Positions 1 to 41,392 of a stretch of 41,392 bases of DNA are shown here, one piece after another. The translations under genes were made by a program, and so were the position numbers. The number at the start of each line of letters is the position of its first letter. Positions within the stretch are counted from its first letter, which is position 1. This stretch comes from Hyphomicrobiales bacterium (GTDB lineage Bacteria > Pseudomonadota > Alphaproteobacteria > Rhizobiales > Rhizobiaceae): NCBI GenBank assembly GCA_900472785.1, contig UCJH01000067.1, positions 1 through 41,392 on the forward strand, in the 5' to 3' direction. The notes beneath the pieces were generated by a model that was not told the DNA's origin, did no database searches, and worked only from the letters and a program-made list of their open reading frames with translations.

Positions 1-2
1 GG

Positions 3-308
3 TTTTACCGTTATGGCACGATCCGGTTTCTGGACGGTGCTGCTGCCGGGCAGATGGCCGATGTCGAAAATCATGTCTCGAACGCGGGCGAGGTGACGGT
101 GTCGCTATGGCTGCCGCCGGCGGTGCCGGTCGCCGTCGGCGACACGTTCGAAATCCGGGCCGGCTGCGACAAGAGTTTTGCCACCTGCGCTGACAAGTTT
201 TCCAACCGGCTGAACTTTCAAGGCTTTCCGCATATGCCGGGAACGGACTTCGCCTTCGGCTATGCCGATGGCGACAGCGTGCATGACGGGCGGGCGCTCT
301 ATGACTGA
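3..308 (+). CDS. GTA/phage tail hub protein, DUF2163 family (C-terminal part)
   Basis: The 3' end of a gene that begins before the window; about 101 codons are visible. The C-terminus has the GCDKSFATCADKFSNRLNF motif followed by QGFPHMPG, which marks the DUF2163 / TIGR02218 family, equivalent to g13 (tail hub) of the Rhodobacter capsulatus gene transfer agent. In that particle the protein sits at the tail tip and carries the peptidase and the large g15 protein. The two cysteines in the motif are typical of the family. The stop codon overlaps the start of the downstream peptidase gene by 8 bases, so the genes are probably translated together. The assignment is strong from the motif and from gene order; the start is outside the window. 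Confidence 0.85.
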   Translation, partial: FYRYGTIRFLDGAAAGQMADVENHVSNAGEVTVSLWLPPAVPVAVGDTFEIRAGCDKSFATCADKFSNRLNFQGFPHMPGTDFAFGYADGDSVHDGRALYD

Positions 309-876
309 CAGTCGGGCGGCTCGGGACAAATTTTTGAGTTCAAGGGCAAAAACCCCTCCCCAGCCCTCCCCACAGGGGGGAGGGAGCGCCGCGGTCATCG
401 GCGCCGAGCCCGGGCTCCCGCCTGGAATAGATCCCGGTAACAGGGTGCTTTCCGAGAAGGTGCTCGCTTCCGCGCGGAGCTGGATAGGGACGCCCTACCG
501 GCATCAGGGGAGCCTGAACGGCGTCGGCTGCGATTGCCTGGGGCTGGTGCGCGGTGTCTGGCGCGATCTCTACGGAGCCGAGCCGGAACTGCCGCCGGCC
601 TACCAGCCGGACTGGGCCGAGCGCAGCGCGGGTGACGCGCTGATGGCGGCGGCGATACGGCATTTCGGGCCGGCCCTGCCGCGCGAAGACATGGAAAGCG
701 GCGATCTCCTGCTGTTCCGCTGGCGTCCCGACATGCCGGCCAAACATGCGGGTATCCTGAGCACGCCTGACCGCTTCATCCATGCCTACGAGCAGGCGGC
801 GGTCATCGAATCGGCCCTTGTGCCGTCCTGGCGGCGGCGGATCGCCGGCGTTTTCCGGTTTCCGAACCGGTTCTAG
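301..876 (+). CDS. NlpC/P60 cell wall peptidase of GTA/phage tail (g14-like)
   Basis: A cysteine peptidase of the NlpC/P60 fold expected to cut peptidoglycan during DNA delivery (equivalent to RcGTA g14). The ATG at 301 gives 191 aa. The domain starts near residue 53 with ARSWIGTPYRHQG; the likely catalytic Cys79 lies in GCDCLGLVRG and His149 in KHAGIL. Family members are usually about 145 aa. The extra N-terminus (about residues 10-48) is low-complexity and is encoded by a palindromic GC-rich repeat (349-384), which reads as TPPQPSPQGGG. An alternative GTG start at 445 would give a normal 143-aa protein without the repeat; neither start has a convincing ribosome binding site. I prefer 301 because it overlaps the upstream stop codon, but this is not certain. 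Confidence 0.85.
   Translation: MTDSRAARDKFLSSRAKTPPQPSPQGGGSAAVIGAEPGLPPGIDPGNRVLSEKVLASARSWIGTPYRHQGSLNGVGCDCLGLVRGVWRDLYGAEPELPPAYQPDWAERSAGDALMAAAIRHFGPALPREDMESGDLLLFRWRPDMPAKHAGILSTPDRFIHAYEQAAVIESALVPSWRRRIAGVFRFPNRF
349..384. repeat. Short GC-rich palindromic repeat inside the peptidase reading frame
   Basis: CCCTCCCC at 364-371 pairs with GGGGAGGG at 377-384 (8-bp stem, 5-base loop), preceded by a further CCCCTCCCC run at 353-361. Elements of this look (CCCTCCCC...GGGGAGGG) are common between genes in rhizobial and related genomes; this statement is from memory and was not searched. Here the element lies in frame between the upstream stop codon and the conserved peptidase domain. 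Confidence 0.6.
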
Positions 877-895
877 AACTCCCTGGGAGCAGATC

Positions 896-3800
896 ATGGC
901 AACCATTCTCCTGCAGGCGGCCGGTGCCGCGCTCGGCAGCGTCTTCGGTCCTGTCGGCGCGGTGTTGGGCCGGGCTGCCGGCGCACTCGCCGGATCGGCG
1001 ATCGACCGCTCGATCATCAACGGTCTGACGACAGTCAGGGGCGCGCGGCTGGGGGATGCCCGCATTCCCGGCGCCGACGAGGGGACGGCGATCACCCGCG
1101 CCTACGGCACGGTGCGGATCGGCGGCACGCTGATCTGGGCAACGCGCTTCGAGGAGGAGGTGCGCGTCGAGCGGCAGGGCGGCAAGGCGAGCGGGCCGCG
1201 GGTGGAGACCTTTCGCTACTACGCCAATTTTGCGCTCGGCATCTGCCAGGGCGAGATCGCCCATGTGCGCAGGGTCTGGGCGGACGGCCAGGAACTCGAT
1301 CTGACCGGCATCGAGATGCGCATATACAAAGGCACGCAGGTGCAGATGCCGGACCCGCTGATCGAGGCCAAGCAAGGAACGGGCAACGCGCCTGCCTATC
1401 GCGGGCTTGCCTATGCGGTGTTCGAGCGCTTTCCGCTCGATGCCTATGGCAATCGTATCCCCGTCATCCAGTTCGAGGTCCTGCGGACGGTGGGGACGCT
1501 GGAAGCCTCGATCCGGGCGGTGACGCTCATTCCCGGATCGAGCGAGCATGGCTACGATCCGATGGTCGTCACCGAGCGCACCGGCGCCGGTGAAAGCCGA
1601 CGGATCAACCGCAACGTCTTTCATGGGGCATCGGACTGGGAAGCGTCCATCGACGAACTGCAGGCGCTTTGCCCCAACCTCGAGCGGGTGGCGCTGGTCG
1701 TTTCCTGGTTCGGAACGGACCTTAGGGCCGGGCATTGCCGGATCGTTCCGGGCGTGGAAACGCCGGTGCGGAGCAACGAAAGCAAGGCCTGGTCGGTTTC
1801 CGGCTTCTCGCGCGGCGCCGCGCATGCCGTCAGCAGCAATGGCGGCGGCCCGGCTTACGGCGGGACGCCGAGCGACGCGAGCGTGGTGGCCGCGATCGCC
1901 GACCTCAAGGCGCGGGGGCTCAAGGTCTATCTCTATCCCTTCGTGATGATGGATGTGGCGGAAGGCAATACGTTGCCCAATCCCTATGGCGGCACGGGCC
2001 AGCCGGCCTATCCCTGGCGCGGGCGCATCACCTGCCATCCGGCGACGGGACAGCCGGGCAGCGCGGACAGGACGACCGCAGCCCGCACGCAGATCGCGGC
2101 CTTTTGCGGCGCGGCGGCGCCGGGCGATTTTTCGGTTTCGGGTACAAGCGTCACGTCCGGCACGGGAGACGAGGGATATCGGCGGCTGATCCTGCATTAT
2201 GCGCTGCTGGCGCAGGCCGCAGGCGGTGTCGATGGTTTCATCATTGCCTCGGAACTGCGCGGGCTGACGCGGCTTCGCGACGGCGCCAGGGCCTTTCCCT
2301 TCGTCGAGCAGCTGGTTGCGCTGGCGGGCGAGGTGCGGGGCATCCTCGGCGCGGCAACGAAGCTCACCTATGGCGCCGACTGGAGTGAGTATTTCGGATA
2401 TCACCCGACCGACGGCTCCGGCGAGGTGCACTACAATCTCGACCCGCTCTGGGCGAGCGCCGCCATCGACGCGGTGGGCATCGACAACTATATGCCGTTG
2501 GCGGACTGGCGCGACGGCGACATGGAAGACGGCAACCCGGACGGGTTTCGCCTTGCCGAGGATGGTGCGGCGATGCGCGGCATGGTTCTCTCCGGCGAAG
2601 GATACGATTGGTACTATGCCAGCGATTCCGACCGCAGGGACCGTCTTCGAACGCCGATCACGGATGGGCTGGCGGGAAAGCCCTGGGTCTATCGCGTCAA
2701 GGATCTTTCAAACTGGTGGAGCGAGCCGCATCGTGACCGCATCGGCGGCGTGGAACTGACGAGCCCGACCGCCTGGGTTCCGGGGTCGAAGCCGATCTGG
2801 TTCACCGAAGCCGGCTGCCCGGCGATCGACAAGGGGGCGAACCAGCCGAACGTCTTCACCGATCCGAAATCCTCGGAGACGGCGGCGCCGTATTTTTCCG
2901 GCGGCGGGCGCAGCGACGCGATGCAGCGTGCCTTTCTGGACGCGCTGCTTGGGTTCTGGTCAGCAGCGGAAGCGCCCGGCTGCGTCGATCCGGACCACAT
3001 CTTCATCTGGACCTGGGATGCGCGGCCATTGCCGGCCTTTCCGGAGGATACCGAACTCTGGTCCGACGGCGGCAACTGGCAGGCCGGCCACTGGCTGAAC
3101 GGGCGGCTGGGGACCGGCACGGCGGGTGACGTGATCCGCGCCGTCCTTTCCGATCACGGTTTCGTGGCTGCGGATACGGCCAGCGTCGGCGGTGATCTCG
3201 GTGGTTACGTGCAGGCGGAGCAGGGCGCGGCCCGGGATGTGCTGGAGCCGCTGATGGCGGCCCTGCAGATCGATGCCGTCGAGGAAGGGGCTGTGTTGCG
3301 CTTTCGCTCGCGGATGCGGCTGGCGGCAAAGGCCGCACCGATTTCGGTGCTGGCCGATCTGGACGATGGGGCGTTGGTCGAGGCGGTGCGCGGCCATGAC
3401 AGCGACTATGCCGGCGCGGCCATTCTCGACCATTTCGACACCGGCAAGGACTACGAGAAAACAACCGCGCGGTCTCGAAGCACCGCGACGGGCAATGACC
3501 GGGTTTTGCGGCTTTCCCTGTCGGGCGTGCTGCACGAAGGCGCGGCGATGGCGGCGGTCAAGGACGGATTGAGGGACCATCAGGCGGCACGGCGAAGCGT
3601 GCTGTTCTCGCTGTCTCCGGCCGAAATTGCGCTGGAGCCCGGTGACGTCGTGACGTTCGACGACGGGCCGGACGGTTCCTTCCTGATCACCCGGATAGAG
3701 GACGGCGCGGCGCGCAACGTCGAGGCCCGCGGTTTCGTACCTTCCGGTGGAAACGGCGCGCCGGTCTCGCCGGGCAAGAGCCGACCGCGGCGGCATGTCT

Positions 3801-4741
3801 CCGATGGCTTCGATCCCGTCCTGCATCTCATGGATCTGCCGCAATACGAGGCGGGCGATGCCGCCGGCTTCGCGCGCGCCGCGGTGTTTTCGCGGCCCTG
3901 GCATACGGTTCTGCTGTCATCCTCGGCAGGGGTGGACGGATACCGGCCGCGGGCTCGTCTGGATCAGCCGGCACAGACCGGCATACTGGCGCAGGCGCTC
4001 TCGCCCGGTGTCAGCGGGCGTTTCGATCCGGCGGGAGCCGTCGTACTTGACCTGCATTTCGGCGGGCTTTCCTCGGCATCTCCGGTTGCTGTGCTCAATG
4101 GCCAGAACCGGATTGCCGTGCGGTCGCAAAACGGGACCTGGGAGGTGATCGGCTATCGTGCGGCACAAGAGATTTCAGCCGGACGCTGGTCTCTCTCCGG
4201 CCTGTTGCGCGGATTGCACGGAACCGAAGATGCCATGATGGCCGGCGCCTTGCCGGGTGCCGCGACGGTCGTGCTCAATTCAGCGGTCAAGGCGCTGGGG
4301 CTGACCAGCGGCGAGGCCGGGCTGGCGATGAACTGGATCGCCGAAACCGCCGGGCAGCCGACGGCGTCGGTCGGGCCATTTGCTTTTACGGGCGGATTGC
4401 GCGCCGAGACGCCGATCGCGCCCGTGCACCTGAAGGCGCGACGGGAGGACACCGGCGCCATCCGCTTTTCTTGGACGAGGCGTGCACGGCGCGATGCCGA
4501 TCACTGGCTGGACGGCGATATCGCGCTGGATGAGCCGCAGGAACGCTACCGGATCGACATTCTCGACGGGGCCGCGATCAAGCGCAGCGCCGAGGTTTTT
4601 CAAGCGGACTATCTCTACCCCGCCAGCGCCGAGCTAGCCGATTTCGGGATTGCCCAGACGGCGCTCTCGATCCGCGTGCGGCAAGTCGGCGCGAAGGTGG
4701 CAAACGGCCTTGCCGCCTCGGCGGTGCTGGCCATCGATTAA
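896..4741 (+). CDS. GTA/phage giant tail-tip protein with TIM-barrel-like domain (g15-like)
   Basis: A 1281-aa protein matching the layout of GTA g15, the large host-interaction protein at the tail tip. It starts with a Gly/Ala-rich hydrophobic stretch (residues 1-45). A glycoside-hydrolase-like TIM-barrel region follows around residues 400-700, where YGADWSEYFG and WFTEAGCPA place glutamates at barrel strand ends. A phage-tail domain and a fibronectin-like C-terminus (from about residue 1170) complete it. The ATG at 896 has GGGAG about 7 bases upstream. Longer readings from earlier ATGs overlap the peptidase gene and add a low-complexity N-terminus, so they were not used. The gene follows the peptidase gene after 19 bases. 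Whether particles are made cannot be told from this window. Confidence 0.88.
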   Translation: MATILLQAAGAALGSVFGPVGAVLGRAAGALAGSAIDRSIINGLTTVRGARLGDARIPGADEGTAITRAYGTVRIGGTLIWATRFEEEVRVERQGGKASGPRVETFRYYANFALGICQGEIAHVRRVWADGQELDLTGIEMRIYKGTQVQMPDPLIEAKQGTGNAPAYRGLAYAVFERFPLDAYGNRIPVIQFEVLRTVGTLEASIRAVTLIPGSSEHGYDPMVVTERTGAGESRRINRNVFHGASDWEASIDELQALCPNLERVALVVSWFGTDLRAGHCRIVPGVETPVRSNESKAWSVSGFSRGAAHAVSSNGGGPAYGGTPSDASVVAAIADLKARGLKVYLYPFVMMDVAEGNTLPNPYGGTGQPAYPWRGRITCHPATGQPGSADRTTAARTQIAAFCGAAAPGDFSVSGTSVTSGTGDEGYRRLILHYALLAQAAGGVDGFIIASELRGLTRLRDGARAFPFVEQLVALAGEVRGILGAATKLTYGADWSEYFGYHPTDGSGEVHYNLDPLWASAAIDAVGIDNYMPLADWRDGDMEDGNPDGFRLAEDGAAMRGMVLSGEGYDWYYASDSDRRDRLRTPITDGLAGKPWVYRVKDLSNWWSEPHRDRIGGVELTSPTAWVPGSKPIWFTEAGCPAIDKGANQPNVFTDPKSSETAAPYFSGGGRSDAMQRAFLDALLGFWSAAEAPGCVDPDHIFIWTWDARPLPAFPEDTELWSDGGNWQAGHWLNGRLGTGTAGDVIRAVLSDHGFVAADTASVGGDLGGYVQAEQGAARDVLEPLMAALQIDAVEEGAVLRFRSRMRLAAKAAPISVLADLDDGALVEAVRGHDSDYAGAAILDHFDTGKDYEKTTARSRSTATGNDRVLRLSLSGVLHEGAAMAAVKDGLRDHQAARRSVLFSLSPAEIALEPGDVVTFDDGPDGSFLITRIEDGAARNVEARGFVPSGGNGAPVSPGKSRPRRHVSDGFDPVLHLMDLPQYEAGDAAGFARAAVFSRPWHTVLLSSSAGVDGYRPRARLDQPAQTGILAQALSPGVSGRFDPAGAVVLDLHFGGLSSASPVAVLNGQNRIAVRSQNGTWEVIGYRAAQEISAGRWSLSGLLRGLHGTEDAMMAGALPGAATVVLNSAVKALGLTSGEAGLAMNWIAETAGQPTASVGPFAFTGGLRAETPIAPVHLKARREDTGAIRFSWTRRARRDADHWLDGDIALDEPQERYRIDILDGAAIKRSAEVFQADYLYPASAELADFGIAQTALSIRVRQVGAKVANGLAASAVLAID

Positions 4742-4763
4742 TCATCCAAGACAGGAGAAGGAC

Positions 4764-4970
4764 ATGATCGAGTTGAAAAGCTGGTATTCCTCGAAAACCG
4801 TGTGGGGCGCCGCGATTGTGATTGTCGCATCCTGCGCCAATCTTTTCGGCTTGGAGATCAGCGCTGGCGATCAGCATGATCTCACGGAGAACCTTTCTGC
4901 GATCGTTGCGGCTGCAGGCGGAATCATCGCGATCTGGGGCCGTATTTCGGCCAGCAAACGATTGCGCTGA
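4764..4970 (+). CDS. Small holin-like membrane protein
   Basis: A 68-aa protein with two hydrophobic segments (about residues 12-30 and 46-62) and a short basic tail ending KRLR, separated by an acidic loop. AGGAGAAGG lies just upstream of the ATG at a good distance. It starts 22 bases after the tail-tip gene in the same direction and so probably belongs to that transcript. Size, two-segment topology and context fit a holin or holin-like accessory protein, but no specific family is recognised, and another small membrane role is possible. Confidence 0.7.
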   Translation: MIELKSWYSSKTVWGAAIVIVASCANLFGLEISAGDQHDLTENLSAIVAAAGGIIAIWGRISASKRLR

Positions 4971-4997
4971 CGTGCTGCGAAATGTTGCTGCGGCGGA

Positions 4998-5014
4998 CAT
5001 TCATTTGCCATTCA
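4998..5014 (+). promoter_or_regulatory. Direct repeat upstream of feuN, candidate response-regulator site
   Basis: CATTCA at 4998-5003 and again at 5009-5014, spaced 11 bp start to start, which is one helical turn and the usual spacing for tandem OmpR/PhoB-type regulators. It lies about 55 bp before the feuN ATG. FeuP is an OmpR-family regulator encoded just downstream, so autoregulation is possible, but this is inference. Confidence 0.3.
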
Positions 5015-5068
5015 GACTGGATCGGCTATTGATTTCATCCAGATACTTCCCAGGTCGAAAGTGCTTTC

Positions 5069-5320
5069 ATGTCCTCACCACTGATCATAGCAACGCTTGC
5101 AGCGGGCCTAGCCGGATTCGCACCGCCAGCGATTGATGTGCCATCGATGGTTGTCGCGGTGGACGGCGATTGCGGCCAGGCGGCAGCCCAGGTGGTGGCG
5201 GAGACCGGCGGTGAACTGCTCTCGGCCCAGCCGACGGGCGACGGCAAATGCGTCGTCACGGTGCTGATCCCCGGCAATGGCGGGCGGCCGAAAAAGGTGA
5301 CTGTGCGCGTTCCGATGTAG
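5069..5320 (+). CDS. feuN: FeuN-like small periplasmic modulator of FeuQ
   Basis: An 83-aa protein directly upstream of feuP-feuQ. In Sinorhizobium meliloti FeuN is a small periplasmic protein of about this size, in this position, that restrains the FeuQ sensor kinase. Residues 1-18 form a short signal-like hydrophobic segment. Cys35 and Cys61 could form a disulfide in the periplasm. The C-terminal half (ELLSAQPTGDGKCVVTVLI then a basic RPKKVTVRV) looks like a compact beta-rich module, distantly like PepSY. The gene ends 45 bases before feuP. The assignment rests on size, export signal and synteny; the exact sequence identity to characterised FeuN was not checked. Confidence 0.8.
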   Translation: MSSPLIIATLAAGLAGFAPPAIDVPSMVVAVDGDCGQAAAQVVAETGGELLSAQPTGDGKCVVTVLIPGNGGRPKKVTVRVPM

Positions 5321-5365
5321 TAAACCCGGCAAGCCGCGAACAATACCAAGGGAGATCGGACTTTC

Positions 5366-6052
5366 ATGCGCATTCTGGTGGTCGAAGACGACGTCAATCT
5401 CAACCGGCAGCTGACCGATACGCTGAAGGAAGCCGGTTATGTCGTCGACCAAGCCTTCGATGGCGAAGAAGGCCACTATCTCGGCGAGGGCGAACCCTAT
5501 GATGCGGTGATCCTCGATATCGGCCTGCCGGAAATGGATGGCATCACCGTGCTGGAAAAATGGCGCGGCGCCGGGAAGGTCATGCCGGTGCTGATTCTGA
5601 CCGCGCGCGATCGATGGAGCGACAAGGTTGCCGGCATTGATGCCGGCGCCGACGACTATGTGACGAAGCCGTTCCATGTCGAGGAAGTGCTGGCCCGCAT
5701 CCGGGCGCTGATCCGCCGCGCAGCCGGTCATGCCAGCTCGGAAATCGTCTGCGGCCCGGTGCGCCTCGACACCAAGGGCTCGAAGGCGCTCGTCGACGGC
5801 GTGGCGCTGAAACTCACCTCGCACGAATTCCGGCTGCTTTCCTACCTGATGCACCATATGGGGCAGGTGGTGTCGCGCACAGAGCTGGTCGAACACATGT
5901 ACGACCAGGATTTCGACCGTGATTCCAATACGATCGAGGTTTTCGTCGGTCGGTTGCGCAAGAAGATCGGCAACGACCTGATCGAGACGGTGCGCGGCCT
6001 CGGCTATCGGATGCAGGCGCCGGGTGCTGCCAGCGCGACATCGAAATCCTAA
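5366..6052 (+). CDS. feuP: FeuP response regulator (OmpR family)
   Basis: A 228-aa two-domain response regulator. The receiver domain (residues 1-115) has the acidic pair Asp8-Asp9, phosphate acceptor Asp51 in ILDIGLPEMDG, and the YVTKPF lysine. The C-terminal winged helix (about 130-220) ends with the usual FVGRLRKKIG...IETVRGLGYR pattern. AAGGGAGAT precedes the ATG. It is partnered with the FeuQ sensor encoded 109 bases downstream. In Sinorhizobium FeuPQ activates cyclic beta-glucan export (ndvA) and other genes at low osmolarity and is needed for symbiosis. The identification is firm as an OmpR-type regulator and strong as FeuP because of feuN and feuQ. Confidence 0.92.
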   Translation: MRILVVEDDVNLNRQLTDTLKEAGYVVDQAFDGEEGHYLGEGEPYDAVILDIGLPEMDGITVLEKWRGAGKVMPVLILTARDRWSDKVAGIDAGADDYVTKPFHVEEVLARIRALIRRAAGHASSEIVCGPVRLDTKGSKALVDGVALKLTSHEFRLLSYLMHHMGQVVSRTELVEHMYDQDFDRDSNTIEVFVGRLRKKIGNDLIETVRGLGYRMQAPGAASATSKS

Positions 6053-6161
6053 CCCGCATGCGCGGTCGGGCGGACGCAATCGTGAAGAGTATGGCAGCGG
6101 GTGGCGGTTTCCGGAGCTGCCCGGCCATCGTTTCAAAGCGCGTCAGTGGCGGTTTTAGCCG

Positions 6162-7556
6162 ATGAGCGTGCGACCGCAATCCCTGACCGCCCGCGTTCTT
6201 CTCGTTTCGACCATATGGGCGGTGCTGGCCCTCGTCGTCATCGGCATCGTCATCTCGACACTGTACCGACAGGGCTCCGAGCGTGGTTTCCAAGACCTGC
6301 TGCGCGCCCAGCTCTACAATGTCATCAATTCCATTTCGGTGAACGATACCACGGTGCTTGCCGGTAGCCCGCAACTGGGCGACCTCCGGTTTTCGCAGCC
6401 GCAAACCGGCTGGTACTGGATCGTTGAGCCGATCGGCGAATTTAATACGCCGCCCCTGGTCTCCACTTCGCTTGGATCCGGCAAGCTGCCGATCGCCAGC
6501 GTCGACGAGGTGCCCTTCGACATACGCTACGAGCGTTTCTATACGACGGCCGATTCCTTCGGCAATCTGGTGGAAGTGGCCGAAACGGAAGTGGTTCTCG
6601 ACATTCAGGGCCACACCGCGCGCTTTCGCGTGGCCGGCAACCGCGACGTGCTCGAGGCCGACATCAACGATTTCAACCGCAATCTCTACATTGCCCTGGC
6701 CATCTTCGGCCTCGGCGGCCTCGGCATGAATGCGCTGGCCATTCTGTTCGGACTTCGGCCGCTCGATCAGGCACGCCGGTCGCTGGAGAAGGTGCGTGGC
6801 GGCGAAAGCGAACGCCTCGACGGGGAATTTCCGCGCGAGATCCAGCCTCTGGCGAGCGAGGTCAACGCGCTGATCGACAGCAACCGCCGCATCATCGAAC
6901 GCGCGCGCATGCAGGTCGGCAATCTCGCGCATTCGCTGAAGACCCCGATTGCCGTGCTTCTCAACGAATCCCGCGTGCTGGACGCCCCGCATGGCGATCT
7001 CGTAAAGGCGCAGGCCGATGCGATGCAAATGCAGGTGCAGTCCTATCTCAATCGCGCCCGGATCGCCGCACAGCGCGAATCGGTGCTAGCGCGCACGGAG
7101 GTCGAACCGGTGCTGGAACGGCTGGTGCGCGTGATGCGCCGGCTGCATGCCGACAAGACCTTCGTTCTGTCCGTCTCGCCGCCGGGACTGGTGCTCGCTA
7201 TGGAACAGCAGGACGTCGAGGAAACGGTCGGCAACCTTCTCGACAATGCGGCCCGGTATGCCACCTCGACTGTGCTCCTCACTGCCCATGTCGCCGCGGA
7301 GGGAACGCAGGGCCTCGATCCCGGTCGCCGCCAATGGATTACGCTCGAGGTCGAAGACGACGGCCCGGGGCTTGAGCCGGAGCAGATTGCTGTTGCGATC
7401 AAGCGCGGCAAGCGGCTCGACGAAAGCAAGCCGGGCACGGGGCTCGGCCTTTCGATCGTCAGCGAGATCGCCGGCGAATATCACGGCACGCTGGGGCTGT
7501 CCCGCGGCGAAAAGGGCGGGTTAAAGGCCCTGCTCGTGCTGCCGGCCGTTTCATGA
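6162..7556 (+). CDS. feuQ: FeuQ sensor histidine kinase
   Basis: A 464-aa membrane histidine kinase. Transmembrane segments at about residues 13-35 and 172-195 enclose a periplasmic sensor of about 135 residues, where FeuN is expected to act. A HAMP-like linker follows, then the phospho-acceptor His257 in NLAHSLKTPIAVLL. The ATPase domain shows the N box (NLLDNAARYAT), G1 (DDGPGL) and G2 (PGTGLGLSIV). The SLKTP form of the H box is that of the PhoQ-like group. The ribosome binding site before the ATG at 6162 is weak, so expression may depend on coupling with feuP. Confidence 0.9.
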   Translation: MSVRPQSLTARVLLVSTIWAVLALVVIGIVISTLYRQGSERGFQDLLRAQLYNVINSISVNDTTVLAGSPQLGDLRFSQPQTGWYWIVEPIGEFNTPPLVSTSLGSGKLPIASVDEVPFDIRYERFYTTADSFGNLVEVAETEVVLDIQGHTARFRVAGNRDVLEADINDFNRNLYIALAIFGLGGLGMNALAILFGLRPLDQARRSLEKVRGGESERLDGEFPREIQPLASEVNALIDSNRRIIERARMQVGNLAHSLKTPIAVLLNESRVLDAPHGDLVKAQADAMQMQVQSYLNRARIAAQRESVLARTEVEPVLERLVRVMRRLHADKTFVLSVSPPGLVLAMEQQDVEETVGNLLDNAARYATSTVLLTAHVAAEGTQGLDPGRRQWITLEVEDDGPGLEPEQIAVAIKRGKRLDESKPGTGLGLSIVSEIAGEYHGTLGLSRGEKGGLKALLVLPAVS

Positions 7557-7743
7557 CGGTTGGGGGCGTGTCTTTTTTGACAGGGTGTGCGGCAAAATCG
7601 CAATCACAGGCCGCTTTGCGACGGCTTTTGTTGCCTGTCGCGACGGGGAATGTAAAAAGATAGTCGGCCATGGAATCGAAGCGGCATCATTGCCGCCGGA
7701 CGCCGGGTCCGAATGAAGCCGCGAAATCTGGATAGCCCCGACG

Positions 7744-8205
7744 ATGATGAATACGACGTCCAAGACATGCACCTCCATCCGGATCGCCGCGTTGATGATC
7801 TCCGGCGTGGTCCTGCTGTCCGGCTGCGGCTCCACGTCCGGCCAGAGGACGAAGCTTGCCGGCGGCCTGATCGGTTCCTCGCAGAAGCCGAATGCTTCGG
7901 CCCCGCTGATCGCGGCGCTGGGTGGCGGGGTGATCGGGCGGGATGCGGGACTTGCCATCAGCAAGGCCGATCGTCAAAGGGCGCTTGAAGCGGAATACAG
8001 GGCGCTGGAAGCTGCCCCGGGCGGCCAGCCCGTCACATGGGAGGGGTCCGGCGTCACCGGCGCGGTGGTTGCAGCGGCTCCCTATCAGGTCGGATCCCAG
8101 AACTGCCGGCAATACAGCCATACGGTAACGATCAAGGGGCAGCAGACGGTGGCGCGCGGGGCTGCCTGCCGCAACGCCGATGGCACCTGGACGCCGCTCA
8201 ACTGA
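7744..8205 (+). CDS. Outer-membrane lipoprotein, 17-kDa surface antigen-like
   Basis: A 153-aa lipoprotein precursor. A hydrophobic signal is followed by the lipobox LLSGC (Cys28), then a Gly-rich glycine-zipper-like stretch with LIAALGGGVIGRDAG, as in the rickettsial 17-kDa antigen family. The C-terminal part ends with CRQYSHTVTIKGQQTVARG and CRNADGTWTPLN, the usual surface-antigen tail with two cysteines. The start is ambiguous between ATGs at 7744 and 7747; a later ATG at 7795 would give a minimal signal. It stands alone, 187 bases after feuQ. A role in envelope structure is likely, but the exact function is unknown. Confidence 0.8.
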   Translation: MMNTTSKTCTSIRIAALMISGVVLLSGCGSTSGQRTKLAGGLIGSSQKPNASAPLIAALGGGVIGRDAGLAISKADRQRALEAEYRALEAAPGGQPVTWEGSGVTGAVVAAAPYQVGSQNCRQYSHTVTIKGQQTVARGAACRNADGTWTPLN

Positions 8206-8317
8206 ATATCGGCGCGCGCTGGTCCGTTCCAAACCTATTGCGGCGAAACGCCTCAAATTTTCGGCATTGCCGGTTTTCGAGTTGGAATGCGGCGTCCCGC
8301 ATAGTAATTGAGCAAAC

Positions 8318-9478
8318 ATGCTGTTCTGGATTCTTGTTGCCATCCTGACGGCGGCGGTTGCCGTCGTTCTGCTGTTGCCGCTGCTGCGTGCGAATGCGCG
8401 TGCCGAGGCGCCTCGAAGCCATGACGTGGAAGTCTATCGCGACCAGCTGGATGAACTGACGCGTGACGAGAAGGCTGGACTGATTTCCGGCGATGATGCC
8501 GAATTCGCCCGTGCCGAAGTGGCCCGCCGGCTGCTGGCGGCCAGCGACGCGGTAAAAACATCCGAAACACGGACGTCCTCGCGGCGCGTCAACCGGCTGG
8601 CGCAGCTTTGCATCATTGTTTTCCTGCCGGCTCTGGGGCTCTGTCTCTACCTGACGACCGGTCGTCCGGACGTGCCGGATGCGCCGCTTTCGGCACGCCT
8701 TGCCAATCCCGGCGACGACCCCAACATCCTCATTGCTCAAGCCGAGCAGAAGCTTGCGAAAAATCCGGAGGATGGCGCCGGGTGGGATCTTCTGGCTCCG
8801 ATCTATTATCGTACCGGCCGGATCGAGGACGCAGCCGTTGCCTTCGACCGGGCAATCCGGTTGCTTGGGCCGACGCCGACGCGGCTCGGCGGCTATGCCG
8901 AGAGCCTGATCGCCCTGTCCGGTGGATTGATCACCACGGACGCGCAAACCGCGTTGCAGAAGCTGCTTGTGCTCCAGCCGAACGATCCGCGGGCCGAATT
9001 CTACCTCGCCTTGGCGCTGAAGCAGGACGGCAAGAAGGACGAGGCACTGGCCGCGTTCAACACGCTTGTCGCGCAATCGCCGAAGGATGCGCCCTGGCTG
9101 CCGCTGGTCAACGAACATATCGCCGGCCTGAAGGACGGAGCAGCGACACCGGATACAGGTCGGCAGGCAGCCGAATCCGCTCCCGGAAATCCGACATCCG
9201 ACGATATTGCCGCCGCCGAGACCATGTCTGCCGGTGACCGGCGGACGATGATCCAGGGCATGGTCGACAGCCTGTCCGGCAAGCTCAAGGAAGATCCGGC
9301 CAATTTCGAGGGCTGGATGCGGCTGGTGCGCTCCTATTCGGTGCTCGACCAGAAGGACAAGGCGGCGGATGCGCTGAAACAGGGACTTGCCGCCTTTCCG
9401 GCAAGCGGTGCCGAGGGCAAACAATTGCTGGCGCTCGCCGCCGAACTCGGCCTGAAGCCGGCGGGAGAGACCAAATGA
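8318..9478 (+). CDS. cycH: Cytochrome c biogenesis protein CycH (CcmI)
   Basis: A 386-aa protein that holds apocytochrome c for the haem ligation machinery at the periplasmic face of the inner membrane. It has the CcmI layout: membrane segment 1 at residues 1-22, a short cytoplasmic loop with the family motif [19 protein letters not shown], membrane segment 2 at about 95-117, and a periplasmic TPR domain (repeats at about 140-260 and 325-375). It is the first gene of a four-gene maturation operon, and its stop overlaps the cycJ start by the ATGA type of overlap. The ribosome binding site is poor. This is the standard rhizobial cycHJKL order. Confidence 0.93.
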
Positions 9479-9924
9479 GCCGCAAGCAGAAGCGTTTGGC
9501 GATCATCGGCGGCGGGGTGGGTTTTCTGCTGGCCGCCGTGCTTCTGGTGATGTTCGCCTTCAGTCAGGCGGTGGCCTATTTCTACATGCCGGCCGATCTG
9601 CAAAAGACCCAGATTCCACCGGAGACGCGCATCCGTCTCGGCGGGCTGGTCGCGGAAGGCTCGGTCAAGCGCGGGCAGGGCTCGACCGTCAATTTTGCGG
9701 TCACGGATTCGATCGGCACGGTCAAGGTGACCTATACCGGGATTCTGCCGGACCTGTTCCGCGAAGGGCAGGGCGTGGTGACCGAAGGCAAGTTCGTTTC
9801 CGGCAACCCGGATTTCGTTGCCGACACGGTGCTTGCCAAGCATGATGAGAACTACATGCCGAAAGATGTTGCCGACAGGCTGAAGGAGCAGGGCGTGTGG
9901 AAGGGCGAGGAAGCGGCCAAATGA
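9475..9924 (+). CDS. cycJ: Cytochrome c haem chaperone CycJ (CcmE)
   Basis: A 149-aa haem chaperone anchored by one N-terminal membrane helix (about residues 8-32) with an OB-fold periplasmic domain. The haem-binding His123 and following Tyr127 are seen in [10 protein letters not shown], the invariant CcmE motif. It carries haem from CcmABCD to the CcmF/CcmH ligase. It overlaps both neighbours by 4 bases (ATGA), indicating translational coupling. Length and motif match the family closely. Confidence 0.95.
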
Positions 9925-11909
9925 TCATCGAGCTTGGACATTATGCCCTGGTGCTGGCCTTGGCGACGTCGATCCTGCAGTCGCTGCTGCCGATCTTCGG
10001 TGCCTTGCGCGGCGACCGCTCGCTGATGCAGGTCGGCACCACAGCAGCGCTGGCGACATTCGGGCTGGTCGCGGTGTCGTTCGCCGTGCTCACATATGCC
10101 CATGTCACATCCGATTTCTCGGTGCAAAATGTCTGGGAAAATTCGCATTCGCTTATCCCGCTGATCTATAAATATTCCGGTGTCTGGGGCAACCATGAAG
10201 GATCCATGCTGCTCTGGATGCTGATCCTGACCTTCTTTTCGGCGCTTGTCGCGACCTTCGGGCGAAACCTGCCGGAGACGCTGAAAGCCAATGTCCTTTC
10301 GGTGCAGGCATGGATCGCCACGGCCTTTTGCCTTTTCATCCTGTTGACCTCCAATCCCTTTGCGCGCCTGCTGCCAGCTCCGGGCGACGGCAAGGACCTC
10401 AACCCCGTGTTGCAGGATATCGGGCTGGCGATCCATCCGCCGCTGCTCTATCTCGGCTATGTCGGTTTCTCGGTCTGTTTTTCGTTTGCGGTTGCAGCGC
10501 TCATCGAGGGTCGCATCGATGCAGCCTGGGCGCGCTGGGTTCGGCCCTGGGCGCTGGCCGCCTGGACGTGCCTGACCGCCGGGATTTCGATGGGTTCCTA
10601 CTGGGCCTATTACGAGCTCGGCTGGGGCGGCTGGTGGTTCTGGGATCCCGTCGAAAATGCATCCTTCATGCCGTGGCTTGCCGGCACGGCGCTCCTGCAT
10701 TCGGCGCTCGTGATGGAAAAACGCGAGGCGCTGAAAATCTGGACGGTGCTTCTGGCGATCATGACCTTCTCGATGTCGCTGCTCGGCACCTTCCTCGTGC
10801 GCTCCGGCGTTCTCACATCCGTACACGCCTTCGCCACCGATCCGACGCGCGGCGTCTTCATTCTCGCGATCCTCGTCTTCTTCATTGGTGGCGCATTGTC
10901 GCTGTTTGCATTCCGGGCGACACACCTGAAGGCGGGCGGCCTGTTCGCGCCGATCTCGCGTGAAGGCGCACTGGTTTTCAACAACCTGATCCTGACAACC
11001 GCTGCGGCGACGGTTCTGACGGGGACGCTCTATCCGCTGGTGCTCGAGGCGCTGACCGGCTCGAAGATTTCCGTCGGCCCGCCTTTCTTCAACATGACCT
11101 TCGGACTGCTGATGCTGCCGCTGTTGCTGGCCGTTCCGTTCGGGCCATTGCTCGCCTGGAAGCGTGGCGATCTCTTCGGAGCGGGGCAGAGGCTGTTCGC
11201 GGCCGTCGGCATCGGTCTATTGATCGGCGGCATCGTCTATTATGTCGAGCATGGCGGCCCGATCATGGCCCTGTTCGGCATTGCGCTCGGCGTCTATCTG
11301 ATTGCCGGTTCGCTGACGGACCTCGCCTTGCGGGCCGGGCTTGGCAAGGTTTCCGGTTCGGTTGCATTCCGTCGCCTGAAAGGCCTCCCGCGCTCGGCTT
11401 TCGGGACATCGCTTGCCCATATGGGGCTGGGCGTGACGCTGATCGGCATTGTCGCCGTCACCGCATTCGAAACCGAGCATGTCGTCGAGATGAAGCCCGG
11501 AATGACGACGGAAGCTGGCGGCTATACGCTGCGTTTCGACGGGATGCGGCAGAGCAACGGCCCGAACTATACCGAGGACTCCGGGCACTTCACCGTGAGC
11601 ATCGGCGGCGTCAACGTGACGGAAATGTGGTCGTCGAAACGACTCTATACCGCGCGGCGGATGCCGACGACGGAAGCGGGCATCCGCAGTTTCGGCGCAA
11701 GCCAGCTCTACGTTTCCCTCGGTGACGCCATGGCGGACGGCGGCGTGGTCGTGCGGATCTGGTGGAAACCTTTCATCCTCTGCATCTGGGGCGGCACGCT
11801 GTTTATGATCGCCGGCGGTGTCGTTTCGCTCAGCGACCGTCGACTTCGGGTCGGCGCACCATCGCGGGCGAAAAAACCGAAGAAGCTTGTGCTGGAGCCG
11901 GCGGAATGA
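9921..11909 (+). CDS. cycK: Haem lyase subunit CycK (CcmF)
   Basis: A 662-aa polytopic inner-membrane protein, the core of the haem ligation complex that joins haem to the CXXCH motif of apocytochromes. The tryptophan-rich WWD haem-handling motif is seen as [20 protein letters not shown] at about residues 234-253, with conserved flanking histidines such as [11 protein letters not shown] near residue 90. About 14-15 hydrophobic helices are visible, and a periplasmic loop precedes the last helix. The start ATG is inside the cycJ stop (ATGA overlap). Length is typical for the family. Confidence 0.95.
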
Positions 11910-12367
11910 TCCGGCGGGTTCTGCTCGTCCTGATGCTGTTGTTTTCGGCGATGCCGGCTTTTGCCGTCAATCCAGGCGAAGTCCTGTCCGATCCCGCTCT
12001 CGAAGCGCGGGCGCGAGCGCTTTCGGCGCAACTGCGCTGCATGGTCTGCCAGAACCAGTCGATCGACGATTCCAATGCCGAGCTTGCGAAGGACCTGCGT
12101 GTCCTGGTGCGTGAGCGGATCAAGGACGGTGACAGCGATCAGGCGGTGATCGATTATGTCGTTTCGCGCTATGGCGAGTTCGTGCTGCTCAATCCCCGGT
12201 TCGAAACCAAAACGCTTCTGCTATGGGGGGCTCCCCTCGTGCTGCTGCTTGCAGGGGCTGCGGCAATGTCTGTCGCGGCAAGGCGCCGGAACGGGAAGGC
12301 GACGGGAACCGCGCTGTCGGCAGATGAACGTGCAAGACTGGAGCGGGTTTTGAACGATCAGGCCTGA
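11906..12367 (+). CDS. cycL: Apocytochrome c thiol-reducing protein CycL (CcmH)
   Basis: A 153-aa protein that keeps the apocytochrome haem-binding cysteines reduced. A signal peptide covers residues 1-20, followed by the redox pair Cys45/Cys48 in [11 protein letters not shown], the diagnostic CcmH motif. The three-helix domain continues to about residue 98, and a C-terminal membrane anchor lies at about 108-127 with a short cytoplasmic tail. It is the last gene of cycHJKL and again starts within an ATGA overlap. Confidence 0.95.
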
Positions 12368-12400
12368 GAACCCATTCGGCAATTATCTCCCGTTTTCAAC

Positions 12401-12438
12401 TGTCCGCCAAACATTACCAATTGTTCATGTGGCGGACA
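12401..12438. promoter_or_regulatory. Inverted repeat between cycL and degP
   Basis: TGTCCGCCA at 12401-12409 is a perfect inverted match to TGGCGGACA at 12430-12438. Inside it AACA (12410-12413) pairs with TGTT (12422-12425), leaving a 4-base bulge. No T-run follows on the plus strand, so it could be a terminator hairpin for the cyc operon or a protein-binding dyad in the degP promoter region (the degP ATG is 86 bp further on). The sequence alone does not decide. Confidence 0.45.
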
Positions 12439-12523
12439 CAAGTCCGTAAGGTGCGTTCGACTATTGCTGTCTCATCGGCTGTTCCTCCAGCGCAGCCAGA
12501 CATTGAGAGAAAAGGCAAATCGG

Positions 12524-14098
12524 ATGTTCAAGAACCAATCATTGCGCCCCTCCCTGAAGACTGTTTTGAAAACCACGACCGTCGCGGGCCTCGCGGCTGT
12601 CATGCTCTCCACAGGCATCCCCGCTGCCGTCACCCATTCCTTTGCCGCTGCCGTGAAGATCGAAGCGCCGCAGGTTCCAAGTTTCGCCAATGTCGTCGAC
12701 GCTGTTTCGCCGGCTGTCGTTTCCGTCCGCGTCCAGTCGCGTGCCAACCCGGTTTCCGACGATGCCAGCAACGGCTTCAGCTTTGATTTCGGCGGCCGCG
12801 GTCTCGACGAACTGCCGGATGACCACCCTCTGAAGCGATTCTTCAAGGAATTCGGTGGCCCGAACGGACCGGATGGCGACAAGCGCGCGGAACGTGGCCA
12901 GGAGCCGCGTGGCGGCAAGCGCGGCGAAGGGCGCCTGCACCCGACGTCGCAGGGCTCGGGCTTCTTCATCTCCGAAGACGGCTATCTCGTCACCAACAAC
13001 CACGTCGTTTCCGATGGCTCCGCCTTCAGCGTGATCCTCAATGACGGCACCGAGCTCGACGCCAAGCTCGTCGGCAAGGACAGCCGGACCGATCTCGCCG
13101 TGCTGAAGGTCGATGACAAGCGCAAGTTTGCCTATGTCGGCTTTGCAGACGACAGCAAGGTGCGCGTCGGCGACTGGGTCGTCGCGGTCGGCAACCCGTT
13201 CGGCCTTGGCGGCACGGTTACCGCCGGCATCGTCTCGGCACGCGGGCGCGATATCGGTTCGGGCCCCTATGACGACTACCTGCAGGTCGATGCGGCCGTG
13301 AACCGCGGCAACTCCGGCGGTCCGACCTTTAACCTCAGCGGCGAAGTCGTCGGCATCAACACGGCGATCTTCTCGCCTTCGGGCGGCAATGTCGGCATCG
13401 CCTTCGCCATTCCGGCGTCCGTTGCCAAGGGTGTCGTTCAGGACCTGATGAAGGACGGCGAGGTTTCCCGCGGCTGGCTCGGCGTACAGATCCAGCCGGT
13501 CGACAAGGACGTCGCCGAATCGCTCGGTCTCGCAGAGGCGGGCGGTGCCCTGGTCGTCCAGCCGCAGGCCGGATCGCCGGGTGAAAAGGCCGGCATCAAG
13601 AAGGGTGACGTCGTCACTGCCGTCAATGGCGATCTCATCAAGGGGCCGCGCGAGCTTGCCCGCATGATCGCTGACATGCGTCCGGGCAGCACGGCCGAGG
13701 TCACGCTCTGGCGCAACGGCAAGTCGGAAACGGTGAAGCTTGAAATCGGCACCTTGCCGGAAGACAAACAGGCTTCGGCCGGCGCCGACCAGACGCAGCC
13801 CGAGGAAACGCAGCCCTCCAGCGAGAAGGCACTGGCTGACCTCGGCGTCACCGTTTCACCTGCCGAAGACGGCACCGGCGTAACGATCTCCGCCGTCGAT
13901 CCGGACTCTGATGCCAGCGACCGCGGCATCAAGGAAGGCGAAAAGATCGTCTCGGTCAACAATCAGGAGGTCAAGTCCGCTGACGACATCCTGAAGGTGC
14001 TGGACAACGCCCGCAAGGACGGACGCACCAAGGCCCTGTTCCAGATCGAAGCCGAATCCGGCAGCCGCTTCGTGGCGCTGCCGATCAACCAGGGCTGA
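12524..14098 (+). CDS. degP: Periplasmic serine protease DegP/HtrA
   Basis: A 524-aa Do-type protease and chaperone of the periplasm. A signal peptide ends near Ala39 (HSFAAA). The trypsin-like domain shows the triad His160 (NNHVVSD), Asp190 (SRTDLAVLK) and Ser264 (NRGNSGGPTF). Two PDZ domains follow at about 320-410 and 440-520. A Gly/Arg-rich loop (about residues 110-140) corresponds to the variable loop near the N-terminus. The ATG at 12524 has a GAGA-rich stretch upstream and gives a proper signal peptide; earlier in-frame starts only add residues before it. Envelope-stress control is likely from the family, and an inverted repeat lies upstream. Confidence 0.93.
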   Translation: MFKNQSLRPSLKTVLKTTTVAGLAAVMLSTGIPAAVTHSFAAAVKIEAPQVPSFANVVDAVSPAVVSVRVQSRANPVSDDASNGFSFDFGGRGLDELPDDHPLKRFFKEFGGPNGPDGDKRAERGQEPRGGKRGEGRLHPTSQGSGFFISEDGYLVTNNHVVSDGSAFSVILNDGTELDAKLVGKDSRTDLAVLKVDDKRKFAYVGFADDSKVRVGDWVVAVGNPFGLGGTVTAGIVSARGRDIGSGPYDDYLQVDAAVNRGNSGGPTFNLSGEVVGINTAIFSPSGGNVGIAFAIPASVAKGVVQDLMKDGEVSRGWLGVQIQPVDKDVAESLGLAEAGGALVVQPQAGSPGEKAGIKKGDVVTAVNGDLIKGPRELARMIADMRPGSTAEVTLWRNGKSETVKLEIGTLPEDKQASAGADQTQPEETQPSSEKALADLGVTVSPAEDGTGVTISAVDPDSDASDRGIKEGEKIVSVNNQEVKSADDILKVLDNARKDGRTKALFQIEAESGSRFVALPINQG

Positions 14099-14121
14099 TC
14101 GCGGTCCTGACTGATGACTGA

Positions 14122-14158
14122 CAGAACGCCGCGAAATCCCCGATTTCGCGGCGTTCTG
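14122..14158 (+). terminator. Strong hairpin terminator after degP
   Basis: A perfect 17-bp stem (14122-14138 with 14142-14158) with a CCC loop, 23 bases after the degP stop. It lacks a long T-run (CATTC follows), so it may act with Rho or as an mRNA 3'-end stabiliser. Confidence 0.75.
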
Positions 14159-14237
14159 CATTCAAGCCATGGATGCTGTCCCGATCGGGCCAGCGCATCC
14201 CAGGCAAACAGGTTGTGAAAGGCAGGGGTCCCGGATT

Positions 14238-14954
14238 ATGGTCACGCGCATGAAGATTCTGATTATCGAGGACGATCTTGAGGCCGCGGCCTATTTGGCG
14301 AAGGCCTTCCGCGAGGCCGGCATCGTGTCCGACCATGCCAGCGATGGCGAAAGCGGCCTGTTCATGGCCAGCGAGAACAGCTACGACGTTCTGGTCATCG
14401 ACCGCATGCTGCCGCGGCGCGACGGACTTTCGGTGATCACCGAACTGCGGCGCAAGGCCATTCATACGCCGGTCCTCATTCTGTCCGCGCTCGGCCAGGT
14501 GGATGATCGGGTGACCGGGCTTCGCGCCGGCGGCGACGACTATCTCCCGAAACCGTACGCGTTCAACGAGCTTCTTGCCCGCGTCGAGGTTCTCGGACGC
14601 CGCAAGGGCGCGCCGGAACAGGACATGGCCTACCGGGTCGGCGATCTCGAGCTTGACCGGCTCTCCCATTCGGTGCGGCGCCAGGGCAAGGAAATACCGC
14701 TTCAGCCGCGGGAATTCCGCCTGCTGGAATATCTGATGAAGAATGCCGGCCAGGTCGTGACGCGGACCATGCTGCTCGAAAATGTCTGGGACTACCACTT
14801 CGACCCGCAGACCAATGTCATCGACGTGCATGTCTCGCGGCTGCGCTCGAAAATCGAGAAGGATTATGACCAGCCGCTGCTGCGCACGGTGCGCGGCGCC
14901 GGCTACATGATCAAGGACGAAGCGGGCAAGGGGGACGGGCGTCCCGACCCATGA
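14238..14954 (+). CDS. OmpR-family response regulator
   Basis: A 238-aa response regulator. The receiver has the acidic pair Asp12-Asp13, acceptor Asp55 in VIDRMLPRRDGLS and a YLPKPY lysine. The winged-helix domain ends with HVSRLRSKIEKD and LRTVRGAGYMIKD. The start at 14238 was chosen because GGGG lies about 9 bases upstream; the next ATG (14250) gives the usual MKILIIEDD start but has no ribosome binding site. Its stop overlaps the kinase start by 4 bases. The pair sits between degP and glnE as in Sinorhizobium. The signal and target genes are unknown; proximity to degP suggests an envelope or metal stress role but does not prove it. Confidence 0.88.
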   Translation: MVTRMKILIIEDDLEAAAYLAKAFREAGIVSDHASDGESGLFMASENSYDVLVIDRMLPRRDGLSVITELRRKAIHTPVLILSALGQVDDRVTGLRAGGDDYLPKPYAFNELLARVEVLGRRKGAPEQDMAYRVGDLELDRLSHSVRRQGKEIPLQPREFRLLEYLMKNAGQVVTRTMLLENVWDYHFDPQTNVIDVHVSRLRSKIEKDYDQPLLRTVRGAGYMIKDEAGKGDGRPDP

Positions 14955-16360
14955 GCAGATTGCGTGTCCTCTTCCGCACCACCGCGGTGCGTCTTTCGGC
15001 GCTCTATCTCATCCTGTTTTCCCTGTGCGCCGCTTTCCTGGTCTTTTATGTCACGGCGATGTCGCAGCGGCTGCTGGAGCAGCAGACCAAGGATGCCGTC
15101 GTCGCCGAAGTGACGCAGATCGAAGGCGTCTACGATCGCGCCGGCGTCAACGGACTGCTGCGCACGCTGGAGAGGCGGGCGCGCCAGCCGGGCGCCAATC
15201 TCTACGTGATCGCCGGGCCGACCGGGGAAATTCTTGCCGGCAATGTCGCCTCGCTCCAGCCGGGCCTGCTCGACAAGGAGGGTTGGACCGAGCAGGCTTT
15301 CCGGTATCAGCGCTATACCGACGAAAGCCGCAAGGACAGCCATATCGCGCTTGCCCATGTCTTCGTGCTGTCGAACGGCTTGCGGGTCCTGGTCGGCCGC
15401 GACCTGCAGGAGCCGGAAAAATTCCGGGTGCTGGTTCGCCAGGCACTGATGGTCGCGCTCGGCATCATGGGGCTGGGTGCGCTGATCATCTGGTTCGCCA
15501 TCGGCCGCAATGCGCTCAAGCGCATCGACCGGATGTCGGACGCAAGCACAAAGATCATGGCGGGCGATCTTTCGCAGCGCCTGCCGATGAGCGGCTCGGG
15601 CGACGAATTCGACCGGTTGTCGGAATCGCTGAATGCCATGCTGGGACGGATCGAGAAGCTGAACGAAGGACTGCGGCAGGTCTCCGACAACATCGCTCAC
15701 GATCTGAAGACGCCGCTGACGCGGCTGCGCAACAAGGCGGAGGCTGCCCTTGCGCACAAGGCGAGCAATGCCGGCTATCGTGCCTCGCTCGAAGAGATCA
15801 TTGGCGAATCGGATCAGCTGATCCGCACCTTCAATGCGCTCCTGATGATTTCCCGTGTCGAGGCCGGAGCGGCTGCGGCCGAAATGAGCGATGTCGATCT
15901 GTCGCGCAGCGTTGCGGATTGCGTCGAGCTCTACGAACCGGTCGCGGAGGACGAGGCCTTGAGGATCGAGGCCGATGTGCCGGCGGATGTCCACGTGAGC
16001 GGCAACCGCGAACTGATCGGTCAGGCGCTCGGCAACCTCATCGACAATGCCATCAAATATGCGCACGGCGCGGACAATCCGCGGATCGGGGTCCGGCTCG
16101 AGCGCCGCGACCAGTCGATTGTCGTTTCGGTTACGGATAACGGACCGGGCGTGCCGAGGGAAAAACGCGGCGACGTGGTCCAGCGCTTCGTTCGCCTCGA
16201 TGAAAGCCGCAGCAAGCCGGGAACGGGCCTCGGCCTGTCCTTGGTCGAGGCCGTCATGGAGATGCATCACGGCACGCTGGAACTGGGCGATACCAATCCT
16301 GAGGCGGAAAACAATCGTGGTTTGACGACCAGCATGGTTTTCCCCGCGGCTGCCGACTGA
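14951..16360 (+). CDS. Sensor histidine kinase, partner of the upstream regulator
   Basis: A 469-aa kinase with membrane segments at about residues 15-37 and 165-187 flanking a periplasmic region of about 125 residues, then a HAMP domain (about 188-240). The phospho-acceptor is His250 in NIAHDLKTPLTRLR. The ATPase domain has NLIDNAIKYAHG, DNGPGVP and PGTGLGLSLVE. The layout is like CusS/QseC-type kinases. The ATGA overlap with the regulator gene indicates co-translation. The stimulus cannot be read from the sequence. Confidence 0.88.
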   Translation: MSRLRVLFRTTAVRLSALYLILFSLCAAFLVFYVTAMSQRLLEQQTKDAVVAEVTQIEGVYDRAGVNGLLRTLERRARQPGANLYVIAGPTGEILAGNVASLQPGLLDKEGWTEQAFRYQRYTDESRKDSHIALAHVFVLSNGLRVLVGRDLQEPEKFRVLVRQALMVALGIMGLGALIIWFAIGRNALKRIDRMSDASTKIMAGDLSQRLPMSGSGDEFDRLSESLNAMLGRIEKLNEGLRQVSDNIAHDLKTPLTRLRNKAEAALAHKASNAGYRASLEEIIGESDQLIRTFNALLMISRVEAGAAAAEMSDVDLSRSVADCVELYEPVAEDEALRIEADVPADVHVSGNRELIGQALGNLIDNAIKYAHGADNPRIGVRLERRDQSIVVSVTDNGPGVPREKRGDVVQRFVRLDESRSKPGTGLGLSLVEAVMEMHHGTLELGDTNPEAENNRGLTTSMVFPAAAD

Positions 16361-16393
16361 TAGACCTTCCCTGAGGACGGCAGGAGGGGTTTC

Positions 16394-19348
16394 GTGGACA
16401 CGAATACGCGGCGTTTGTCGGAGATCGAAGCGAACCCGCTTCGCCCATCCAGCCAGACCGAAATGAAATCGGTTCTTTCCGATCTCAAGGACATGGCGAA
16501 AACGCATGCGGCGATCGCCGAATTGCTTGGCTCCGAAAGTGTGCTTCGGGACTTCATCATGTCCGCCTTTTCGCTGTCGCCGTTCCTGCGGGACTGTGCC
16601 GTCAGCAGGCCCGATCTTCTGGTTCGCGCGCTCGGCGAGCCGGTCGTTTCGCTGATCTCGACCTGCATCGAGGCTGCGCGGAACGCCTGGAAAAGCGAAG
16701 AGCCGGGCAAGCCGGTCACCGACGCGCAGATCATGACGCGGCTGCGGGTCGCCAAGCGCGAAGTTGCTTTCGTTGCTGCGCTTGCGGATCTGCAGCGGCT
16801 GTTCACGGCGCGGGAGACCACGCGCTGGCTGAGCGACTTCGCAGGCGCGGCTGTTTCTGCGGCGTTCGATCATCTGCTTCTCAGCGCCCATGACAGCGGC
16901 AAGCTGCTCGTCGCGGATCTAGACAATCCCAGCCAGGCATCCGGTGTCGTGGTTCTCGGCATGGGAAAGCTCGGCGCCTTCGAACTCAATTATTCGTCCG
17001 ATATCGATCTCGTGGTGTTCTACGATCCGCAGGCGCCGCTGGTTTCGGATCCGGACGATGCTCCGGAAACCTTCGCCCGCCTGCTGCGCCGGCTGATCCG
17101 CATCCTGCAGGAGCGCACCGGCGACGGCTATGTTTTCCGCACGGATCTGCGCCTGCGGCCCGATCCCGGTGCCACACCGCTCGCCATCCCCATCGAGGCC
17201 GCGATGCTCTACTATGAGAGCCGCGGACAGAACTGGGAACGCGGCGCCTTCATCAAGGCGCGCCCCGTCGGAGGCGATTTCAAAGCCGGCGATGCTTTCC
17301 TGCGCGAACTCACGCCCTTCGTCTTCCGAAAATATCTGGATTATGCGGCGATCGCCGACATCCATTCGATCAAGCGGCAGATTCATGCGCATAAGGGACA
17401 TGGCGAAATTGCGGTGAAGGGCCACAACATTAAGCTCGGTCGCGGCGGCATTCGCGAGATCGAGTTTTTCGTCCAGACGCAGCAGCTGATCGCCGGCGGG
17501 CGGACGCCAGAGCTTCGGCTGAAGGCGACGGAGCCGATGCTGCGGGCGCTGGTCACCGCAAAATGGATCGACGAGAAAACCTGCGAGGAATTGATCTCCG
17601 CCTACTGGTTTCTGCGCGATATCGAGCACCGGGTGCAGATGGTGCGGGACGAGCAGACCCATGTGCTTCCGACGACGGAAGCGGAGCTGAAGCGCATCGC
17701 CTACATGATGGGTTTTGCCGATACGGCTTCGTTTTCAAGCGAGCTGTCGCGGGTACTGAAGACTGTCGAGAAACGCTATGCCCGGCTTTTCGAGCAGGAG
17801 GCGCGGCTTTCGACAGAGAGCGGCAATCTGGTCTTTACCGGCCGAAACGACGATCCCGATACACTTGATACGCTGAAAAAGCTCGGTTTCCAGCGGCCGC
17901 AGGATATTTCGCGGACAATCCGCACTTGGCACTACGGACGATATCGGGCGACGCAATCGGTCGAAGCCCGTGAGCGGCTAACGGAGCTAACGCCGGAGCT
18001 GCTGCGGGTTTTCGGACAGGGAAAGCGCGCGGATGAAGCACTGTTGCGCTTCGACAACTTCATCTCGGGTCTGCCGGCGGGCATCCAGCTGTTTTCGCTG
18101 CTCGGCAGCAATCCCGGTCTTTTGTCGCTGATCGTCAGCATCATGTCCTCGGCACCAAGACTGGCGGACATCATTGCCAATCGGCCGCATGTCTTCGACG
18201 GCATGCTCGATCCGCGGCTCCTGGCCGAACTCCCGACCCGCGACTATCTGGCAAGCCGCATTGCCGGTTTCGTCGCAGGTTCCCGACACTATGAGGATAC
18301 GCTCGACCGGCTGCGGATCATCGCCGCCGAGCAGCGGTTCCTGATCGGCATCCGGCTTTTAACCGGCGTCATCAGCGGCGCCCATGCGGGACGGGCATTC
18401 ACCGATCTGGCCGACCTGATCATCGCCGCGGCGCTCGATGCGGTGCTGGCGGAAGTCGAAGCGACGCACGGACGCTTTCCGGGCGGGCGCGTCGCGGTCG
18501 TCGGCATGGGCAAGCTTGGCAGTCACGAGCTGACGGCAGGCTCCGACGTCGACATCATCCTGCTCTACGACTACGACGAGGCGGTTGGGGAGTCCGACGG
18601 CGCAAAACCGCTGGATTCCGTGCGCTATTTCACCCGCATCACGCAACGGCTGATCGCCGCCCTGTCGGCACCGACCGCCGAGGGCGTGCTCTACGAGGTC
18701 GATATGCGGCTGCGCCCTTCCGGCAACAAGGGGCCGGTCGCGACCCGGATCAATGCCTTTGCCCGCTATCAGCGCGAGGAGGCCTGGACCTGGGAGCACA
18801 TGGCGCTGACACGGGCGCGACCGATCTGCGGCGATGCCAGCCTGATCGGGCAGGCAACGGCTATCATCGACGAGGTGCTCGCCCAGAAACGTGACCTGTC
18901 CAAGGTCGCGGCCGACGTCGCCGAGATGCGGGGCATGATCGACAAGGAGAAGCCACCGAGCGATCTCTGGGATTTCAAGCTCATTCCCGGCGGATTGGTG
19001 GATATCGAGTTCATCGCCCAATATCTGGAACTGATCGCGCCGGCGCAAGACCTTCAGATGCCGCCGAGCGGGGCTTCGACGGGAGATGTGCTGAAGATGC
19101 TGGGACCGCATGCCCTGCAGGCGAACGATATCGAAACGGTGCTGGAGGCCCTGCAGCTGTTTACCGAACTGTCGCAGGTGGTGCGGCTATGCATCGAGGG
19201 TGATTTCGAGCTGAAGGACGCACCGTCCGGGCTGATCGACCTCGTTTGCCGGGCCGGGGACTATCCGGACGTCAAGCTGCTGGAGGCCGATATCCGTCGC
19301 CTGTCGAAATCCGTGCGGCGGATTTTCCAGGCGACGGTGAAGGTTTGA
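16394..19348 (+). CDS. glnE: Glutamine synthetase adenylyltransferase/adenylyl-removing enzyme
   Basis: A 984-aa bifunctional enzyme that adenylylates and deadenylylates glutamine synthetase in response to PII and glutamine. Both halves carry the nucleotidyltransferase signature: GMGKLGAFELNYSSDIDL near residue 190 (adenylyl-removing half) and GMGKLGSHELTAGSDVDI near residue 705 (adenylyl-transferase half), each with the metal-binding D-x-D. The length is typical. It begins with GTG, supported by AGGAGG at 16382-16387. It is 33 bases after the kinase gene and probably co-transcribed. It ends 12 bases from the stop of the oppositely oriented pleC-like gene. Confidence 0.95.
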   Translation: MDTNTRRLSEIEANPLRPSSQTEMKSVLSDLKDMAKTHAAIAELLGSESVLRDFIMSAFSLSPFLRDCAVSRPDLLVRALGEPVVSLISTCIEAARNAWKSEEPGKPVTDAQIMTRLRVAKREVAFVAALADLQRLFTARETTRWLSDFAGAAVSAAFDHLLLSAHDSGKLLVADLDNPSQASGVVVLGMGKLGAFELNYSSDIDLVVFYDPQAPLVSDPDDAPETFARLLRRLIRILQERTGDGYVFRTDLRLRPDPGATPLAIPIEAAMLYYESRGQNWERGAFIKARPVGGDFKAGDAFLRELTPFVFRKYLDYAAIADIHSIKRQIHAHKGHGEIAVKGHNIKLGRGGIREIEFFVQTQQLIAGGRTPELRLKATEPMLRALVTAKWIDEKTCEELISAYWFLRDIEHRVQMVRDEQTHVLPTTEAELKRIAYMMGFADTASFSSELSRVLKTVEKRYARLFEQEARLSTESGNLVFTGRNDDPDTLDTLKKLGFQRPQDISRTIRTWHYGRYRATQSVEARERLTELTPELLRVFGQGKRADEALLRFDNFISGLPAGIQLFSLLGSNPGLLSLIVSIMSSAPRLADIIANRPHVFDGMLDPRLLAELPTRDYLASRIAGFVAGSRHYEDTLDRLRIIAAEQRFLIGIRLLTGVISGAHAGRAFTDLADLIIAAALDAVLAEVEATHGRFPGGRVAVVGMGKLGSHELTAGSDVDIILLYDYDEAVGESDGAKPLDSVRYFTRITQRLIAALSAPTAEGVLYEVDMRLRPSGNKGPVATRINAFARYQREEAWTWEHMALTRARPICGDASLIGQATAIIDEVLAQKRDLSKVAADVAEMRGMIDKEKPPSDLWDFKLIPGGLVDIEFIAQYLELIAPAQDLQMPPSGASTGDVLKMLGPHALQANDIETVLEALQLFTELSQVVRLCIEGDFELKDAPSGLIDLVCRAGDYPDVKLLEADIRRLSKSVRRIFQATVKV

Positions 19349-19360
19349 GTTTCAGCTGTC

Positions 19361-21688
19361 TCAGGCGCTGTCGGGGATGCGCACCGAAATGATGGTGCCG
19401 ATGTTCTCGGCGGAATAGATCTTCATCGCACCACCATGAAGGTTGGTCAGCGATCGGGAAATGGCAAGCCCGAGCCCCGATCCACCCTTGCTCTTGGCAT
19501 ACTGGCTTTGCACCTGCTCAAACGGCTGACCGATCTTTTCAAGCGCCGCGCGCGGAATGCCGATGCCGGTATCGGCAATGGTGAGCGTGACCGCGCCCGA
19601 AACCTTGCGGGCTCTGAGCGAAATCTTGCCGCCCTCGTTGGTGAACTTCACCGCATTCGAGAGCAGGTTCAGCAGGACCTGTTTCATCGCGCGCCGGTCG
19701 GCATTCATCGTCAGGCCGGAGGAAATCTGCTGATCGACACAGATGTTCTTCTGGACGGCCGGAATGGTGGTGAAGCGCAGCGTTTCCTCGATGAGCGGCG
19801 CCAGATCGATCGTTTCGCGCGTGATCTTCATGTGACCCGCTTCGATCTTCGACATATCGAGAATGTCGTTGATGACGTTCAGCAGGTGTTTTCCGCTTTC
19901 ATGGATGTCACGGGAATATTCATCGTATTTTTCCGAACCGAGCGGCCCGAACATCTGGTTCTGCAGGATTTCCGAAAAGCCGAGAATGGCGTTGAGCGGC
20001 GTGCGCAACTCGTGCGACATGTTGGCAAGGAATTCGGACTTTGCCCGGTTGGCGCCTTCTGCCCGTTCCTTTTCCGCCTGATAGTTGGAGTTGGCGACCG
20101 ACAATTCGGATTTCTGGCGCTCCAGCGTCATGCGCGACGTCGAGAGATCGCCGATCGTCGCCATCAGCCGGCGCTCGGATTCGCGCAGGCGCACCTGATG
20201 GCGCTTGAGAAGGGTGATGTCGGTGCCAACAGAAACAAGGCCGCCATCGCGGGTCCGGCGCTCGTTGATTTGCAGCCAGCGCTGGTCGGCGAGCTGTACT
20301 TCCGACGTCTGCGAATGGTTGGAGCGATCCGGATCGGCAATGCGTCGTTCGATGATCGGCCGCGCCGCGGCGGCCGCCACGGCCGAGCGCTCGGTGCCGG
20401 GCACCAGCGCATCGTCGGGCAGGGCGTAGGCCTGCTGGTAGTGCGTGTTGCACATCACCAGGCGATCGTTCTTGTCCCAGAGCACGAAGGCCTCGGAAGT
20501 ACATTCGATCGCGTCGGCCAGCCGCTGGTCTGCCTCGGCATACCGTTGTGCAAGGCGATGCTGTTCGGTGACGTCCATGGCGATACCGATCAGATGCATG
20601 CGGCCGGAGGACGTCCGGATCAGCTGGGCGCGGGCGCGCAGCCAGACATAGTGGCCATCGGCGTGGCGCATGCGAAAAACCTGGTCGATCTGCTTGACGT
20701 CGCCTTTGGCGATCGTGCGGGCGACCTTGTAGATGCCGTTGTCGTCGGGATGCATGAGGCGAGCCGCGTCGCCGAACGACATGACGTTGGTCTGCGGCCC
20801 CATGCCGAGCATTTCGTACATGGAGCGCGACCAGAACAGCCGGCGGTTCTTCATGTCGAAATCCCAAAGGCCGCAGCGTCCGCGCGACAGGGCGGTTTCC
20901 ACGCGCAGGTTGGATTCCGCGAAGATCGCATCGGCGTCGCGCGCCCGTTTCGCCTGGATGTAATAGGCATAGAGGATGACGAGCAGGATCGCCGATATGC
21001 CGGCAAACAGCGTGACGTTGAGGGAAACCTCGTCGCGCCAGAGTTTTTCCATCAGGGTAAGCGGCGTGGCGACGAGAACGGTGCCGACGCCATCCGGCAT
21101 CTGGGTCAGGACGACGACATGTTCCGCGCCGTCAACGAAGGTCCGCATCAGGGTGGAGCGTTCGCCGAAATACTGAAAAGCGGCCACTTCGGGCGCGATG
21201 GTGGCGAGCGAGCGGCCGATGTAGCCGATGCCCTTTGCGGAACTTGCAAAAACCTGGCCGCCTTTCTGGACGGCTAGAATGAAGGAGCCCTGGTTGAGCA
21301 GGTCAGGGGTCAGATAGGTGGAAAGGCGCTGCTCGACCTCCCAGCGCTGCCCCTTCGCAAACAGCGTTTCGCTGTCGGTTTGGAGTGCTGCGCTCGCGGT
21401 TGCGGCTGCCAGCATGGCCGTCTGGCTGTAACCGGATTCCATCCGGCTATACTCGACCATGATTCCGCTGATCCGCGAAATCGCCACCACCATCAGAAAT
21501 GCGATGATCAGGATCGGTATCGACCGCTTCAACAGCGGCTCCGCCCGCGAGAGGCGCAGTGCTGCCGGTTCCGTGAAAAGCCTCGCGTGCTGGATGACTT
21601 CCTTTTCCAGGGCCGAAAAGCCCGGGAATTTCAGTCGCAGCCGTCCGTCGGCTGCGCGTCCCCGCCGCGCGTCCGCCATCTTTGTCAA
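19361..21688 (-). CDS. pleC: PleC-like PAS sensor histidine kinase
   Basis: A 775-aa membrane kinase. Membrane segments lie at about 54-75 and 225-246 with a periplasmic domain between, then two PAS domains (about 270-385 and 390-500), a coiled linker, and HisKA with His559 in NMSHELRTPLNAILGFSEIL. The ATPase domain has NLLSNAVKFTNEGG, DTGIGIP and GGSGLGLAISRSL. The H box continuing into FSEILQNQMFGPLG is typical of the PleC/DivJ family that controls DivK and the CtrA pathway, and synteny after glnE agrees with S. meliloti pleC. The chosen TTG start at 21688 has AGAGGG 7 bases upstream; an ATG at 21679 is possible but is spaced worse. Confidence 0.8.
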   Translation of the reverse strand: MTKMADARRGRAADGRLRLKFPGFSALEKEVIQHARLFTEPAALRLSRAEPLLKRSIPILIIAFLMVVAISRISGIMVEYSRMESGYSQTAMLAAATASAALQTDSETLFAKGQRWEVEQRLSTYLTPDLLNQGSFILAVQKGGQVFASSAKGIGYIGRSLATIAPEVAAFQYFGERSTLMRTFVDGAEHVVVLTQMPDGVGTVLVATPLTLMEKLWRDEVSLNVTLFAGISAILLVILYAYYIQAKRARDADAIFAESNLRVETALSRGRCGLWDFDMKNRRLFWSRSMYEMLGMGPQTNVMSFGDAARLMHPDDNGIYKVARTIAKGDVKQIDQVFRMRHADGHYVWLRARAQLIRTSSGRMHLIGIAMDVTEQHRLAQRYAEADQRLADAIECTSEAFVLWDKNDRLVMCNTHYQQAYALPDDALVPGTERSAVAAAAARPIIERRIADPDRSNHSQTSEVQLADQRWLQINERRTRDGGLVSVGTDITLLKRHQVRLRESERRLMATIGDLSTSRMTLERQKSELSVANSNYQAEKERAEGANRAKSEFLANMSHELRTPLNAILGFSEILQNQMFGPLGSEKYDEYSRDIHESGKHLLNVINDILDMSKIEAGHMKITRETIDLAPLIEETLRFTTIPAVQKNICVDQQISSGLTMNADRRAMKQVLLNLLSNAVKFTNEGGKISLRARKVSGAVTLTIADTGIGIPRAALEKIGQPFEQVQSQYAKSKGGSGLGLAISRSLTNLHGGAMKIYSAENIGTIISVRIPDSA

Positions 21689-21704
21689 TCTGTCACCCTC
21701 TGAT

Positions 21705-21793
21705 GATTCGTCGCGCCGCTCGCTCGAATCTAACCTAATGAATCAATTGTGATTCGCCTTGTCCAGAGGAAAACGTAAAACTTTGTTAACCAT
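21705..21793 (-). promoter_or_regulatory. pleC upstream region: GANTC cluster and CtrA-type half site
   Basis: Four GANTC motifs, the target of the CcrM cell-cycle DNA methyltransferase, lie at 21705-21709, 21726-21730, 21740-21744 and 21751-21755. The last two form a perfect dyad GAATCA-N4-TGATTC. TTAACCAT, an 8-mer associated with CtrA binding, is at 21786-21793. All lie 17-105 bp upstream of the kinase start. Binding and methylation are inference. Confidence 0.55.
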
Positions 21794-21849
21794 TTCTAAT
21801 CATTGGAAAATGATAGGTGGTTGGTTTTGTCGGTGGAAATCTGACCGGA

Positions 21850-21871
21850 AAAACCCGGAATTCCGGGTTTT
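21850..21871 (-). terminator. Rho-independent terminator of pepN
   Basis: A perfect 22-bp palindrome centred on GAATTC (AAAACCCG / CGGGTTTT arms), followed on the minus strand by a run of T. It lies 26 bases after the pepN stop and before the pleC promoter region. Confidence 0.85.
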
Positions 21872-21897
21872 CAACAGGAAAAACGGTGGATTCCGTC

Positions 21898-24546
21898 TTA
21901 ACCCTTGAGCATGCGCTCGACAATGTCTCCGACATCCGGGGAGAGCTTTTTCGCCGCCGCGATCTCGCGCAGAGCATTTCGGGCATGCTCCGCCCGGCCT
22001 TCTTCCAGCGATCGCCAGGAACGCATGGACGTCAGGATACGGGCGGCGAGCTGCGGATTTCGCGGGTCGATATCGAGAATCTGCTTTGCCAGGAAGCGGT
22101 AGCCTTCGCCGTCGGCACGATTGAAGCCGGTCGGATTGGAGAAGGCGAAGGTCCCGACAAGCGCACGCACGCGGTTCGGGTTGTTGCCGTTGAAGAGCGG
22201 GTCGCTCATCAGCGCCTTCACGCGGTCCAGCGCGCCCGGGCCTGGAATGGTCGACTGGATCGTGAACCATTTGTCGATGACCAGCGCATTTTCGGCAAAG
22301 CGCTGCTTGAAGGTCGCCAGCGCTTTCGCTGTTTCCGCAGTGTCGGGGAAACGATGGGCGAGAATGGTCAACGCCTGGCTGAGATCCGTCATGTTGTTGG
22401 CGGCTTCGAAGGCGTGCACGGCGCGCTCGGGCAGGTTTTCGGCATAGACGAGGTAGGAGAGGGCGGCGTTGCGCAACGCCCGTTTGCCGGCACTTGCCGC
22501 ATCGGGGCTGAAGGCGGCAGTGTCCGCCGCGCGCTCCACCAGCGTGGTGAAAATCTGGCGTCCGGCTTCGGCAATGGCCGTCATGATTTGCTGGCGCCCG
22601 GAATGGATGGCGTCCGGGTCGTTATTGCTGCCGATTTCGCGTGCGATATCAGCCTCGCTCGGCAGGGCAAGCGCCTGCGCCCGGAAAGCCGGCTCCAGCG
22701 TCTCGTCGGCTGCCGCCGCCAGGAGGGCGTCGATAAGGGCGGCATCGCATTCCACCGGCTGATCTGCCTTGGCGCTGGCTGCCGCAGCCACGAGATTGGG
22801 CAGGGCGAGATCGTTCAAGGCCTGCCAACGGGCAAACAGATCGCTTTCGAAACGTGCGATATGGGCGCGGTCCGCAGACGTCTGTTCGAAATGCAGGTTG
22901 ATCGGCGCTGAAAAACCGCGGTTGAGCGATAGAACCGGACGGGAAGGGATGTTGGAGAAGGTGATGGTCTGTTTGCGCTCGACGAGATGCAGCACATCGC
23001 CGGTGACTTCTGCGCCGGCTGCCTCCGTCACCTTCACCTCCGAGCCATCCTCCAGCAGCAGGCCGACGCGCAGCGGAATGTGCATCGGTTCCTTGCTGCT
23101 CTGGCCGGGTGTCGGCGGAACCATCTGTTCGAGCGAAAGGGTGAAGGTTTGCTTTGCCGCGTCGTAAGCCGTGGAGGCGCTGACCAGCGGCGTGCCGGCC
23201 TGATGATACCAGAGCGAGAATTGCGTCAGGTCGCGTTTGCTAACCTCGGCGAAGCAGGCGACGAAATCCTCGATCGTCACGGCCTGGCCGTCATGCTTCT
23301 CGAAATAGAGATCCATACCCTGTTTGAACAGATCGGCGCCGAGAATGGTGGCAATCATCCGGGTGACTTCCGAGCCTTTCTCGTAGACCGTCGTCGTGTA
23401 GAAGTTGTTGATCTCGCGGTATTTGACCGGACGGACAGGGTGGGCAAGCGGGCCGGCATCCTCCGGGAACTGCTCGGCCTTCAGGTGCCGCACTTCAGCG
23501 ATGCGCTTGACGGTGCGCGAGCGCTGGTCGGCGGAAAATTCGTGGTCGCGATAGACCGTCAGGCCTTCCTTGAGGCAAAGCTGGAACCAGTCGCGGCAGG
23601 TGATGCGGTTGCCCGTCCAGTTGTGGAAATATTCATGCGCGATGATCGCCTCGATATTGGCGTAGTCGGCATCGGTCGCGGTTTCGGGATCTGCGAGAAC
23701 GTACTTGTCGTTGAAGACGTTGAGGCCCTTGTTCTCCATCGCACCCATGTTGAAGTCCGAGACGGCGACGATCATGAAGATATCCAGATCGTACTCACGA
23801 CCGAACACCTCCTCGTCCCATTTCATCGAGCGCTTCAGCGCGTCCATGGCGTAGGTGGCGCGCGGTTCCTTGCCGTGTTCGACATAGATCTTCAGCGCGA
23901 CCTCGCGGCCGGACAGGGTGGTGAACGTATCTTCGACGACGCCGAGATCGCCCGCCACCAGAGCGAAGAGATAGCTCGGTTTCGGATGTGGATCGAACCA
24001 GGCGGCAAAATGCCGGCCGTCGCCCATGCCGGCGCCGCCGAGATAGTTGCCGTTGGAAAGCAGAAGGGGAGCCGTCGCCTTGTCGGCGATGATGTTGACC
24101 GTGTAGGGGGCAAGCACATCCGGACGGTCTGGAAAATAGGTGATGCGGCGGAAGCCTTCCGCCTCGCACTGGGTGCAGTAGACGTCGCTGGTGCGGTAGA
24201 GGCCCATCAGCTTGGTGTTGGTCTGCGGCGAAAGCTCGGTGGTGATCGTTATCTCGAACGGCGCCGTTTCCGGCAACTCGCGGATGGTCAGCGTTTTTTC
24301 CGCCGCGTCGTAATTGGCCGCCGGGATTTCCTCCTGGTCGAGAAGGAGGCCCGTCATCTTCAGTTCGTCACCGTCAAGAACGAGCGGAGCGCCCGCATCC
24401 ACGCCCTCGCGGCGATGGAAGATCAGCCGCGCCTCGACCTTGGTTTCCGATGGATCCAGTTCGAAGGTGAGATCCACTCTTTCCAAAACGAAATCTGTCG
24501 GCCGGTAGTCTTCCAGATGAATGATTTCGCCGGTGTCTGTGCGCAT
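21898..24546 (-). CDS. pepN: Aminopeptidase N (M1 metallopeptidase)
   Basis: An 882-aa zinc aminopeptidase of the cytoplasm that removes N-terminal residues from peptides. The exopeptidase motif GAMENKGLNVFN is followed by the zinc site HEYFHNWTGNR (first ligand about His304) and the downstream glutamate in LKEGLTVYRD. The N-terminal beta domain begins YRPTDFVLERVDLTFELD, as in E. coli PepN, and the helical C-terminal half is complete. The ATG at 24546 was chosen because CAGGA lies 7-8 bases upstream; the ATG at 24564 has GGGAG directly abutting it and adds 6 residues. Confidence 0.95.
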   Translation of the reverse strand: MRTDTGEIIHLEDYRPTDFVLERVDLTFELDPSETKVEARLIFHRREGVDAGAPLVLDGDELKMTGLLLDQEEIPAANYDAAEKTLTIRELPETAPFEITITTELSPQTNTKLMGLYRTSDVYCTQCEAEGFRRITYFPDRPDVLAPYTVNIIADKATAPLLLSNGNYLGGAGMGDGRHFAAWFDPHPKPSYLFALVAGDLGVVEDTFTTLSGREVALKIYVEHGKEPRATYAMDALKRSMKWDEEVFGREYDLDIFMIVAVSDFNMGAMENKGLNVFNDKYVLADPETATDADYANIEAIIAHEYFHNWTGNRITCRDWFQLCLKEGLTVYRDHEFSADQRSRTVKRIAEVRHLKAEQFPEDAGPLAHPVRPVKYREINNFYTTTVYEKGSEVTRMIATILGADLFKQGMDLYFEKHDGQAVTIEDFVACFAEVSKRDLTQFSLWYHQAGTPLVSASTAYDAAKQTFTLSLEQMVPPTPGQSSKEPMHIPLRVGLLLEDGSEVKVTEAAGAEVTGDVLHLVERKQTITFSNIPSRPVLSLNRGFSAPINLHFEQTSADRAHIARFESDLFARWQALNDLALPNLVAAAASAKADQPVECDAALIDALLAAAADETLEPAFRAQALALPSEADIAREIGSNNDPDAIHSGRQQIMTAIAEAGRQIFTTLVERAADTAAFSPDAASAGKRALRNAALSYLVYAENLPERAVHAFEAANNMTDLSQALTILAHRFPDTAETAKALATFKQRFAENALVIDKWFTIQSTIPGPGALDRVKALMSDPLFNGNNPNRVRALVGTFAFSNPTGFNRADGEGYRFLAKQILDIDPRNPQLAARILTSMRSWRSLEEGRAEHARNALREIAAAKKLSPDVGDIVERMLKG

Positions 24547-25039
24547 CGGATATCCTGCTTGCATCTCCCGTGACGTCAGACGTTTTAGGCGATGGCGGTG
24601 ATGGTGGAAAGGCCGTCGTGATGAAATAGCACGATGGTCTATGGGGACGTCGGTTGGATCTGATCGACCGGAGCAGCCTGTCGGGCCGCCCCCGACCGAG
24701 CCATTCCGGCGGTAGTGGAACGCAGATTTACAAAAATCGCCCTAACAATATTTAAATTGACTCATTTTTTTTAGCTTTGTCGAAACAATTTTAATTGGAA
24801 GCCCCGTTTCGGCGTCGCCACATTCGATACTGCTCAGCAGCAGCGACCCCTGCGTCATCGAAGGATTGGGCTGGCCCATCAAATATTTCCGGCCCACATC
24901 ACGAAAATTGATCCAACTTCCTTTATCGCCACGCTACTATAATGGCGAGTCCCGGCGGCAAATCCTCTGTCGCATTTCCCATTGCAGCCTGTCGCTTCCG
25001 ATATCCGGCCCGCTGCCGCAAGTCAGACGAGCCAGACGC
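24547..25039. other. Divergent intergenic region between pepN and DMT transporter gene
   Basis: About 490 bases with no convincing gene. It contains a TGACGTCA palindrome at 24571-24578, a small hairpin (GTCGGG at 24680-24685 with CCCGAC at 24691-24696) and an AT-rich segment at about 24728-24800 that stands out from the GC-rich surroundings and probably holds promoters. No clear -35/-10 pair was identified. Confidence 0.5.
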
Positions 25040-25978
25040 ATGGATGCCGAATATTCCAATCCGATGAAGGGGATTTCCCTCAAGGTCCTCTCCGTTCTGG
25101 TGTTCGTCTGCATGTCGACCTTCATCAAGGCGGCCGGCACAGAGATTGCCACCGGGCAGATTACCTTTTACCGCTCCGCCTTCGCCATGGTTCCGATCCT
25201 GCTCTATCTTGCCTTCAAGGGGCATCTGCGAACCGCGTTCCAGACGTCCGACATCCTGGGTCACCTGACCCGCGGTTTCATCGGCATCCTGGCGATGAGC
25301 TTCGGTTTCTATGGGCTGGTGCACCTGCCGTTGCCGGAGGCCATCGCCATCGGCTATGCCATGCCGCTGCTGGCCGTCGTCTTCGCAGCCATCTTTCTCA
25401 AGGAAACGGTACGCTTCTATCGCTGGTCCGCCGTTCTGGTCGGTCTGGTCGGGGTGATGATCATCACCTGGCCGCGGTTGACATTGCTGAGCGACGGCGA
25501 GGTTGGAGCCGGGGCTGCCCTTGGCGCGCTCTCCGTGCTTCTCTCGGCCGCCTTGGGGGCCGTCGCCATGGTGCTGGTGCGAAAGCTCGTGCAGAAGGAG
25601 CGCACCCACACGATCGTGCTGTATTTCTCCCTGTCGGCGTCCTGCTTTTCGCTGGTCACGCTGCCCTTCGGCTGGGAGCCTTTGCCATGGAGCACGTTTT
25701 TGCTGCTGATGGCGGCGGGCTTTTGCGGCGGGATCGCGCAAATCCTCCTGACCCAGAGCTACCGCTATGCGGATATGTCGACCATCGCGCCGTTTGAATA
25801 TACCTCGATCATTCTCGGAATGGCGATCGGCTATTTCCTGTTCGACGAGGTTCCGACAGGCGTCATGCTGCTCGGAACGGCCATCGTCGTCGCCGCCGGC
25901 ATCTTCATCATCTTCCGCGAACACCGGCTTGGCCTCGAGCGCAAGGGCGCCCGCAAGCATGTGACGCCGCAGGGGTAA
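25040..25978 (+). CDS. DMT superfamily transporter (EamA family)
   Basis: A 312-aa inner-membrane protein with about ten hydrophobic helices arranged as two EamA repeats (about residues 10-140 and 160-295). The typical end-of-repeat pattern is seen in LPLPEAIAIGYAMPLLAVVFAAIFLKE and its second copy (YADMSTIAPFEYTSIILGM...FDEVP). Such proteins export amino acids, drugs or other small metabolites; the substrate is not predictable. The ATG at 25040 gives a sensible N-terminus; ATG 25064 (MKGISLK) is a possible alternative, and neither has a strong ribosome binding site. It converges on the MFS gene with an 8-base gap. Confidence 0.85.
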   Translation: MDAEYSNPMKGISLKVLSVLVFVCMSTFIKAAGTEIATGQITFYRSAFAMVPILLYLAFKGHLRTAFQTSDILGHLTRGFIGILAMSFGFYGLVHLPLPEAIAIGYAMPLLAVVFAAIFLKETVRFYRWSAVLVGLVGVMIITWPRLTLLSDGEVGAGAALGALSVLLSAALGAVAMVLVRKLVQKERTHTIVLYFSLSASCFSLVTLPFGWEPLPWSTFLLLMAAGFCGGIAQILLTQSYRYADMSTIAPFEYTSIILGMAIGYFLFDEVPTGVMLLGTAIVVAAGIFIIFREHRLGLERKGARKHVTPQG

Positions 25979-25986
25979 CCCGTCGT

Positions 25987-27267
25987 TCAGGCACTGCCTG
26001 TCGGGGCGGTATCGTCCTCGATCCGGATCGCCGGCCGCGGCGCCTGGTTCATGGCGTTCACTGCCTCTGTTCCCGGCTGGGGCACGGTGTTCGCCTGAAA
26101 ATCCGTCTTGCCGACGAGGCCGTCGCCGTGGCGACGCTGCGCAATGCGCCAGGCGGCATAGGCGGCGTAGAGGCCAAAATAAAGCGCAAGCACCAGGAAG
26201 AGCGCACCCGGCCCGAAGCGGTCCATTACCGGCCCGACCATCAGCGGACCCGAGATCGTTCCAATGCCGTAGGTGATCATCATGCCGGAGGATACTTCGA
26301 CATACTCGTTCGGACGGGCGAGATCATTGGCGTGGGCAACGTTCAGGGCATAGATCGGGAACAGCACCGAGCCGACGAAGGCGGCGATGACATAGAGCAC
26401 CGTCGGGCTCGCGCCGATGAAGGCGACCATGGCGAGGCAGGACGCGACCCCGACCACGCCGCAGCCGACCATGACGATCCGCCGGTCGATCTTGTCGGAC
26501 GTCCGCCCGATCGGGATCTGCGACACGGCGCTGCCGAAGAGTAGCGAGGCAAGAAGCGTCGCGCCTTCCGCCGTCGAAAGGCCGACCTTCTGCGTGAACA
26601 CGCCGCCGAGGTTAAGCCAGGCACCGGACATGGCGCCGGCAAGGAAGGCGCCGACCACGGCAACCGGCGAGCGGCGATAAAGGCCCGGGAGATCGAATTT
26701 CGCCTGGGCCGGCGGTGCCGGCAGCGGCGAGGACGACAGCGCCGTCGGCAGGAGCGCCAGCGAAAACAGCACGCCGCAGAGAATGAACAGCGAGGAATTG
26801 GTGGGATCGCCGAGCGGCACCAGATATTGGCCGCCGATCGTGCCGAGCATGGTGGTGATCAGATACAGCGAGAACAGCGCGCCGCGATTCTCGTTGGTCA
26901 CCTTCTCGTTCAGCCAGCTCTCGATCACCAGATAGCTGCCGGAAATCGCAAAGCCCGAAATGGCGCGGAAGAAAATCCAGGCGCGCCAGTCGACCACCAG
27001 CCCGCACAAAAGGATGGCGATGCTGAGCAGCGTAATGAGCGCGGTGAAGACCCGGACATGGCCGACGCGCAGCACGAATTTCGGCGTGACGATGCAGGAC
27101 AAGGTAAAGCCAAGCGTATAGCCGGTGGCGATTACCGAGATCGTCAGCGTCGACCAGCCCTCGATAACAGATCGGACCGGCAGCACATAACTCGCCAGGC
27201 CGAAGCCAACCATCATCAGAAGCGTCGAGAGCATCAGGCTGAGCACGGAGGCGAGGCTGGAAAACAT
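25987..27267 (-). CDS. MFS transporter
   Basis: A 426-aa major facilitator protein with 12 hydrophobic helices. The loop motif after helix 2 (TPKFVLRVGHVRVF) and the matching one after helix 8 (GRTSDKIDRRIVM) are seen. The fold and helix 5 motif resemble the YcaD-like group of putative transporters. The ATG at 27267 has AGGAG 6 bases upstream; an upstream GTG at 27285 is unlikely because it would include the ribosome binding site. The substrate is unknown. The last 40 residues are a Pro/Ala-rich cytoplasmic tail. Confidence 0.87.
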   Translation of the reverse strand: MFSSLASVLSLMLSTLLMMVGFGLASYVLPVRSVIEGWSTLTISVIATGYTLGFTLSCIVTPKFVLRVGHVRVFTALITLLSIAILLCGLVVDWRAWIFFRAISGFAISGSYLVIESWLNEKVTNENRGALFSLYLITTMLGTIGGQYLVPLGDPTNSSLFILCGVLFSLALLPTALSSSPLPAPPAQAKFDLPGLYRRSPVAVVGAFLAGAMSGAWLNLGGVFTQKVGLSTAEGATLLASLLFGSAVSQIPIGRTSDKIDRRIVMVGCGVVGVASCLAMVAFIGASPTVLYVIAAFVGSVLFPIYALNVAHANDLARPNEYVEVSSGMMITYGIGTISGPLMVGPVMDRFGPGALFLVLALYFGLYAAYAAWRIAQRRHGDGLVGKTDFQANTVPQPGTEAVNAMNQAPRPAIRIEDDTAPTGSA

Positions 27268-27457
27268 CAGGGCTCCTGCTCGCACAATCCGTCGTCGCGA
27301 TCGGGCGGCGGATTTTCGGGTGCGCTAAAAATGTTGGAGCGGGCTCGACGCGGCGCACCGCTCTGGAATCACAGAGCGAGTGTCGCTTTAATGCCATTCG
27401 TCCGCGCTGTCGATTGCGACAGGCGGTGGCGCATTACATTGGGGGTTTGAACACGGT

Positions 27458-27476
27458 CGCTGAGCAAGGCTCAGCG
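27458..27476 (-). terminator. Hairpin overlapping the end of the 48-codon gene
   Basis: CGCTGAGC (27458-27465) pairs with GCTCAGCG (27469-27476) around a 3-base loop. It overlaps the stop codon of the small gene read on the minus strand and probably ends the short two-gene transcript. Confidence 0.5.
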
Positions 27477-27617
27477 CGGCAGAAAACCGCTGACCGTCTG
27501 CCGGTCTGCATTGGCAGCCGGTGCTTCGCGGCTCAGTCGGGTATATTCGCGCGAGGCGCGCACCGCGGTGCCGATGTCATCGAGGAGGAGCCGGAGCGAG
27601 CGGATGGATGCTGACAT
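27471..27617 (-). CDS. Small basic protein of unknown function (48 aa)
   Basis: A short gene with CAGGGA 8 bases before the ATG. The predicted product (MSASIRSLRLLLDDIGTAVR, then an Arg/Glu-rich helix) is basic and mostly helical, without a signal peptide or membrane segment. It follows a 58-codon gene on the same strand after 70 bases, and a hairpin lies at its stop codon, which together look like a small operon. I do not recognise a family. Size and the ordinary codon use of the region make a real small rhizobial protein plausible but not proven. Confidence 0.5.
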   Translation of the reverse strand: MSASIRSLRLLLDDIGTAVRASREYTRLSREAPAANADRQTVSGFLPR

Positions 27618-27687
27618 GATCGGATTCCCTGAAATGATCGTCGGTCGTGGAAATTGATGGCGCGCGCAGGTGCGCGCGGGCCTTTGC

Positions 27688-27864
27688 TCAACGCTGGATG
27701 AATTCGGCGAAGATCTGCGATGGGCGCGTGGTGCGGCCGTAGCCTGCAGCGGTCATCTGCTCATTGGCTGCCGAGCCGAAGCAGTTGAACGGCGTGCGCA
27801 GGGCAGAGCCTGTGTGGCGCAACGTCTCGAACGTGCTGTGCATGGGGCGAAAACGGGCAGTCAT
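27688..27864 (-). CDS. Small protein of unknown function (58 aa)
   Basis: A short gene with AAGGA 8 bases before the ATG. A candidate promoter (TTGTGG, 17 bp, AATATA) lies at 27899-27927, about 35 bases upstream. The product begins MTARFRPMHSTFETLRHTGS, has one cysteine (FNCFG) and ends with an amphipathic IFAEFIQR. It has no signal peptide. A competing frame (27761-27976) has no ribosome binding site and an unlikely composition. Function is unknown; the pairing with the 48-codon gene suggests joint expression. Confidence 0.5.
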   Translation of the reverse strand: MTARFRPMHSTFETLRHTGSALRTPFNCFGSAANEQMTAAGYGRTTRPSQIFAEFIQR

Positions 27865-27898
27865 GGTTCAATTCCTTATTCCAGTCCTCCCGTCTCTT

Positions 27899-27927
27899 TA
27901 TATTGCAGCGCAGCATGGATTCCACAA
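27899..27927 (-). promoter_or_regulatory. Candidate sigma-70 promoter of the small-gene pair
   Basis: On the minus strand TTGTGG (27922-27927) and AATATA (27899-27904) are separated by 17 bp, in front of the 58-codon gene. Confidence 0.45.
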
Positions 27928-28017
27928 TAGGCGGCGGCGCGTTGCTGGTATGCGCAATCCGCATGGCTTTCTTCATGGAATGTTCACAAATGAGGCAGGT
28001 GTCGCGCTGACTGCGCG

Positions 28018-28938
28018 TTAACCACGAATCCGCGCTTGAAAGGCCAGCAGATCCTGCCAGGCCAGCCGCTTGCTGGCCGGTGCCGAAATCAGATCCTGTG
28101 GATGCAGGGTGGCCAGTGCCGGGATCGCGCGCCCACCGACCATGACATCGCGCCAGTCGCCGCGGCTGTTGTGGATCGTCTCATTGCCGCCGAAGAAGAA
28201 GCGAGCGGCGAAATTTCCGAGAATCAGCAAATATTGGGGTTCCGCCAGCGCGATCTGTCGCTCGATGAACGGCCGGCAGATATCGGTTTCGCGCGACGAC
28301 GCCACGCGGTTGCCCGGCGGCCGCCACGGAATGACGTTGGACAGCAGCACCGCATCGCGCTTCAGGCCGATGGCGCCAAGCATGCGGTCAAGCATCTGGC
28401 CGGGCTTTCCGGAAAACGGCACGCCGTCGCGATCGTCATCACCGCTCGGCGCCGGCCCGATCACCATCACGCCCGCTTGAGACTGACCATCGGCAAACAC
28501 CATATTGCGCGCGCTGTTTTTCAGGTTGCAGCCGGAAAAGGCCTCCATTGCCGCCTTGAGCTCGGCGAGCGACCGAGCCGATTCTGCGGCGAACCGTGCC
28601 TCGCTGACGGCCTGCTCGTCCGGGATTGCCACCGCAGCAGCAGGGCTGGCGGGAAGTGCCGCCATGCGGCGATCAACGCTTTCGGGCGCTTGCGCTTGTC
28701 GCACCGGCTCCTGCCGCGCGGGTTGCGAAAACGGGCCAGCGGGCGGCTGGGTGCCGGAGACCTGCGTTTTCTGCACAGCTGCGCCGCCGCCCGCCCGGCG
28801 CGCGGTCTTTGCCGCCTCGAACTCGGCGAACCGATCGACCGGCATCTCCTCCAGCAACCATTCGACGCCCGCATCCGCATGAAAATGCAGGAGGGCGGCC
28901 AGTTCGGTGGCGCTGAGGCTGTCGGTTGCGATCATCAT
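28018..28938 (-). CDS. Uracil-DNA glycosylase family 4-like protein lacking iron-sulfur ligands
   Basis: A 306-aa protein. An Ala/Pro-rich N-terminal region (1-125) precedes a UDG domain. Visible features: Gly-Cys137 start of the domain, motif A as GPAPSGDDD (161-169; family 4 usually has GEAPG), PFSGKPGQMLDRML, Asn201 in SNVIPWRPPGNR, Cys221 in ICRPFIERQI, and His279 in TLHPQDL. Family 4 enzymes bind a 4Fe-4S cluster with four cysteines; here only Cys137 and Cys221 are at ligand positions, the others being Leu/Lys and Trp205. Uracil removal from DNA is likely but not certain. It lies 37 bases after the Hsp70 gene in the same direction. Confidence 0.75.
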   Translation of the reverse strand: MMIATDSLSATELAALLHFHADAGVEWLLEEMPVDRFAEFEAAKTARRAGGGAAVQKTQVSGTQPPAGPFSQPARQEPVRQAQAPESVDRRMAALPASPAAAVAIPDEQAVSEARFAAESARSLAELKAAMEAFSGCNLKNSARNMVFADGQSQAGVMVIGPAPSGDDDRDGVPFSGKPGQMLDRMLGAIGLKRDAVLLSNVIPWRPPGNRVASSRETDICRPFIERQIALAEPQYLLILGNFAARFFFGGNETIHNSRGDWRDVMVGGRAIPALATLHPQDLISAPASKRLAWQDLLAFQARIRG

Positions 28939-28975
28939 GCTCTTGTATAGAACCGGCGGCAGGCAGGGAAGGGCG

Positions 28976-30274
28976 TCACGCCGCCATTGCCGTCCAGCTT
29001 TCGATATCCTCGCGCTCGCCGATCAGCGCCAGGCCATGGGCGATCGACAGCAGTTCGCCGCCGCTTTCGATGCGGTCGCCGGCAAAGCGGTTTTCGAACA
29101 GCCGGCGGATGGCCGGTACGAAGGAGGTCCCGCCAGTGAGAAACACCTTGTCGATGCTGCCGGGCGCGGTATTCGTCGTTACCAGCACTTCGTCGAGTGC
29201 CTCCTCGATGCGGGCGAGATCCGGCGCGATCCAGCTTTCGAAATCCGCCCGCCGAACCATCCGGCGGCTGCTTTCGCCAAGCGGCGAGAAATAGAACTCG
29301 GTTTCTTCCGCGCTCGACAGCCGCATCTTGGTCGCCGAAATCGCCTGGTAGAGCGGATAACCCTCGTCGTGATCGACGAGATCGATGAAAGCTTCGAGCT
29401 TCTCCGGCTCGACGGCGGAGCGCAGCAACTGCTTCAGGTCGGTGAAGTCTTTCAGAGTCTTGAAGATCGACAGCTGGTTCCAGCGGCCGAAATTGGCGTA
29501 GTAGCTGGAGGGCACCTCCAGAAGCTTGTCGAAACTCTTGAAGTAGGAGCCCTTGCCGATCAGCGGCGAGACGACATTGTCGATGATCCGGAAATCGAAG
29601 TGGTCGCCGGCGACACCGACGCCGGAATGGCCGACAGGCGTCGCCGTCAATTGCCCGGCATGGCTTTCGAAACGGATGATCGAATAGTCGGTCGTGCCGC
29701 CGCCGAAATCGGCGACCAGCACGGTCGCGTCCTGCTTGAGGTGCTGGGCGAAATAGAACGCGGCCGCGACCGGCTCATAGACATAATGCACTTCCGGAAA
29801 GCCGAAAGAGGACAGCGCCTCATTGTAGCGCGCCAGCGCCAGCGTCTCGTCCGGGCTCGCACCCGCAAACCGCACGGGACGGCCGACGACGATGCGGCGA
29901 TAGTCTTCGCGCCAGCCGTCGCCGGCATAATCCGCCAGCCGTCCGAGAAACAGCCGCATCAAGTCTTCGAAGCCGTGGCGCTTGGCAAAGACCAGCGTGC
30001 CCTGGAAGACGGGGCTTGCGGCAAAGGTCTTGATCGACTGCAGAAAGCGTACATCGCCCGGATTGTCGATGAACTGCTGGATCGCCGCCTGTCCGGCTTC
30101 GACCTTGACGGCGGCAGCCCCGAGCTTGGCATGCTTCATAAAGGACAGCGCCGTGCGCATCGAATCGCCAGTACCGGCCGTGCTGGTGAAACTCAGCGAT
30201 GCCGTCGCGTCGCCTTGTGCGGTCGCCAGAACCGAATTGGTCGTGCCGAAATCGAAGCCGAGGGCTTTTGTCAT
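28976..30274 (-). CDS. yegD: Hsp70-family chaperone-like protein, YegD type
   Basis: A 432-aa actin-fold ATPase. The N-terminal phosphate loop LGFDFGTTNSVLA, second phosphate motif VADFGGGTTDYSI and adenosine motif FLTGGTSFVPAIRRL are present. It has the nucleotide domain but no full Hsp70 substrate domain, as in E. coli YegD (about 450 aa). ATG 30274 has GGAG 6 bases upstream, and longer starts have none. The client or role is unknown for this family. It is probably co-transcribed with the glycosylase-like gene. Confidence 0.85.
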   Translation of the reverse strand: MTKALGFDFGTTNSVLATAQGDATASLSFTSTAGTGDSMRTALSFMKHAKLGAAAVKVEAGQAAIQQFIDNPGDVRFLQSIKTFAASPVFQGTLVFAKRHGFEDLMRLFLGRLADYAGDGWREDYRRIVVGRPVRFAGASPDETLALARYNEALSSFGFPEVHYVYEPVAAAFYFAQHLKQDATVLVADFGGGTTDYSIIRFESHAGQLTATPVGHSGVGVAGDHFDFRIIDNVVSPLIGKGSYFKSFDKLLEVPSSYYANFGRWNQLSIFKTLKDFTDLKQLLRSAVEPEKLEAFIDLVDHDEGYPLYQAISATKMRLSSAEETEFYFSPLGESSRRMVRRADFESWIAPDLARIEEALDEVLVTTNTAPGSIDKVFLTGGTSFVPAIRRLFENRFAGDRIESGGELLSIAHGLALIGEREDIESWTAMAA

Positions 30275-30664
30275 GGTTCTCTCCATCGCGCGCTGCCGGA
30301 CCGGGGCACGGTCATTGCGCAGGGCGTTCGGTCGCCTTGATGCGATCTCTGGGCTGGGAATGTCCTTGTCCGCCAAAACCTGCGAACACGCTCATTATCT
30401 GGAGGGCGCCTCCTCGCACAGGCAAGGTTGGATTGCAAGGCAGCGCGCGCCCGGCGCAGGCGCGAACTGTCGCGGGCGCGGTCAAATTCTAACCTTTACG
30501 TTTACGTTAGATATTTGACCGTGGTATAGACATGACCTCATGCGCAAATGCGGTTGGCTGCTGTCGCAGACCGGCTCGACAAGGCCTGTCGTATTTGTCA
30601 TGACGGAAGGCAGAATTGGGAACGGAACCGGGCAGGAATCCTGGGACAGGACTGGAGACTTACG
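30275..30664. other. Divergent intergenic region between Hsp70-like and ETF-QO genes
   Basis: Roughly 390 bases without a supported gene. It holds the LiuR-like operator and the promoter of the ETF-QO gene near 30493-30530; the remainder (30290-30480) shows nothing recognisable apart from GC-rich sequence. Confidence 0.5.
30493..30530 (+). promoter_or_regulatory. LiuR-like operator overlapping the ETF-QO promoter
   Basis: CCTTTACGTTTACGTTAG at 30493-30510 resembles the MerR-family LiuR operator (TTTACGTnnACGTAAA type) that controls branched-chain amino acid and fatty acid catabolism in proteobacteria, with ETF-QO a known regulon member. A -35 TTTACG (30501-30506) inside it and a -10 TATAGA (30525-30530), 18 bp apart, form a plausible promoter 135 bases before the start codon. 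Confidence 0.6.
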
Positions 30665-32326
30665 ATGAGTGACGTGATGGAGCTTCCCGAGCGCGAGAGC
30701 ATGGAATTCGACGTCGTGATCGTCGGTGCGGGTCCGGCCGGTCTTGCAGCGGCGATCCGTCTGAAGCAGGTCAATCCGGAGCTGTCGGTCGTGGTGCTCG
30801 AAAAGGGCGCGGAAGTCGGCGCGCATATCCTGTCGGGTGCGGTCGTCGATCCGGTCGGCATCGACCGTTTGTTGCCGGGCTGGCGCGAGGAGGAGGGGCA
30901 TCCCTTCAAGACAGAGGTCGTCGCCGATCATTTCCTGCTGCTCGGGCCTGCCGGCTCGATCCGGCTGCCGAATTTCGCCATGCCACCCTTGATGAACAAT
31001 CACGGCAACTACATCGTCTCGCTCGGCAATGTCTGTCGGTGGCTCGCCGAAAAGGCCGAAGGCCTCGGCGTCGAGATCTATCCGGGCTTTGCGGCCGTCG
31101 AAGTTCTCTACAATGAACAGGGTGCCGTCATCGGTGTCGCCACCGGCGACATGGGCATCGAGAAGAACGGCGAGCCGGGTCCGAATTTCGCTCGCGGCAT
31201 GGAGCTTCTCGGAAAATATACGCTGATCGGCGAAGGCGTGCGCGGCTCGATCGCCAAGCAGTTGATCGCGAAGTACGATCTGTCCAAGGACCGTGAACCG
31301 CAGAAATTCGGCATCGGCATCAAGGAACTCTGGCAGGTGAAGCCGGAGAACCACAAACAGGGCCTCGTCCAGCATTCCTTCGGCTGGCCGCTCGGCATGA
31401 AGACCGGCGGCGGCTCGTTCCTCTACCATCTCGAAGACAACATGGTTGCCGTCGGCTTCGTCGTCCACCTCAACTACAAGAACCCCTATCTCTACCCGTT
31501 CGAGGAGTTCCAGCGCTTCAAGACGCATCCCGCCATACGCGGCACCTTCGAGGGCGGCAAGCGTCTGTCCTACGGCGCCCGCGCCATTACCGAGGGCGGC
31601 TATCAGTCGGTGCCGAAACTGTCCTTCCCCGGCGGTGCGCTGATCGGCTGTTCCGCCGGCCTCGTCAACGTGCCGCGCATCAAGGGCAGCCACAATGCCG
31701 TCCTGTCCGGCATGCTGGCGGCCGACAAGATCGCCGAGGCGATCGCCAGCGGCCGCGCCAATGACGAACCGGTCGAGATCGAGAACGCATGGCGCGCCAC
31801 CGATATCGGCACGGACCTGAAGCGGGTACGCAACGTCAAGCCGCTATGGTCGAAGTTCGGCACGGCGATCGGCGTCGCGCTCGGCGGTCTCGATATGTGG
31901 ATCAACCAGATCTTCGGCACATCGCCGTTCACGCTGAAACACGGCAAGACGGACGCCCAGTCGCTGGAGCCGGCGTCGATGCACAAGCCGATCGCCTATC
32001 CGAAACCGGATGGCGTTCTGACCTTCGACCGTCTTTCCTCGGTGTTCCTGTCGAACACCAATCACGAGGAAGACCAGCCGGTCCACCTGAAGGTCAAGGA
32101 CATGGCGCTGCAGAAGCGTTCCGAGCATGACGTCTATGCCGGGCCTTCGACCCGCTACTGTCCGGCCGGTGTTTATGAATGGGTGGAGAAGGACGGCGAG
32201 GACATCTTCGTCATCAACGCCCAGAACTGCGTCCACTGCAAGACCTGCGACATCAAGGATCCCAACCAGAACATCAACTGGGTCCCGCCACAGGGCGGCG
32301 AGGGGCCGGTCTATCCGAATATGTGA
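30665..32326 (+). CDS. Electron transfer flavoprotein-ubiquinone oxidoreductase
   Basis: A 553-aa membrane-associated flavoprotein that passes electrons from ETF, reduced by acyl-CoA and amino-acid dehydrogenases, to ubiquinone. The FAD-binding VVIVGAGPAGLAAAIRL is at about residues 18-34. The C-terminal 4Fe-4S ligands are Cys499 (YCPAGVYEW) and Cys522, Cys525, Cys528 (NCVHCKTCDIKDP), and the protein ends with GGEGPVYPNM as in the whole family. The ATG at 30665 has CTGGAG about 8 bases upstream; the upstream in-frame extension is not conserved in type. Length is exactly that of the family. A LiuR-like operator lies upstream. Confidence 0.95.
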   Translation: MSDVMELPERESMEFDVVIVGAGPAGLAAAIRLKQVNPELSVVVLEKGAEVGAHILSGAVVDPVGIDRLLPGWREEEGHPFKTEVVADHFLLLGPAGSIRLPNFAMPPLMNNHGNYIVSLGNVCRWLAEKAEGLGVEIYPGFAAVEVLYNEQGAVIGVATGDMGIEKNGEPGPNFARGMELLGKYTLIGEGVRGSIAKQLIAKYDLSKDREPQKFGIGIKELWQVKPENHKQGLVQHSFGWPLGMKTGGGSFLYHLEDNMVAVGFVVHLNYKNPYLYPFEEFQRFKTHPAIRGTFEGGKRLSYGARAITEGGYQSVPKLSFPGGALIGCSAGLVNVPRIKGSHNAVLSGMLAADKIAEAIASGRANDEPVEIENAWRATDIGTDLKRVRNVKPLWSKFGTAIGVALGGLDMWINQIFGTSPFTLKHGKTDAQSLEPASMHKPIAYPKPDGVLTFDRLSSVFLSNTNHEEDQPVHLKVKDMALQKRSEHDVYAGPSTRYCPAGVYEWVEKDGEDIFVINAQNCVHCKTCDIKDPNQNINWVPPQGGEGPVYPNM

Positions 32327-32367
32327 GCTGCCTGCGCTGGTCTGATCGGCCGTGTGCGATAATGGCG

Positions 32368-32754
32368 CTATACGGCCATCGCAGTGAAGATGCCGATCAA
32401 AAGCAGGGCGACCCATCCGGGATGACGCCCTTTTGTGGCTATGAGCACCAGAAGGCCCGCTGCGAGATTGGCAATTGCGATCGCGAGAAGCATCCCGGCT
32501 GGATCGGAGGTTTCAGACGAGGAAATCGTGCCGAGGCGCAACAGGATCACCGCGAAGGCAAATCCGAATATGCTTGCCAGATGCCATGTGGCCCAGAGAA
32601 TGCGGACATGCCCGCTGCGAAGCGGCGGCACCGCGACCTTCGGCACGATCCCGCCCTGACGAAGGTGACGAAAAATCAAAGCCTCGCCCATGATGGAATG
32701 AACCAGACCGGTCAGGACGGAAAGACCGCTGGCGGCGACGAGCCAATATTGCAT
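32368..32754 (-). CDS. Small four-helix membrane protein of unknown function
   Basis: A 128-aa protein with four hydrophobic segments (about residues 4-24, 50-72, 84-106, 110-127). GAGG lies about 7 bases before the ATG. The N-terminal helix includes SGLSVLTGLVHSIMGEALIF with a buried His and Glu, which could be functional. It converges on the ETF-QO gene (41-base gap). I recognise no named family; it resembles conserved hypothetical rhizobial membrane proteins. Confidence 0.75.
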   Translation of the reverse strand: MQYWLVAASGLSVLTGLVHSIMGEALIFRHLRQGGIVPKVAVPPLRSGHVRILWATWHLASIFGFAFAVILLRLGTISSSETSDPAGMLLAIAIANLAAGLLVLIATKGRHPGWVALLLIGIFTAMAV

Positions 32755-32995
32755 TCTTTTTCCTCGACCGCGGCGAAAAGCCCTGAGGGCTTCAAGCGAT
32801 CATTGTGGGTCAATTCAGGCGCGCTTGGAACAAGCATTATCGGATTCCAATCAGCAAAATGTCGCTTCGCTGAGCAAGATCAAGGAATCAGGCCGGATTG
32901 CTGCGGGTCCCGTCCAGTCTATCTCGATCATCATCGATAAAAGGCGTTCAACGGTCCACGCTATTCGGTCTGGATTTCCGTGTTCCTGCAATCGC

Positions 32996-33014
32996 TTAAC
33001 CCGATATTAACCAT
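32996..33014 (+). promoter_or_regulatory. Full CtrA binding box upstream of the L,D-transpeptidase
   Basis: TTAA at 32996-32999, seven bases, then TTAAC at 33007-33011: a perfect match to the CtrA consensus TTAA-N7-TTAAC. The second half continues as TTAACCAT (33007-33014). It lies 48-66 bases before the start codon. Confidence 0.65.
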
Positions 33015-33019
33015 GTTTT

Positions 33020-33053
33020 CCTTAAATTCGGTGCCATCAACCGAATCTTAAGG
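33020..33053 (+). promoter_or_regulatory. Inverted repeat covering the ribosome binding site of the L,D-transpeptidase
   Basis: The left arm CCTTAAATTCGGT (33020-33032) pairs with ACCGAATCTTAAGG (33040-33053) with one bulged C and a 7-base loop. The right arm includes the AAGGGA ribosome binding site (33050-33055) whose ATG is at 33062, so folding would hide it. Confidence 0.55.
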
Positions 33054-33061
33054 GACCCTTC

Positions 33062-33679
33062 ATGTCGATCTCGCGCCGCGGCCTGCTTCTTGGTTTTTCC
33101 GCTTTGCTGGCCGGTTGCTCCGCCTCTGGTGTCGATCACCGGGCCAATTATGCCGCCTTGCCGGACGAGACGTTTCCGCTGAAGGCCGTGCCGCTGGACA
33201 AGATCAAGCCGGAGCTGCGCCGCCAGGAAGTCGCCTATGCGACCAGCGAAAAGGCCGGAACGGTCGTCGTCGATACGCCGGCGCGACGCCTCTATTATAT
33301 TCTCGGCGACGGCCGGGCGATGCGTTATGGCGTCGGTGTGGGGCGCAATGGCTATGCGCTGGCCGGGGTCGCCTACATCGGCCGCAAATCCGAGTGGCCG
33401 ACCTGGACGCCGACCGCCAACATGATCCGCCGCGACCCGGGAAAAAACCGGAAATATGCCGGCGGCCTTCCCGGTGGCCTCAACAATCCGCTCGGCGCCC
33501 GCGCCATTTATCTTTACCGCGGCGGCAACGACACGCATTTCCGCATTCACGGCACCAACCAGCCGCAGTCCATTGGGCTCGCGATGTCGAGCGGCTGCGT
33601 GCGCATGATGAACCACGACGTCATCGATCTCTACAGCCGCGTCCAGCCCGGCGGGCGTGTCGTCGTTCTGCAAGCCTGA
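33062..33679 (+). CDS. L,D-transpeptidase (YkuD family) lipoprotein
   Basis: A 205-aa envelope enzyme that makes L,D (3-3) cross-links in peptidoglycan or attaches proteins to it. The N-terminus has a twin-arginine-like SRRGLLLGF and lipobox LLAGC (Cys19). The YkuD catalytic motif is complete: His in RIHGTNQPQSIG and nucleophile Cys179 in SSGCVRMMNHD. Rhizobia use many such enzymes for polar growth. Control by CtrA and by the hairpin over the ribosome binding site is suggested by the upstream sequence. A strong hairpin follows the gene. Confidence 0.92.
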   Translation: MSISRRGLLLGFSALLAGCSASGVDHRANYAALPDETFPLKAVPLDKIKPELRRQEVAYATSEKAGTVVVDTPARRLYYILGDGRAMRYGVGVGRNGYALAGVAYIGRKSEWPTWTPTANMIRRDPGKNRKYAGGLPGGLNNPLGARAIYLYRGGNDTHFRIHGTNQPQSIGLAMSSGCVRMMNHDVIDLYSRVQPGGRVVVLQA

Positions 33680-33693
33680 CGGTGCCTCGAACG

Positions 33694-33730
33694 CAAACAT
33701 CGCCCGACGGGTTTCGCCGGGCGATGTTTG
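33694..33730. terminator. Bidirectional terminator between L,D-transpeptidase and DoxX genes
   Basis: A 13-bp stem CAAACATCGCCCG (33694-33706) with its complement at 33718-33730, 11-base loop, lying between two convergent genes. AAA/TTT at the stem base can serve both strands. Confidence 0.8.
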
Positions 33731-33748
33731 TGGTAACGGTTGCGTTGT

Positions 33749-34144
33749 TCAGGTGCGGGTCTTCCAGGCAACGACCATCAGCGCGCCGATCACGGTGATG
33801 TGCTCCATCACCACATAGAATTCCAGCGTCTTCATCGGCTCCTGCATTTCCCAGAAATTATGGGCGATCGGAATGGTCAGCGCCGTGAAGACGGCCAGCG
33901 CACCGGCGCCGAGCCATGTCCAGCGATTGGCGATGATCAGCGCCGAACCGCCAAGCTGGGTGACAATCACTGCGATATTGAAAACAGCCGCCGGCTCAAG
34001 GCCGAAATGGGCCATCTCGGCGACGCCGCCGTTGAAGTCGATGAGCTTTGCAAGGCCGCTTGCCCAGAACATGGAGGTCAGCACGGTGCGCGCCACGACG
34101 CCGAACCAGCGGGATCCGACGAGCGTTTCAATCAGGGTAGGCAT
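33749..34144 (-). CDS. DoxX family membrane protein
   Basis: A 131-aa protein with four hydrophobic segments. The DoxX pattern is seen in the N-terminal ARTVLTSMFWASGLAKLIDF and the central NIAVIVTQLGGSALIIANRW followed by IAHNFWEM. DoxX proteins are membrane proteins linked in other bacteria to thiosulfate:quinone or redox-stress functions; here the role is unknown. It is followed by the convergent terminator. The adjacent oxidoreductase gene is on the same strand, 212 bases upstream. Confidence 0.82.
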   Translation of the reverse strand: MPTLIETLVGSRWFGVVARTVLTSMFWASGLAKLIDFNGGVAEMAHFGLEPAAVFNIAVIVTQLGGSALIIANRWTWLGAGALAVFTALTIPIAHNFWEMQEPMKTLEFYVVMEHITVIGALMVVAWKTRT

Positions 34145-34302
34145 AAAAATCTCCGGTCAAAAGGGATAAAACAGCCCCGGAGCCAAGCCGGTACCGGATC
34201 AGGGCCGGCTGGCTCTCAGGGCGACGCCGCGCCGTCGGCTTGGAAGGGTATTCGACGGGCCGCGCTTGATTGCCTTTGTATCGGCAGACAGGGGCAGGAG
34301 GA

Positions 34303-34346
34303 GTTCCCGCGGGAACAGGAAGACCGGCCCCGCCAAGGCAGGGCCG
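34303..34346 (-). terminator. Hairpin region after the oxidoreductase gene
   Basis: Reading leftward from the oxidoreductase stop, CGGCCC/GGGCCG arms (34341-34346 with 34325-34330) form one hairpin and a perfect 14-bp palindrome GTTCCCGCGGGAAC (34303-34316) follows. No T-run is present. A terminator is the simplest reading. Confidence 0.5.
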
Positions 34347-34356
34347 ATTGTGATTT

Positions 34357-35370
34357 TCAGAAGCCGGCAAGCACGATCTTGCCTTTCGTCCGGCCACTTT
34401 CGATCTGCGCATGGGCCTTTTTGAGGTTTTCCGCGTTGATCGTGCCGAACGTCTCCGTCAGCGTCGAGCGGATTTTGCCGTCATCCACCAGTCGCGCCAC
34501 CTCCGAAAGCAGCCTGTGCTGCTCTTCCATGTCCGCCGTCTTGAACAGCGATCGGGTAAACATCAGCTCCCAATGCACGGACAGGGCCTTGCGTTTGAAC
34601 GGCACGATATCGAGCGTCTTCGGGTCGTCGATCAGCGCGAAGCGACCCTGCGGAGCGAGCATCTCGACGATGTCGCCGAGATGATCCGACGTATTGGTCG
34701 TCGAAAAGACGAAAGCTGGTGCGCCGAGCGCGAGCTGGTCGATCTGCGGTGCAAGAGGCTTGGAATGATCCAGCGCGTGATGCGCGCCAAGATTCATCAC
34801 CCACTTCTGCGTTTCCGGCCGGGAGGCCGTCGCGATGACCGTAAGCTTGGTCAGCGCCCGTGCCAGCTGGATGGCGATCGATCCGACGCCGCCGGCGCCG
34901 CCGATGATGACGATGGCATTTTTCGCGCCGGGAACGGGATCATTGACCTTCAGCCGGTCGAACAGCGTTTCCCAAGCGGTGATCGCTGTCAGCGGCAGCG
35001 CGGCAGCGGCGGCAAAATCCAGGGTTTCGGGCTTTGGTCCGACGATGCGCTCGTCGACCAGATGGAATTCCGCGTTGGCGCCCGGCCGGTCGATGGCGCC
35101 GGCATAGAACACCGCGTCGCCCGGTTTGAACAGTTTCGTGCCGGGACCGACGGCCTTGACGATGCCGGCGGCATCCCAGCCCAGCACCTTTTTATGACCC
35201 GGTTCGGGCGCCACCCCGGCGCGGATCTTCGTATCCACCGGATTGACGGAAATCGCCTTGATCTCGACCAGCAGGTCACGACCCTCCGGCGTTGGCTCGG
35301 GCAGCTCAACGTCGACAAGAGAGGTGTCGGCCGAGATCGGCTGGGGTGTGGTATAGGCAATCGCACGCAT
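34357..35370 (-). CDS. Zinc-type alcohol dehydrogenase-like / quinone oxidoreductase (MDR family)
   Basis: A 337-aa medium-chain reductase. The N-terminal VEIKAISVNPVDTKIRAG and GWDAAGIVKAVG, the NADPH-binding IIGGAGGVGSIAIQLAR, and the absence of the structural-zinc cysteines place it in the zinc-independent quinone-oxidoreductase-like branch (TIGR02817 type). Reduction of quinones or reactive carbonyls with NADPH is likely. AAAGGAG lies before the ATG at 35370; a longer start at 35394 would include this site and is rejected. It is divergent from an HxlR-type regulator gene 99 bases away, which probably controls it. Confidence 0.87.
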   Translation of the reverse strand: MRAIAYTTPQPISADTSLVDVELPEPTPEGRDLLVEIKAISVNPVDTKIRAGVAPEPGHKKVLGWDAAGIVKAVGPGTKLFKPGDAVFYAGAIDRPGANAEFHLVDERIVGPKPETLDFAAAAALPLTAITAWETLFDRLKVNDPVPGAKNAIVIIGGAGGVGSIAIQLARALTKLTVIATASRPETQKWVMNLGAHHALDHSKPLAPQIDQLALGAPAFVFSTTNTSDHLGDIVEMLAPQGRFALIDDPKTLDIVPFKRKALSVHWELMFTRSLFKTADMEEQHRLLSEVARLVDDGKIRSTLTETFGTINAENLKKAHAQIESGRTKGKIVLAGF

Positions 35371-35469
35371 GCGGGCTCCTTTCAAATTGAACACGAGCTA
35401 GATGCGCATTACGTTCAAAAGACGCAAGAATGCACATAAAGTGTATATAGTACCAGAAAGGATACTGTG
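35371..35469. promoter_or_regulatory. Shared promoter/operator of oxidoreductase and HxlR regulator
   Basis: A 99-base divergent region, AT-rich at 35438-35457 with GTATATAGTAC at 35447-35457. AGTACC (35453-35458) followed by GGATACT gives an imperfect dyad near the regulator start, the kind of site HxlR/MarR-like repressors use. Its exact operator is not certain. Confidence 0.4.
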
Positions 35470-35823
35470 ATGCCGCGCATCCGTCATGAAGCACTCGACT
35501 GTTCGCCCGGCTGTCCGGTCGAGGGCGTGTTGCAACTGATCGACGGAAAATGGAAAGGCGTCATCCTCTATCATCTGCTGGACGGCACCTTGCGGTTCAA
35601 CGAGCTGGGGCGGCGTCTGAAGACCGTGACGCAGCGCATGCTGACCAAACAACTGCGGGAACTGGAAGCGGACGGCCTCATTTCGCGCACCATTTTTGCG
35701 GTCGTACCGCCGCGCGTCGATTACTGCCTCACCGAACGCGGCCGCAGCCTCGAGCCGGTGATCATGGCAATGAAGCGGTGGGGCGATGAATATATCGATC
35801 TGCAGGTTCAGGCTGCCGAATGA
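35470..35823 (+). CDS. HxlR family transcriptional regulator
   Basis: A 117-aa winged-helix regulator. The HxlR signature CPVEGVLQLIDGKWKGVILYHLL, the recognition region ELGRRLKTVTQRMLTKQLRELEADGLI and the wing PPRVDYCLTERG are all present. Cys11 and Cys15 (LDCSPGCPVEG) at the start could sense oxidants or quinones, as in YodB/QorR-type members. AAAGGA lies upstream; the codon before the ATG is GTG, so a one-residue shift is possible. Control of the divergent oxidoreductase is inferred from layout. Confidence 0.9.
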   Translation: MPRIRHEALDCSPGCPVEGVLQLIDGKWKGVILYHLLDGTLRFNELGRRLKTVTQRMLTKQLRELEADGLISRTIFAVVPPRVDYCLTERGRSLEPVIMAMKRWGDEYIDLQVQAAE

Positions 35824-35941
35824 CGGTGAGGTGGTGAGACTGGCTCCGCCGGAACCCCTGTTTCCGACGAAAATAAAACCTATGTACATGTGAGCGGTGG
35901 TCTCGTGAAAACCTGCTGCTATCGATCAACCAGGACAGCAC

Positions 35942-36856
35942 ATGAAAATCAAAGCCATCTTCAATCGCGACGGCGGAACCTTCCGCACGACCGACATGGA
36001 CGCCTACGAAAAGAAGGTGGAAGAGGTCTTTCATGGAGCCGGGCATCAGATCGAGATAACCCATGTTTCCGGCGATGAAATGACCGCGGCGCTCGAGAAA
36101 GCCGCGCGGCGTGACGATCTCGATGCGATGATTGCCGGCGGCGGCGACGGCACGATTTCAGCCGCGGCCGGCGTCGCCTGGAAAAACGGCATGCCGCTCG
36201 GTGTGGTTCCGGCTGGCACGATGAACCTGTTCGCCCGCTCGCTGAAACTGCCGCTCGATATCTTTCAGGTCCTGCCGGTTCTGGCGAATGGCCGCATCAT
36301 CGATGCCGACATCGGCAGCGTCGATGGGCGTGCCTTCGTGCACCAGTTTTCCATGGGCCTGCATGCGCGCATGGTGCGCTATCGCAACAGCTATAATTTC
36401 GCCTCTCGCTGGGGAAAAATCCGGGCGAGCACCCGTGCCGCCGTGAACGTCATCCTCAATCCGCCGGAATTCGACATCGATTTCCATGTCGATGGCGTGC
36501 GGGAGCGTCGCGAGGTCTCTGCCCTTTCGGTCTCCAACAACCACTTCGGCGCCAATTCGCTGATGTATGCCGACGACGTCACCGGCGGCCATCTCGGCTT
36601 TTACACGGCACCGCCACTGAAACCGTCCGGCGTCGCCAGGCTCGCCGCCGACATCCTGCGCGGCAAATTCCGCGAAAGCGCGCTGATTACGGAGACGAGC
36701 GCCTCCGAAATCGAGCTTCATTTTCCGAAGAAGCGGCACGGAATCAATTGCGTCCTTGATGGCGAGCTCGTGCCGCTAAAGGGCGACGTCAGCTTGCGCA
36801 TCCATCCAGGTGAACTGAAGCTTCTGGTGGGCAAGGAAACACAGCCGGTGGTGTGA
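35942..36856 (+). CDS. Diacylglycerol/sphingosine kinase-like lipid kinase
   Basis: A 304-aa protein with the DAGK catalytic fold. The nucleotide-binding GGGDGTISAAAG is at about residues 66-77, and GVVPAGTMNLFARSLKLP follows at about 87-104. The C-terminal beta-sandwich with NNHFGANSLMYADDVTGGHLGFY completes the YegS/LCB5-like architecture. Length is normal. It would phosphorylate a lipid at the inner membrane, the substrate being uncertain. CCAGGA precedes the ATG. It ends 62 bases before the toxin-antitoxin pair. Confidence 0.88.
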   Translation: MKIKAIFNRDGGTFRTTDMDAYEKKVEEVFHGAGHQIEITHVSGDEMTAALEKAARRDDLDAMIAGGGDGTISAAAGVAWKNGMPLGVVPAGTMNLFARSLKLPLDIFQVLPVLANGRIIDADIGSVDGRAFVHQFSMGLHARMVRYRNSYNFASRWGKIRASTRAAVNVILNPPEFDIDFHVDGVRERREVSALSVSNNHFGANSLMYADDVTGGHLGFYTAPPLKPSGVARLAADILRGKFRESALITETSASEIELHFPKKRHGINCVLDGELVPLKGDVSLRIHPGELKLLVGKETQPVV

Positions 36857-36875
36857 TGTTGTCTCTTTCGCAGCC

Positions 36876-36903
36876 TCGAAACTTCGATATGATGATGTTT
36901 CGA
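36876..36903 (+). promoter_or_regulatory. Candidate autoregulatory operator of the toxin-antitoxin pair
   Basis: TCGAAAC (36876-36882) and GTTTCGA (36897-36903) form a perfect 7-bp inverted repeat with a 14-bp spacer containing a -10-like TATGAT (36888-36893). It sits 15 bases before the antitoxin start, as expected for binding by the antitoxin. Confidence 0.5.
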
Positions 36904-36918
36904 TTGAAAGGGACGGTC

Positions 36919-37185
36919 GTGAAGACGTTGACAGCCAAGGACGCCAAGCAAAATTTCGGCGAAGCCATTGATGTGGCTCAACGGGAGCCTGTGCTGATTA
37001 CCCGCGACGACAGACCGGTCGGAATGCTGATCGGAATGGACGACCTCGAATGGCTGCTTCGTCCAAGCATCGAGGCGGCGATCGATCGCGGATTGGATGA
37101 TGTCGCCGCAGGCAGGGTAACGCTGCTGCAAAAAGACAACGTCCAGAATGTTCTGGAGAGAATACGCTCCGGTCGGCCTCTCTGA
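36919..37185 (+). CDS. Antitoxin, Phd/YefM family
   Basis: An 88-aa antitoxin. The N-terminal VKTLTAKDAKQNFGEAIDVAQREPVLITRD is the Phd/YefM DNA-binding fold, and the C-terminal half (LQKDNVQNVLERIRSG) would wrap the toxin. The GTG start has AAAGGG 7-8 bases upstream and gives the standard N-terminus. In-frame ATGs at 36853, 36889, 36892 and 36895 add residues without family similarity and would place the operator inside the gene. The toxin follows after one base. Confidence 0.85.
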   Translation: MKTLTAKDAKQNFGEAIDVAQREPVLITRDDRPVGMLIGMDDLEWLLRPSIEAAIDRGLDDVAAGRVTLLQKDNVQNVLERIRSGRPL

Positions 37186-37186
37186 T

Positions 37187-37486
37187 ATGCAAGTGGTCGT
37201 CACCGACGAGGCGATGGCAAATTTACGGGCGATTTGGAGCTTTTACCAAGACAAGAATTTGACGTATGCGGACCGCACAGTCGAAGGCTTGTTGAACTTC
37301 TGTGTCGGGACATTGTCTTCATTTTCCAACCTTGGCACCATTTACCGGCCCGCTGATGCAGTCCGGCGCATCGTGCACGGCGATTACAATATTTACTACA
37401 AAACAGACGGCGAGCGCGTTTTTGTCCTTCATATCCTGCACCACAGGCAGATGATGAATGACCTGCTACGGGACCGCGACGTATAG
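37187..37486 (+). CDS. Toxin, RelE/ParE family
   Basis: A 99-aa toxin. The core VTDEAMANLRAIWSFYQDKN and the C-terminal VRRIVHGDYNIYYKTDGERV then LHILHHRQMMNDLL match the ParE/RelE fold, closer to ParE (gyrase inhibitor) because of the helical N-terminus. The gene starts one base after the antitoxin stop. It is more AT-rich than its neighbours, consistent with acquisition. It ends 4 bases from the stop of the convergent amn gene, which leaves no room for a terminator. The choice between mRNA interferase and gyrase inhibitor is open. Confidence 0.85.
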   Translation: MQVVVTDEAMANLRAIWSFYQDKNLTYADRTVEGLLNFCVGTLSSFSNLGTIYRPADAVRRIVHGDYNIYYKTDGERVFVLHILHHRQMMNDLLRDRDV

Positions 37487-37490
37487 CTCT

Positions 37491-38993
37491 CTATTGAAAC
37501 GCCGTTTCGAAGAAGCTCCTGAGCTTGCGCGAATGCAGTTTTTCCGGCGGCATGGCGGCCAGTTTCTGCAAGGCCCGGATGCCGATCTGCAGGTGCTGGC
37601 TGACCTGCGTCTTGTAGAACGCCGTCGCCATGCCCGGCAGCTTGAGTTCTCCGTGCAGAGGCTTGTCGGAGACGCAGAGCAGGGTGCCGTAGGGCACGCG
37701 GAAGCGGAAACCGTTGGCGGCGATGGTGGCCGATTCCATGTCGAGGGCGATGGCGCGCGACTGCGACAGGCGCTTGACCGGGCCGCGCTGGTCGCGCAGT
37801 TCCCAGTTGCGGTTGTCGATGGTGGCGACGGTGCCGGTGCGCATGATCCGCTTCAGATCGTAGCCTTCGTAGCCGGTGATTTCCGCCACGGCATTTTCCA
37901 TCGCCACCTGGACTTCGGCCAGCGCCGGTATCGGCACCCAGACGGGCAGGTCGTCATCAAGCACGTGATCTTCGCGCACATAGGCGTGCGCCAGCACATA
38001 GTCGCCCAGCGTCTGGCTGTTGCGCAGGCCGGCGCAGTGGCCGAGCATCAGCCAGGCATGCGGGCGTAGAACGGCGATGTGGTCGGTGATCGTCTTGGCA
38101 TTGGACGGGCCGACGCCGATATTGACGACGGTGATGCCGCCATGGCCCTTCTTCTTCAGGTGGTAGGCCGGCATCTGCGGCAGCCGCGCCAGCGTCAGAT
38201 CGCTTTCCGGCTTGTCTGACCCTGCCAGCGTGGTGATGTTTCCCGGCTCGACGAAGGCTGTGTAGTCGTTGCCGCCGGCGGCGACCTGTTCGCGCGCCCA
38301 CAGGCAGAATTCGTCGATATAGAACTGGTAGTTGGTAAAGAGCACGAAATTCTGGAAGTGCGTGGCGCTCGTTGCGGTATAGTGGCTGAGCCGCGCCAGC
38401 GAATAGTCGATGCGCTGCGCGGTGAACGGCGCGAGCGGCGAGGGCTCTCCCGGGCCGGGCTCGTAGGAACCGTTGGCGATCTCGTCATCCGTGGTCGTCA
38501 GGTCCGGCGTATCGAACAGGTCGCGCAGCGGCATGTCGATGTTTTCGGCCAGAGATGCCTCGACATAGGCGCCTTCGCCGAAGGCGAAATGCAGCGGGAT
38601 CGGCGTGGATGATTCCGAGACTGTTACAGAGACGCCGTGGTTGCGGATCAGGAGGCCCAGCTGTTCCTTCAGATAATGGCGGAAGAGCTTCGGACGGGTG
38701 ATCGTCGTCGTATAGACGCCCGGTGCGCTGACATAGCCGTAGGAGAGGCGCGAATCGATATGGCCGTAGCTGCTGGTCTCGATGCTGACCTGCGGGTAGC
38801 AGGCGCGGTAGCGCGATGTTGGCATGCCCGTCTTGCCAAGCTCGACGAAGGCATTCACCAGGAAGGTCGTGTTGCGCTCGTAAAGCGCGGCCAGCGCATC
38901 GACGGCCTTGACCGCATCGTCAAAGGACTGCGGCTCGTAGGTTTCCGGCGTCGTTATGGAAAGGGCGGAGAAGGAAGAGATTCGTTTGCTCAT
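37491..38993 (-). CDS. amn: AMP nucleosidase
   Basis: A 500-aa enzyme that splits AMP into adenine and ribose 5-phosphate in purine turnover. Conserved stretches include TTTITRPKLFRHYLKEQLG, RIDYSLARLSHYT, VNIGVGPSNAKTITDHIAVL, GDYVLAHAYVREDHVLD and the nucleoside-phosphorylase-fold core ALDMESATIAANGFRFRVPY. Length is as in E. coli Amn (about 484). There is no ribosome binding site before the ATG, but a -10 TATAAT ends 5 bases before it, so the mRNA may be leaderless. Confidence 0.95.
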   Translation of the reverse strand: MSKRISSFSALSITTPETYEPQSFDDAVKAVDALAALYERNTTFLVNAFVELGKTGMPTSRYRACYPQVSIETSSYGHIDSRLSYGYVSAPGVYTTTITRPKLFRHYLKEQLGLLIRNHGVSVTVSESSTPIPLHFAFGEGAYVEASLAENIDMPLRDLFDTPDLTTTDDEIANGSYEPGPGEPSPLAPFTAQRIDYSLARLSHYTATSATHFQNFVLFTNYQFYIDEFCLWAREQVAAGGNDYTAFVEPGNITTLAGSDKPESDLTLARLPQMPAYHLKKKGHGGITVVNIGVGPSNAKTITDHIAVLRPHAWLMLGHCAGLRNSQTLGDYVLAHAYVREDHVLDDDLPVWVPIPALAEVQVAMENAVAEITGYEGYDLKRIMRTGTVATIDNRNWELRDQRGPVKRLSQSRAIALDMESATIAANGFRFRVPYGTLLCVSDKPLHGELKLPGMATAFYKTQVSQHLQIGIRALQKLAAMPPEKLHSRKLRSFFETAFQ

Positions 38994-38998
38994 GCAGC

Positions 38999-39026
38999 AT
39001 TATAGGATGCTGTTATTGACAAGCAA
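38999..39026 (-). promoter_or_regulatory. amn promoter placing the transcript start at the ATG
   Basis: On the minus strand TTGCTT (39021-39026), 16 bp, then a perfect TATAAT (38999-39004). Only 5 bases separate the -10 from the ATG at 38993, so transcription should start on or next to the start codon. Confidence 0.65.
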
Positions 39027-39082
39027 ACGACAAGATTGAGAGGTGCCGCCAGTGCCGTGGAAATTCCGGACAGCGGCCGGTT

Positions 39083-39409
39083 TCAACGCGGTCCGGCCAG
39101 GATGACCGCGCTGCCGACGAGCGCCAACGCCACGCCAGTCATGTCCCAGCGGTCCGGGCGCACGCCCTCGACCAGCCAAAGCCATGCCAGCGACGCGGCA
39201 ATGTAGACCCCGCCATAGGCGGCGAAGGCGCGTCCGGCCGCAGCCGTGTCGACGAGTGTCAGGAACCAGGCAAAGAGGGCAAGGCAGGCCATGCCGGGCA
39301 TCAGCCAAAGGATGGACTTGTCCAGCTTGAACCATGCCCAGAAGGCAAAGCAGCCGCCGATCTCGAAGAGAGCGGCGGCGATATAAGTCAGTACGGTCGA
39401 GCCTGTCAT
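39083..39409 (-). CDS. ynfA: YnfA family membrane protein
   Basis: A 108-aa inner-membrane protein with four helices, the exact length of E. coli YnfA. Family features include [14 protein letters not shown] at the first helix, [20 protein letters not shown] in the middle and [17 protein letters not shown] at the end. AAGGA lies 6 bases before the ATG. Members resemble half-size DMT/SMR transporters; a drug or metal export role has been suggested elsewhere but is not shown here. Confidence 0.93.
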
Positions 39410-39493
39410 ATGCGTTCCTTTAGCAGAATAGGACCGCAATCGGCGGAGCGCCGCAAGCTGAATTTGTCTTCTGGAACGGCTTGGGCGACCTGC

Positions 39494-39670
39494 TCAGATC
39501 ATCGCCTGGCGCTGGAGCGTCACGAAGAGAACGAGGCCTGCACCCTGCTTGCTGATGCCCAGATCCGAAGCCTTGCTGTAGGCCAGCGCTGCCACCGGCG
39601 ACATCAGGACGGCCGTGACCGCAATGACGCGCAGGGAAAGGGTGGCCGATTGAATCAGGGTGGCAAACAT
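39494..39670 (-). CDS. Very small exported or membrane protein (58 aa)
   Basis: A short gene whose product begins MFATLIQSATLSLRVIAVTA and continues VLMSPVAALAYSK, a clear signal-peptide shape with an AXA-type cut site near residue 30. A second weakly hydrophobic piece (GAGLVLFVTL) follows. It starts 13 bases after the stop of a 57-codon gene on the same strand, forming a tight pair. The ribosome binding site is modest (GGAAAAG). No family is recognised. The paired export signals argue for a real gene. Confidence 0.5.
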   Translation of the reverse strand: MFATLIQSATLSLRVIAVTAVLMSPVAALAYSKASDLGISKQGAGLVLFVTLQRQAMI

Positions 39671-39683
39671 AGGTCTTTTCCGA

Positions 39684-39857
39684 TCAGAGCCGGGCTTGGC
39701 AGAACTGCGCCGTATGGGCGGTGCAGTCCGTCATCGAGCCGGCGAAGCTGTTGCGGTGGCGGCGCTGCGTATCGGCACTGACGGCCGCTGCAAGCAACAT
39801 TGCGAAGATGACCATCAGGAAGCTGATGATGGTGAGGCGCCGAGCGAGAATGTCCAT
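39684..39857 (-). CDS. Very small exported or membrane protein (57 aa)
   Basis: A short gene whose product begins MDILARRLTIISFLMVIFAM and then LLAAAVSAD, a good signal peptide or membrane anchor. The mature part is only about 28 residues, contains two cysteines (TDCTAH, QFCQAR) and many polar residues. GGACAG lies upstream as a weak ribosome binding site. The two cysteines could form a disulfide after export. It is the first gene of a tight pair; a direct repeat lies 80-100 bases upstream. Function is unknown. Confidence 0.5.
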   Translation of the reverse strand: MDILARRLTIISFLMVIFAMLLAAAVSADTQRRHRNSFAGSMTDCTAHTAQFCQARL

Positions 39858-39935
39858 GGTTCTGTCCGTCTGATCGGGGTTCGATTTGATGATCCCGTTT
39901 TGTCACAGGTAAACTGAACTGTTGCTGAGACCGCG

Positions 39936-39954
39936 GTTCATCTCCCGTTCATCT
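39936..39954. promoter_or_regulatory. Tandem GTTCATCT repeat, candidate regulator site
   Basis: GTTCATCT at 39936-39943 and 39947-39954, exactly 11 bp apart, about 80-97 bases before the small exported-protein pair. The one-turn spacing fits a tandem OmpR-type regulator. The regulator is not known. Confidence 0.4.
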
Positions 39955-40180
39955 TTCTCGGGGCGCCAAAACTTACGCGCCAGCGAGGGCAGGGGCGCAC
40001 CGCCGGCTGCATGGGTAGGAATCCGCGCAAACTCCCGTTCGAAGGGTCGTGTGAGGACGCGCAGCTGGTTCCGGCGGATTGCGATGTGGATGAGGTGGGG
40101 CTTCCCTTGCCGAGGACAGGAAGCAAAGAGCGTCCGGTTCGGGCGCGAGGCACGAAAAGACAATTCGCAAGCGCAATCAG

Positions 40181-40211
40181 GCATCGACCCGGTGTATTGC
40201 CGGGTCGATGC
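40181..40211 (-). terminator. Terminator hairpin of the DUF2147 gene
   Basis: GCATCGACCCGG (40181-40192) and CCGGGTCGATGC (40200-40211) form a perfect 12-bp stem with a 7-base loop, 9 bases after the stop codon read on the minus strand. There is no T-run. Confidence 0.7.
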
Positions 40212-40219
40212 AAATTCTC

Positions 40220-40561
40220 TTACATGCGCGACCAGGTCTGGGACTTGCACAGCACCTTGAGGACGCAGCCCTTCATTTTCAGCGAGCTGCCGCTGATCGA
40301 GGCCGAGCCGCTATAGGTCTTGTCGTTGGCGGGATCGGTGATTTCGCCGCTGTAGTCATTGCCGCCGCCACTCATCGAGCCGATCTTGCGGCCGGCATGT
40401 TTTCCGGTTTTCAGCGTAATGCAGTAGCCGCCGCCGCATGGGGTAATGGCGGCAGTCTCGCCGCTCGCCGTCTTCCAGTTGCCAACGATCGGTTCGGCGG
40501 CAAGGCTTGCGCTCGTCGCCGCAAGCGCGATCGCCGCGGTCAAAATCAATGTCCGGATCAT
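40220..40561 (-). CDS. Secreted DUF2147 family protein
   Basis: A 113-aa exported protein. The signal peptide ends near Ala22 (SASLAAEP). The short DUF2147 domain begins IVGNWKTASGETAAITPCGGGYCITL and ends with GSSLKMKGCVLKVLCKSQTWSRM; four cysteines suggest two disulfides. GGAGGAGG lies 5-8 bases before the ATG, a very strong ribosome binding site. The domain is thought to be a small beta-barrel, function unknown. The promoter has a near-consensus sigma-70 shape with a LiuR-like operator above it. Confidence 0.87.
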   Translation of the reverse strand: MIRTLILTAAIALAATSASLAAEPIVGNWKTASGETAAITPCGGGYCITLKTGKHAGRKIGSMSGGGNDYSGEITDPANDKTYSGSASISGSSLKMKGCVLKVLCKSQTWSRM

Positions 40562-40607
40562 GTTTCCTCCTCCAGGTTCGCATCATGCGGCTGCGCATGC
40601 GCATGGT

Positions 40608-40636
40608 AATATACGGACAGTCTCCTCACCGTCCAA
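40608..40636 (-). promoter_or_regulatory. Sigma-70 type promoter of the DUF2147 gene
   Basis: On the minus strand TTGGAC (40631-40636) and TATATT (40608-40613) are separated by exactly 17 bp, about 45 bases before the start codon. Confidence 0.65.
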
Positions 40637-40650
40637 TGGCGAGAAAATAA

Positions 40651-40668
40651 CTTACGCGGACGTAAAGG
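40651..40668 (-). promoter_or_regulatory. LiuR-like operator upstream of the DUF2147 gene
   Basis: On the minus strand CCTTTACGTCCGCGTAAG, identical at 14 of 18 positions to the element before the ETF-QO gene (30493-30510) and in the same orientation relative to its gene. It lies 14 bp above the -35 box rather than over it. Confidence 0.5.
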
Positions 40669-40982
40669 TAAATACGCTGCCGTGCTGGTTTTCCAGGAAA
40701 TCCACGGCTCTGCGGCTTGTTTGTCCCTGTCATTTTTTCCGGCAGGAAAAAGCCGAGTGTTTTTCGTGGTTAGCGATTGGTTGAAATCGGCGGTTGAATT
40801 TTTCGTAAAGATTGAAGCAAAAGCCCGCATTTCCGGGCGGTGCGATGTTTAACGAAAAACCAAGTTTACCAATCATTTGAACTTTGTTCGTTTCAAATTA
40901 AGCATGCGTTTTAAGCGTGTATTGAAACCCCCGGTGCATACTCAAATCCATAAGACGAGCAGGGAAAAACACCCGCCGAACC

Positions 40983-41024
40983 CCTTGGGGGACCGAAGCC
41001 GCAGAAGACGGACGGTCCCCAAGG
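40983..41024 (+). promoter_or_regulatory. Stable hairpin in the leader of the Sel1-like gene
   Basis: CCTTGGGGGACCG (40983-40995) pairs with CGGTCCCCAAGG (41013-41024), 12 bp with one bulged G and a 17-base loop, ending 69 bases before the start codon. It could be an attenuator, a regulatory leader or part of a small RNA. No known riboswitch is recognised. Confidence 0.45.
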
Positions 41025-41093
41025 CGCCTCGAAAAAGGCAAGCAAAAACAGGGACTGCAACCAGATCAACCCGGCAAAACAGGGACACGGACA

Positions 41094-41360
41094 ATGGCAC
41101 GCTTTGACATTCAGAATGCTTCGGACGCGACAATGGGTGGCGAAAACCGCGCGGACGTTTTTTGTGAAATGGGCCTGATGTATGCAACCGGACGTGGTTG
41201 CGACGTCGACCTGATCGCAGCCCACAAATGGCTGAACATTGCCGCCATCAAGGGCTCCGACCGGGCAGCGGCGCTGCGCGCCGATCTCGCCGCCAGCATG
41301 ACGAAGATGGAACTCGCCGCAGCCCTGCGCGCTGCTCGCGAATGGATGACGATGCACTGA
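41094..41360 (+). CDS. Short Sel1-repeat protein
   Basis: An 88-aa protein with essentially one Sel1-like repeat: CEMGLMYATGRGCDVDLIAAHKWLNIAAIKG is the canonical repeat with the YATG and A-KWLN-AA positions conserved. A helical tail follows (LRADLAASMTKMELAAALRAAREW). It has no signal peptide. Longer Sel1 proteins act as scaffolds; a one-repeat version probably binds a single partner. The ATG at 41094 has AGGGACACGG upstream. The function is unknown. A structured leader precedes it. Confidence 0.82.
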   Translation: MARFDIQNASDATMGGENRADVFCEMGLMYATGRGCDVDLIAAHKWLNIAAIKGSDRAAALRADLAASMTKMELAAALRAAREWMTMH

Positions 41361-41366
41361 AAAGGC

Positions 41367-41392
41367 AATAGCCAATAGGAAATAGGAAATAG
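41367..41392. repeat. Tandem 7-bp repeat at the window end
   Basis: AATAG occurs at 41367, 41374, 41381 and 41388, exactly every 7 bases (units AATAGCC, AATAGGA, AATAGGA, then AATAG at the edge). The array may continue past the window. It starts 6 bases after the Sel1-like stop codon. Confidence 0.65.

Follow-up and report, generated by a model that had tools for sequence, protein, structure and literature searches.

In Caulobacter, promoters under CcrM and GcrA control (ctrA P1, mipZ and podJ) carry GANTC sites near the −10 and −35 elements in an extended motif (PMC3667746). The locus analyzed here shares these features and belongs to the same circuit. Caulobacter ctrA P1 has one such site and mipZ two (PMC3667746), while at the pleC-like gene described here and its relatives we count 2 to 5, with a register that most of the order retains. 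More than one GANTC within 50 bp upstream was reported for only 11 of 96 Caulobacter cell-cycle start sites with GANTC (PMC4287350). Another rhizobial cell-cycle regulator likewise has a GANTC cluster in its promoter, namely A. tumefaciens gcrA with six sites in 250 bp (PMC11514494). Differences exist as well: in A. tumefaciens, methylation reduces gcrA promoter activity (PMC11514494), and the gcrA cluster of the genome studied here is spaced otherwise than that of pleC. An earlier count of GANTC sites in alphaproteobacterial cell-cycle promoters drew no conclusion about control (PMC2877005). Binding to pleC has already been published for GcrA in Caulobacter and for CtrA in rhizobia. What appears to be new is the phased GANTC array at pleC and its persistence over most of the order; the open-access literature, with subscription papers and supplements outside our scope, yielded no description of it.

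The window, i.e., the whole stretch of 41,392 nucleotides that was analyzed, is a single contig of a 5.38 Mb draft genome. Its closest titled relative in the homologue scan was Pararhizobium antarcticum, with 95% identity over the kinase. A first-pass annotation of this DNA had called the kinase PleC-like, in agreement with its domains (PAS_3, PAS_7, HisKA and HATPase_c) and with its homologues, 23 of the 120 listed being named cell cycle sensor histidine kinase PleC. Among the best 25 NCBIfam models listed, no equivalog cut-off was passed, the best being DivJ with 232 of 1000 bits. The GANTC cluster lies in the 218-bp gap between pepN and the kinase gene, both on the minus strand. Of 109 order-level loci, 92 also have pepN upstream of pleC, so this synteny is old. 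In two genomes (G015 and G017) the pleC match came in pieces, with a TGA in G015, possibly due to frameshifts or assembly errors. The features of the locus are as follows, with offsets counted from the first base of the TGGACA hexamer to the first base of each site.

19361 to 21679, minus strand: pleC-like histidine kinase gene, 772 aa from the ATG at 21679; alternative in-frame TTG start at 21688
21705 to 21709, offset +56: GANTC site 4 (GATTC), in the predicted leader; YGAKTCK match on the other strand
21726 to 21730, offset +35: GANTC site 3 (GAATC), at the expected transcription start; AGATTCG, not a full YGAKTCK
21736 to 21742, minus strand: predicted −10 region, TTCATT (17-bp spacer) or TCATTA (18-bp spacer)
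21740 to 21744, offset +21: GANTC site 2 (GAATC), overlapping the predicted −10; not a full YGAKTCK
21751 to 21755, offset +10: GANTC site 1 (GATTC), in the predicted spacer; CGAATCA on the kinase strand, YGAKTCK match on the other strand
21760 to 21765, minus strand: putative −35 hexamer TGGACA, conserved in relatives
21776 to 21790, plus strand: CtrA-type box TAA-N7-TTAAC (GTTAA-N7-TTA on the kinase strand), starting 25 bp upstream of the −35
21898 to 24564, minus strand: pepN, aminopeptidase N (TIGR02414, 1207.6 bits), upstream neighbor of the pleC-like gene

The four GANTC sites in 51 bp that the first-pass annotation had reported are thus all present, and its statement that such a cluster is far above chance was borne out by a background of about one GANTC per 785 bp in the own genome (14% sampled). 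This sample of 760,692 bp, window included, has 1.27 GANTC per kb and is non-random, as contigs were partly chosen for kinases, gcrA and ccrM. In the window itself GANTC is strongly avoided, since we counted 61 sites versus 219.9 ± 11.8 in dinucleotide shuffles. Four GANTC within 51 bp occur at three places in the sample, each time upstream of a gene (pleC, gcrA and a Ku-like gene), where uniform scatter would yield 0.03 in the sample and 0.22 per genome. At gcrA (contig 26, L211:268-304), GACTC, GAGTC, GAATC and GAATC fall within 37 bp at offsets 0, 13, 22 and 32. On contig 111 (L204:1518-1562), four GANTC in 45 bp lie directly upstream of a gene that we take, from its sequence, to resemble the DNA repair protein Ku; a second similar gene follows downstream.

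Read on the kinase strand, the cluster looks like a promoter of fixed register. A spacer of 17–18 bp would place the −10 at 21742–21736, which puts site 1 in the spacer, site 2 on the −10 and site 3 at the start; transcription would thus begin near site 3. The −35 reads TGGACA in 72 and TAGACA in 4 of 76 distinct Rhizobiaceae upstreams, and it is also conserved in an alignment of 48 blocks, the rows of which had, however, been selected by T[GA]GACA. In 40 loci of other families the −10 consensus is TCAAAT. Spacings between the array sites are near-helical (10–11, 14–15 and 21 bp). A simple consensus promoter scan did not call the pleC promoter at TGGACA and proposed a weak promoter further upstream instead (TTTCCA/TATCAT, 21839–21810).

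The architecture of the array is conserved. Our first Rhizobiaceae set comprised 80 upstreams, i.e., 79 titled homologue records, some titled only Rhizobiales bacterium, plus the window; L086 was dropped, its match being cut off. All 80 anchor on the −35 and keep sites 1, 2 and 4. In the 76 distinct sequences these three are GANTC throughout (76/76), site 3 is GANTC in 44, and 18 have an extra GAGTC. A regular expression for the array at offsets +20/+21 matched 25 times in 815,934 bp of first-set loci, always at the pleC promoter. In part of the Sinorhizobium/Ensifer set (L046, L047, L049, L051-L053, L055-L057, L060, L061, L076 and L097), roughly 80–100 extra bases separate site 4 from the pleC start codon and the array is kept.

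In a broader set, each genus was represented by one genome, which gave 80 of the 87 non-own Rhizobiaceae genomes with a match; 5 of the 87 were left out. When site 2 was required, 69 of the 80 upstreams passed, as against 0 or 1 per 80 in 20 shuffle sets and none on the reverse strand. With freer anchoring on any two GANTC within 64 bp after a −35-like hexamer, 78 of the 80 genera have at least two sites in register. Among these 78, a site is found at +10 in 73–74, at +20 to +22 in 69, at +35 to +37 in 65–66 and at +54 to +57 in 30–31, and these four register windows hold 240 of the 248 GANTC counted in the 64 bp. The extended YGAKTCK form was seen at site 3 in 41 of 66 genera and at site 2 in 18 of 69. 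In L339, L340, L354, L360, L364, L368, L370, L373 and L379, site 2 is absent and GANTC at +10 and +35 is kept; sites 1 and 3 can therefore persist without the −10 site. The first-pass annotation had named absence from close relatives as the refuting outcome, and its idea came through this check strongly: the sites are in register across Rhizobiaceae and also in most families of the order examined.

For the order, we collected 109 upstreams of the best kinase match from 125 non-own genomes matching at E ≤ 1e-80; the other 16 of the 125 gave partial matches and were left out, and orthology here means best match, not a tree. The −35 together with sites 2 and 3 was found in 89 of 109 upstreams and in 34 of 37 families, with none on the reverse strand and none in 10 sets of shuffles. 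Because sites 2 and 3 are themselves part of this anchor, two less restrictive tests followed. Anchoring on the −35 and YGATTCG only (86 loci) gave GANTC at site 2 in 84, with an N of T (68 loci), A (12) or C (4). N thus differs from T in 16 loci, while none deviates by one base in the G, A, T or C positions and two are without the site; this is the pattern expected of a methylase site. Anchoring on the −35 and site 2 only gave 98 anchors, 85 of which have GANTC at site 3.

Outside Rhizobiaceae, 90 of 105 loci anchor and 85 have at least two sites in register; the four register windows hold 219 of 235 GANTC in the 64 bp after the hexamer. In the 90 anchored loci, site 1 occurs in 38, site 3 in 86 and site 4 in 7. 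Site 3 has the YGAKTCK form in all 86 and T at its N position in 82, set against a background of 205 of 908 GANTC (23%) in YGAKTCK form in the own genome; at site 2 the form is not enriched (24/88). Where site 1 is present it is mostly GATTC (27/38). The first-pass annotation had pointed to a perfect GAATCA-N4-TGATTC dyad, which does exist at 21740–21755 but is not the conserved unit, since in other families site 1 is mostly GATTC whereas the GANTC register stays constant. In the 40 loci of other families with the commonest spacing, columns away from the block have 0.12–0.16 bit, while columns +22, +25 to +28, +34 and +40, none of them used for selection, reach 1.4–2.0 bits. All 15 genomes behind the unanchored loci have GcrA and RAMA matches; loss of the array therefore does not track loss of the readers.

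Beyond the order, looser regular-expression arrays occur upstream of the three best non-order kinase relatives (L222-L224), equalled by 4, 2 and 3 of 1000 shuffles, respectively, which is suggestive only; the other 26 of 29 non-order loci gave no such array. A profile built solely from the sequences of 48 blocks of other genera, window excluded, gave only chance-level matches outside the order (9 of 151 other class genomes at E 0.02–0.1, with stricter filters). Against the own genome, the same profile hit one place at E ≤ 10, the pleC promoter (E 1e-7), with 150 of 647 first-look candidates scored; on this scoring it did not match the own gcrA cluster. Within the genus, the pleC promoter was the best match in 26 of 26 genomes, and six further matches had E 0.02 or more. 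A BLAST search of the own genome with a 111-bp stretch found no second copy and 15 other short matches, the best at E 0.28. Within the limits of these searches, the array hence appears unique to pleC in its own genome.

The CtrA-type motif proposed by the first-pass annotation, TTAACCAT, is found at 21786–21793 as one portion of a complete CtrA-type box. In S. meliloti and Brucella, promoters bound by CtrA, that of pleC among them, have the same TAA-N7-TTAAC upstream (PMC4433202, PMC3616915, PMC2877005). Of the 76 distinct Rhizobiaceae upstreams, 69 have the full box, which stands at one distance in 68 of them. Unlike the GANTC register, however, it is common in this first set and not across the family or the order: in the one-per-genus set 17 of 69 genera have a full and 8 a half box, and of 89 order-level loci 12 have a full and 29 a half box, with 0 and 2, respectively, in a control stretch. 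S. meliloti CtrA binds the pleC promoter in ChIP-Seq, yet CtrA depletion did not significantly change pleC expression (PMC4433202). The box could be a second input to the pleC promoter in Rhizobiaceae. Of the control by CcrM, GcrA and CtrA that the first-pass annotation had envisaged, comparative evidence speaks for the CcrM/GcrA part, and the CtrA half is weaker because S. meliloti pleC is unchanged on depletion.

We consider it likely that the cluster forms the pleC promoter core and that this is a conserved promoter of CcrM/GcrA type. GcrA is known to help open complexes at weak promoters. In the proposed mechanism, 2–5 GANTC stand at fixed −35 offsets, i.e., in the spacer, across the upstream end of a weak −10, on the start itself and some 20 bp inside the leader. 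CcrM would methylate these sites late in replication, and GcrA, as partner of sigma-70 RNA polymerase, would be recruited by methylated sites of YGAKTCK type and help to open a −10 whose second base is not A. The passing replication fork would leave the sites hemimethylated and so change pleC transcription once per cycle, and the CtrA box just upstream would add a second input in Rhizobiaceae. The own genome encodes GcrA (contig 26, G000:C26:54602-55123, 212.4 bits) and a RAMA-domain, putative CcrM-type protein (G000:C119:19088-19375); across the order, GcrA and RAMA matches were each found in 146 of 150 genomes.

Published data bear on this model from both sides. In Caulobacter, GcrA needs CcrM to bind efficiently at 80 loci, pleC being one of them (PMC3667746), and start sites that have GANTC between their −10 and −35 are switched on at 40–60 min (PMC4287350). 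That Caulobacter activation is tied to TGATTCG or YGAKTCK is a hypothesis cited in PMC7987155. Against the model count the GcrA of B. subvibrioides, which has no YGAKTCK preference (PMC7987155), and the E. meliloti cell-cycle gene promoters, which are not enriched in GANTC (PMC8725594). The main texts of the A. tumefaciens CcrM-depletion study (PMC11514494) and of the B. abortus GcrA ChIP-seq paper (PMC6813329) do not name pleC. Our own data also count against it in part: YGAKTCK is unenriched at site 2, incomplete at site 3 of Rhizobiaceae and missed by site 3 of the window, the simple promoter scan overlooked the site, and 15 of 105 non-family loci have no anchor. Methylation, GcrA action and timing at pleC would all be expected under the model, with activation as the preferred direction; the direction of the methylation effect is uncertain because that of A. 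tumefaciens gcrA is a lowering (PMC11514494).

Full methylation over the −10 and the start might instead directly hinder sigma-70, so that hemimethylation fires pleC and GcrA is dispensable. This has been proposed for A. tumefaciens gcrA, the promoter of which loses activity on methylation, in E. coli as well (PMC11514494), and the pleC sites do sit on the predicted −10 and start. Steric hindrance, however, has no need of the strict YGAKTCK at site 3 in other families (86/86), which points to a reader such as GcrA, and Caulobacter GcrA binds pleC (PMC3667746); we therefore regard direct repression as rather unlikely. Still less probable, in our view, is a conserved sigma-70 promoter of the ordinary kind, whose GATTC serves an unknown factor as part of its site, methylation being incidental. 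The nearly fixed N of site 3 would fit such a promoter, as would the fixed N of sites 1, 2 and 4 in the first Rhizobiaceae set and the conserved flanks of site 2. Yet the order as a whole shows different bases at the N of sites 1 and 2 with G, A, T and C unchanged, arrays differ from each other by complete GANTC units (2 to 5 per array in the one-per-genus and order sets), and GANTC is avoided in the window overall.

A leader RNA structure or a small ORF, with the dyad as hairpin, has very little left in its favor, as comparison across the order already contradicts it. A stem of 6 bp could form from GAATCA-N4-TGATTC, but outside Rhizobiaceae most loci no longer have the dyad, shifts of one base in the spacing (20/21, 35/36) would break any reading frame, and the window has no Rfam match at gathering score. 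The dyad or hairpin as functional unit was rejected on the changed orientation of site 1 outside Rhizobiaceae. In Ensifer, GANTC is roughly twice as frequent in the DNA between genes (PMC8725594), but chance clustering in AT-richer intergenic DNA has a negligible probability given an array conserved over families and matched by no array in shuffles.

Most likely, then, the CcrM/GcrA-type promoter of pleC is old and has a CtrA box in addition in Rhizobiaceae. More tentatively, and with some doubt on our part, we may speculate that the array is an ancient, hard-wired reader of several m6A marks, read jointly by GcrA and sigma-70, and that this link predates the radiation of the order. If the marks are read together, pleC would answer sharply to replication of its own locus. 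Published work describes fast rewiring of targets: only 6 of 75 candidate direct CcrM targets of A. tumefaciens are matched by an orthologue in the direct regulon of either C. crescentus or B. subvibrioides (PMC11514494), and for replication and division genes the predicted control by GcrA was described as well conserved within Caulobacterales and not beyond (PMC7987155). A multi-site reader would mean, contrary to this, that the CcrM-GcrA-PleC link was fixed early. The pleC array could also serve as a compact, testable model for the reading of several m6A marks in one promoter. The conserved sites suggest that pleC responds as a switch to how newly replicated DNA is methylated, and if this holds true, methylation sites kept in register before a kinase that feeds back on CtrA would be a conserved anchor of the CcrM/GcrA network.
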